Source: Proteiniphilum sp. X52 (GTDB lineage: Bacteria; Bacteroidota; Bacteroidia; Bacteroidales; Dysgonomonadaceae). From it: a DNA stretch of 39,276 nucleotides. Shown here in pieces: positions 1 to 39,276 of this stretch. The stretch is taken from assembly GCF_003712195.1 (NCBI RefSeq), contig NZ_RDSD01000032.1, positions 1-39,276 of the forward strand, given 5' to 3'. Position 1 is the first letter of the stretch. The number at the start of each line of letters is the position of its first letter. The translations under genes and the position numbers were made by a program. Under the pieces are notes generated by a model that had not been told where the DNA came from, searched no databases, and saw only the letters and a list, made by a program, of their open reading frames with translations.

Positions 1-288
1 CCCGGACTGATCCGGAATGCGGACAAACGAAAAATAACCACGAAAAGACTCTCTCCCGAACCCCCGGATTCACGATTTATTCCTTTTTCCTGTATTTTAT
101 TGAACGGGTACCAATTTGATCTCGGCCTTTCATCCCATGGCGGGGAACCCGAAAGACCCCTCCCACTGATAAACAGACCTCGACCACTTGTATACTCTGC
201 TTTGTCTTCTTAAAAACGTATATGTAAATTTACTAAAGATCGCTTTTTCTTGTCTCGCACCTCAGTACTTATTTCCTGAAAGCGGGTG

Positions 289-319
289 CAAAGATAGAAA
301 CTTATTTTTAATCTCCAAA
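289..319 (-). promoter_or_regulatory. Bacteroidota-type promoter (proximal of two), leftward
   Basis: Read on the minus strand, the -7 box TATCTTTG lies at 296-289 and a -33 box TTTG at 319-316, with a 19-base spacer. This is an exact match to the Bacteroides primary-sigma consensus. The downstream gene lies outside the window. Confidence 0.7.
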
Positions 320-455
320 ACTTTTGAGAAAGTTTTTTCAATATTTTTTCGCATCCGAAACAAAGGAACTGATTTTCAATCGTTACACTTACTTTATTTC
401 AATCTGCTTGTTTCATTATCTCTATAATGATCCCGCTTTTTGAGCGAAAGGGTTA

Positions 456-488
456 CAAAGATAGTAATTCTCAAGAATAACTTCCAAA
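456..488 (-). promoter_or_regulatory. Bacteroidota-type promoter (distal of two), leftward
   Basis: On the minus strand a -7 box TATCTTTG at 463-456 and a -33 box TTTG at 488-485 are separated by 21 bases. It stands about 170 bases upstream of the other leftward promoter, giving a tandem P1/P2 arrangement. Confidence 0.65.
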
Positions 489-761
489 TATTTCCTCACT
501 TATTTTGAATATTTTTTCAGCTGACACTTCTCAGGGAATGAAGGCTAAAAAACAAACCACTAAAGAACAATGTTTTATGGATTTCCATTTTCTGGCGTCA
601 CTCGGCAAGCACAAGTAAACTTGACTCAGCACTCGTTTCAAAGGAAATTCTATCCTCTTATTTCTCAATCACCACTCCTTCCCGGCAAATCGTTAAATCC
701 TCAAATCATACAACCTTTCCACTTTTTTACTTCTTAATCCATGAGTCTTATTGGCACATTA

Positions 762-2201
762 TTAATATGCCAGAATATGTGAGCTTGCGGTAATTTGAGG
801 TATCACTGCAAAATTCAGTTCATTGCCATCCCGCAATACTATTATATTAATGGAGACAGGTGTGCTCCAGTCTATATACTGGTTAAAATTGAACAGATAG
901 GAAAACGCCGACTTGTACCGCCGGTTATTGGCGATGGCTGTAGATACTGCATTGTATTGCGCCACATCCCAGAACATACAATCTTTAAAGCCATTGGAGT
1001 CGGTGTAACGAGTGTTTTTATCCCTGAGGTTCATGGTCTCCGCGATAAAACGGCGATATCCCTCCGTAAGCGTTTGAGTGGTATGGTCAAAATTCTGCCC
1101 CTGTATATTAATCACCACATCCCCCGGTAAAATACCCGCTCTTGCGGCCGGAGAGCCGGGATCCACCGACACCACTGTCTTCAGATCATTCATATTATAC
1201 CCGATACCGGTATAATTGTATTTCAAATAGTTCACATGATAAGTACCAAACGACTTATTCCCCGAGTTCGGGAATTTCTTCAATAGCAACGGAAGGTTCA
1301 TTTCGAGGTAATCCACCAGATCGTAATGACTACCCAGGCGCTCCTGGACTTCACTCTCCCAGATCAGCATCATATCTCCCGCCTCAATAAATTTTCTGTC
1401 AAAGAAGCGATATCCGAACTCAAGATGATAAGCGATATCGTCCACTCGAACCGCTTCGGAAGGGTTATACAGAGGGAGTTTCACCATTCTGTTGCTTCTT
1501 GTGTCGAAACGCCACACAGGCTGATAACTTCCATAAGTGGGCGATCCGGCCTTATACATCGGATTGCTCTCATAATTATAATAGGTCTGGATAATAAAAT
1601 CGGGATCGCCCGGATCATATTGTAATCCCATTTCAGCCAGAGCACGAATAAAGATAGCATTGATCCGGTCGTCAAGCTGCCGCGTACTCTCATCGGAAGG
1701 AGAAAAGGCATATGTACGGTAGTTATGAAAGAGTGCATTTTCGTTGACAGTCGTTTTTACCGGTATTAAAAAACGTCTGTTCTGTACATCCTCAAGGCTG
1801 TAAAAAGAAAACACCGGTGCCAACTGAGCTTCACTGATGGCATTGGCATGACGACAATCCTTTTCGATGGTGACCTCCTTAAAAGCATGCTTGAAATTAC
1901 GAATGGCAAGGGTCATTGTACGCGCATCCTGATTGAACCACGACATAATAGTCTGATATGACTTAAGATAAGTCCCATTCCGATTCACGGAAAGAATGAT
2001 ATCATTCAGTGTGAGTCCTGCTTTTTCGGCCGGAGAACCGGGAGTAATATCCACAATAACCGGCTCTTTGTATCCCCAACTTCTGTCATCACTTATCTCA
2101 AAGGTAAAACCGAGGCTACAGGTAATATCTGAATTTTGCGCAAACAACCGTCCTGTAAAAATAGAAATGATCAATAAAATAACCGAAAAAATTCGTTTCA
2201 T
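762..2201 (-). CDS. Exported PDZ-domain protein of unknown function
   Basis: 479 aa. The N-terminus (MKRIFSVILLIISIFTGRLF, then AQ) is a classic Sec signal peptide, so the protein should be periplasmic or surface-exposed. Two PDZ-like modules are visible: GSPAEKAGLTLNDIILSVN at about residues 53-71, and GSPAARAGILPGDVVINIQG in the C-terminal third. Between them lies a region with YDPGDPDFIIQTYYNYES, which resembles the DUF4136-type lipoprotein fold, though I cannot confirm this. No HtrA or C-terminal-processing protease catalytic triad is visible, so it is more likely an adaptor or binding protein than a protease. A minus-strand TATCTTTG box lies about 35 bases upstream of the ATG. The gene is monocistronic and divergent from the YhcH-like gene. 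Confidence 0.75.
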   Translation of the reverse strand: MKRIFSVILLIISIFTGRLFAQNSDITCSLGFTFEISDDRSWGYKEPVIVDITPGSPAEKAGLTLNDIILSVNRNGTYLKSYQTIMSWFNQDARTMTLAIRNFKHAFKEVTIEKDCRHANAISEAQLAPVFSFYSLEDVQNRRFLIPVKTTVNENALFHNYRTYAFSPSDESTRQLDDRINAIFIRALAEMGLQYDPGDPDFIIQTYYNYESNPMYKAGSPTYGSYQPVWRFDTRSNRMVKLPLYNPSEAVRVDDIAYHLEFGYRFFDRKFIEAGDMMLIWESEVQERLGSHYDLVDYLEMNLPLLLKKFPNSGNKSFGTYHVNYLKYNYTGIGYNMNDLKTVVSVDPGSPAARAGILPGDVVINIQGQNFDHTTQTLTEGYRRFIAETMNLRDKNTRYTDSNGFKDCMFWDVAQYNAVSTAIANNRRYKSAFSYLFNFNQYIDWSTPVSINIIVLRDGNELNFAVIPQITASSHILAY

Positions 2202-2233
2202 TATGAAATTACTGATTTGTTAAACTTAAGTCG

Positions 2234-2241
2234 CAAAGATA
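2234..2241 (-). promoter_or_regulatory. -7 promoter box for the PDZ protein gene
   Basis: Minus-strand TATCTTTG about 33 bases upstream of the start codon at 2201. No clear TTTG -33 box is present at the expected distance. Confidence 0.55.
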
Positions 2242-2313
2242 TGCATTTTTCTCTATTTTATTTTGTGTGCGCTTTTTTACTGTCAAAAATGGAGAGAAAT
2301 ATTTACAAATTCC

Positions 2314-2321
2314 TATCTTTG
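2314..2321 (+). promoter_or_regulatory. -7 promoter box for the YhcH-like gene
   Basis: TATCTTTG on the plus strand, 33 bases upstream of the ATG at 2355. It places transcription start near 2328, so the upstream in-frame ATG codons at about 2217-2290 are outside the transcript. This supports the 2355 start. Confidence 0.55.
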
Positions 2322-2354
2322 CCCTATTGGAATCATAACTTAACAAAAGGAACG

Positions 2355-2804
2355 ATGATTGTTGACAACCTTGCGAATGCAGCTAACTATTATAATTTGC
2401 ATCCGCTTTTTGAAAAAGCTTTCGAATTTATCGGAAAATTGGATATCGATAATGTGGAGGCAGGCACCACTGAGATCGAGGGGAATCTGTTGAAGGCCAC
2501 CATCGCTGAGGCAAAGCTGAAACCGGCCGCAGCAGCAAAACTCGAGACACATAAAAGGTTTATCGATATACAGATGCCGGTTACGAAAGCCGAAACATTC
2601 GGTTGGAAGTCCCTCTCATCGTTGTCACAGCCGAAAGAGGGTTACGATGTGAATAATGACATTGAATTTTTCGATGACGATCCGTCGACATTTGTCACTC
2701 TTGTGCCTGGTGAATTTATTATCTTCTCGCCCGAGGATGGACATGCTCCCCTGATTGGTGAAGGAGAGATCAAAAAAATTATCATAAAGGTGGCGGTAAT
2801 TTAG
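2355..2804 (+). CDS. YhcH/YjgK/YiaL (DUF386) family protein
   Basis: 149 aa from the ATG at 2355, preceded by AAAAGG. A longer in-frame reading from 2217 is rejected because it would begin upstream of the promoter box at 2314-2321. The family is a small cupin-like beta-sandwich fold (E. coli NanQ/YhcH, YiaL, EbgC), linked in several bacteria to handling of sugar anomers or sialic acid derivatives. The typical family pattern THKRFIDIQMPV is present, as is a C-terminal PGEFIIFSPEDGHAP segment whose His and Glu/Asp are likely metal ligands. It lies 27 bases upstream of glgB on the same strand, so the two may be co-transcribed. The exact substrate cannot be told from sequence. Confidence 0.8.
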   Translation: MIVDNLANAANYYNLHPLFEKAFEFIGKLDIDNVEAGTTEIEGNLLKATIAEAKLKPAAAAKLETHKRFIDIQMPVTKAETFGWKSLSSLSQPKEGYDVNNDIEFFDDDPSTFVTLVPGEFIIFSPEDGHAPLIGEGEIKKIIIKVAVI

Positions 2805-2831
2805 CTGTTCCCTTTTAATCTGATACGAAAT

Positions 2832-4838
2832 ATGCTGAACATTATCAAGAACGATCCCTGGCTCAATCCCTATGCCGAAGCAATTGAAGGGCGCCATAAT
2901 TTTTATTTGAAACGGCTATCCGACCTCACACAGGCAGGAGGGATCACCCTTTCTGATTTCGCGAGCGGTTATCTCTATTTCGGATTACACCCAACCGGGG
3001 ATGGATGGGTATTTCGCGAATGGGCTCCAAACGCCACCGAAATTTTCTTGGTGGGCACTTTCAATGATTGGCAGCGGCAGGAATCATTCCGTTTGAAACG
3101 AATGGACAATGGAGTCTGGGAGGTAAAGATACCGCCGGGACGCATTCATCACGAAGACCTTTACAAATTGCATGTAAGTTGGGAAGGTGGTTCGGGAGAA
3201 CGGATTCCCGCGTGGAGCAGACGTGTGGTGCAGGATCCACAAACACTGATCTTCAGTGCACAGGTGTGGGAACCTGAAAGCCGATATAACTTCAAGCACA
3301 CCGGTTTCAAACCGGACTGTTCACCCCTGCTTATTTATGAAACCCATATAGGTATGTCCACGGCCGAAGAAAAAGTGGGAACCTATAACGAATTCAGGGA
3401 AAACATACTACCACGGGTAAAGGAGAACGGATACAACGCCATTCAGATCATGGCTATCCAGGAACATCCTTATTATGGTTCATTCGGATACCACGTATCC
3501 AGTTTTTTCGCACCTTCTTCCCGCAACGGCACACCCGATGAACTGCGTCAACTCATCGATACTGCCCACGAAATGGGGATTGCCGTGATCATGGATATCG
3601 TCCATTCGCACGCTGTAAAGAACGAAATGGAAGGGATCGCCCGGATGGATGGAAGCTACGACCTTTATTTCCCCGGTGACCCCAATAGAAGGGCACATAG
3701 GGCCTGGGATTCGCTCTGTTTTGATTATGGAAAAGATGAAGTGTTGCATTTTCTGCTTTCCAACTGTAAATATTGGCTGGAAGAGTTCCGCTTCGATGGT
3801 TTCCGCTTCGATGGCGTTACATCGATGTTGTATTACAGCCATGGTCTGGAGGAAAGCTTCAGTTCCTATGGAGACTACTATAACGGGCATCAGGATCCGA
3901 ACGCTATCTGCTATCTCACCCTGGCCAACCAGCTTATTCACGAGGTAAATCCTCACGCCGTCACCATTGCTGAGGAAGTAAGCGGCATGCCCGGCCTGGC
4001 ATTGGACATAGAGTCGGGCGGATATGGGTTCGACTACCGTATGGCCATGAATATTCCCGACTTCTGGATCAAGACGATCAAGGAGAAGAGAGACGAAGAG
4101 TGGCATCCCAGCGCCATCTGGTGGGAAACAACCAACCGGCGTGCCGATGAAAAGACTATCTCCTACGCGGAAAGTCACGATCAGGCGCTGGTTGGCGATA
4201 AAACCATTATCTTCAGACTGATCGATGCCGACATGTACTGGTTCATGTCGAAGTTGATGAGCAGTTCCTATGCGGTAGACCGCGGCATCGCACTGCATAA
4301 GATGATCCGCCTGGTAACGGCAACGACCATGAATGGCGGTTATCTCAATTTTATGGGAAATGAGTTCGGACACCCCGAATGGATCGATTTTCCACGGGAA
4401 GGCAATCAATGGTCTCACAAGTATGCCCGCCGCCAATGGCATCTGGCGGACGACCATAACCTGAAATACCATTACCTGGGTGATTTCGACAAGGCGATGA
4501 TAAGGCTTATCAGGTCCGTCCCCGATTTCCAGGCATTGCCCTTGGTGAAGATATGGGATAAAGACGATGATAATATACTGGCATATATGCGGAAAGAGCT
4601 GCTATTTGTCTATAATTTCAATCCACAGAAATCATATAGCGATTATGGCATCCTGGTTCCGGCCGGGGAATATGAGATTGTGCTCGATAGCGACAACCGA
4701 CAGTTTGGAGGTTTCGGACTCAATGACGATACTATTCATCATTTTACCATGTACGATCCGCTCCACGCGAAAGATAACAAAGGGTGGCTGCGTCTTTATC
4801 TGCCTGCCCGGACCGCCATGGTGATGAGACGGTTGTAA
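2832..4838 (+). CDS. glgB: 1,4-alpha-glucan branching enzyme (GH13)
   Basis: 668 aa. The enzyme transfers alpha-1,4-glucan segments to form alpha-1,6 branches in glycogen, in the cytoplasm. An N-terminal CBM48-like beta-sandwich (about 40-135; FREWAPNATEIFLVGTFNDW) precedes a GH13 barrel. The four GH13 motifs are present: DIVHSH (255-260), GFRFDGVTSM with nucleophile D327, the acid/base Glu in AEEVSG (381/382), and SHDQ with D450. An all-beta C-terminal domain follows (about 570-668). The length and the motif spelling DIVHSHA/AEEVSG resemble the eukaryote-like branching enzymes common in Bacteroidota rather than the 730-aa enterobacterial form. It stands alone among glycogen genes here, followed by manA 74 bases downstream. 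Confidence 0.93.
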   Translation: MLNIIKNDPWLNPYAEAIEGRHNFYLKRLSDLTQAGGITLSDFASGYLYFGLHPTGDGWVFREWAPNATEIFLVGTFNDWQRQESFRLKRMDNGVWEVKIPPGRIHHEDLYKLHVSWEGGSGERIPAWSRRVVQDPQTLIFSAQVWEPESRYNFKHTGFKPDCSPLLIYETHIGMSTAEEKVGTYNEFRENILPRVKENGYNAIQIMAIQEHPYYGSFGYHVSSFFAPSSRNGTPDELRQLIDTAHEMGIAVIMDIVHSHAVKNEMEGIARMDGSYDLYFPGDPNRRAHRAWDSLCFDYGKDEVLHFLLSNCKYWLEEFRFDGFRFDGVTSMLYYSHGLEESFSSYGDYYNGHQDPNAICYLTLANQLIHEVNPHAVTIAEEVSGMPGLALDIESGGYGFDYRMAMNIPDFWIKTIKEKRDEEWHPSAIWWETTNRRADEKTISYAESHDQALVGDKTIIFRLIDADMYWFMSKLMSSSYAVDRGIALHKMIRLVTATTMNGGYLNFMGNEFGHPEWIDFPREGNQWSHKYARRQWHLADDHNLKYHYLGDFDKAMIRLIRSVPDFQALPLVKIWDKDDDNILAYMRKELLFVYNFNPQKSYSDYGILVPAGEYEIVLDSDNRQFGGFGLNDDTIHHFTMYDPLHAKDNKGWLRLYLPARTAMVMRRL

Positions 4839-4912
4839 ATCGACGTGGTCAAATTCTGAATTCTTGAATTTTCACTCTGAATAAAAAATCATATACAAAA
4901 CCCACCATCAAC

Positions 4913-5941
4913 ATGTCAAGTAATAATCACAATACAATAAAGGATTCTTCAACCAATAAGGGTAGGCTTTATCCGTTGAAGTTCGAACCGATCCTGAAAC
5001 CGGTTATCTGGGGGGGATCGGATATCTGTCGCTTCAAAAAGATCGAGCCTGTTCAGGAAGGTATTGGCGAGAGCTGGGAGATCTCAGGGGTACGCGGCAA
5101 TATCTCCCGTATTTCCAACGGCTATTTAGCCGGCACATCGCTGGATGAATTGCTCGAGCGTTGCGGGGAAGAACTGGTCGGGAAAAAAGTGTGTCAAAAA
5201 TTTGGAGATACATTTCCCCTGCTCATAAAATTTATAGATGCCCGTGACGACCTCTCCATTCAGGTCCATCCCGATGATGCGCTGGGAAAGAAGCGTCATA
5301 ACTCTTTCGGTAAAACCGAGATGTGGTATGTCATCAACGCCGCGCCGGGAGCATATCTCTACTCCGGATTCAAAGAGAGCATTACCCCCGAAGAATATCC
5401 GGAGACGGTGAAGAACAATACTTTCACCGATAAACTCATGAAGCATGATGTAAAGGCCGGTGATGTCTTCTATCTTCCTGCCGGACGCGTGCACGCTATC
5501 GGCGCAGGATGCTTTATCGCAGAGATACAACAGACCTCTGACATCACCTACCGCATTTACGACTATAACCGTAAAGATGCTGCCGGAAATAGCCGGGAAC
5601 TCCATACGGAGCTGGCAAAAGACGCGATCGACTTCAAGGTATACGACTCATATAAAACAGAATACCGAAAGAACACAAATCATCCTGTGAAATTAGTCAC
5701 ATCACCCTATTTTACTACCCACCTGCTGGAAATGGATAGCCAGATGGCACGGAACTATACCGCGCTCGATTCATTCGTAATTTACATCTGCATGGCTGGC
5801 CAATGTACCGTGAAAGACGATAAAGGCAACAGCGAAACTCTTCGTCAGGGTGAGTCGATGCTTATTCCCGCGGATACCCGATTGGTGACGATTATACCCG
5901 ATGAGTCGTCCAAACTCCTGGAGACCTATGTAGGGGAATAG
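4913..5941 (+). CDS. manA: Mannose-6-phosphate isomerase, class I
   Basis: 342 aa. It interconverts mannose-6-phosphate and fructose-6-phosphate using zinc. The type I signature is clear: LSIQVHPDD with Q117 and H119, E136 in TEMWYV, and H194 in GRVHAIG, which together match the four metal ligands of the family. The C-terminal half (about 255-342) forms the second cupin-like domain. The length is that of the short Gram-positive/Bacteroidota type. The start ATG at 4913 has no strong Shine-Dalgarno, which is normal for the phylum. The first about 18 residues (Ser/Asn-rich) are outside the conserved core. The gene sits between glgB and hemH on the same strand. Confidence 0.92.
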   Translation: MSSNNHNTIKDSSTNKGRLYPLKFEPILKPVIWGGSDICRFKKIEPVQEGIGESWEISGVRGNISRISNGYLAGTSLDELLERCGEELVGKKVCQKFGDTFPLLIKFIDARDDLSIQVHPDDALGKKRHNSFGKTEMWYVINAAPGAYLYSGFKESITPEEYPETVKNNTFTDKLMKHDVKAGDVFYLPAGRVHAIGAGCFIAEIQQTSDITYRIYDYNRKDAAGNSRELHTELAKDAIDFKVYDSYKTEYRKNTNHPVKLVTSPYFTTHLLEMDSQMARNYTALDSFVIYICMAGQCTVKDDKGNSETLRQGESMLIPADTRLVTIIPDESSKLLETYVGE

Positions 5942-6012
5942 AAGTGGGAAGGTGCAAAGGAAGAGATGGCGATTTGGTGTGGAATGTAGAACTGATAAAC
6001 GGGAGAGGGGAC

Positions 6013-6978
6013 ATGAGAGGTATATTATTAATGAACGTGGGGACTCCGGCGACTACAGAGCCTGGTGAGGTAAAGGAATTTATCGCCGCCATGCTTTCGG
6101 ATCCGCTTCTGACGGGAAAACCGGAATGGTGGTCAAAACTCCTCGCGAAAAACATAATCGCGCCAGGCAGCGGATCGCGGGTCTCAGAGAAATACAAATT
6201 GATCTGGCCCAACGAAGGGACTACGCCACCCCCTCTGATTTACCATATGCGAAAATTGGCGGAAACACTGGAAGAGCGAAAAGGTGTTCCTGTGGAGATC
6301 GCCATGCGGTACGGGAAACCCGATGTTGCCTCCGCTTTCCGGGAATTGGAACGACGATGCCCGCTGCTTCATGAAGTAATCGTCTTCCCGTTGTATCCCC
6401 ATTATGCGCAATCTACCACGCAGACATCAAAGGATATGATAGGGAATATCTTCTACAAACACCCCCACTCTTTCAGGTTGAAGTTTGCCGAACCCTATTA
6501 CAATCATCCCGCTTTTATCCAGGCACTCACATCTCACGCGAAACCTTATCTGGAAGATATCGATAAAGTGATATTCACCTATCACAGCCTCCCTCTGGCA
6601 CAAGTGGAAGCCGGATGGAAAAAAGGAAAGGAATACGACTATGTCTATCAACTGAAAGAGACCAACAGGCTGTTTTGTGAGAAGCTGGATATCGATCCGC
6701 ATGATACATTCCTTTTCTACTCTTCGCAGAGAGGTAAAAACTGGTTGAATCCTTTTCTCGACACCGATATCGGTGATCTTCCCAAATTAGGATGGAAAAA
6801 AGTGGCCGTAATTGCCCCGGGCTTTCCGGTCGATAATCTGGAAACGCTCTACGATATCGATATCGAAGCACGTAGGCTATTCATGGAAGCGGGGGGAGAA
6901 AAGTTCACCGTTGTTCCGGCCCTCAATGGTAATGATGTTTGGGTAGAAGCTATCTGGAAAATTTTAGAGAGAACCTGA
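6013..6978 (+). CDS. hemH: Ferrochelatase
   Basis: 321 aa from the ATG at 6013, which follows a purine-rich GGGAGAGGGG. The reading frame is open from 5944, but the family begins at MRGILLMNVGTP, so the downstream ATG is chosen. Ferrochelatase inserts Fe(II) into protoporphyrin (or coproporphyrin) in the last steps of heme synthesis. The catalytic His is H191 in FTYHSLP (family FxxHGLP). The second conserved block FPVDNLETLYDID corresponds to the family FxSDHLETLYEID, with its Glu. EYYD-type and YPxYAQSTT motifs are also present. No other heme genes are in the window, so it is probably an isolated gene or the end of a loose manA-hemH unit. Confidence 0.9.
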   Translation: MRGILLMNVGTPATTEPGEVKEFIAAMLSDPLLTGKPEWWSKLLAKNIIAPGSGSRVSEKYKLIWPNEGTTPPPLIYHMRKLAETLEERKGVPVEIAMRYGKPDVASAFRELERRCPLLHEVIVFPLYPHYAQSTTQTSKDMIGNIFYKHPHSFRLKFAEPYYNHPAFIQALTSHAKPYLEDIDKVIFTYHSLPLAQVEAGWKKGKEYDYVYQLKETNRLFCEKLDIDPHDTFLFYSSQRGKNWLNPFLDTDIGDLPKLGWKKVAVIAPGFPVDNLETLYDIDIEARRLFMEAGGEKFTVVPALNGNDVWVEAIWKILERT

Positions 6979-6998
6979 TATTTGAAAAATTATGCAGC

Positions 6999-7928
6999 AT
7001 GAAGACGTTTCTCCTCACCATATTTACTTTCTTTACATTACTGATCCATGTTGAAATATCAGCTCAGCATACTGATATCAGTAGCGAGCTTGTTTTACTG
7101 AATGTAGAGACCGGCAAAGAGAAAGTCATCCTGCATGAACAGCGGCACTTTGAAGCGCCCAACTGGTCAAGGGACGGAAAATATCTGATTATTAATGCCA
7201 GGGGAAAGCTGGAGAAAGTATCAGTGAAAGGCGAGCATATGGGGATAATTAACACCGGTTTTGCCGATAACTGTAATAATGATCACGGATTATCGTTTGA
7301 TGGAAAATGGCTTATCATCAGTCACAATGATTCACGTGTATCCTCTTCGGGAGGCAATTCCCGTATCTTCATCCTTCCGGCTAACGGTGGCGTACCCCGT
7401 CTTATCACCAGCAATTATCCCAGTTACTGGCACGGGGTGAGCCCCGACAATCAATGGGTGACCTATTGCGCCATGCGTAACGATGAATGGGATGTATATA
7501 AGACACACGTTATTACCGGTGAAGAGATCAGGCTGACAGATGCTGAAGGACTGGATGACGGTCCCGAATATAGTTACGACGGAGAATGGATCTATTTTAA
7601 CAGCCACAGGACAGGACGTATGCATATTTACCGGATGAGGCCGGATGGAAGTGAGCAGACACAACTCACGTTCGACGACTATGACAACTGGTTTCCCCAC
7701 CCTGGGCCAGATAACAAAAGTATTGTTTACATCGCTTATATAGAAGATCAGAAAGGAGCACACCCTTTCGGAAAAGATGTAAAACTCAGGTTACTGGACG
7801 GAGGGACTGGTGAAAGCCGTGATCTGACATCTGTTTTTTATGGCGGACAGGGTACTATCAATGTGCATAGCTGGTCACCCGACGGTAAACAGATTGCCTT
7901 TGTAAGATATAAAAGCGAGACAGAGTAA
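6999..7928 (+). CDS. Exported TolB-like/WD40-like beta-propeller protein
   Basis: 309 aa from the ATG at 6999. The frame is open from 6939, but the signal peptide MKTFLLTIFTFFTLLIHVEI (ending SAQ) begins here. Several PD40/TolB-type blades are visible: APNWSRDGKYLIINARG, LSFDGKWLIISHND, HGVSPDNQWVTYCAM, YSYDGEWIYFNSHRTG, HPGPDNKSIVYIAY and HSWSPDGKQIAFVRY. This suggests a six-bladed propeller in the periplasm or on the surface. Related Bacteroidota proteins are often annotated as TolB family or oligogalacturonate-lyase-like, but no catalytic residues can be assigned. It starts 20 bases after hemH and is likely co-transcribed with it. Function unknown. Confidence 0.8.
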   Translation: MKTFLLTIFTFFTLLIHVEISAQHTDISSELVLLNVETGKEKVILHEQRHFEAPNWSRDGKYLIINARGKLEKVSVKGEHMGIINTGFADNCNNDHGLSFDGKWLIISHNDSRVSSSGGNSRIFILPANGGVPRLITSNYPSYWHGVSPDNQWVTYCAMRNDEWDVYKTHVITGEEIRLTDAEGLDDGPEYSYDGEWIYFNSHRTGRMHIYRMRPDGSEQTQLTFDDYDNWFPHPGPDNKSIVYIAYIEDQKGAHPFGKDVKLRLLDGGTGESRDLTSVFYGGQGTINVHSWSPDGKQIAFVRYKSETE

Positions 7929-8002
7929 CCAGTTCTATCCCTGAAAAACAATATAATCCCTGAAGAAGAGAGCAATCGCACAAAAATACCATGATTATGC
8001 TA

Positions 8003-8033
8003 TTTCACGCCCATAGGATAGTTCCTATTTTTG
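8003..8033 (+). promoter_or_regulatory. Promoter of cysK
   Basis: -33-like TTTC at 8003-8006 and -7 box TATTTTTG at 8026-8033 with a 19-base spacer, ending 25 bases before the cysK ATG. The -7 box fits TAnnTTTG exactly and the -33 box has one mismatch. Confidence 0.6.
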
Positions 8034-8058
8034 TCAAAAATTTTAATGTATATAATGT

Positions 8059-9006
8059 ATGGGAAAAATAGCAGAAAAGTTAACAGACTTAGTGGGTAAC
8101 ACCCCATTGGTGAAACTCAACCAGTTCAAGGAATCGGAAGGAGCCAAAGCCCATCTCATCGCCAAATTGGAAAGCTTCAATCCTCTGGGAAGCGTGAAAG
8201 ACCGGATTGCTTTGTCGATGGTGGAAGATGCGGAAAAAAAAGGGTTATTGAAAGCCGGTTCGGTAATCATTGAACCGACCAGCGGCAACACAGGTATCGG
8301 ATTGGCATTTGTTGCTTCTATCAAAAAATACCGCCTGATCCTCACCATGCCTGAGACCATGAGTATCGAAAGAAGAAACCTGCTGAAAGCGTTGGGTGCC
8401 GAATTGGTGCTGACACCCGGTACCGAAGGGATGAAGGGAGCCATTGCAAAAGCATCGCAGTTACAGGCTGAGTTGCCCAATGCCATCATCCTGCAACAAT
8501 TCGAAAATCCGGCCAATCCTTCCATCCATTATCACACTACCGGTAAAGAGATATGGCGGGATACAGATGGAAAAGTAGATATCCTGGTGAGCGGGGTGGG
8601 CACCGGCGGAACGGTGAGCGGCGCAGGAAAACGGCTCAAAGAACTGAATCCCAATATCAAAGTGGTGGCTGTGGAACCGGCTGACTCGCCCGTCCTCTCC
8701 GGCGGCGCGCCTGGGCCTCACAAAATTCAGGGAATCGGGGCCGGTTTTGTTCCGGGCACCTATAACGCTTCCGTAATCGATCAGATAATTCCAGTGAGCA
8801 ATGACGACGCTATTCGCACCAGCCGGAAACTGGCCGCCTCAGAAGGATTATTAGTGGGTATCTCCTCAGGAGCGGCCGCCTATGCCGCGCTCCAGCTTGC
8901 CAAAAAACCCGAAAACCACGAAAAGAATATTGTGGTGGTATTGCCCGATACGGGTGAACGTTATCTCTCGACCCTACTTTACGCGTTCGACGAATATCCG
9001 TTATAG
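8059..9006 (+). CDS. cysK: Cysteine synthase A (O-acetylserine sulfhydrylase)
   Basis: 315 aa. PLP-dependent enzyme that makes cysteine from O-acetylserine and sulfide. The PLP Schiff-base lysine is K47 in NPLGSVKDR. The substrate loop [10 protein letters not shown] and the phosphate-binding loop [10 protein letters not shown] are intact, and the C-terminal [10 protein letters not shown] and [11 protein letters not shown] blocks match CysK. The length is standard. Its own promoter lies at 8003-8033, so it is probably monocistronic. No serine acetyltransferase gene is near. CysM is less likely given the SVKDR context and length, but the exact acceptor cannot be proven by eye. Confidence 0.95.
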
Positions 9007-9178
9007 AGAGATTCCAGATGGAGTGTCAAAAGGGGATCCCGGCAGAAGGTAGAAAATCAAAAATCCGGAAAACGGAACCTGTCGAAGGGAGATTTCAGGG
9101 TCTTCCTATATCTGTAGAGCTGATATGCCCAATAAAGGACAAAGCCGGCGATAACATTACGTTTCAAAGACATGGCAA

Positions 9179-10147
9179 TTATCTTTTTAGAATCCAGGCA
9201 TCGTCATGCCCGGGAAATTTCTTATGGACTTCCTTTAAATAGACTTTTGCGGCAGCTTCATCGGTAAATGATGCCGCATACACATCGATACGGTCGGTTC
9301 GCTCCAGCCAGCCTGTCTGATGAAAGCCCTCATCAAGCAACAATTGTGTGGTTTTTTGAGCCGACTCGACTCCTCTATATACCCCCATGATGATGTAATA
9401 TCTGGGCAAATCGCCGGGAACGGTTTGTACAACAGCATCCACAGCAGGAACCTCCATCGCGTTTGAGGTAGTTAAATATTCTTCTGCTTTTTCCGTTTCA
9501 TTTACCAACCATTCATCCGTCATGGCGATACGGTTCACCGGTTGAGATGTTTTGGACTGTAACCACCCGGTTTGAGAAAGCATCCGGGCAGATTGCCGGA
9601 CCATGGTGGTATCGCTTACGGGAAGGATGAACATCAACAGGGCTACGGCAGCCACGCTGGTTGCCGTCATGGCAGCCTTACGGGTCCATTTCCGCCTGTT
9701 TTCGCTTTTCGGCACGGGTACTACGGGATGCATTTGTATCAACGGTTTCAGGGTAGCTTGGGTCAATCCGAAAAGTGAGGGCCGGACAAATGCTCCGGGA
9801 GTATACACAAAACGCCTGTCGTCATGCATATCAAACGAACCCAGCTTTCCCATATCCACCCGGTGCTGCTCACGCAACCGCCGTTTCAACATCTGCACAT
9901 CCTGCTCCACTTTTTGCATGGCCGCCTCGAATGTCATGCTGTCGTTGTTCATATAGGACTGGGCCAGCAACCCATCATTATGGGTGAGGTCGCGGTTGAA
10001 TACCAGTTCGCAGACAGGTGCGTGAAAAGCTGCCATCCCATCCCTTTGCGGGGGAATAGTATTTACCACAAAACCGCCAAAATCGGGAATGATCACACAA
10101 TTGTGATCATGCAGTAAAAATTCAATATGGGATACTAGTTGATTCAT
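9179..10147 (-). CDS. HU-CCDC81-like and SPOR-domain membrane protein
   Basis: 322 aa. The N-terminal about 140 residues (MNQLVSHIEFLLHDHNCVII, PDFGGFV, MGKLGSF) match the prokaryotic CCDC81-type HU-like domain found in Bacteroidota. A basic stretch and one transmembrane helix follow (about 160-180, AVALLMFILP), then a Thr/Glu-rich linker. The C-terminal SPOR domain (about 245-322, YYIIMGVYRGVESAQ and DRIDVYAASF) should bind glycan strands denuded of stem peptides at the division septum. The topology would put the HU-like domain in the cytoplasm and SPOR in the periplasm, so the protein could link nucleoid or DNA to the septum. That role is an inference from the domains. It is a single leftward gene. 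Confidence 0.82.
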   Translation of the reverse strand: MNQLVSHIEFLLHDHNCVIIPDFGGFVVNTIPPQRDGMAAFHAPVCELVFNRDLTHNDGLLAQSYMNNDSMTFEAAMQKVEQDVQMLKRRLREQHRVDMGKLGSFDMHDDRRFVYTPGAFVRPSLFGLTQATLKPLIQMHPVVPVPKSENRRKWTRKAAMTATSVAAVALLMFILPVSDTTMVRQSARMLSQTGWLQSKTSQPVNRIAMTDEWLVNETEKAEEYLTTSNAMEVPAVDAVVQTVPGDLPRYYIIMGVYRGVESAQKTTQLLLDEGFHQTGWLERTDRIDVYAASFTDEAAAKVYLKEVHKKFPGHDDAWILKR

Positions 10148-10151
10148 AAGG

Positions 10152-10159
10152 CAAAGATA
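10152..10159 (-). promoter_or_regulatory. -7 box immediately upstream of the HU/SPOR gene
   Basis: Minus-strand TATCTTTG ends 4 bases before the ATG at 10147. If used, it would give an almost leaderless transcript. A second minus-strand TATCTTTG box at 10324-10317, inside the repeat behind ruvC, is an alternative promoter with a normal leader. Confidence 0.4.
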
Positions 10160-10249
10160 AAAAATTTTGCAATTAATTCCTCACAAAATGATTTTTTTCA
10201 CTCAACTCCGTCACTTTTCGCCCCACCCAATCGATTCCCGCCCGGCAAA

Positions 10250-10361
10250 CACAAACCCGTTTATGTTTGTGCTCGCTCACCCGCTGATTCTTCTTTAACA
10301 ACCTGCTTCCAGTCGACAAAGATAAACTCGTTTACCTTTATTACCGCTCACCGACTGATTT
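10250..10361. repeat. Imperfect direct duplication of the ruvC 3' end, each copy with a small hairpin
   Basis: Two about 41-base copies, 10250-10290 and 10321-10361, share the order AAACnCGTTTA - GCTCACC - CTGATT. The right copy includes the last codons of ruvC. On the minus strand the left copy would read like a second (E)SxGER tail. Each copy can fold a stem: CACAAAC/GTTTGTG, perfect, 7 bp; GGTAAAC/GTTTATC with one G-T pair. They may act together as the ruvC terminator. Confidence 0.55.
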
Positions 10362-10916
10362 CACCTTCTCCGGATTATGGTTCGCATAATCTTTCCAGCT
10401 CTTGTATTTTTTTTCACCCGTGGCGATATTCGCCTGATAGAAATGACACAACGCCGCGGCAAGGCCATCCGACGCATCCAATTGCGGGAGCATATTCTCA
10501 TCCGAGATATGGAGCAATTTCTGTAACATATAGGCTACCTGTTCTTTGGCGGCTCGGCCATTCCCGGTAATAGCCATCTTTATCTTCAGAGGAGCGTACT
10601 CAAAAATGGGAATATCCCTTGATATGGCGGCAGCCATGGCCACTCCCTGGGCACGTCCCAACTTGAGCATACTCTGGACGTTCTTGCCGAAGAAAGGTGC
10701 TTCGATAGCCAACTCATCCGGGAGATATTCTTCGATAAGTCCTATGACCCGAGCATAAATCTTTGCCAGTTTCAAATAGTGATCGTCGTATTTGCCTAAC
10801 TGCATCACCCCCATCGCTTCCAAATAAGGTTTGTTATCAAGCACACGCAGGATACCATATCCCATTACTTGCGTACCGGGGTCGATTCCCATTATAATCC
10901 GTTCTTTCCGTATCAT
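10341..10916 (-). CDS. ruvC: Holliday junction endonuclease RuvC
   Basis: 191 aa. It resolves Holliday junctions made by RuvAB branch migration. The four catalytic acidic residues are D12 (GIDPGT), E72 (AIEAPFF), D147 and D150 ([13 protein letters not shown]), with the same three-residue spacing of the last two as in E. coli. The C-terminal tail from about residue 165 ([19 protein letters not shown]) is a lineage-specific extension. The start overlaps the DUF4286 stop by four bases (ATGA), which indicates translational coupling. No ruvA or ruvB is adjacent. Confidence 0.95.
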
Positions 10917-11221
10917 CCACTAATGGTTTGCATCACGGTGGAAAATCCAGCCATCTTCTCTTTGAATTTCTCTAACAACGGAGCGTAAACAGCTCCGCTC
11001 TCTTCACTGTTCCACCGCTCCAGCGCTGTCAGATCGACTGCCTGGAACTCCATGGCAAAAGAATGACCCGCTCCTTCCTCTTTTCCGAATACACGCGACA
11101 AACGGGGAGATGTGAGCAAGCCACTTTTCGTAGACATGGGAATAAAATGCCGCAACATATATTCTACAAATTCTTCCCGGATCTCTTCCTCCACATGAAA
11201 AGTGGTGTTAAAAACAATCAT
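10913..11221 (-). CDS. DUF4286 family small protein
   Basis: 102 aa from the ATG at 11221. The frame is open to 11308, but the conserved start is [14 protein letters not shown]. The sequence fits the DUF4286 family, a ferredoxin-like alpha/beta fold usual in Bacteroidota and often found beside ruvC. Features: an initial beta strand (IVFNTTF), a helix with [14 protein letters not shown], a [22 protein letters not shown] hairpin region and a C-terminal helix. Its biochemical function is unknown. The ATGA overlap with ruvC places both in one operon driven from the promoter at 11424-11455. Confidence 0.75.
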
Positions 11222-11423
11222 ATTATCGTGATCTTTTATTTTTCTGAATGATTTTACAAATACAAATTCTTTGCCCCAAATCGAAGCTCTCTTCCAGGTC
11301 GATCTCAACAGGTGCTCCGCGCGGGCACCGGCAAATGTCTTTCGTCATACTCTACTCCACGGCTTTCAACTGCTCTTCGTTTATTTCAATTGTTCTATTT
11401 GTTTCCATCTTGAATAGCTCCAT

Positions 11424-11455
11424 CAAATTTACGGCTATTTTATAAGAAAAACAAA
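11424..11455 (-). promoter_or_regulatory. Promoter of the DUF4286-ruvC operon
   Basis: On the minus strand a -33 box TTTG at 11455-11452 and -7 box TAAATTTG at 11431-11424 are separated by 20 bases, a full consensus match. It implies a leader of nearly 200 bases before the DUF4286 start at 11221. Confidence 0.65.
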
Positions 11456-11509
11456 TCATCCGAAAACAAAGAAATCACAAGATGAAATAGATTATTACAG
11501 AAAAATTAT

Positions 11510-11517
11510 TATCTTTG
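11510..11517 (+). promoter_or_regulatory. -7 promoter box of the tRNA-Ala gene
   Basis: TATCTTTG 40 bases upstream of the mature tRNA 5' end. The region upstream is AT-rich, and no good -33 TTTG is present. Confidence 0.6.
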
Positions 11518-11557
11518 CACCGTCAAAGGCGACAGAGAGTTTTTCTACGAAGTTCAT

Positions 11558-11631
11558 GGGGGTTTAGCTCATCTGGCTAGAGCGCAACACTGGCAGTGTT
11601 GAGGTGACCGGTTCGAGTCCGGTAATCTCCA
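11558..11631 (+). tRNA. tRNA-Ala, anticodon GGC
   Basis: A 74-base cloverleaf. Acceptor arm GGGGGTT (11558-11564) pairs with AATCTCC (11624-11630) and includes the G3-U70 wobble pair that is the identity element for alanine. The anticodon stem CAACA/TGTTG encloses the loop CTGGCAG with anticodon GGC at 11592-11594. The T arm contains GGTTCGAGTCC. The discriminator is A at 11631, and the CCA end is not encoded (ACC then TTA). Confidence 0.95.
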
Positions 11632-11642
11632 CCTTATTAAGA

Positions 11643-11677
11643 CCTATTCAGTTCACACATAACTGTTTAGGTTTTTT
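11643..11677 (+). terminator. Rho-independent terminator of the tRNA gene
   Basis: CCTATTCAGTT and AACTGTTTAGG form an 11-base stem with two mismatches and a 7-base loop, followed by TTTTTT. It lies 12 bases after the tRNA. Confidence 0.6.
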
Positions 11678-11902
11678 GTTTTGTCTATTCGCGCAACATT
11701 TGCGTAACATTTATTAAAAAACCGCTGTTTGAGGGAAGGCCAACCAACCTCAGAAATAAATAGGGTTTTTAACCGTAATTGCGGATAGCAAACGTATAGC
11801 TTTGTGCAATCTGGGTACCAATCAATATTAAATCATTTGAACTAATCCTGTTGAACTACTTCATATCAGCCCGCGGGCAAATAAAATTTCAGAGGATGTT
11901 AT

Positions 11903-11910
11903 TATCTTTG
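11903..11910 (+). promoter_or_regulatory. -7 promoter box of the AraC-type regulator gene
   Basis: TATCTTTG ending 24 bases before the ATG at 11935. It lies inside the longest open frame of the gene (from a TTG at 11851) and so argues for the downstream start. Confidence 0.5.
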
Positions 11911-11934
11911 CGGATATTCACAAAATCCAATGAT

Positions 11935-12762
11935 ATGGGCTCTCCTGAAATGATCAACTATTCCGGTATTATTTTTTCATGCTATGCAGATAATAATACG
12001 TCCTGCGTACATGCCATAAAAGATCACTCGCTTATATACACTTATGCCGGCAAACTTCTGGTAGAAGACAGAGGAAAAGAATTGACCATTCTCCCGGGTG
12101 AATGTGTGTTCATACGCCGGAATCACAGGGTGCGGTTGACAAAACTATATGCTGACAAGCAACCGTACAAAGGTATAACATTCTTGTTCAGACGTAATTT
12201 TCTGCGGGAATTCTACAATAACATGGGGAAAAAAGAAAAGTCCAACGATATAAAGGCGCCTGAAGAGAATGTTTTCAGAATACCTTTACGCCCCGATATG
12301 AGCAGTCTTTTCCATTCACTACTCCCCTATTTTGACTCGTCGGTACAGCCGACAAATGATATCATAAAACTGAAGGAGCAGGAGGCTGTCTATTCCCTTT
12401 TAAACACGGATAATCAATTTTCTCCTGTCCTGTTCGATTTTACCGAACCTTGGAAGATTGACATTATTGATTTCCTGAACGAAAATTACATGTACGACCT
12501 GACGCTGGAAGAGATCGCCTCCTATACCGGACGAAGCCTTGCCACCTTTAAACGTGATTTTGCAAAAGTAAGTGAACTACCCCCTCGAAAATGGCTTATA
12601 AAAAAAAGGCTGGAAGTGGCATACGACAAGATCATGAATCAGGATATGAAAGTCAGGGATGTATATGCGGAAGTCGGATTTAAAAATCTCTCTCATTTTT
12701 ACAAAGCCTTTAAAAAACAATATGGTTTTTCACCCAAAACAAACACAACACCACGCCTTTAA
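11935..12762 (+). CDS. AraC-family transcriptional regulator (ExsA-like N-terminus)
   Basis: 275 aa from ATG 11935; an alternative is the ATG at 11950. The N-terminal about 170 residues form a cupin-like sensing domain with LTILPGECVFIRRNHRVRLT, resembling the ExsA/PF22200-type N-domain of Bacteroidota regulators. The C-terminal about 100 residues hold the two helix-turn-helix motifs: LTLEEIASYTGRSLATFKRD and VRDVYAEVGFKNLSHFYKAF, ending FSPKTN. It is a cytoplasmic DNA-binding protein. Its ligand and targets are unknown. The nearest candidate target is the downstream DUF362 gene, 181 bases away on the same strand, and this link is only positional. Confidence 0.85.
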   Translation: MGSPEMINYSGIIFSCYADNNTSCVHAIKDHSLIYTYAGKLLVEDRGKELTILPGECVFIRRNHRVRLTKLYADKQPYKGITFLFRRNFLREFYNNMGKKEKSNDIKAPEENVFRIPLRPDMSSLFHSLLPYFDSSVQPTNDIIKLKEQEAVYSLLNTDNQFSPVLFDFTEPWKIDIIDFLNENYMYDLTLEEIASYTGRSLATFKRDFAKVSELPPRKWLIKKRLEVAYDKIMNQDMKVRDVYAEVGFKNLSHFYKAFKKQYGFSPKTNTTPRL

Positions 12763-12943
12763 GACGCTAAAGGGCAAATTGCACCTCCCGACAAAAAAAA
12801 TTGAGCCGTGGAACAAAAATGATTTGCTGCTTTCATCATAATTTCGCATTATGTGAAAACTGAAGTGACAAATAACATCACACCTTGGCCGGCATGGATG
12901 ATAAATACAAAATCATTTACCGGTCAATAAACGTTTATTTTTT

Positions 12944-13966
12944 ATGGATAGGAGAAAATTTATCCAAAAGGGAAGTCAGATGGTGTTGGGTTCCCTCGCC
13001 GTCCCGGCATTCGTTTCCGCCTGCACGGGGACAAACAGCGCAAAAGCCGTTAACGACACAAAAGCCCTTTTAACCGGGAACGACGAACTATCGAAAGTCT
13101 ATTTTACCAAAGAAATTACTCCCGAATCACTGATGAGGATTTACCAGTCGCTTGGGCGTAAGGCGGTGGGACAAAATGTGGCCGTCAAGGTCACGACCGG
13201 TGAACCGGGAGGCCATAACTTCCTGAAACCTTCCTTTATGCGTGATTTTGTTCAATCAGTGAATGGCACGATCATCGAGTGCAACACTGCGTATGGCGGG
13301 GGGCGCGCCTCAACGGAAGACCACCTGAAAGCCGCTCGTGACCATGGCTTCATGGACATTGCCCGTGTGGATATCATGGATGCCGACGGCGAGGTGGAAT
13401 TACCTGTCAGGAACGGAACCTGGCTCAAGCACGATATCGTAGGGAAGAACTACCTGAATTACGACTTCACGGTGATCCTCTCACACTTTAAAGGACATGC
13501 CATGGCAGGTTTCGGTGGAGCGATTAAAAATATGTCCATCGGTATCGCCTCGTCGCACGGCAAGGCATGGATACATTCTGCGGGAAAAACCACAGACCAA
13601 ACCGAAGTATGGAATGATCTTCCCCCGCAAGATGATTTTCTGGAGGCGATGGCAGAAGCCGCAAGCGCCATTGCCGATCATGCGGGAGATAAGATTATTT
13701 ATATCAGCGTGATGAATAATCTTTCTGTAGATTGCGACTGCGACTCAAGTCCGGCGGATCCGGAAATGGGTGACGTGGGCATCCTTGCCTCGCTCGATCC
13801 GGTAGCGCTCGACAAGGCTTGCGTGGATTTGGTGTATGCCTCTCCCGATCATGGCAAAATCCATTTGATCGAACGCATGGAATCACGCAACGGAATACAT
13901 ACACTGGACCATGCTGAAAAAATGGGTATGGGAAGCCAGAAATACAAGCTGGTGGATATTGGATAA
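12944..13966 (+). CDS. DUF362 family protein, predicted Tat-exported lipoprotein
   Basis: 340 aa. The N-terminus starts MDRRKFIQKGSQMVLGSLAV, a twin-arginine signal (R3, R4), and continues to a lipobox-like VSAC with C27, so it may be exported folded and lipidated. The rest matches DUF362: VAVKVTTGEPGGHNFLKP, IIECNTAYGGGRAST, ILSHFKGHAMAGFGGAIKNM and GILASLDPVALDKACVDLVY. DUF362 proteins are commonly found near iron-sulfur or redox genes and some carry ferredoxin domains. No CxxCxxC cluster is present here, only a DCDCDSS stretch. Tat export would suit a cofactor-bearing protein. Function unknown. Confidence 0.82.
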   Translation: MDRRKFIQKGSQMVLGSLAVPAFVSACTGTNSAKAVNDTKALLTGNDELSKVYFTKEITPESLMRIYQSLGRKAVGQNVAVKVTTGEPGGHNFLKPSFMRDFVQSVNGTIIECNTAYGGGRASTEDHLKAARDHGFMDIARVDIMDADGEVELPVRNGTWLKHDIVGKNYLNYDFTVILSHFKGHAMAGFGGAIKNMSIGIASSHGKAWIHSAGKTTDQTEVWNDLPPQDDFLEAMAEAASAIADHAGDKIIYISVMNNLSVDCDCDSSPADPEMGDVGILASLDPVALDKACVDLVYASPDHGKIHLIERMESRNGIHTLDHAEKMGMGSQKYKLVDIG

Positions 13967-14010
13967 TTGGAGTAGGTTATAGAATGGAACATTCAAAAAC
14001 ATCTCATTAT

Positions 14011-15441
14011 TCAATACTTTATATTTTTGAACAGCACCCTGTTTTCACGCGCTTCGTTGAGCCGTGTTAATATTTTCTCCCGGCTATAATCAGAGAAATC
14101 ATCATCCCCGCTACCGGTAATCAAATTGAGCAGGTCTCTTAACTCCTGGTCCGAGAATTGTTCCATGATCTCGTCGAACGGTTCTTTGGAGCCAATTTCA
14201 AAGCGGATAAAGGCGAGCCTCGATTTCGCTGTCGGGAAATCGGGTGCTATTTCCAGTAATTCCTGAAGATACCCGGCAGCTTGTTCATATTTCTCCTGCG
14301 CCACACTGATGTTCGCCAATCTGTCCAACACATCTTCATTGCCCTCTGAGGCAAGGGCAGCTTTCATATACGCTGTTTCGGCCGCGGCAAAATCTCCATC
14401 ATGAAAAGCCAGTTCTCCTTCCAGCATAAAATAATCAATGGATTCTCTTTCAGCTTCCGGGATTTGGGCGAAAATCTCTTTCGCGCGTTCATAATCATCC
14501 TTATTGAGGTAAACAAAAGCCCGTTTGGCCATAATACCTTCACTTCCCAACGCCGCTTCCCTCTTGTCAATAAGATCCATCATCTTGTCATACTGCTCCA
14601 TAGCGCTGTAGGCTTCCAGCAGAGAATCATATATGGATTCGTCATCGGGCGATTTGCCGAGACACTCCTCAAAAAGGGCGATAGCCGCCTCAAGATTATC
14701 ATTCAGGTAAAAAGACAATGCTTTCATTTTCAGCACGTTCACATCATCCTCATGGATGGTAAGCGCAAAATCAAAAGCATCCACAGCCTTGTCATGCTGC
14801 TCATTCATGGAATAGAGCTTGCCTATATTCACCCATCCGTCATACGAATAGGGATCAATATCGAGCAGGCGGTTGTTATATTCTATGGCCTTCTCCAAGT
14901 TTCCCTTCATCTCGTAAGCGTAGGCAAGATCGACAATGGCATCACTGTTGGAGTCATTGATCTTCATGCTCTCTTCGAGAAACGAAATGGCGCGGTCGAA
15001 CCGATCCACATCATTGAACATATATCCCAGTTCAGTAATGAAAAAATAGAGATCGTCGATGGGGAGTTCCTGTTTCAGCGTGCTATTAATAAGTTGGTTG
15101 GCATCACCCTGTTTTCCGAGATGCAACAGCGCCTCAATCTTCAAAAGTGCCAGATCGACCTCGCCATTGTCCGAGATCCACTCCATATAATCGAGTGCAT
15201 CCTGGTACATCTCCGAATAGACAAGGAGCTTTGCCTTCATCAGCATCAATTCGGGGCTGCCGGGATGCATCCTCAGCCCTTCATTAATGAGCTCTTCCGC
15301 CTCCTCGTCATCGCCTTCCGCGTTGTAGTACTCAGCAAGCGTGACGAACTCGTCGGCATCGAAATATATCTTCCTGCCCAGTGCGCGCATGTGTTCGTAC
15401 TTCTCAATCAATGAATGTATGTCCAGTTCGCTATCTTCCAT
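14011..15441 (-). CDS. Tetratricopeptide-repeat protein
   Basis: 476 aa, acidic, without a signal peptide, so cytoplasmic. It is built from about ten degenerate TPR units, for example SDAIVDLAYAYEMKGNLEKA, YDGWVNIGKLYSMNEQHDKA, ESIYDSLLEAYSAMEQYDKM and VLDRLANISVAQEKYEQAAG. TPR superhelices serve as protein-binding scaffolds, but no partner or enzymatic domain can be recognised. It lies downstream of glnS on the same strand with a 48-base gap and may be co-transcribed with it. Confidence 0.85.
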   Translation of the reverse strand: MEDSELDIHSLIEKYEHMRALGRKIYFDADEFVTLAEYYNAEGDDEEAEELINEGLRMHPGSPELMLMKAKLLVYSEMYQDALDYMEWISDNGEVDLALLKIEALLHLGKQGDANQLINSTLKQELPIDDLYFFITELGYMFNDVDRFDRAISFLEESMKINDSNSDAIVDLAYAYEMKGNLEKAIEYNNRLLDIDPYSYDGWVNIGKLYSMNEQHDKAVDAFDFALTIHEDDVNVLKMKALSFYLNDNLEAAIALFEECLGKSPDDESIYDSLLEAYSAMEQYDKMMDLIDKREAALGSEGIMAKRAFVYLNKDDYERAKEIFAQIPEAERESIDYFMLEGELAFHDGDFAAAETAYMKAALASEGNEDVLDRLANISVAQEKYEQAAGYLQELLEIAPDFPTAKSRLAFIRFEIGSKEPFDEIMEQFSDQELRDLLNLITGSGDDDFSDYSREKILTRLNEARENRVLFKNIKY

Positions 15442-15489
15442 TTAAATCTCCTGCAGCCGTAGAATGTAGCCGCCTAATAAAACCGGTGA

Positions 15490-17178
15490 TTACTTTTTCC
15501 AAGAATCCTTAAGAGCAACCGTACGGTTGAATACCAAGGCATTTTCCGTAGAGTCTGCATCCACGTTGAAATAACCGATCCGTTGAAACTGGAAGCTGTC
15601 CGGCGATTTTGCCTCTTTCAGGTATTCCTCCACCTTGCACCCTTTTTTGACGATGAGTGAATCGGGATTTAACAATTCCCTGAAATCTTTCTCTTTTTCA
15701 CCTGCCGGATCCTCCACCATAAAAAGACGGTCATATAGTCTTACTTCCGCATCCAGACTGTGAGGCACAGATACCCAGTGAATGGTTCCTTTTACTTTCC
15801 GGTTCGAATCGGGCATACCGCTTTTCGTCATCGGATCATATTCAGCATACACCTCCGTCACGTTCCCGTCTTCATCCTTTGCGCAACCGGTACATTTCAC
15901 GATATAGCCATTTTTCAGGCGCACCTCATTACCGGGTGTCAAACGGAAGTATTTCCTGGGCGCCTCTTCCATGAAATCATCGCGTTCTATCCAAAGTTCA
16001 CGGCTGAATTTCACTTTTCTGCTGCCCATAGTTTCATCTTCCGGATTATTGATGGCTTCCATCTCTTCCACTCTCCCTTCGGGATAATTGGTAAGGATCA
16101 GCCTGATGGGATCAATGACACCCGACACCCGGATCGCACGGGCATTGAGATCCTCACGCACCGCGTGCTCTAATAGTGACACGTCATTGATGGCATCGTA
16201 TTTGGTATAACCTATCTTATCTATGAATTTCCGGATTCCCTCCGGAGTATATCCTCTGCGGCGCATGCCGGTCAGCGTCGGCATCCGCGGATCATCCCAT
16301 CCCGAAACCAGTTTTTCCTGTACCAGTTGCAGCAGTTTACGCTTGCTCATCACCGTGTAGGTGAGATTCAAGCGGTTGAATTCGGTCTGCCGCGGACGGT
16401 AATCACTGTCGGCCAGTTGATCGAGGAACCAGTCGTAGAGCGGGCGGTGCACCTCGAACTCCAGCGTGCACAGCGAATGGGTCACTCCTTCAAAATAATC
16501 GGATTGCCCATGCGCGAAATCGTACATCGGATAAGCTTTCCACTGTGTACCGGTACGATGGTGGGGAATATGGATCACCCGGTAGATAATGGGATCACGG
16601 AAATGCATGTTCGGTGAAGCCATATCTATTTTGGCTCGCAGCACCATCTTCCCTTCGGGGATCTCTCCGCTATTCATCCTTTCAAACAGTTCCAGCGACT
16701 CCCCGGTGGGTCGGTCGCGATATGGACTATGGGTTCCCGGTACGGTGGGTGTTCCCTTTTGTCGGGCAATTTCGTCGGCGGACTGTTCATCCACGTAGGC
16801 CTTGCCCTCTTTGATCAACTGCACGGCAAAATCCCATAACTGCCCGAAGTAGTCGGACGCATAATAGACGTTTTCCCAATGAAAGCCCAACCATTGTATA
16901 TCTTCCATGATGGAATCCACATACTCCACATCTTCTTTCACCGGATTGGTGTCATCGAAGCGGAGATTACAAATACCGCCATACCTTTCCGCAATACCGA
17001 AATCGAGGCAGATGGCTTTGGCGTGTCCGATATGCAGGTAGCCGTTGGGTTCGGGCGGGAACCGTGTCTGTACACGTCCACCGTTTTTCCCTTCCTTCAG
17101 ATCATTTTCCACGATCTGTTCTATAAAATTAAGGCTTTTCCTGTTCTCTTCCACCGTGGGTTTCTCTTTTTCCAACAT
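15490..17178 (-). CDS. glnS: Glutaminyl-tRNA synthetase
   Basis: 562 aa. A class Ic synthetase that charges tRNA-Gln with glutamine. The HIGH motif is H49-I-G-H52 in [15 protein letters not shown] and the KMSKS-equivalent is VMSKRKLL, with its Met at residue 277. The signature RFDDTNP, the discriminating [12 protein letters not shown] region and the two C-terminal beta-barrel anticodon-binding domains (about 340-560) are all present. GlnRS rather than GluRS is supported by RFDDTNP, the [20 protein letters not shown] block and the barrel-type C-terminus. Its presence implies direct charging instead of the GatCAB route for glutamine. Confidence 0.95.
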
Positions 17179-17480
17179 ACGACCGGGTTCTTTTCTCTAT
17201 TAATAATATTCTCTGTACTCTTTTTTCAACGCCTCATAGGGTTTTACTCATTCAATAATGAATCCTGATAGCATACATCCATCTCGTTCCGGGGACTTAT
17301 ACACAGGTTTATCCACCCTTCAGGTTATAACCTGCAAATTTAGTGAAAATTTCATTATGGAAAAGGTCTTCCTCTTTATATTCTCTCTTCGGTTGATTTC
17401 GATTCCTCTCAGACCGAAACAAACGGCACATCATTAAAAGGTTCACAAAACAAGTAAGGTGGGTTCCTCACCCATAACAA
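17179..17480. other. Intergenic region between glnS and pflA
   Basis: No coding region is visible. On the minus strand, TAAATTTG at 17342-17335 may be the glnS -7 box, about 155 bases upstream of the start codon, with no clear -33 partner. Two DnaA-box-like nonamers (TTATACACA, TTATCCACC at 17297-17317) are noted but isolated. A weak hairpin behind pflA is listed separately. Confidence 0.5.
17459..17475 (-). terminator. Possible weak terminator behind pflA
   Basis: TGGGT/ACCCA with a 5-base loop (17460-17474), extendable by one G-T pair. It is 6 bases downstream of the pflA stop. The following minus-strand sequence contains TTACTTGTTTTG, not a pure U tract, so this is tentative. Confidence 0.3.
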
Positions 17481-18206
17481 TCACGACACCAGGAGACCCG
17501 CATTCTTAAAAATATTCCGGGCGTTCTCCAGTCGTTCCCGCGATAATGGAGGCGTGTTTCCCAGCCGGTATTCCATTCCGAGCTGTTCATATTTGCGGGC
17601 ACCCATATCATGATACGGCAGCAGTTCCACTTTTTCGACGCAGCGATAGGGGGCAAGGTAATCGGCTGTTCTTTTCAATAACTGGTCATCATCTGTCCAT
17701 CCCGGCACAATCACATGGCGGATCCAGGTGGGTCTGTTTTTTTCTTCCAGATAATGGAGGCATTGCAGCGTATTGTCGATCCTCGCCCCGGTCAGTTTTT
17801 CATGCTGCCGGGCATCGATCGATTTCACATCAAGCAGCACCAGATCCACGCTATCGAACACCTTGCGCACCACTTGTGAGGCGATGGCTCCGGAAGTATC
17901 GAGCGCGGTATGAATGCCGCTTTCTTTGCACAAGGAGAAAAATTCGAGCAGGAACTCCGGCTGCAGGAGGGGCTCTCCACCGCTGACAGTCACGCCGCCT
18001 TTGGCTATGAAACTCTTATAACGAAGAACTTCCGCCAGCAGCTCTTCAGGGGAAAGGAGGTATTTTCCACTTTGCTTCGGGTCCCATGTATCGGGGTTAT
18101 GGCAATAAAGGCAACGTAAAGGGCAGCCTTGCAGGAAAACCACAAAGCGGATGCCCGGCCCATCGACCGTACCGAAACTCTCCAATGAATGAATCCGTCC
18201 TAACAT
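17481..18206 (-). CDS. pflA: Pyruvate formate-lyase-activating enzyme
   Basis: 241 aa from the ATG at 18206. The frame is open to 18323, but the family start is MLGRIHSLESFGTVDGPGIR. It is a radical SAM enzyme that abstracts a hydrogen from the PflB glycine to form the glycyl radical. The CxxxCxxC cluster is in CPLRCLYCHNPDTW, followed by GGVTVSGGEPLLQPEF and the DLVLLDVKSID block typical of PflA. No extra ferredoxin-like Cys insert is present, so it is the short PflA type and not a glycerol-dehydratase activase. It lies 181 bases downstream of pflB, with an attenuator-like hairpin between them. Confidence 0.94.
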   Translation of the reverse strand: MLGRIHSLESFGTVDGPGIRFVVFLQGCPLRCLYCHNPDTWDPKQSGKYLLSPEELLAEVLRYKSFIAKGGVTVSGGEPLLQPEFLLEFFSLCKESGIHTALDTSGAIASQVVRKVFDSVDLVLLDVKSIDARQHEKLTGARIDNTLQCLHYLEEKNRPTWIRHVIVPGWTDDDQLLKRTADYLAPYRCVEKVELLPYHDMGARKYEQLGMEYRLGNTPPLSRERLENARNIFKNAGLLVS

Positions 18207-18273
18207 GTTAAAAGTATGCCACCAAGGCGTCCCTCTGACGCTGTTTTGTGACCCGTTATGGCTCTCGTATGCT

Positions 18274-18314
18274 AAAAGAGTGGCACTCGCTCCGCTTCGG
18301 ACAGCCGCTCTTTT
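18274..18314 (-). terminator. Attenuator-like hairpin between pflB and pflA
   Basis: AAAAGAGTGGC (18274-18284) pairs with GCCGCTCTTTT (18304-18314) over 11 bases with one G-T pair, and the loop contains a further CCG/CGG stem. On the minus strand the 3' arm ends in CTCTTTT. It is 74 bases after pflB, so it may reduce pflA expression relative to pflB. Confidence 0.55.
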
Positions 18315-18387
18315 TATGCTCACCGCGGGCCGCGGGTACCCCGTAAAACAACTAAAGGAGTCCGCCTTAGTGACAATTATGTAAAAT

Positions 18388-20628
18388 CTATAGTGAATGA
18401 TTGATCGTCCTGGAGATCACATCCAACTGTTGCTCTTTGGTCAGCTTCACAAAATTGACCGCGTAACCCGAAACACGGATGGTCAGCTGCGGATAATTTT
18501 CGGGATGATTCATCGCATCCACCAACAGCTCCTTGTCGAACACGTTCACGTTGAGATGTTGTCCGCCATCCGAAGTGAAGTATCCATCGAGCAGGCCGAC
18601 CATATTGGTTATTTGCACGTTCCGCTCCCTTCCAAGCGTTCCCGGAGAAACGGCAAAGGTATAGGATATGCCGTCGTGCGCGTGCTGGAAGGGCAGTTTC
18701 GCCACCGAAGCCAATGCGGCCACCGCTCCTTTGGTATCGCGGCCGTTCATGGGGTTCGCACCCGGCGCAAAGGGTGTTCCGGCAGCGCGGCCGTCAGGTG
18801 TTGCTCCCGTCTTCTTTCCATATACCACGTTAGAGGTGATGGTAAGGATAGATTGTGTGGGAATGGCATTCCGGTATGTTTCGTGTTGACGGAGATATCC
18901 CATGAACTTGCGGGTAATATCCACGGCGATCTGGTCTGTCCTGTCATCGTTATTTCCGAAAGGCACATAATCGCCTTGCCGTTCGAAATCCACGGCAATA
19001 CCCCGTTCGTCGCGGATCACTTTCACCTTCGCATCACGGATCGCCGCGAGGGAGTCGGCCACGATGGAGAGCCCCGCGATACCCGTCGCCCGGATACGTT
19101 GCACATCGCCGTCGTGAAGCGCCATCTCAAAAGCCTCATACGCGTATTTGTCGTGCATATAATGGATGATCTTCAAGGCGTTGACATATACTTTTGCCAG
19201 CCAGCGCATCATCTGCTCGAATTTCACCATTACCTCATCGTAATCAAGGTACTCCGATGTGATAGCCTCAAACTGAGGCGCCACCTGCACACCCGATTTC
19301 TCATCGCGTCCGCCATTGATGGCATACAACAGGCACTTGGCCAGATTGGCGCGGGCGCCGAACAGCTGCATCTGTTTCCCTATCTTCATCGGCGATACGC
19401 AGCAGGCAATCCCGTAGTCATCACCATAATCGGGACGCATCAGGTCGTCATTCTCATACTGGATGGCAGAGGTATCCACCGACACTTTCGAACAGAATTT
19501 CTTCCAGTTCTCGGGAGAGTTTTGCGACCAGAGCACCGTCAGGTTGGGTTCCGGAGCCGGCCCGAGGTTATAGAGCGTATGAAGGTAACGGAACGAAGTC
19601 CTTGTCACCAAAGTACGTCCGTCCACGGTCTGTCCGCCCAGCGATTCGGTCACCCATACCGGGTCGCCCGAGAAGAGGTCGTTATAATCCGGTGTGCGCA
19701 GGAAACGCACGATACGCAGCTTGATGATAAGCTGGTCTATCAGTTCCTGTGCTTCTTCTTCAGTCAGTAAACCGGCTTTGATATCTTTTTCGATATAAAT
19801 GTCAAGGAAAGTGGAAGTACGTCCGATCGACATGGCTGCCCCGTCCTGGTCTTTCACCGCCGCGAGGTAGGCAAAGTAAAGGAATTGCACGGCTTCGCGG
19901 GCGTTCTTTGCCGGCTCGGTCACATTGAACCCATATCGGTCACACATTTTCTCAAAAGCTTTCAGCGCTTTGATCTGTTCAGATATCTCTTCGCGGCGCT
20001 GTATGATATCTTCGGTAATTTCCTGGATATCGAGGCGTTTCAGAAAATCTTTCTTTTCCGCAATCAAAGTAGTTGTCCCGTAGAGGGGTACCCGGCGATA
20101 ATCACCGATAATACGTCCGCGGCCGTAAGCGTCTGGTAATCCGGTAATGATAGCCGAACGGCGGGCGGCGACCATCTCCTCGGTATAAGCAGAGAAAACA
20201 CCCTCGTTATGGGTTTTCCGGTATCGGGTATAAATCTCTTTGGTCATGGGATCGAGTTGATAGCCATAGGCGTTCAGCGCATTCTCCACCATGCGGATAC
20301 CCCCTTTGGGGAAGATTCCCCGTTTGAGTGGCGCGTCGGTCTGCAAACCGACGATCACTTCGTTATCCTTGTCGATATATCCCGGGCCGTAGGTGTCTAT
20401 CTCCTGCGGATATTTGGTTTCGGCGTCATACACGCCTCTGGCTTGCTCTTCCTTGAACATTTCCGTCAACTTGTCCCAGACTTTGCGGGTACGTTCTGTG
20501 GAAGAAACCAGGAAACTATCATCACCCTCATACGGCGCATAGTTGTTCATAATGAAATCCCTCACATTGATTTCGTTTCTCCAGACGTCGCCTTTAAAGC
20601 CTTTCCAAGATTCATGCTGATTATTCAT
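18388..20628 (-). CDS. pflB: Formate C-acetyltransferase (pyruvate formate-lyase)
   Basis: 746 aa from the ATG at 20628. The frame is open to 20814 but the extension is not conserved-looking and runs into focA. The glycyl-radical enzyme cleaves pyruvate with CoA to acetyl-CoA and formate under anoxic conditions. The adjacent catalytic cysteines are C409 and C410 in [11 protein letters not shown], and the glycyl radical is G721 in RVSGYAVNF, 25 residues from the end. The sequence starts with [20 protein letters not shown], typical of PflB rather than choline- or glycerol-type relatives. It sits 40 bases after focA and upstream of pflA. This gives the full focA-pflB-pflA mixed-acid fermentation module. 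Confidence 0.97.
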
Positions 20629-20668
20629 CGTTGATCTGTTTATTTTGTAATGTTGATATATTGTATTT

Positions 20669-21475
20669 TTAATGATGTGTATCCGTTTTGTGCGGTTGAC
20701 GAAGGAACAGGTACCAATAGACCGTTCCGACCAGTAGCATGCCACCCACAATATTGCCGAGTGTCGCGGGAAACAGGTTTTTCGAAAGGAAACCGGCCCA
20801 GGTGATGTCGGCACCGCTATATATCGCCGCCGGAATGAAAAACATGTTGGCCACAGAGTGTTCGTAGCCCATCACGACAAAGATCATGATGGGGATCCAG
20901 ATAGCCATGCTTTTCCCGGTGATGTCCTTCGCGGTGTATCCCATAAACATACCCAGGCATACCAGCCAGTTAGCCGCGACACCTTTCACGAATACACGCG
21001 CGAAATCCTGATTCACTTTTACTTGGGAATAATGATGCAGGTAAGATTGCCAAGGTTCCTTATCGAATAAACCCACATTGGCCGATAATACGAAAGCGAT
21101 GAGTTGCGCTCCGACGAAATTAAAAAGATAGGAAAGCAGCAGTGTTTTCACCACTTTCACCACCGATACATCCCGCTTCAATAAGGGGAGGGTCAGACCG
21201 GCACAATCGCTGGTGAACAGATCGGCTCCGGTGACTGAGACCATGATAAGTCCCACCGGGAAGAGCGCCCCTGCCACAAATTTCACCAGTCCCGGATTAG
21301 TACTGCCGGTTTCCGGCATTCCGCCGGCGACCATCACAGTCAGCAACCCTCCGAGCGCGATAAACGCCCCGCCAAGGATAGCCACAATAGCAAAATGTAG
21401 AAACGGGAGTTTCGACTTATTAATCGCTGTGATCCTGAACGCTTCGGCAGCTTCTGCCGGAGTATAATAATTCAT
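20669..21475 (-). CDS. focA: Formate/nitrite transporter family channel FocA
   Basis: 268 aa. An inner-membrane pentameric channel for formate. Six hydrophobic segments are visible, e.g. [74 protein letters not shown] and [17 protein letters not shown]. The FNT signatures GADLFTSD and EHSVANMF(F)IP are intact. It is first in the focA-pflB-pflA operon, with a promoter and a palindromic operator candidate about 100 bases upstream. NirC is an alternative family member, but the pfl context favours formate. Confidence 0.93.
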
Positions 21476-21572
21476 ATTGCCTTCCTAAAACATAAACCAA
21501 GACCGGTAAAGCGCTTTATCGCAAGAAAAGTATTTTCCGTATAACCCTTCACAATCTTAATCCAATCGGATG

Positions 21573-21604
21573 CAAAGATACGATTTAACCATTGATTGTG
21601 GAAA
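21573..21604 (-). promoter_or_regulatory. Promoter of the focA-pflB-pflA operon
   Basis: On the minus strand the -7 box TATCTTTG at 21580-21573 and a -33-like TTTC at 21604-21601 are 20 bases apart. The -33 element lies inside the 22-base palindrome. Confidence 0.6.
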
Positions 21605-21616
21605 TATTTCCACAAT
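21595..21616. promoter_or_regulatory. Perfect 22-base palindrome, candidate operator of the formate operon
   Basis: The half-site ATTGTGGAAAT is followed directly by its exact reverse complement. It overlaps the -33 position of the focA promoter, so a bound protein would be expected to repress. The TTGTG...CACAA ends recall the operators of the redox sensor Rex and of CRP/FNR-type regulators, but the spacing is two bases longer than the common 18-base Rex site, so the regulator is not identified. Confidence 0.7.
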
Positions 21617-21716
21617 GAATTTCAAATAGATCACCTGCGCCATGCAAGCGACTATAAACGCAGCGAAAGCGTTCCCCTTGCGATGTCTTAATCACAGACC
21701 CTTTGGGTAATGGCAA

Positions 21717-22745
21717 TTATCCTATTGATACTCTGGCGTAAGGCACCACGTCCGGCCCACAAAATTGGTTATCCAGATATTTATAATATCCGGAAATGGC
21801 GACCATGGCGGCATTATCGGTAGTGTACGCAAATTTCGGAATATGGATCTTCCATCCCTGACGGCGGCTATATTCTTCAAAAGCAGCCCGCAGACCCGAG
21901 TTGGCCGATACCCCTCCGGCTACGGCCACCTCTCTTATTTGCAGGTCTTTGGCTGCCCGGTGGAGTTTGTCCATCAGGATATCGATAATGGTCTTTTGTA
22001 GCGACGCGCAAAGATCTTCCTTGTTGTTTTCAATAAAACCGGCGTCTTTTTTCAACTCATCACGAAGAAAATAGAGGAACGACGTTTTCAAACCGCTAAA
22101 ACTGTAATCATAACCCGCGATATGCGGTTTGCTGAATTGAAACCTGTCGGGGTTCCCCGATTTAGCCAGCCGGTCTACCACCGGGCCTCCCGGATACCCC
22201 AGCCCCATCACCTTGGCGCACTTGTCGAAGGCTTCTCCCGCGGCATCGTCGATGGTCTGCCCCACGATCTCCATATCGTCATAAGCCTTCACCAGGATGA
22301 TCTGTGAATTGCCGCCGGAAACCAGCAGGCAGAGAAAGGGAAATTCGGGTTGATTGGTATCATTTGCATCCTCTTTGATAAAATGCGCGAGCACATGCGC
22401 CTGAAGATGGTTGATCTCGATCATTGGAATATCCAATGCCGATGAGAAGCCTTTGGCGAATGATGTGCCGACCAGCAATGAGCCCAACAGTCCCGGTCCC
22501 CGAGTAAAAGCCACAGCCGAGACCTCCTCTTTGGTGATGGCGGCCTGCTTCAGCGCGTCATGCACTACGGGGATGATGTTTTGCTGGTGCGCGCGTGAGG
22601 CCAGTTCCGGCACTACGCCACCATACCGTTCATGGACTGCCTGACCGGCAATCACGTTCGAGAGGATCACTCCGTCGCGGATAACGGCAGCGGAAGTATC
22701 ATCACAGGAAGACTCTATACCTAATATTGTAATCATCTGGTTCAA
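21717..22745 (-). CDS. tsaD: tRNA N6-threonylcarbamoyladenosine transferase TsaD
   Basis: 342 aa. It transfers threonylcarbamoyl from TC-AMP to A37 of ANN-decoding tRNAs, working with TsaB and TsaE. The start is at ATG 22745 or three codons later at MITILGIESSCDDT. The ASKHA-fold signatures GIESSCDDTSAAVI, the metal-binding HLQAHVLAHF histidines, LLVSGGNSQI and AVAGGVSANSGLR are all present. The length is standard. It is a single essential-type gene between the formate operon and the EamA transporter. Confidence 0.95.
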   Translation of the reverse strand: MNQMITILGIESSCDDTSAAVIRDGVILSNVIAGQAVHERYGGVVPELASRAHQQNIIPVVHDALKQAAITKEEVSAVAFTRGPGLLGSLLVGTSFAKGFSSALDIPMIEINHLQAHVLAHFIKEDANDTNQPEFPFLCLLVSGGNSQIILVKAYDDMEIVGQTIDDAAGEAFDKCAKVMGLGYPGGPVVDRLAKSGNPDRFQFSKPHIAGYDYSFSGLKTSFLYFLRDELKKDAGFIENNKEDLCASLQKTIIDILMDKLHRAAKDLQIREVAVAGGVSANSGLRAAFEEYSRRQGWKIHIPKFAYTTDNAAMVAISGYYKYLDNQFCGPDVVPYARVSIG

Positions 22746-22883
22746 TGGTTGTACGAATTACTTTGTAAATTTAGCTGTTTTCCACGCTCAACAGGGTCAA
22801 AACCGGTTTCAACCCTCTGTCTACTTATCGGGAACATCCGGCGGTTGTATGAGGCGATTCACAGGAACCCAAGGGAATAACAC

Positions 22884-23888
22884 TTATGTGTTGTTTGCTG
22901 TTCTCCGGAATTTTATATTTGTAAGCACGATGGCAAAGAGGATAAGGAATACCCCTACCCATTGAAGCGCCTGCACATTTTCCTGAAGGATAAAACTGGA
23001 AGAGACCACCGCGACGGGCAACTCTGCCGCGCTAAGGATAGCGCCCAGCGAAACTCCGGTACGCGGTATGCCGAACGAAAAAAACAGAGGAGGAATAACG
23101 GTTCCAAGCAATGCCAGCATCAATCCCCATTTATAAAGTCCGTCGAAAAACAGTCCGTCAAACAAAAACAAGGGTGGAAAAATCATCCAGGTGACCATAC
23201 AGGAGCCGGTAATCATCAATGCTCCTTTTTTCAAAACCGGCAGATCATTCCCCACCCTGCCACTTGCTATCAGGAACAGGGCATAACAAAACGCGGCCAA
23301 GAAGCCAAATCCTATCCCCTTTATATTTAAAGTCACAGCCTCGTTAAATATACCTGCCGCGAACACCGTGCCGACAAGCACTATTGAAGCGGCAACCAGT
23401 TGCATTCCATGCGGTTTTTTTCTGAACAGCACCGCTTCCATCAAAATGCTGATCCACAGGTACTGCATCAACAGGATAATGGCAATGGATGCGGGCAACA
23501 GTTTTACGCACTGATAGTAGAAAATACCGACCAATCCTGTGAAGATCCCGGCAAAAGCCACTTTCCACCAGGCTGTCCGGCCTGGAGAACTGTTGTCACG
23601 GGCAAGCGACCGGAGGGGCTGTTCTCCGCCGGGCACTCCCCGGCCTGCGGAACCGTCCCCGGCAATCCCCAAAGGAGCGCGGCTCCCTGGTCTCCGTGCC
23701 CCGGACAAAACCTTTTGCAAGGAATAGAGCGCCCACAACATCACCATTCCCAGGAAAGCCTGGCTTCCGGTTATTTGTCCGAGGGTGTAACCTTCCCCAT
23801 ACGCGTTTTTTACAATCGTCGATAGAACTCCGAAGCTGCACGCCCCAAGAAAAACAAAAATACCTCCAGTGAATTTATTTCGATTCAT
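22884..23888 (-). CDS. EamA/DMT-family inner-membrane transporter
   Basis: 334 aa. Two EamA repeats give about ten transmembrane helices: GGIFVFLGACSFGVLSTIV, ITGSQAFLGMVMLWALYSL, FAGIFTGLVGIFYYQCVKLL, IGFGFLAAFCYALFLIASG, WGLMLALLGTVIPPLFFSFG and so on. Typical relatives have 285-300 residues. The excess comes from a Gly/Pro/Arg-rich loop of about 45 residues after the second helix, encoded by unusually GC-rich DNA at about 23580-23710 and listed separately. The substrate is unknown; the family exports amino acids, metabolites or nucleosides. The EamA assignment is firm, the function is not. Confidence 0.85.
   Translation of the reverse strand: MNRNKFTGGIFVFLGACSFGVLSTIVKNAYGEGYTLGQITGSQAFLGMVMLWALYSLQKVLSGARRPGSRAPLGIAGDGSAGRGVPGGEQPLRSLARDNSSPGRTAWWKVAFAGIFTGLVGIFYYQCVKLLPASIAIILLMQYLWISILMEAVLFRKKPHGMQLVAASIVLVGTVFAAGIFNEAVTLNIKGIGFGFLAAFCYALFLIASGRVGNDLPVLKKGALMITGSCMVTWMIFPPLFLFDGLFFDGLYKWGLMLALLGTVIPPLFFSFGIPRTGVSLGAILSAAELPVAVVSSSFILQENVQALQWVGVFLILFAIVLTNIKFRRTANNT
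23583..23708. repeat. GC-rich hairpin-forming in-frame insert within the EamA gene
   Basis: About 125 bases are much more GC-rich than the surrounding gene and can fold several short stems, such as CCGGG/CCCGG and GGAGC/GCTCC. In the gene's frame they encode a low-complexity stretch (RRPGSRAPLGIAGDGSAGRG and onwards) between helices 2 and 3. This looks like a short palindromic repeat element that entered a cytoplasmic loop without breaking the frame. I see no second copy in the window. Confidence 0.45.
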
Positions 23889-23963
23889 ATCTCTCTATTT
23901 CCAACCCGCGAAATCCCCAAACCCATTTCACAAATAGGAGCCGCTTCTTTGATAAAACGGATG

Positions 23964-23971
23964 CAAAGATA
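23964..23971 (-). promoter_or_regulatory. -7 promoter box of the EamA gene
   Basis: Minus-strand TATCTTTG 75 bases upstream of the start codon at 23888. No clear -33 TTTG is present. Confidence 0.5.
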
Positions 23972-24036
23972 ATGGAAAAGAATTTAGTAATTGTTTTTTT
24001 AGTATTCCCGCTTATAAAAAATTCATTCAATTATAT

Positions 24037-24068
24037 TTTGTAAATTTGGGGGTAAAGTCGTATTTTTG
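24037..24068 (+). promoter_or_regulatory. Promoter of the nucleotidyltransferase gene
   Basis: -33 box TTTG at 24037-24040 and -7 box TATTTTTG at 24061-24068 with a 20-base spacer, ending 23 bases before the ATG at 24092. It is a full consensus match. Confidence 0.65.
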
Positions 24069-24091
24069 TAGGTATTAAAAGCCATAAAGAA

Positions 24092-24385
24092 ATGATGGCC
24101 ACCGATGAATACTTGCAGAAACTTAAGCAATTTAAGTTACAGTATGCCGATGAATATGGCATAGAACGCATTGGAATTTTCGGTTCCGTAGCACGTGGTG
24201 AACAGACCGAAAACAGTGACCTTGATATTTATTACGAAGGTAAGTCTTTGGGATTAAAATCATTAGTGAGATTTCCAGCCGAACTCGAAAAAACTTTCGG
24301 TATGCCTGTTGATGTAGTGCGTAAACACAAGAACCTGCGCCCTTCTTTTCTTAAACGCATTATGAATGAAATTGTGTATGCATGA
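24092..24385 (+). CDS. MntA-type nucleotidyltransferase (antitoxin of a MNT/HEPN pair)
   Basis: 97 aa (or 96 from the second Met at 24095). The minimal nucleotidyltransferase motif is complete: G31-S32 in FGSVARGE, then D43-x-D45 in SDLDIYYEG. In MntA/HepT systems this enzyme adenylylates the HEPN RNase and so neutralises it. The C-terminal part (MPVDVVRKHKNLRPSFLKRI) is typical. The stop codon overlaps the start of the hepT-like frame by eight bases, the usual operon arrangement. Because its partner is truncated here, this may now be an orphan antitoxin. Confidence 0.85.
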   Translation: MMATDEYLQKLKQFKLQYADEYGIERIGIFGSVARGEQTENSDLDIYYEGKSLGLKSLVRFPAELEKTFGMPVDVVRKHKNLRPSFLKRIMNEIVYA

Positions 24386-24638
24386 AAGGATATTGACAAT
24401 TGAAACATTGGAGCAAATTGAAACCACGCTCGAAAATCTGCTCAAAAGCACGGCTTCCATTAAAGATATAGATGAATTGACAAAATCCGCCGACGGAATC
24501 TTGCGATTGAATGGAATTTGTATGAGTTTTATCATTATTGGAGAAGAAATAAAACGGATTGACAGATATACAAAAAAACAATTTTTGAGCCGCCTGGTCG
24601 GAAAAAGCAATAAAAGAAGGGCGGATATATCCGATTAA
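24378..24638 (+). pseudogene. Truncated HepT-like HEPN toxin gene
   Basis: 86 aa from ATG 24378, overlapping the MntA stop. The first about 65 residues resemble HepT/DUF86: MHERIL..., LRLNGICMSFIIIGEEIKRI. The expected second half, with the RNase motif RxxxxHxY, is missing. After IDRYTKKQFLS the frame runs into an unrelated basic tail (RLVGKSNKRRADISD) and stops. Family members usually have 100-120 residues, so the toxin should be inactive. Confidence 0.65.
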
Positions 24639-24666
24639 TGAAGTCAGAAATAAATTAGGATTGTGA
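24589..24666 (+). pseudogene. 3' remnant of an antitoxin-like gene fused behind hepT
   Basis: In the frame shifted relative to the hepT remnant, 25 codons after an in-frame TGA read AAWSEKAIKEGRIYPINEV and end RNKLGL plus stop. The pattern 'A(I)KEGRxYxxxEVxxxLGL' resembles the C-terminal end of RelB/YafN-like or DUF2281-type antitoxins. The rest of that gene is absent. The join between hepT and this tail probably marks a deletion. Confidence 0.4.
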
Positions 24667-24669
24667 AGA

Positions 24670-25161
24670 TTATTTGGACGAAACCTTGCCCGTCACCCAT
24701 TTCCAAAAAGTGGTGTATTTCAATTCCATTTTCGCGGGAAAAGCAAAGGGAGCCGGTATTTTAATGGCCTGCCCGTCGTGGTCCACGGGATAGATTTCTG
24801 TTTCGTACCAGCCTCCCGAACGGGAGACATGCAGCGTGTCGGGAACCTCATGGAAGAGGAAACGCACCGGCATGGGGCCTTCCACCGGAGGGGCGCCCGT
24901 GATGAAGGCGATGTCGTCCCGCCAATTCATCGCACGTTGCGGTATCCGGGCCGTATAATGCACCTTGCCCGCTTCATCCTGCGCGACGGCGACCTCCATG
25001 GAAATTTTCGGCTGGTAGGGGACAAACGCCGCAATGCCCGTCAATACTAGCAGCGAGGCTACGATCATGACGGTGCCGTACCGCACCAGCGCCGGCGGCA
25101 TCCGCCCGATAATGTTCCGCACCTTCTCGCTGCGCAGTTCTATTGACCTGTCTTCATCCAT
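24670..25161 (-). CDS. Short HlyD-like single-pass membrane protein of the peptide-export operon
   Basis: 163 aa. The N-terminal IELRSEKVRNIIGRMPPALV followed by one transmembrane helix (about 28-47) is like the start of HlyD/adaptor proteins found with bacteriocin exporters. The coiled-coil and lipoyl-like domains of a true HlyD are missing. About 110 periplasmic residues of predicted beta structure follow, with a YTARIPQRAMNWRD segment. It stands 46 bases after the C39-peptidase ABC exporter on the same strand, as the last gene of the unit. It is probably an accessory subunit of the exporter. No TolC gene is nearby. The family name is uncertain. Confidence 0.6.
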   Translation of the reverse strand: MDEDRSIELRSEKVRNIIGRMPPALVRYGTVMIVASLLVLTGIAAFVPYQPKISMEVAVAQDEAGKVHYTARIPQRAMNWRDDIAFITGAPPVEGPMPVRFLFHEVPDTLHVSRSGGWYETEIYPVDHDGQAIKIPAPFAFPAKMELKYTTFWKWVTGKVSSK

Positions 25162-25162
25162 T

Positions 25163-25206
25163 CAATTAACATATTAGGCACATTAACATATTGCCATATT
25201 AGTCTC
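25163..25206. repeat. AT-rich intergenic direct repeat
   Basis: ATTAACATATT occurs twice, 16 bases apart, and partial copies (CATATTAG, CATTAAT) follow, between the exporter and the HlyD-like gene. Such short ATTA/CATATT strings are common intergenic simple repeats. No function is implied. Confidence 0.45.
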
Positions 25207-25207
25207 A

Positions 25208-27406
25208 TTAATTTCCCAGTTCCAACTGGTTTTTCACCAATTCGTAATATTTTCCCCGTTTGCGCGTGAGTTCCTCGTGCGTGCCGGTTTCGGCTATTTT
25301 ACCGGCATCCAACACTACAATCTGGTCGGCATTCTTCACCGTGCTCAGGCGGTGCGCCACCACGACCACCGTCTTGTCCCGGTAGAAGGCTTCGAGGTTC
25401 TCCACGATGGCGCGTTCATTGTTCGCGTCCAGCGAGTTGGTCGCCTCGTCGAGGAAGATGAACGGCGGGTTCTTGTACACCACCCGGGCGATAAGGATAC
25501 GTTGCCGCTGCCCCTGGCTCACCCCCTGACCGTCCTGGCCGATCTTCGTGTTGTAGCCCAACGGCAGGCGCTCGATGTCTTCGGCTATATTGGCTATGTG
25601 GGCGGCATACCGTAATCGTTCCACATCCACCTCGTCGCCCGCCACGGCGATGTTGCGGGCGATGGTGTCGGAGAACAGGTAGCCCTCCTGCATCACCGCC
25701 CCGCACTGCGTGCGCCACCAGGTGAGGTTGACTTCCTCCAGGTTGGTTGCTCCGACGGTGATCCGGCCCTCATCGGGAGCATAATAACCCAGCAACAGTT
25801 TTACCAGTGTGGTCTTCCCGCTGCCGCTCGCGCCCACGATGGCGGTCACCTTCCCCTGCGGTATAATCAGGTCGATGTTATCCAGCACATAGTCCGGCCG
25901 TGCGCCGTCGTATTTGAAGCAGAGGTGCTCAATACGGATGGAACGCTCCATGGGCAATGCCGACACGGTACGGTGCTCGTTCTCTTCGTTGCGCTGCGTG
26001 TGGATCTCGTTCATCCGGTCGAGGCTGATGCTCACGTCCTGCCACTGGTAGATGAAGTTCATGATCTGTTCCACGGGGCTGTTCAACTGGCCGATGATGT
26101 ACTGGATGGCCAGCATCATCCCCAGGGTAAGGTTTCCGCTTATGACGGCGGTGGCCGCCAGCACGGTGACCAGGATGTTCTTCAGCTCGTTGATCAGGAT
26201 GCCGCCCGCTTCCTGTCCCTGGCGCAGGTTGAGCGACTGCAGGTTCACGTCGAACAGGTCGGCCTGCACGTCCTCCCACTCCCAGCGCTTGCGCTGTTCG
26301 CATCCCTGCAGCTTGATTTCCTGCATGCCGGTGATCAACTGGTAGGTCACATTCCGGTTGATGCCCTGTTGCTCGAACATCCTGTAATCCAATATGCGCC
26401 GCTTTTTCAGGAATACCATGATCCACAGGCCATAGAGGATGCTGCCGGCGAGGAACACGGCGAAGATGGGCAAGTTGTATATGAACAACACGGCGGAGAA
26501 GATCACGAAGGTGAAGGCGGAGAACAGCACGGTGATGGTCTGGTTGGTGAGGAAGTTCTCGATGCGGCGGTGGTCTTCGATACGTTGCAGCAGGTCGCCC
26601 ATGAGCTTGGTGTCGAAGAACTTCATGGGCAGTTTCATCAGCTTGATGAAGAAATCGGAGATGAGGGAGACGTTGATGCGGGTGCTGATGTGCAGCAGGA
26701 TCTTGCGGCGGATAAAGTCGATGGCCGTGCGGCTGAACAGCAGCATCATCTGGGCGATAAGCACCAGCCAGATAAAGCCGATGTCTTTCCCGGAGATACC
26801 GGTATCTACGATGGCTTGTGTCAAGAAAGGAAAGACCAGTTGCAATATACTTCCGATAAACAAGCCTAAAATCAATTGCGTGAAAAAGCGTTTGTATTTG
26901 AGCAGGTATTTCCAAAGGAACTTCAGGCGGTTTTGCGTTGGGGCGGCATCTCCTTCCTGTTCATAAAAGATGCCGGTGGGTTCCAGCAGCAGGGCCACCC
27001 CTTTTTCCTCGCCACCCGTGCGGGTGCTGACCCATCGGTCGCAAAATTCTTCGCGGGTGTAGGTTAATAAGCCTTTGCCCGGGTCGGCAACCGAAATCTT
27101 GTACCCTTTCTTGTTTTTCCTTATCCCGTACACCACCACGAAATGCTCCTGGTTCCAGTGGACGATGCAGGGTAAGGGAGCTTTTTCCGCCAACCTGTCG
27201 AAGGTGAGGCGCCCTCCCACGGTTTTAAATCCTATCTTTTCTGCCGCACGGCTGATACCCAGCAGTGAGACGCCGTCGCGCCCGATAAAGCAGTTTTCGC
27301 GCAAGTGCTCCAGGGTGTGGCACTTGCCGTAGTGTTCGGACACCATACTCAGGCAGGCGGGACCGCAGTCCATCGCGTCGGGTTGTTTGGTGAAAGGGAA
27401 GAACAT
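25208..27406 (-). CDS. Peptidase-containing ABC exporter (C39 peptidase, PCAT) for double-glycine peptides
   Basis: 732 aa. Residues 1-130 form a C39 cysteine peptidase: Q8, catalytic C14 in MDCGPACLSM, H88 in EHFVVVYGI and Asp in VADPGKG. A six-helix transmembrane domain (about 165-450) precedes the ATPase with Walker A GASGSGKTT (about 522), signature SQGQRQR and Walker B PPFIFLDEATNSLD. Such transporters cut leader peptides after GG and pump the core across the inner membrane. Both precursors in this window end their leader in IKGG. The gene is GC-rich, unlike the barrel, maturase and precursor genes upstream. It starts only 5 bases after the first barrel gene. Its first codons recur twice elsewhere in the island as scars. 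Confidence 0.95.
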   Translation of the reverse strand: MFFPFTKQPDAMDCGPACLSMVSEHYGKCHTLEHLRENCFIGRDGVSLLGISRAAEKIGFKTVGGRLTFDRLAEKAPLPCIVHWNQEHFVVVYGIRKNKKGYKISVADPGKGLLTYTREEFCDRWVSTRTGGEEKGVALLLEPTGIFYEQEGDAAPTQNRLKFLWKYLLKYKRFFTQLILGLFIGSILQLVFPFLTQAIVDTGISGKDIGFIWLVLIAQMMLLFSRTAIDFIRRKILLHISTRINVSLISDFFIKLMKLPMKFFDTKLMGDLLQRIEDHRRIENFLTNQTITVLFSAFTFVIFSAVLFIYNLPIFAVFLAGSILYGLWIMVFLKKRRILDYRMFEQQGINRNVTYQLITGMQEIKLQGCEQRKRWEWEDVQADLFDVNLQSLNLRQGQEAGGILINELKNILVTVLAATAVISGNLTLGMMLAIQYIIGQLNSPVEQIMNFIYQWQDVSISLDRMNEIHTQRNEENEHRTVSALPMERSIRIEHLCFKYDGARPDYVLDNIDLIIPQGKVTAIVGASGSGKTTLVKLLLGYYAPDEGRITVGATNLEEVNLTWWRTQCGAVMQEGYLFSDTIARNIAVAGDEVDVERLRYAAHIANIAEDIERLPLGYNTKIGQDGQGVSQGQRQRILIARVVYKNPPFIFLDEATNSLDANNERAIVENLEAFYRDKTVVVVAHRLSTVKNADQIVVLDAGKIAETGTHEELTRKRGKYYELVKNQLELGN

Positions 27407-27411
27407 TTTTT

Positions 27412-29715
27412 CTATAGTCTATTTATTTCATTGGTTGCACTTTGGCCTTTATACTTACTCCTTGACGGATTGAACTTATATATAATCTGCAAATTTATTC
27501 CTCTAAGATCTGCATCATTCCATTTATTAAAATGTAGAGAAGATGTAGTCATGTCCCACTCTTCTAATGCTGTTCCAAATAAATCCGTTACACTGAATGT
27601 AAGATCCACTTTGTCTTTCAAAATAGATTTATTTAATTTTAAATCTGTCCTAAAGGATGATTTGTGCATTTGTAAAGAATTATGTCCCTTTAGGTTCCCC
27701 CGAATATTTAGTATAAAGTTAAAATCATTAGGAAGTTGAATAATGTTTCCCCAGCGATAAAAGCAATATGGACGATTATAGTTCACATCTTCATACCTTA
27801 AATATTGCTTATTTACACCAAATTCAAAAGCTGGCCTCCATCGACCATATGTTGGCGTAAAACTGATATTTGCATCCAATCGCTCACTATTATCCAAGTT
27901 TCGCATAGTAAATAGTGCAATATCTTCTTTATCTTTAAATCGCTCTATTACAAATAATAAATTATCATTAATCTTACTATAGGATATTTCCATTTGTAGA
28001 TCCTTCCATCCGAAAAGATATGTAAGACTGTTAGTGAACATTGGTTTTAAAGATGGATTCCCACCTTCGTATAAATAGGGATCATTATATGAGACATCAC
28101 TTCTCAAATTGAAGTAGTTAGGACGTCTAACAGTTGTTCGGTAACTTAAATTCATTTTTATATTGTTAACTTGATAAGACAGAGACAGGTTGGGAAACCA
28201 ATTATTATAGATACGACTTTGATCTTTCTTAAATTCATCATTATAATAATATTTAAAGTCTATATGCTCATACCTCATTCCTATATCCAGCAAAAGAGCG
28301 TTTAAAGTGTATTTGTACGACAAGAAACCTGCAAATAATTCTTGTTTTGCCGTGCTGGTATTGGATGGTAATTCTTCGGCAATTTCTTTATTACGCATTT
28401 CGAATTTTTGATTATTACATGTAGAAGAACTTTCAGCTCCAAATAATAAATCAGCTCCAAATAAAGATATCGACATTTGAATTTTCCCCGCATATAAAGA
28501 GTAATTTCCTTTATTCGTACTGTTGACTAATATTGACTCATGAGTTTCGCTATCTTCATAATCTGAGGATTGAGAGTTCTTATTAGATCCATTAACATAA
28601 TCAAAATCAAAACGTAAGTCGGTCTCCTCTTTTAATTTCTTGTAGAAGTACGCATTTAAGTAATCTCGACGAGTTTTCCTGCTCAATACCATTTGAGAGT
28701 GAAAATTCTTATCATTCAGGTCATTAATATAATGAAAGGTATTTCCTTCCAGATCTCCTTTAATTTGTGGTCTTTGAGAAAAACTATAACGTATTCCTGT
28801 AGATAGATTAGGAGAAGAAGAATAATTCACTCCCGTTATTGCCTCCCAATAATTTTCTGAATATTTCATTACTCTTTCATTATTAGCAATATAAGTCGAT
28901 CCAGAGGTTAGTACAGATTGATCTTTTTGATTTTGCCTGAAAACGGTTTTGTCATAACTTAATTTGAGGAAATAATCAATATATTTTTTTCTCAAATCAA
29001 GATCTAGGTACTCATAATGATCAAAGAGGCGTCTTTTACGAAATAAGGCATATAGAGAACCGCTCAATCCGTCATCTCTGGATTGTCGAGTAGAGATATG
29101 AATTACCGCACCAACCGATGAACTATATTCCGAACCTGGAGTTAAAATTACTTTTACTTCTTCAATATCAGAACTTTTCAGGTTTTTTAATTCATCATTA
29201 TCCTGTAACACGCGGTTGTTTATGTAAATAAGAGGTTCACCTCTTCCAAAGACAATAAATTTACCATCCTCCCCGCTCACGAATGGTAATTGTGCCAAAA
29301 CGTCATTGGCATTACCAAGACAACTTAAAACAGTATTCTCAATTCTGGTACTTAGACTGTTGTTTTCCATCCTGTATATAGGTCGATACGCTTTGACGAT
29401 TACTTCTCCAAGCTGCGTAGTGTCACTGAATAGAGTTACTTTTCCAACATTGTTTTGGGTAATGCGCATAAATTCAGTCTTATAACCAATCGAAGAAATT
29501 TTTAAAAAGGTATTTTCTTTTATTTTTGAAATAATCTCAAATTCCCCTCGCTTATTAGTTGTTTCACCCGCAATTAAGGATGAATCTTGGATAGAGTGTA
29601 ATGAAACATTTACAAATTCAATTGGTTGGTTCTCTACGTCTACAACTTTTCCTGATATTTGTGCATTTGCATACCCAAAATTACATAATAAAATAAAAAA
29701 TAGTAATTTCTTCAT
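27412..29715 (-). CDS. Outer-membrane beta-barrel protein, TonB-receptor-like, first copy
   Basis: 767 aa. Signal peptide MKKLLFFILLCNFGYANAQ, then a carboxypeptidase-regulatory-like domain (about 20-100, ISGKVVDVENQPIEFVNVSL). A plug-like domain follows (about 105-215, with GRGEPLIYINNRVL and VKVILTPGSEYSSSVGAVIH), and then a long Tyr/Asn-rich barrel. This is the PF14905-type (OMP_b-brl_3) arrangement. It is not SusC: no SusD partner and shorter. No TonB box is obvious. The gene is AT-rich, lies 28 bases after a radical SAM maturase and abuts the exporter. It could import, bind or release the modified peptide; direction is not decided by sequence. The C-terminus NEINRL is nearly the same as in the second copy. 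Confidence 0.8.
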   Translation of the reverse strand: MKKLLFFILLCNFGYANAQISGKVVDVENQPIEFVNVSLHSIQDSSLIAGETTNKRGEFEIISKIKENTFLKISSIGYKTEFMRITQNNVGKVTLFSDTTQLGEVIVKAYRPIYRMENNSLSTRIENTVLSCLGNANDVLAQLPFVSGEDGKFIVFGRGEPLIYINNRVLQDNDELKNLKSSDIEEVKVILTPGSEYSSSVGAVIHISTRQSRDDGLSGSLYALFRKRRLFDHYEYLDLDLRKKYIDYFLKLSYDKTVFRQNQKDQSVLTSGSTYIANNERVMKYSENYWEAITGVNYSSSPNLSTGIRYSFSQRPQIKGDLEGNTFHYINDLNDKNFHSQMVLSRKTRRDYLNAYFYKKLKEETDLRFDFDYVNGSNKNSQSSDYEDSETHESILVNSTNKGNYSLYAGKIQMSISLFGADLLFGAESSSTCNNQKFEMRNKEIAEELPSNTSTAKQELFAGFLSYKYTLNALLLDIGMRYEHIDFKYYYNDEFKKDQSRIYNNWFPNLSLSYQVNNIKMNLSYRTTVRRPNYFNLRSDVSYNDPYLYEGGNPSLKPMFTNSLTYLFGWKDLQMEISYSKINDNLLFVIERFKDKEDIALFTMRNLDNSERLDANISFTPTYGRWRPAFEFGVNKQYLRYEDVNYNRPYCFYRWGNIIQLPNDFNFILNIRGNLKGHNSLQMHKSSFRTDLKLNKSILKDKVDLTFSVTDLFGTALEEWDMTTSSLHFNKWNDADLRGINLQIIYKFNPSRSKYKGQSATNEINRL

Positions 29716-29743
29716 TTGTAAGATGGGTTACATTATTTTATGA

Positions 29744-31123
29744 CTACCTCATTTCAAAATCTTTTTCCTTTTCGAGGAATGTTTTCCACAAGATAGTATT
29801 CTGTCTAATTAAAGTAATCATCAATATCACTTTTTCTAAAAAGTTCTTTGTAATTTCACATCTGTCAGTTATTGGTTCATTAGTTAATTTTTCAGAGCTT
29901 TCGTCGTAAAACATCTGCAGAACACATCCTCCACATAAATTTTGTGCCCAACATTTATTGCACTTCTTATTATCTTTAAAATCAATGGGATAAGGTTGAT
30001 ATAATGATGGTGAATTGAAAATATTTTTGCCATTAATATTGCCTAGACTATGTTTATCCTTGCCATTCAGCATATGACAAGCATATATTGTTCCCTCTGC
30101 ACTTACAGCAAAAATATCATTAACTATTGGACACATAGGGATTTGTACTTTTCTTGTTATTGCATGAATAAAATTTCGGAATCCTAATGGAACATCGGTG
30201 AGATTATTAACAGAAACGCTTCTCTGATCTATATTCTGAGTACAAAAATTGTTTATATAATCAGTATACATATTCTTATCAACCGTTATTTGACCTTCAA
30301 TTTTAAAATTTTGATACATATGCTTTATGACATCTCTATATGAGTAATTTGCATCAATATGTGAATGAGTGTATGTAGATTCATATTGGACTAAAACTTT
30401 AGTTTCTTTCAGTATTGTCTGAATGAATTGTGCTATTCTCTCATAACTTCCTTTTCCATTTTTAAAGACTCTATTCGCATCATTAACATTTTTCGGTCCA
30501 TCTATACTAACCGTTACAATTGATATATTTTCTTTGATAAACTGAAGGATTTTTGGTGTTAATAGAGTACCATTAGTTATTATACCAAACATAGGAATAA
30601 ATGAAGATTTACCTTCATAATAATACTCTTTGAATTTTTTACAAATAAAATTCATAGCGTTAAGATTAAGCATAGGTTCTCCACCAAAAAAAATAATTTT
30701 ATCAACTCTATCAAACTGATTTATGCAAAAATTTACAAAATTTCTTGCAGTATCAATTGTCATCAATGATCTAGATTGATTATAATTTCCACCGTTAGCA
30801 TAGCAGTATTTACATTTCAAATTACAATCATTGGAAACATGTAATGTAATTCTTTCTATTGTTCTATTACGAGTATTATTTGAGGAGAGATTCTTTTTTG
30901 TTTTTGATTTACTAAAAGCTTTTTGTAAAGAATCCACTAATATATCCAATTGTCCTTCAGTACATTTGCACAAGCACATGATTTCTTTCGGACAAGTTCC
31001 TACTTTAAGAAGTTGTATAATTTTGAATTGTTTATCATTTAATGCCATAATATCATTGGTAGGATAATAATATGCAATTTTTTGTTCCTTACTTTCAATG
31101 AGATGCAGTTTATTAAAATCCAT
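29744..31123 (-). CDS. Radical SAM/SPASM peptide maturase, first copy
   Basis: 459 aa. Residues 1-85 resemble a PqqD-like recognition element (EQKIAYYYPTNDIMALND, FKIIQLLKVG) and contain an unusual cysteine run C44-x5-C50-x-C52-x-C54. The radical SAM cluster is C100-x3-C104-x2-C107 (CNLKCKYC), followed by FFGGEPMLN. The C-terminal SPASM part has CPIVNDIFAVSAEGTIYAC, CNKCWAQNLCGGC and DRCEI, enough cysteines for two auxiliary clusters. Such enzymes install thioether or C-C/C-X links in ribosomal peptides. The cysteine-rich 62-aa precursor lies 119 bases upstream with a hairpin between. This gives a likely substrate. Confidence 0.9.
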   Translation of the reverse strand: MDFNKLHLIESKEQKIAYYYPTNDIMALNDKQFKIIQLLKVGTCPKEIMCLCKCTEGQLDILVDSLQKAFSKSKTKKNLSSNNTRNRTIERITLHVSNDCNLKCKYCYANGGNYNQSRSLMTIDTARNFVNFCINQFDRVDKIIFFGGEPMLNLNAMNFICKKFKEYYYEGKSSFIPMFGIITNGTLLTPKILQFIKENISIVTVSIDGPKNVNDANRVFKNGKGSYERIAQFIQTILKETKVLVQYESTYTHSHIDANYSYRDVIKHMYQNFKIEGQITVDKNMYTDYINNFCTQNIDQRSVSVNNLTDVPLGFRNFIHAITRKVQIPMCPIVNDIFAVSAEGTIYACHMLNGKDKHSLGNINGKNIFNSPSLYQPYPIDFKDNKKCNKCWAQNLCGGCVLQMFYDESSEKLTNEPITDRCEITKNFLEKVILMITLIRQNTILWKTFLEKEKDFEMR

Positions 31124-31201
31124 AGTGTTTTAAATAATTTTAAAAATTTATACTTTTTTCAAAATATCTTTTCCCTGAATAAGGATGAAAAGATTTTAAA
31201 A

Positions 31202-31225
31202 GGAAGAAGGGAAATCCCTTCTTCC
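31202..31225 (-). terminator. Hairpin with T tract behind the first precursor gene (attenuator)
   Basis: GGAAGAAGGG and CCCTTCTTCC form a perfect 10-base stem with a 4-base loop, followed on the minus strand by TTTTAAAA. It lies 17 bases after the precursor stop and 79 bases before the maturase start. It probably keeps most transcripts short so that precursor exceeds enzyme. Confidence 0.8.
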
Positions 31226-31242
31226 TCAAATTAGGAAAAACT

Positions 31243-31431
31243 TTAGTAAGCTTTATCCAGCTCCTTACCTCCACAACTGCATCCAAAACCGAAGCATCCT
31301 CCTTCTTTAGGAGTTTCACTACCTCCCTTTATTTTAGAGAGATCTGAGAAATCTAGGGGTTCGATAGAGAACGAATTTACTCCCTTCTTACTCTCAAGTT
31401 GTTTTCCTTGTTTAAGTCTTTTAGGTTCCAT
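31243..31431 (-). CDS. Double-glycine leader RiPP precursor with Cys-rich core, first copy
   Basis: 62 aa. Leader residues 1-37 are charged and end LSKIKGG, the cut site expected for a C39 exporter. The core (38-62) contains GGCFGFGCSCGG with C46, C51 and C53, then KELDKAY. Size, the GG site, the cysteines and the following maturase-barrel-exporter genes identify a radical-SAM-modified natural product precursor, similar in outline to the in silico 'GG-Bacteroidales' precursors described by Haft and Basu. The modification is unknown; thioether links from the three Cys are plausible. The gene is separated from its maturase by a terminator-like hairpin and shares an upstream leader motif with the second precursor. 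Confidence 0.85.
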   Translation of the reverse strand: MEPKRLKQGKQLESKKGVNSFSIEPLDFSDLSKIKGGSETPKEGGCFGFGCSCGGKELDKAY

Positions 31432-31464
31432 AATCTTTAATTGTTTATTTTTTTAATTCTTTCC

Positions 31465-31525
31465 ATTCATTTCGCTTTCGGAATGACTTCGGAATTATTA
31501 TTCACTGAAATTCGATCAGATAACT
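31465..31525 (-). promoter_or_regulatory. Leader region conserved with that of the second precursor
   Basis: Plus-strand TCATTTCGCTTTCGGA at 31467-31482 and GATAACTATAT near 31518-31530 recur, in the same order and at similar distance from the start codon, upstream of the other precursor (39208-39224 and about 39254-39266). No TAnnTTTG box is seen here on the minus strand, so this could be a different type of promoter or an RNA leader element. Confidence 0.5.
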
Positions 31526-31650
31526 ATATCTTTTTCACGAAATATATCTATCGTGCATACCACAAACATCATAATTTTTGCCTGTTAGCTACTATTCTTC
31601 ACTGTTCGGGCGGCTTCCGGCAAAATCAGTCATCCCCAAACCCGTGGGTG

Positions 31651-31681
31651 TTTGAAATTACCGTGTGTTGTGTTATCTTTG
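31651..31681 (+). promoter_or_regulatory. Consensus rightward promoter with no coding gene behind it
   Basis: -33 box TTTG at 31651-31654 and -7 box TATCTTTG at 31674-31681, spacer 19 bases, a perfect match. It points away from the precursor gene and towards the 3' end of the DUF3244 gene, which is on the other strand. Confidence 0.7.
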
Positions 31682-31687
31682 CAGTGC

Positions 31688-31770
31688 CTTTTCTTGTAAG
31701 TTTAGTTAAACATTCGGGTTGATTGGTCTCAATTGGGTTGTTTCGCTTTCCTGGCAAGGGAAGGCTTTTT
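31688..31770 (+). ncRNA. Candidate small RNA of about 83 bases
   Basis: The consensus promoter at 31651-31681 predicts a start near 31688. A hairpin GCTTTCC (31745-31751) / GGAAGGC (31759-31765) with one G-T pair and 7-base loop, followed by TTTTT (31766-31770), is a good intrinsic terminator on the same strand. No reasonable reading frame lies between. The transcript would not overlap any coding region, but it lies between the DUF3244 gene and the first precursor. I do not recognise a known RNA family. Confidence 0.45.
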
Positions 31771-31858
31771 AATGTCCGTACTTACGGTTTCTGAGGCCGC
31801 CGGGACAAATTACGCAATCCTGTTCCGACAGTTATCATAACGGTCAGACGTATTCCGG

Positions 31859-32263
31859 TCAAATCTCAAAATCGCCATACATGGCGCCGCACCCGTTGGT
31901 GAACGCGATAGTGTATATTCCCGACGACAGCCCCGAAAGCGGGATAAACGCCTGTTGCTGCACAGAAGTATTTACCGTCGCCTCATATACCGTTTCGCCC
32001 ACCCCATTGGTGAGCGTGACCAGCAGATTGCCGACATCCTTGTGGAACAGGGCCATGATAATGTTGTCCCGCACTTCGGCCGTAACCACATCACCACCGG
32101 AACGAAGACCCGGCCCCGGATCCAGTTTCCCTTTCAAGTCGATTGATTCCGTATCAAGAATACCCTGGCTGTCGGGACAAGCAAATATCCCGCTATTCAC
32201 CGTAACCGGGAAAAACATCCATCCGGCACACAGTGCACACAATACGATTTTCTTCATTTTCAT
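31859..32263 (-). CDS. DUF3244 family exported protein
   Basis: 134 aa with signal peptide MKMKKIVLCALCAGWMFFPV ending near SGIFA. The remainder is one small beta-sandwich: VVTAEVRDNIIMALFHKDVG, NLLVTLTNGVGETVYEATVN, FIPLSGLSSGIYTIAFTNG and GAMYGDFEI. This matches DUF3244, short Ig-like or sorting-domain-like Bacteroidota proteins that are usually accessory genes. It is GC-richer than the neighbouring cassettes and has its own promoter. It stands between the two RiPP cassettes and could be a passenger or an inhibitor- or immunity-like protein; nothing in the sequence decides this. Confidence 0.72.
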   Translation of the reverse strand: MKMKKIVLCALCAGWMFFPVTVNSGIFACPDSQGILDTESIDLKGKLDPGPGLRSGGDVVTAEVRDNIIMALFHKDVGNLLVTLTNGVGETVYEATVNTSVQQQAFIPLSGLSSGIYTIAFTNGCGAMYGDFEI

Positions 32264-32291
32264 GATGGTACTTATTATGAAATTTCTGCCT

Positions 32292-32322
32292 CAAATCTAA
32301 ATAATAATTTTCTCTTGCGAAA
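32292..32322 (-). promoter_or_regulatory. Promoter of the DUF3244 gene
   Basis: On the minus strand a -33-like TTTC at 32322-32319 and -7 box TAGATTTG at 32299-32292, spacer 19 bases, end 28 bases before the start codon. Confidence 0.55.
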
Positions 32323-32346
32323 CAGGATATTGAGAGATACAAGAAT

Positions 32347-32589
32347 TTAACTACAGCCGTCGACATAATCATCTGATAACCAAAGACAATTACCATAAGG
32401 ATACAAGACGGTACAAAATTTTAACGAGTGAGGGCTGGGGCCCATCAATGACACACCATCGCGACCGATAAAGCAGTTCCGGCGCAAGTGCTCCAGCGTG
32501 TGGCGCTTGCCGTAGTGTTCGGACACCATACTCAGGCAGGCGGGACCGCAGTCCATGGAGTCGGGTTGTTTGGTGAAAGGGAAGAACAT
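32347..32589 (-). pseudogene. 5' fragment of the C39-peptidase exporter gene (scar 1)
   Basis: The first about 50 codons (32589-32440) are nearly the same as the full exporter: MFFPFTKQPDSMDCGPACLS against the exporter's N-terminus, with changes at A11S, C29R, E37R/N38 region and L49M. The catalytic Cys is kept. After GVSLMG similarity stops and an unrelated 30-residue tail runs to a stop at 32347. The fragment starts 3 bases after the second barrel gene, just as the full exporter follows the first barrel gene. It cannot encode a transporter. Confidence 0.88.
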
Positions 32590-32592
32590 AGG

Positions 32593-34953
32593 CTATAATC
32601 TATTTATTTCTTCTTGATTTCCAGATCTTTTATTGAAGTTTATTTTATCTACTCCAAAATTATATGATAAAGTCATTCTTATAAATGTGTCGTCTACAAC
32701 GTATTTGTGGCTCATTTTCATTTTGCCAATACTCATATGTTTTCTCTCTGAATTCGTATCAAATATATCTGATGCATAAATGTTAAGAACTAACTTATTT
32801 TTCAACATGGTTTTTTTTAATCCTACATCAAAACTCCAAAGATTCTCATACCAAGCGATATCAAAATCCCCAAGAATATAATAATTGTAACTTATAAATG
32901 GTGTGAAATTTAAAGGTAACGTAATGTCAGAGGTGTGTGTAAAGTAAATTGTTGGTTTCTTCATTAATTTCTCTTTTCCATGATCATTAATAATTAAATG
33001 AGGTTTTCGAAAACCAAGCGTCGTCGAAGTAGACCATTTTTGAAAAAAAACTTTCGTAAAACTCGAAGTAACAGAAAAATAGTGAGCTTTACTATAATTT
33101 GTAGAAATTATTTTAGTAACTAATGGATTGTTTTCATCTTGTACAAATGCAAAAAATATGGGATTTTTTCTATAAGAATAACTGAAATTTAGAAATAGTG
33201 ATTTATTATATGAAAACGATAAACCGTAATTTGTAGAAATTGTTGGTTTTAGTTCTGGGTTACCTTGTGAGTATGTATATTCATCAAAATAATATATCGT
33301 GGGATTTAAAGTACTATAAGCTGGACGATTTATTCGTTTTGCATATGATAGAGATATACCGAATTTATTCTTGATATCCTTAGAATAGATGATGTTTGGA
33401 AAAAATGAAGTATGCGATCTGTCGATTATTTTTATATTATTATTCTCCCCAAATCCTTTATCATTTTCCATTCTTATCCCCGTTTGTAATATACCTGCTT
33501 TATTCAAATTAAAAGAAGCAGATACATATGCGGATAACAAATACTCTGCATAAGAAAAGTTATTATTGAAATCCTCGAATTCGATTTCTCTATTATCAAG
33601 AGAATTAAAAATACTATTACTCTTGTTTCTGACTTGGGAATATTTAGAGCCCAATCTAAAAGTGATTAATCTATGAATAGGATTTGAATAATCTATTTTT
33701 AAAGAATAAATATCAAATTTTATTTTATTAAGATTCTCATAATCATCATGAATGGTTTCATTTATAAATAAGGTATTGTCCTTATTTTTTCGTATGGTAT
33801 GGTCAGCTAGAACATCAAGTGAATGCCCTACCGAATCAATATTCAAGCGATAATTTAAGTTTAAAGTATTTTGGAAATTGCGTCCATTCCCATGTGATAA
33901 TGTTTTTAATGGGTTTTCTGAAAAATCTATTATATTATCAGTCCTACTGTCTTGTTTATTGTTCGAAAACCAGCCTATTAACTGAGCTCCTATTTTATGT
34001 TTCCATGAAAGATCCCATGTATTTCCTAAGATATAATTAACAGTGTTCCTCTTATTAAAGTTTTCTTTAGAATAATCCATGACTGTTTTATCTGTTTCAG
34101 CAGTAGTTTCTCTTAAAAAAGTCTCTTTTGATTTGCTGTTATTTTTATTAAAGAAAACACTTAAATAGGTGGTATTTTCCCCATGTATCGCATTTAATTC
34201 TCCACCTAATAATTCACTAAATCTGTCGCTATAACTTACTTGCGTTCTTACACTTCCACTTAGTTTATTAAGGGTATTTGTTTTAGTATATATATGAATA
34301 ACAGAATGTCCCGTGGCATCATATTCGGCCGTTGGGTCTATGATAACTTCTACTTTCTTTACGTTCGAAGAGTTTAAAATTCGAAGTTCATCATTAGAAC
34401 GTATTTGTCGACCATCTATGAAAATAACCGCATTATCTTTACCTGCCACAGTGATGTTATCTGAGGCATCAATAATCAGCATAGGTATTCTTTTTAGTAC
34501 GTCTATACTCGTCCCCAAATCACTTAAAATCGTATTTTCTGTATTCACTATTATTTTTCCATTCTCATTTCTAAAAGTCGGGCGTTTTGCTGTAATTATT
34601 ACCTCATCTAATTGTTGAGTATCAAGCACTATATTTTTCAGAAAAATATCTGTTCTTTGACTATTAAATTTTATGGGAATATTTGTTTGTTTATACCCTA
34701 AAGCTGTAATATTGACTATAATCTCAGATTCTTCAATACTGAACATTTCAAAATATCCATCATAGAATCCTCCACCTTTGATAAATGAGGAATCTGGATT
34801 TAATATGGTTATGTTGACATATTCTATAGGAATTGAATCAGAGTCAATTATATAGCCTTTTATAGTGTTTTGTGCTAGAATGGGTTCACTAGATAACACA
34901 ATTTTAAACAAGAGTAGGAGTAGTGGTACTATTTTGCATTTTCCTTTTTCCAT
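32593..34953 (-). CDS. Outer-membrane beta-barrel protein, TonB-receptor-like, second copy
   Basis: 786 aa. Signal peptide ending PILAQ, then a carboxypeptidase-regulatory-like domain (IKGYIIDSDSIPIEYVNITI), a plug-like domain (KDNAVIFIDGRQIRSNDELR, VKKVEVIIDPTAEYDATGHS) and a Tyr/Asn-rich barrel. The C-terminus EEINRL matches the first copy's NEINRL. The architecture is the same as in the first copy, with clear but moderate similarity. It is AT-rich. Its first 50 bases overlap the end of a broken maturase gene, and a 150-base piece of the exporter gene follows it. It therefore belonged to a complete cassette whose precursor and most of whose maturase are gone. It appears intact. Confidence 0.8.
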   Translation of the reverse strand: MEKGKCKIVPLLLLLFKIVLSSEPILAQNTIKGYIIDSDSIPIEYVNITILNPDSSFIKGGGFYDGYFEMFSIEESEIIVNITALGYKQTNIPIKFNSQRTDIFLKNIVLDTQQLDEVIITAKRPTFRNENGKIIVNTENTILSDLGTSIDVLKRIPMLIIDASDNITVAGKDNAVIFIDGRQIRSNDELRILNSSNVKKVEVIIDPTAEYDATGHSVIHIYTKTNTLNKLSGSVRTQVSYSDRFSELLGGELNAIHGENTTYLSVFFNKNNSKSKETFLRETTAETDKTVMDYSKENFNKRNTVNYILGNTWDLSWKHKIGAQLIGWFSNNKQDSRTDNIIDFSENPLKTLSHGNGRNFQNTLNLNYRLNIDSVGHSLDVLADHTIRKNKDNTLFINETIHDDYENLNKIKFDIYSLKIDYSNPIHRLITFRLGSKYSQVRNKSNSIFNSLDNREIEFEDFNNNFSYAEYLLSAYVSASFNLNKAGILQTGIRMENDKGFGENNNIKIIDRSHTSFFPNIIYSKDIKNKFGISLSYAKRINRPAYSTLNPTIYYFDEYTYSQGNPELKPTISTNYGLSFSYNKSLFLNFSYSYRKNPIFFAFVQDENNPLVTKIISTNYSKAHYFSVTSSFTKVFFQKWSTSTTLGFRKPHLIINDHGKEKLMKKPTIYFTHTSDITLPLNFTPFISYNYYILGDFDIAWYENLWSFDVGLKKTMLKNKLVLNIYASDIFDTNSERKHMSIGKMKMSHKYVVDDTFIRMTLSYNFGVDKINFNKRSGNQEEINRL

Positions 34954-35101
34954 AATGATACTCTAGAAATTTGTTTAAATTATCTTTTCTTGCACTACAT
35001 AGGTTGAAATTGGCTGCTTCCTTTTTATTCTTTATTCGATGTAAAGGACAACCTCCCATGCATATGGGTAATAGCAAACAGTCTTTACATTTTTCATCGT
35101 C
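34904..35101 (-). pseudogene. 3' remnant of a third radical SAM/SPASM maturase gene
   Basis: On the minus strand, the frame from about 35101 to the TAA at 34904-34906 reads DEKCKDCLLLPICMGGCPLH, then NLCSARKDNLNKFLEYH and a short tail. The order CxxC...CxxxC...C is the SPASM end of a peptide maturase; the second maturase in this window has CVICKYLPICMGMCP at the equivalent place. The radical SAM core is missing. The remnant is joined directly at about 35102 to a piece of exporter 5' end and overlaps the start of the second barrel gene by 50 bases. Confidence 0.82.
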
Positions 35102-35102
35102 G

Positions 35103-35167
35103 CACCATATTCAGGCAGGCGGGGCCGCGGTCCATCGCGTCGGGTTGTTTGGTGAAGGGGAAAGCAT
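35103..35167 (-). pseudogene. 5' fragment of the C39-peptidase exporter gene (scar 2)
   Basis: 65 bases match the start of the exporter gene (from its ATG through the DCGPACL codons to ATGGTG) with a few substitutions and a one-base loss near codon 5 that shifts the frame. It starts 3 bases after the third barrel gene, the same position as in the other two cassettes. Beyond 35103 the sequence switches to the broken maturase. Confidence 0.85.
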
Positions 35168-35170
35168 AAT

Positions 35171-37465
35171 TCATTTTGCTATCTGTTCATTTCTTAAACC
35201 ACTATCATTGTCTTGATTATTCATTTTTTGGTTTTCACGGATTGAGCTTTCCTTCTCGCTTGTGAATGAATAAACAAAACTTACGGTTATTAAATTTTGG
35301 AAATTGTTCCAAATTGTTTCCTCTCTAAATTTCAAAATATTACTATTTGAATAAGAAATAATCGGATTTGGATTATGAATATATTGTAAGGCAAATGTAG
35401 CTTGATTTTTAGTCCAAGACAATTCTCCAACATAATACGGCATTCTTTTCTCTATAAAATCTCCTTGCAGATTGGTGTAAGAACTTCCCCATTGTGAAAG
35501 AAGTTTGAAATTCTTATATGTGAAAGTGGCGCTTATAGAGAGCATTTTTGACCAATCATTGAATGAAGTTCCGTCGTTATTGGCAAATTGGCTATAACCC
35601 ACCGAAAAATAGGGCTGAATTGTTAGCCATTCAAGAGGCGTCCACCGACTGTTTATGTCCAATGCCGTGTACGACATACTTTCCTTTACATCCCACGTGC
35701 GGATTATCTCCGTTCCTTTATCTTGCAACGTAATTAAATAGGGATTTATGAGATAAGAATTTCTGGCGGACGTACTTAAAAAGAACTTCGGCAAGCTCAG
35801 TTGATATTGCAAGCGGTTATAAAGCGTATAGTACGGTTTCAGATTTGAATTTCCAATGCTTGCGTATTTATAATTCAGATAAATGGGGGTAGTTGTGAGC
35901 GAAGAAATATCGGGCGTGTTTGACTGCAAAAGACTGTTTAATCGAATAGATGATGATTTGCTTAATGCATAACTTGCCGATATGGATGGTTTTAAAACAG
36001 TAAATTGTTTTGCGGATTCTTCGCTTGATATGGATTGAATACTATGTTCTACACCAATTTCGGCGTTGTAGTTTATTTTATTTATACTTCCCGACAAGCC
36101 TGAATAGGCGTATAGTTTTTGCTGACTTAAACTATATTTGTTTCCTGAGTTATAAGTTTGTTTCAAATTTTTATAGAAATATCGTCCACCTATTGTAAAA
36201 TTTTGTTTTCTAAATTGCTTATTATAAAAGGCTTCACCAATTACGGAACCGGATGTGTTCTTTATGTCGTTTATATAGGTATAGTTTCCTTGTTCTCCGG
36301 GCAGATTACGTGAAAGTTCATTCATCGAGGTAGAATTGAAATGCGTTCCTACCACATTGGCGGTAATTTCCTGCTCATTTGGCAGTGTTTTACTGAAATA
36401 TAAATCGGTGGAAATGGAATTATAATTACTTTTCAGTAATTTGGATGCTTCTCCGATAATAGGCTCATTGTCATTTTCAATTACGGTAGTTTCCTGCGTG
36501 TGGTTTTCTTTTCCCGGATTTATCCGATATGTCGTTTTCGCAGAAAATGTATAATTATTTTCTCTGTGATTGATGTAGTTTACTCTAAAAATATGATATT
36601 CCCCCTTGTAACTGCCGGGCAAACCTTTGTAGGTGTTTTTGTAATCCATGCCGTCCAATCTATACTCAAAATTCTGATTGATACGGTTGTCGTCGAGGTT
36701 TCTGTAATCAATAAAATAATTCAATGACAATTGATTGTGTTCGTTGTACCACTTGGCATTCACAGTGTTTGTTCCGTATCCTGTAGTAAACGAGTTTTTA
36801 GTATTAATCATTCCACTAAAACCCGATGCGTCGGGTGTTCTCGTAATTACGTTGATAACAGCTCCGGCATTCAAATTGGCATAACGAGCAGGAGGTTGTG
36901 TGTAATGCTCTATCCTGCGAACATCTTGTGGCTGTATAGACATCAGTTCCTGCTCCGATGCGTTGGTTCCGTTTATCAGAATGATGATTTTTTGATTATC
37001 AACGGTTTCTAATACATTAGAAAGAACGTTTAATCTAAATTGGGGCATTTGTCCAATGGCTGATAACGCTGATGCCGATTTTTCTTTAATAGATGCCGGA
37101 ATGATCAGATTATCTTTAGAACCAAATGATTGTATGATTTGTGCCGATACTGTAATTTCACTCAACTGCGTACTTGAAGCATTGAGAACAATGGTTTGAA
37201 ATGGTTTGGTAGCAACAATTTCAGGACTATACCCAATCATTGAGAATTTTAAAAAAGTATTTTCCACATCGTTCTCAAATATTGTAAAATTACCTAAACT
37301 ATCCGTAACCGTTCCTTTTTTCAAAATAGAATCAGGTAATGAATATAATGCCACATTAACGTATTCTATAGGTATAGAATCCGAATTTTTTACAATACCT
37401 GTAATTTGTGCATTTAAAATTACAGTGTAAATAAAAAAGAAAACCAAATATCCTACCTTTTTCAT
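35171..37465 (-). CDS. Outer-membrane beta-barrel protein, TonB-receptor-like, third copy
   Basis: 764 aa. Signal peptide MKKVGYLVFFFIYTVILNAQ, a carboxypeptidase-regulatory-like domain (ITGIVKNSDSIPIEYVNVAL), a plug-like domain (ETVDNQKIIILINGTNASEQ, VRRIEHYTQPPARYANLNAG) and a barrel. It shares SIPIEYVN with the second copy and the overall layout with both. It ends RNEQIAK instead of EINRL. It follows the second maturase by 39 bases and is followed by the short exporter scar. The role is likely the same as for the other copies: receptor or outer-membrane partner of its cassette's peptide. It is slightly less AT-rich than the second copy. Confidence 0.8.
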   Translation of the reverse strand: MKKVGYLVFFFIYTVILNAQITGIVKNSDSIPIEYVNVALYSLPDSILKKGTVTDSLGNFTIFENDVENTFLKFSMIGYSPEIVATKPFQTIVLNASSTQLSEITVSAQIIQSFGSKDNLIIPASIKEKSASALSAIGQMPQFRLNVLSNVLETVDNQKIIILINGTNASEQELMSIQPQDVRRIEHYTQPPARYANLNAGAVINVITRTPDASGFSGMINTKNSFTTGYGTNTVNAKWYNEHNQLSLNYFIDYRNLDDNRINQNFEYRLDGMDYKNTYKGLPGSYKGEYHIFRVNYINHRENNYTFSAKTTYRINPGKENHTQETTVIENDNEPIIGEASKLLKSNYNSISTDLYFSKTLPNEQEITANVVGTHFNSTSMNELSRNLPGEQGNYTYINDIKNTSGSVIGEAFYNKQFRKQNFTIGGRYFYKNLKQTYNSGNKYSLSQQKLYAYSGLSGSINKINYNAEIGVEHSIQSISSEESAKQFTVLKPSISASYALSKSSSIRLNSLLQSNTPDISSLTTTPIYLNYKYASIGNSNLKPYYTLYNRLQYQLSLPKFFLSTSARNSYLINPYLITLQDKGTEIIRTWDVKESMSYTALDINSRWTPLEWLTIQPYFSVGYSQFANNDGTSFNDWSKMLSISATFTYKNFKLLSQWGSSYTNLQGDFIEKRMPYYVGELSWTKNQATFALQYIHNPNPIISYSNSNILKFREETIWNNFQNLITVSFVYSFTSEKESSIRENQKMNNQDNDSGLRNEQIAK

Positions 37466-37504
37466 ATATCAAAGATAACTTCTATAATTTAGACGTAATA
37501 CATT

Positions 37505-38836
37505 TTAGAATCTTACATTAAACTCAGATTTCCTTGTGATCGAATTTTCATATTCGTTATCTATAAAGTTTTTTAACATTTTGTTTATTGACATATCTAA
37601 GGAATCCATTTTACAATAAAATTTGGTTTTGTCTTTTTTGTCATAATTACGCGGGCACATTCCCATGCAGATTGGTAGATATTTACAAATTACACATCGC
37701 TGGTTCATATTTACATGAAAATCTTTTTCAAAATTATCACGCCAAACTATTTGTCCATTATCTTGTAAAACTCCTGGCGGATTTTTACTAAATAAGTCAT
37801 CATGTGCCGTACATTTTACAATCGTCCCGTCATAATTTATAGCATTATAATGACTCTTTTCTACGTAGCATGTAATAAAATTATTTATTAAATTCAACCT
37901 TTGAACATTGTAACCCGCATCTTGAAAGCCATCCATTAATTCATATAAATTGAATTGTATATCTTTATCTGTTTTCTCTTGCCAAACTTTTCTAAATAAT
38001 ATCAAGATTCGCCTCCTGACATTTTCATTTACATGAGAATTTATTTGTTCAATAATATCTGCATCTAAATTATGCTTGGTGTAGTTAATTCGCAACAATA
38101 TCTGTAAATCATCTTTCATGTTTAGTAGGTTATTTATGTTGCTCAATGTGGTGTCAAAAGCAGAATTTGCATCGTCTTGATACTTAACAGAATTGTGTAA
38201 ATCTCGTTTGCCATCGAGCGTAATATGAAATCTACTAAAATTCAGAATATTTAAGCTGGACAATAATTCTTCTTTTATTAAGAAACCATTAGTTGTGGCA
38301 GTATTATAAAATGGGATATCTGCTTTTTCACAAGCAGTTAAAGCATATTCAGAGATGGGTACTATCACTTCTTTAAAAAACATAAAAGGCTCACCCCCAA
38401 ACCATTCTATATGGAGTGATAATATTTTATCATGCTTTATTTTATAATCAATGTGGTTTTTTATTTTTTGTATCGTGGATTCCGACATCACAGAAGGAAT
38501 ATGATCTTGGATGCAATACCAACACTTAAAATTGCAATTTAAAGTAGGTAAAATAATAAGAAAATAATCTTTCGATTGGATACTTTCTTGTCGTTTTTTT
38601 TTAATCAACTCGAATTCGTCCATACTATTATCAATCAAAAAACCTTTAGTTTTTAGATTCTCATAAAGTTTTGGTAAAAGAATTTTCATTTCACTAATTT
38701 TATAGGGATCACAGATAACTTCCTCTAACTTTTTACCCAAGTTCCTTTCTATTCGGAAGAAAGTTTTTTTTAATCCTTGAAACCAATAAGAATAATTGTC
38801 GTCGTAGAAAATATAATTATATTTACTTTTTTTCAT
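37505..38836 (-). CDS. Radical SAM/SPASM peptide maturase, second copy
   Basis: 443 aa. Residues 1-90 form a recognition-type N-domain without the cysteine run seen in the first copy. The radical SAM cluster is C101-x3-C105-x2-C108 (CNFKCWYC), followed by IEWFGGEPFMF. The SPASM region has CYVEKSHYNAINYDGTIVKC and CVICKYLPICMGMCP, with a final FYCKM. It should modify the 51-aa precursor encoded 189 bases upstream. It differs strongly from the first maturase in sequence, so the two cassettes probably make different products. The broken third maturase is closer to this one. Confidence 0.9.
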   Translation of the reverse strand: MKKSKYNYIFYDDNYSYWFQGLKKTFFRIERNLGKKLEEVICDPYKISEMKILLPKLYENLKTKGFLIDNSMDEFELIKKKRQESIQSKDYFLIILPTLNCNFKCWYCIQDHIPSVMSESTIQKIKNHIDYKIKHDKILSLHIEWFGGEPFMFFKEVIVPISEYALTACEKADIPFYNTATTNGFLIKEELLSSLNILNFSRFHITLDGKRDLHNSVKYQDDANSAFDTTLSNINNLLNMKDDLQILLRINYTKHNLDADIIEQINSHVNENVRRRILILFRKVWQEKTDKDIQFNLYELMDGFQDAGYNVQRLNLINNFITCYVEKSHYNAINYDGTIVKCTAHDDLFSKNPPGVLQDNGQIVWRDNFEKDFHVNMNQRCVICKYLPICMGMCPRNYDKKDKTKFYCKMDSLDMSINKMLKNFIDNEYENSITRKSEFNVRF

Positions 38837-38859
38837 GTGGTTTTAAATATATAAATTAG

Positions 38860-38969
38860 GGCATTGTTAAGCTACTATAGTTTTTGAGAATATTTCGGAA
38901 TTTAATATCCTGATAATTAACATAACAAAATCCTGAAAAATTAAAATTCTATACTAATTTAACAATGCC
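38860..38969. repeat. 11-base inverted repeat in the spacer upstream of the second maturase
   Basis: GGCATTGTTAA (38860-38870) and its exact complement TTAACAATGCC (38959-38969) flank 88 AT-rich bases between precursor and maturase. It may fold in RNA or be the ends of a very small lost element; neither is supported further. Confidence 0.45.
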
Positions 38970-38980
38970 AAATTAAGTAA

Positions 38981-39018
38981 CTTAAGGGAGAGAATATGAA
39001 AATCTCTCCCCCCGTTAA
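38981..39018 (-). terminator. Hairpin behind the second precursor gene (attenuator)
   Basis: CTTAAGGGAGAGA and TCTCTCCC...TTAAG fold a GGGAGAGA/TCTCTCCC stem, extended by a second TTAAG pairing across a three-base bulge. It starts 8 bases after the precursor stop and about 145 bases before the maturase. It occupies the same position as the hairpin behind the first precursor, though the U tract is poor. Confidence 0.6.
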
Positions 39019-39025
39019 GTAGATT

Positions 39026-39181
39026 TTATTCTACTTCATTAGCACTAATATCACATGCACAGCCTACCACATTATTTGGACATTCAATCTGAATGGTATC
39101 AAGTTCAGTATTTACTCCTCCTTTAATATCCAATAATTCTAGTTGGCTCAGCTCATCTTGATTGAAAAATTTATTCTCCAT
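39026..39181 (-). CDS. Double-glycine leader RiPP precursor with Cys-containing core, second copy
   Basis: 51 aa. The frame starts at ATG 39181 and ends with TAA at 39028-39026. Leader residues 1-22 end LELLDIKGG. The 29-residue core has ECPNNVVGCACD with C34, C41 and C43 and an acidic tail ISANEVE. Like the first precursor it has a leader ending IKGG, a core with three Cys ending in GCxC, a hairpin after the stop and a radical SAM/SPASM maturase next. Only the complete exporter 12 kb downstream could process it, unless another lies outside the window. Confidence 0.85.
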   Translation of the reverse strand: MENKFFNQDELSQLELLDIKGGVNTELDTIQIECPNNVVGCACDISANEVE

Positions 39182-39202
39182 TCTTACTCTAATTTTATTT
39201 TT

Positions 39203-39268
39203 CCTCTACTCATTTCGCTTTTCGAACTCCGCGCCGATGATTCATACAGCTTTATCTGATAGTTATAT
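39203..39268 (-). promoter_or_regulatory. Leader region conserved with that of the first precursor
   Basis: Plus-strand TCATTTCGCTTTTCGAA at 39208-39224 and TGATAGTTATAT at about 39255-39266 mirror the elements upstream of the first precursor. The window ends at 39276, so the promoter may be incomplete. Confidence 0.5.
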
Positions 39269-39276
39269 TTCTTTGT

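What the first reader, a model, noticed from the sequence alone, without database searches (positions are those of the whole stretch)
27406..35167. Exporter 5' ends repeated behind every barrel gene: signs of stacked cassette exchange
All three barrel genes are followed within 3-5 bases by the same exporter start. It is full length at 27406, about 150 bases at 32589-32440, and about 65 bases at 35167-35103. The simplest reading is that precursor-maturase-barrel cassettes enter or move by recombination at the exporter's first codons, leaving a truncated copy behind the displaced set. This would be a modular way to diversify peptides while keeping a common exporter.
Basis: partly seen in the sequence, partly recalled or inferred. 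Interest (0 to 1): 0.9.

Follow-up and report, generated by a model that had tools for sequence, protein, structure and literature searches.

The report
Stacked peptide cassettes at an exporter
A Bacteroidales bacterium and a number of its relatives keep one peptide exporter gene with different peptide-making gene sets stacked in front of it, and the older sets carry a clipped copy of the exporter's start, apparently the scar of a newer set's arrival.

Summary
The first 157 and 60 nt of the C39-peptidase ABC exporter recur behind barrels B and A at 90% and 93% identity; another contig of the genome has one more copy, behind a fourth barrel.

The reading is largely right and can be sharpened. 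Three related Proteiniphilum loci have one cassette each before the same exporter. Tannerella gives a before/after series: X|exporter (L034), X|63-nt scar|Y|exporter (L024), Y|scar|Z|exporter (L026).

I count 22 exporter-start scars in 15 Bacteroidales genomes, 13 of them 3.8-7.9 kb upstream of an exporter. Stacked neighbours are 23-28% identical where compared, so not plain tandem duplicates.

Scar ends scatter over the exporter (codons 22-152). Where a counterpart is known, the scar continues into upstream-flank DNA. This suggests one homologous crossover in the exporter plus one illegitimate join, as proposed for V. cholerae T6SS immunity arrays. Barrel C folds like TonB-dependent receptors; three cassettes keep barrels but no maturase. 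New variant of a known kind.

The parts
25208..27406 (-). Full-length exporter: C39 peptidase + ABC membrane + ABC ATPase, 732 aa
   Evidence: Pfam PF03412, PF00664, PF00005
24670..25161 (-). 163-aa ORF after the exporter, related to 66 ORFs in the fetched loci (nicknamed HlyDshort in scripts; no Pfam or NCBIfam match)
27412..29715 (-). Barrel C, TonB-dependent-receptor-like outer membrane protein next to the intact exporter
   Evidence: PF14905, PF00593, PF13715; AlphaFold2 model and Foldseek to TonB-dependent receptors
29744..31123 (-). Radical SAM/SPASM maturase C
   Evidence: PF04055, PF13186
31243..31431 (-). Precursor C, 62 aa, GG-type leader (IKGG)
   Evidence: sequence; no NCBIfam family
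31456..31484 (-). Conserved element upstream of precursor C (6 mismatches to the pattern)
   Evidence: coordinates
31859..32263 (-). DUF3244 gene in the spacer of cassette C
   Evidence: PF11589; related gene upstream of the single cassette in L014
32239..32433 (-). Spacer after scar B: counterpart of the 3' end of a TPR/LuxR-type gene plus intergenic DNA on contig C28
   Evidence: 93% to L104 3728-3922; gene identity
32433..32589 (-). Scar B: first 157 nt of the exporter (90%)
32593..34953 (-). Barrel B, intact 786-aa ORF, without an intact maturase
   Evidence: PF14905
34953..35102 (-). Stub of a radical SAM maturase (SPASM end: KCKDCLLLPICMGGCP...) joined directly to scar A
   Evidence: translation; assignment from the Cys motif is by eye
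35103..35162 (-). Scar A: start of the exporter (93% over 60 nt), ATG at 35167 out of frame
35171..37465 (-). Barrel A
   Evidence: PF13715 at 30.9 bits, just below its gathering score, and alignment to the other barrels
37505..38836 (-). Radical SAM maturase A
   Evidence: PF04055
39026..39181 (-). Precursor A, 51 aa, GG-type leader (IKGG)
   Evidence: TIGR04149 15.0 bits, below the cut-off of 25
39199..39227 (-). Conserved element upstream of precursor A

Best explanation
The locus is a stack of RiPP-type peptide cassettes (precursor, radical SAM maturase, TonB-receptor-like barrel) that share one exporter. The working slot lies between an upstream promoter-like element and the exporter's ATG. 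A new cassette arrives on DNA that also carries exporter sequence: it recombines homologously inside the exporter, while its upstream end is joined without long homology into the recipient's exporter a few dozen to a few hundred bases from the ATG. The old cassette is pushed upstream and keeps a clipped exporter start as a scar, followed by the newcomer's own upstream flank. Scars and flanks can then act as direct repeats, so that later homologous recombination swaps, deletes or reloads cassettes. Shown: scars, shared flanks, exchanged cassettes, loss of homology at the exporter ATG, pairs with and without the extra cassette. Inferred: direction of change, the illegitimate end, the reloading step, and that displaced cassettes are still used.
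For: Tannerella series: L024 74-3287 = L034 6850-10063 (96.4%: cassette X plus 63 nt of exporter), then L024 8189-13520 = L034 9993-15320 (exporter and beyond), so L024 has about 4.9 kb more at exporter nt 63 with the exporter start duplicated; L024 3432-8270 = L026 568-5405 (Y plus 74 nt of exporter), with the exporter block resuming at L026 10007 behind a different cassette Z. Same slot, other contents: L026 and L034 match from the scar to about 12 nt before the L026 precursor ATG (windows place the drop between offsets 630 and 680, ATG at 661) and again from exporter nt 7. Gapped identity of 600 nt upstream of the exporter ATG is 0.34-0.43 in 8 of 9 pairs (shuffled 0.18-0.42) against 0.80-0.98 for the 600 nt downstream. 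Stacked neighbours 23-28% identical where aligned; window barrels A/B/C/D 22-30% except C-D 50%. Scar B joins the 3' end of a gene present in full on contig C28, in a flank shared with L014, with 1-2 nt shared at the joint. The same joint sits behind another barrel on C45, and likewise rem2/rem3 in Seramator. 22 scars in 15 genomes ending at many positions.
Against: The compared genomes are species representatives, not strains of one species, so insertion versus loss is inferred. The ninth pair, window and L014, is 0.61 alike upstream: their barrels are related, and my first, ungapped profile hid this. Cassettes share parts in other combinations (L014 barrel, L015 maturase), so exchange also occurs inside cassettes. 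The upstream joint could come from tandem duplication followed by replacement. Scars B and D share one joint but differ by 13% within the exporter part, so later exchange must be assumed. The assembly breaks at repeats, so the order of cassettes D and E relative to A-C is not proven. Scars were sought by exporter similarity, so other kinds of joint are missed. Only 5 of 63 loci with more than 4 kb of upstream room carry an upstream scar, and 34 of 39 genus genomes have no match to the exporter start at all.
Confidence: 0.68

Rival explanations
1. Tandem duplication of the slot (upstream gene 3' end to exporter start) by unequal exchange inside one lineage, after which homologous recombination with foreign DNA replaced one of the copies.
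For: Some scar/spacer joints are what such a duplication would leave: exporter start joined to the 3' end of an upstream gene (scar B; L161). Identical joints recur behind different cassettes.
Against: Needs two steps per scar; stacked neighbours are 23-28% identical where aligned; scar A runs straight into a maturase stub, though a later deletion would explain that.
Confidence: 0.24
2. Whole operons, exporter included, were inserted or duplicated and the extra exporters later decayed by deletion, leaving only starts.
For: One Proteiniphilum genome (G038, L019) has an exporter reduced to about its first 26 nt and codons 577-732; frame-broken exporters exist, e.g. L066, L137, L143.
Against: Decay should leave middle and end pieces too. 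In the loci held, partial hits (at least 55% identity, under 400 aa) were N-terminal except that G038 piece (seen twice, L009 and L019) and the second half of L066's own broken exporter; two L067 hits, N-terminal too, are a locus edge and a broken exporter. In the order-wide samples the printed rows hold 19 N-terminal hits in frames under 300 aa, 6 of them contig edges or frame breaks, against 4 C-terminal ones; both lists are cut, and the E-value limits differ (1e-6 and 1e-9).
Confidence: 0.06
3. The short copies are functional: small peptidase-like proteins, translational couplers or regulatory RNAs kept by selection.
For: Scars B and D show dN/dS 0.11-0.20 against the exporter and each other, but most of that divergence may predate truncation. 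Scars on L135 and L139 span codons 5-130 and 5-152, most of the C39 domain.
Against: Lengths vary from about 22 to 152 codons; scar A is frame-shifted and has lost the Cys of DCGP.
Confidence: 0.04
4. A site-specific recombinase or transposon inserts the cassettes at the exporter start, integron-like.
For: Recurrent use of the same gene end; one array (L136) has a tyrosine recombinase gene nearby.
Against: Break positions in the exporter are scattered; no recombinase among the ten window proteins scanned.
Confidence: 0.03

Closest known systems
Vibrio cholerae T6SS effector-immunity arrays (Kirchberger et al. 2017, PMC5361080; passages read)
   Same: A new module inserts, displaces the old one and leaves pieces of it behind; heterogeneous, non-duplicate arrays; homology-facilitated illegitimate recombination discussed as the route, then homologous recombination spreading the arrays.
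   Different: There effector 3' ends and immunity genes are shifted into the 3' region; here whole peptide-making cassettes are displaced upstream and the scar is an exporter 5' end. Bacteroidales RiPP loci instead of T6SS.
CDI/Rhs orphan toxin-immunity modules (Poole et al. 2011, PMC3150448, passages read; Koskiniemi et al. 2014, PMC3967940, abstract read)
   Same: Displaced modules begin with pieces of the main gene, and recombination with the main gene can bring an orphan module into use.
   Different: The conserved piece is an export machine, not the toxin's own body; displaced cassettes could in principle still use the exporter in trans.
Bacteroidales RiPP clusters with PCAT exporter, rSAM and OMP (PMC10352776; passages read)
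   Same: Same gene kinds: GG-leader precursor, radical SAM enzyme, OMP, PCAT.
   Different: The words truncated, duplicat* and recombination do not occur in its main text, so stacking and exporter scars do not seem to be described there.
Integron gene cassette arrays (recalled, and compared in passages of PMC5361080)
   Same: Stacked cassettes, newest nearest the fixed element.
   Different: No integrase among the proteins scanned and no common break position seen here.

Membership tests
PCAT exporter (C39 peptidase ABC transporter) | C39 peptidase, ABC membrane and ABC ATPase domains in one chain | tested here: met
   PF03412 108.6, PF00664 93.7, PF00005 101.9 bits, all above cut-off
TIGR04149 GG-type rSAM-modified RiPP precursors | Score above the NCBIfam cut-off of 25 bits | tested here: not met
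   Seven precursors scanned: D 21.4, L026 19.9, A 15.0, E 13.5; no TIGR04149 match listed for C, L025 or L034. They share the GG leader.
TonB-dependent receptors (barrels) | Plugged 22-strand barrel fold (recalled definition) | tested here: inconclusive
   Barrel C model pLDDT 81, pTM 0.73; Foldseek probability 1.00 to PfeA, Cir, OprC but TM about 0.5 and rmsd 8-15. PF00593 above cut-off for barrels C, D and those of L034 and L026, not listed for A, B and two of L024; no Plug family listed for any of the eight barrels scanned. TonB dependence untested.
Sequential displacement arrays (V. cholerae type) | Old module retained behind a fragment of the gene at which the new module entered, with an uninserted relative known | tested here: met
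   L034 vs L024 and L024 vs L026
Sequential displacement arrays (V. cholerae type) | Neighbouring modules not recent duplicates | tested here: met
   23-28% identity between stacked barrels or maturases where aligned
Sequential displacement arrays (V. cholerae type) | Retained genes confer a benefit such as immunity | not testable with these tools
   Only indirect: X and Y barrels dN/dS 0.14-0.20
Integron | Integron integrase and attC-like sites | tested here: inconclusive
   No integrase among the ten window proteins scanned; break positions scattered; attC sites not searched for

The most novel reading that the evidence does not exclude
The stacks are working libraries. The exporter start, copied as a scar behind displaced cassettes, serves as the repeat by which recombination reloads an old peptide cassette onto the single exporter; and barrels that outlive their maturase (window B, the second Seramator barrel, L024 Y) are kept as orphan receptors or shields for peptides made by neighbours that still carry the cassette, as orphan siderophore receptors and orphan immunity genes are.
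Probability: 0.3. Interest if true: 0.82.

Novelty: new variant of a known kind. Interest (0 to 1): 0.64.

Why it matters
It gives a readable fossil record of cassette turnover: each exporter scar would mark one replacement and show which peptide system came before. It turns a puzzling heap of half-clusters in Bacteroidales into an ordered history, warns that cluster-mining tools may merge unrelated cassettes or call scars exporters, and predicts that one exporter serves several unlike peptides. If displaced receptors are kept by selection, the stacks list the peptides that a lineage has met from its competitors.

Tried and rejected
Plain tandem duplication of whole cassettes: rejected, stacked neighbours are 23-28% identical where aligned. 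A fixed recombination site: rejected, scar ends scatter over the exporter. A recent origin of the window scars: not supported, 87-93% identity to the exporter is about that between sister species, 86-87%. My first identity profile around the exporter ATG compared the upstream sides without gaps and so made window and L014 look unrelated there; the gapped repeat shows 0.61 for that pair, and I use instead. Low synonymous divergence of the exporter start as a general sign of exchange: seen in Tannerella (dS 0.03-0.08 in codons 4-103 against 0.07-0.51 further on) but not in Proteiniphilum, so not used. Plasmid records: the best match came from Prevotella nigrescens; the two Parabacteroides distasonis records that I opened hold ordinary single clusters and look to me like pieces of a fragmented assembly, so they say nothing on transfer. 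The upstream element as a universal boundary: not general, the pattern scan did not find it on L104 (cassette E), and C matches with 6 mismatches. In one search two weak hits (L071 29%, L077 32%) were not counted as scars. Papers: searches with Proteiniphilum + radical SAM + peptide (none), Bacteroidales RiPP/PCAT, Bacteroid* bacteriocin/GG leader, Tannerella and truncated transporter/recombination gave, in the titles and abstract starts listed, no report of exporter scars in RiPP loci; of the papers those five searches listed I opened only PMC10352776 (passages), and closed-access literature was not searched.
Full report
OBSERVATION. The window (contig C32 of genome G000) belongs by its relatives to Proteiniphilum or a close relative: the best outside exporters are in P. 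acetatigenes (93% at protein level) and Proteiniphilum sp. UBA5384 (92%). Reading the minus strand, the order is element A - precursor A - maturase A - barrel A - scar A - maturase stub - barrel B - scar B - spacer with DUF3244 - element C - precursor C - maturase C - barrel C - full exporter - 163-aa ORF. The exporter has C39 peptidase, ABC membrane and ABC ATPase domains. Scar B repeats 157 nt of its start at 90%, scar A 60 nt at 93%. GC content: exporter 0.56, DUF3244 0.52, scars 0.59 and 0.63, barrels and maturases 0.28-0.35, precursor C 0.40, bases 1-24000 of the contig 0.47.

WHAT FOLLOWS THE SCARS. Scar A runs straight into a maturase remnant of at least about 50 codons that reads as a SPASM Cys motif. 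Scar B is followed by sequence whose counterpart lies on another contig of the same genome, C28 (L104 3728-3922, 93%): there it is the 3' end of a TPR/LuxR-type gene with the DNA behind it, in front of another cassette E (precursor and maturase seen; the contig then ends). C28 carries the genus' upstream flank: L014 matches it over several genes and also shares most of them with L015 and L016. At the scar B joint exporter and flank share only 1-2 nt. On C28 about 310 nt of the DUF3244 gene are missing relative to the window.

A FURTHER STACKED CASSETTE. Contig C45 (L012, 4755 bases) holds precursor D, maturase D, barrel D and a scar with the same joint as scar B. Beyond the joint C45 and the window are 97% identical; within the exporter part 87%. 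Both ends of C45 overlap the window by exactly 77 identical bases, at 32195-32271 and at the window's right end 39200-39276. I read these as k-mer overlaps of the assembly: C45 and the window's A-B part run between the same neighbours, so they are either consecutive units of one array or two alleles. This is inference. The single cassette of L014 resembles D more than C in its maturase (39% against 25%), and its barrel region matches L012 at 71% over about 2 kb: a D-like cassette sits in the slot there and behind a scar here.

RELATED GENOMES. Within the genus set 5 of 39 genomes, G000 included, matched the exporter start; one of these five (G038) only over 29 bases. G013 (L014), G011 (L015) and G001 (L016, the same locus as L020) have one cassette before the exporter, and no scar was found in them. 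Their cassettes are not copies of C or of each other: barrels 25-29% identical except window C and L014 at 54%; maturases 22-43%, the 43% being window C and L015. So parts are shared in new combinations, and exchange seems to reach inside cassettes. Gapped identity of the 600 nt before the exporter ATG is 0.34-0.43 in 8 of 9 pairs within the two genera (shuffled control 0.18-0.42) and 0.61 for window and L014; the 600 nt after it are 0.80-0.85 in Proteiniphilum and 0.95-0.98 in Tannerella.

BEFORE AND AFTER. L034 (T. forsythia ATCC 43037) has cassette X directly before the exporter. L024 (T. forsythia OH1426) has X, then 63 nt of exporter start, then Y, then the exporter: L024 74-3287 equals L034 6850-10063 at 96.4%, and L024 8189-13520 equals L034 9993-15320 at 91.5%. 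L026 (Tannerella sp.) has Y, a scar of about 80 nt, Z, and the exporter: L024 3432-8270 equals L026 568-5405 at 94.9%, and the exporter block resumes at L026 10007. L026 and L034 share the scar and the flank after it (88% over 669 columns) up to about 12 nt before the L026 precursor ATG. So the slot between flank and exporter ATG holds Z in one and X in the other. A second contig of the L024 genome (L161) has a scar with the same spacer as L024 (94% over 108 bases), followed by 164 bases 85% identical to the end of a gene upstream in L034: again exporter start next to upstream-flank DNA.

HOW COMMON. tblastn with seven exporters over the loci held (short search loci that repeat others left out) gave 31 exporter starts without continuation. 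I dropped 6 at contig or locus edges (L138 11635, L141 15904, L144, L145 4-630, L147, L148) and 3 that repeat L025 (two of L145, one of L146), leaving 22 scars in 15 genomes, of which 13 in 11 genomes lie 3.8-7.9 kb upstream of an exporter on the same strand (the exporter is broken in L066 and L137 and cut by the contig end in L138; for L141 it is read from L163). Two of the three in L139 are short and weak (29 codons, 53-56%). Loci L135-L142 were fetched because an N-terminal search showed short frames there, so they cannot give a rate. For a rate: of the 79 loci found with the exporter body (by my reading of the protein its six patterns lie beyond codon 80), 63 have the exporter start and more than 4 kb upstream; 5 of these 63 carry an upstream scar (L024, L025, L026, L034, L066), and L045 has one downstream. 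Stacking is thus a minority state in this set.

CONTROL FOR THE GENE END. In the loci held, partial exporter hits of at least 55% identity and under 400 aa were N-terminal except a piece of codons 577-732 in G038 (an exporter cut down to its first 26 or so nt plus its end) and the second half of L066's frame-broken exporter. In the order-wide samples of 393 genomes the printed rows hold 19 N-terminal hits in frames under 300 aa, of which I judged 6 contig edges or frame breaks, against 4 C-terminal ones, two of which (G053, G252) pair with an exporter start about 2 kb away. Both lists are cut, the E-value limits differ, and I did not open the other two (G373, G101).

SHARED JOINTS. Scars B and D in G000 show one joint behind unlike cassettes, and so do rem2 and rem3 in Seramator: their identity rises from chance before the ATG to 67% and then 87-100% through the scar and a short way into the spacer, and falls to chance after that. 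L026 and L034 are a third case. Once formed, a scar with its flank seems to be passed around as a unit of homology.

THE BARRELS. The barrel C model (15 sequences, pLDDT 81, pTM 0.73) matches TonB-dependent receptors best (PfeA, Cir, OprC; probability 1.00, TM about 0.5). Cassettes of this kind thus pair a peptide, its maturase and a receptor-like outer membrane protein; L135, L137 and L138 carry other gene sets in front of their scars. In three cassettes I see barrels but no intact maturase: window B, the Seramator 802-aa barrel between rem1 and rem2, and L024 Y with two barrels. X and Y barrels show dN/dS 0.14-0.20 between a displaced and a slot copy, which fits use but cannot tell on which branch.

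UPSTREAM ELEMENT. A 29-nt pattern, TTYCGAAAAGCGAAAYGARTRGAAAAGAA, with up to 6 mismatches, occurs 18 times in the loci scanned (window, L012, L104, L014-L098, L161) and not in one mononucleotide shuffle of the same 1.5 Mb; all 18 lie 12-24 nt before an ORF with a GG-type leader. The 18 are not independent: L016 and L020 are one locus, some Prevotella sites are identical, and I wrote the pattern from sites in L012, L034 and the window. It is the other border of the slot in many, not all, cassettes.

MECHANISM. The facts call for DNA that carries a foreign cassette together with exporter sequence, one exchange inside the exporter, and one join between the recipient's exporter start and the donor's upstream DNA with little or no homology. 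That is the homology-facilitated illegitimate recombination described for competent bacteria (abstract of PMC3240628) and discussed for V. cholerae arrays (passages of PMC5361080). Tandem duplication of the slot followed by replacement remains the main rival. How DNA enters the cell is unknown.

NOVELTY. The stacking logic is known from T6SS, CDI and Rhs loci. New here, as far as the searches show, are exporter-start scars, whole RiPP cassettes as the displaced unit, and occurrence in at least 15 Bacteroidales genomes.

Noticed in passing
window 39199-39227 and 31456-31484; L012, L016, L025, L026, L034, L041-L044, L046, L063, L064, L066, L071, L076: Conserved 29-nt element with a small inverted repeat (TTCG...CGAA) 12-24 nt before GG-leader precursors, 18 of 18 hits, none in one shuffle: possible shared promoter or 5' leader element.
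   Followed up: partly
L014, L015, window cassette C: Cassettes are mosaics: barrel C is related to L014's (54%) while maturase C is related to L015's (43%) and not to L014's (25%).
   Followed up: partly
L019 8666-9160 (genome G038): Exporter reduced to about its first 26 nt next to codons 577-732 by an internal deletion, behind a barrel end.
   Followed up: partly
L104 3728-3730 (C28): DUF3244 gene lacks about 310 nt compared with the window copy.
   Followed up: no
L025 17617-17865: Seramator scar rem3 lies downstream of the exporter behind an 874-aa barrel, with the same joint as rem2.
   Followed up: partly
L015 7945-10404, L016 8180-10649, L071 300-2790, L165 2148-4530: A response-regulator-like and a kinase-like gene (annotated as such in L165) and, in L015, L016 and L071, a small protein ending in IIEMKPL or IIKIQPL sit upstream of the cassette; possible peptide sensing.
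   Followed up: no
L136 13643-14521: Tyrosine recombinase gene downstream of a stacked cassette array.
   Followed up: no
L024, L026, L034 exporters: Codons 4-103 of the Tannerella exporter have dS 0.03-0.08 against 0.07-0.51 further on: recent exchange or codon constraint.
   Followed up: partly
G000 contigs C32 and C45: Exact 77-base overlaps at contig ends suggest that the assembly broke at the stack's repeats.
   Followed up: partly
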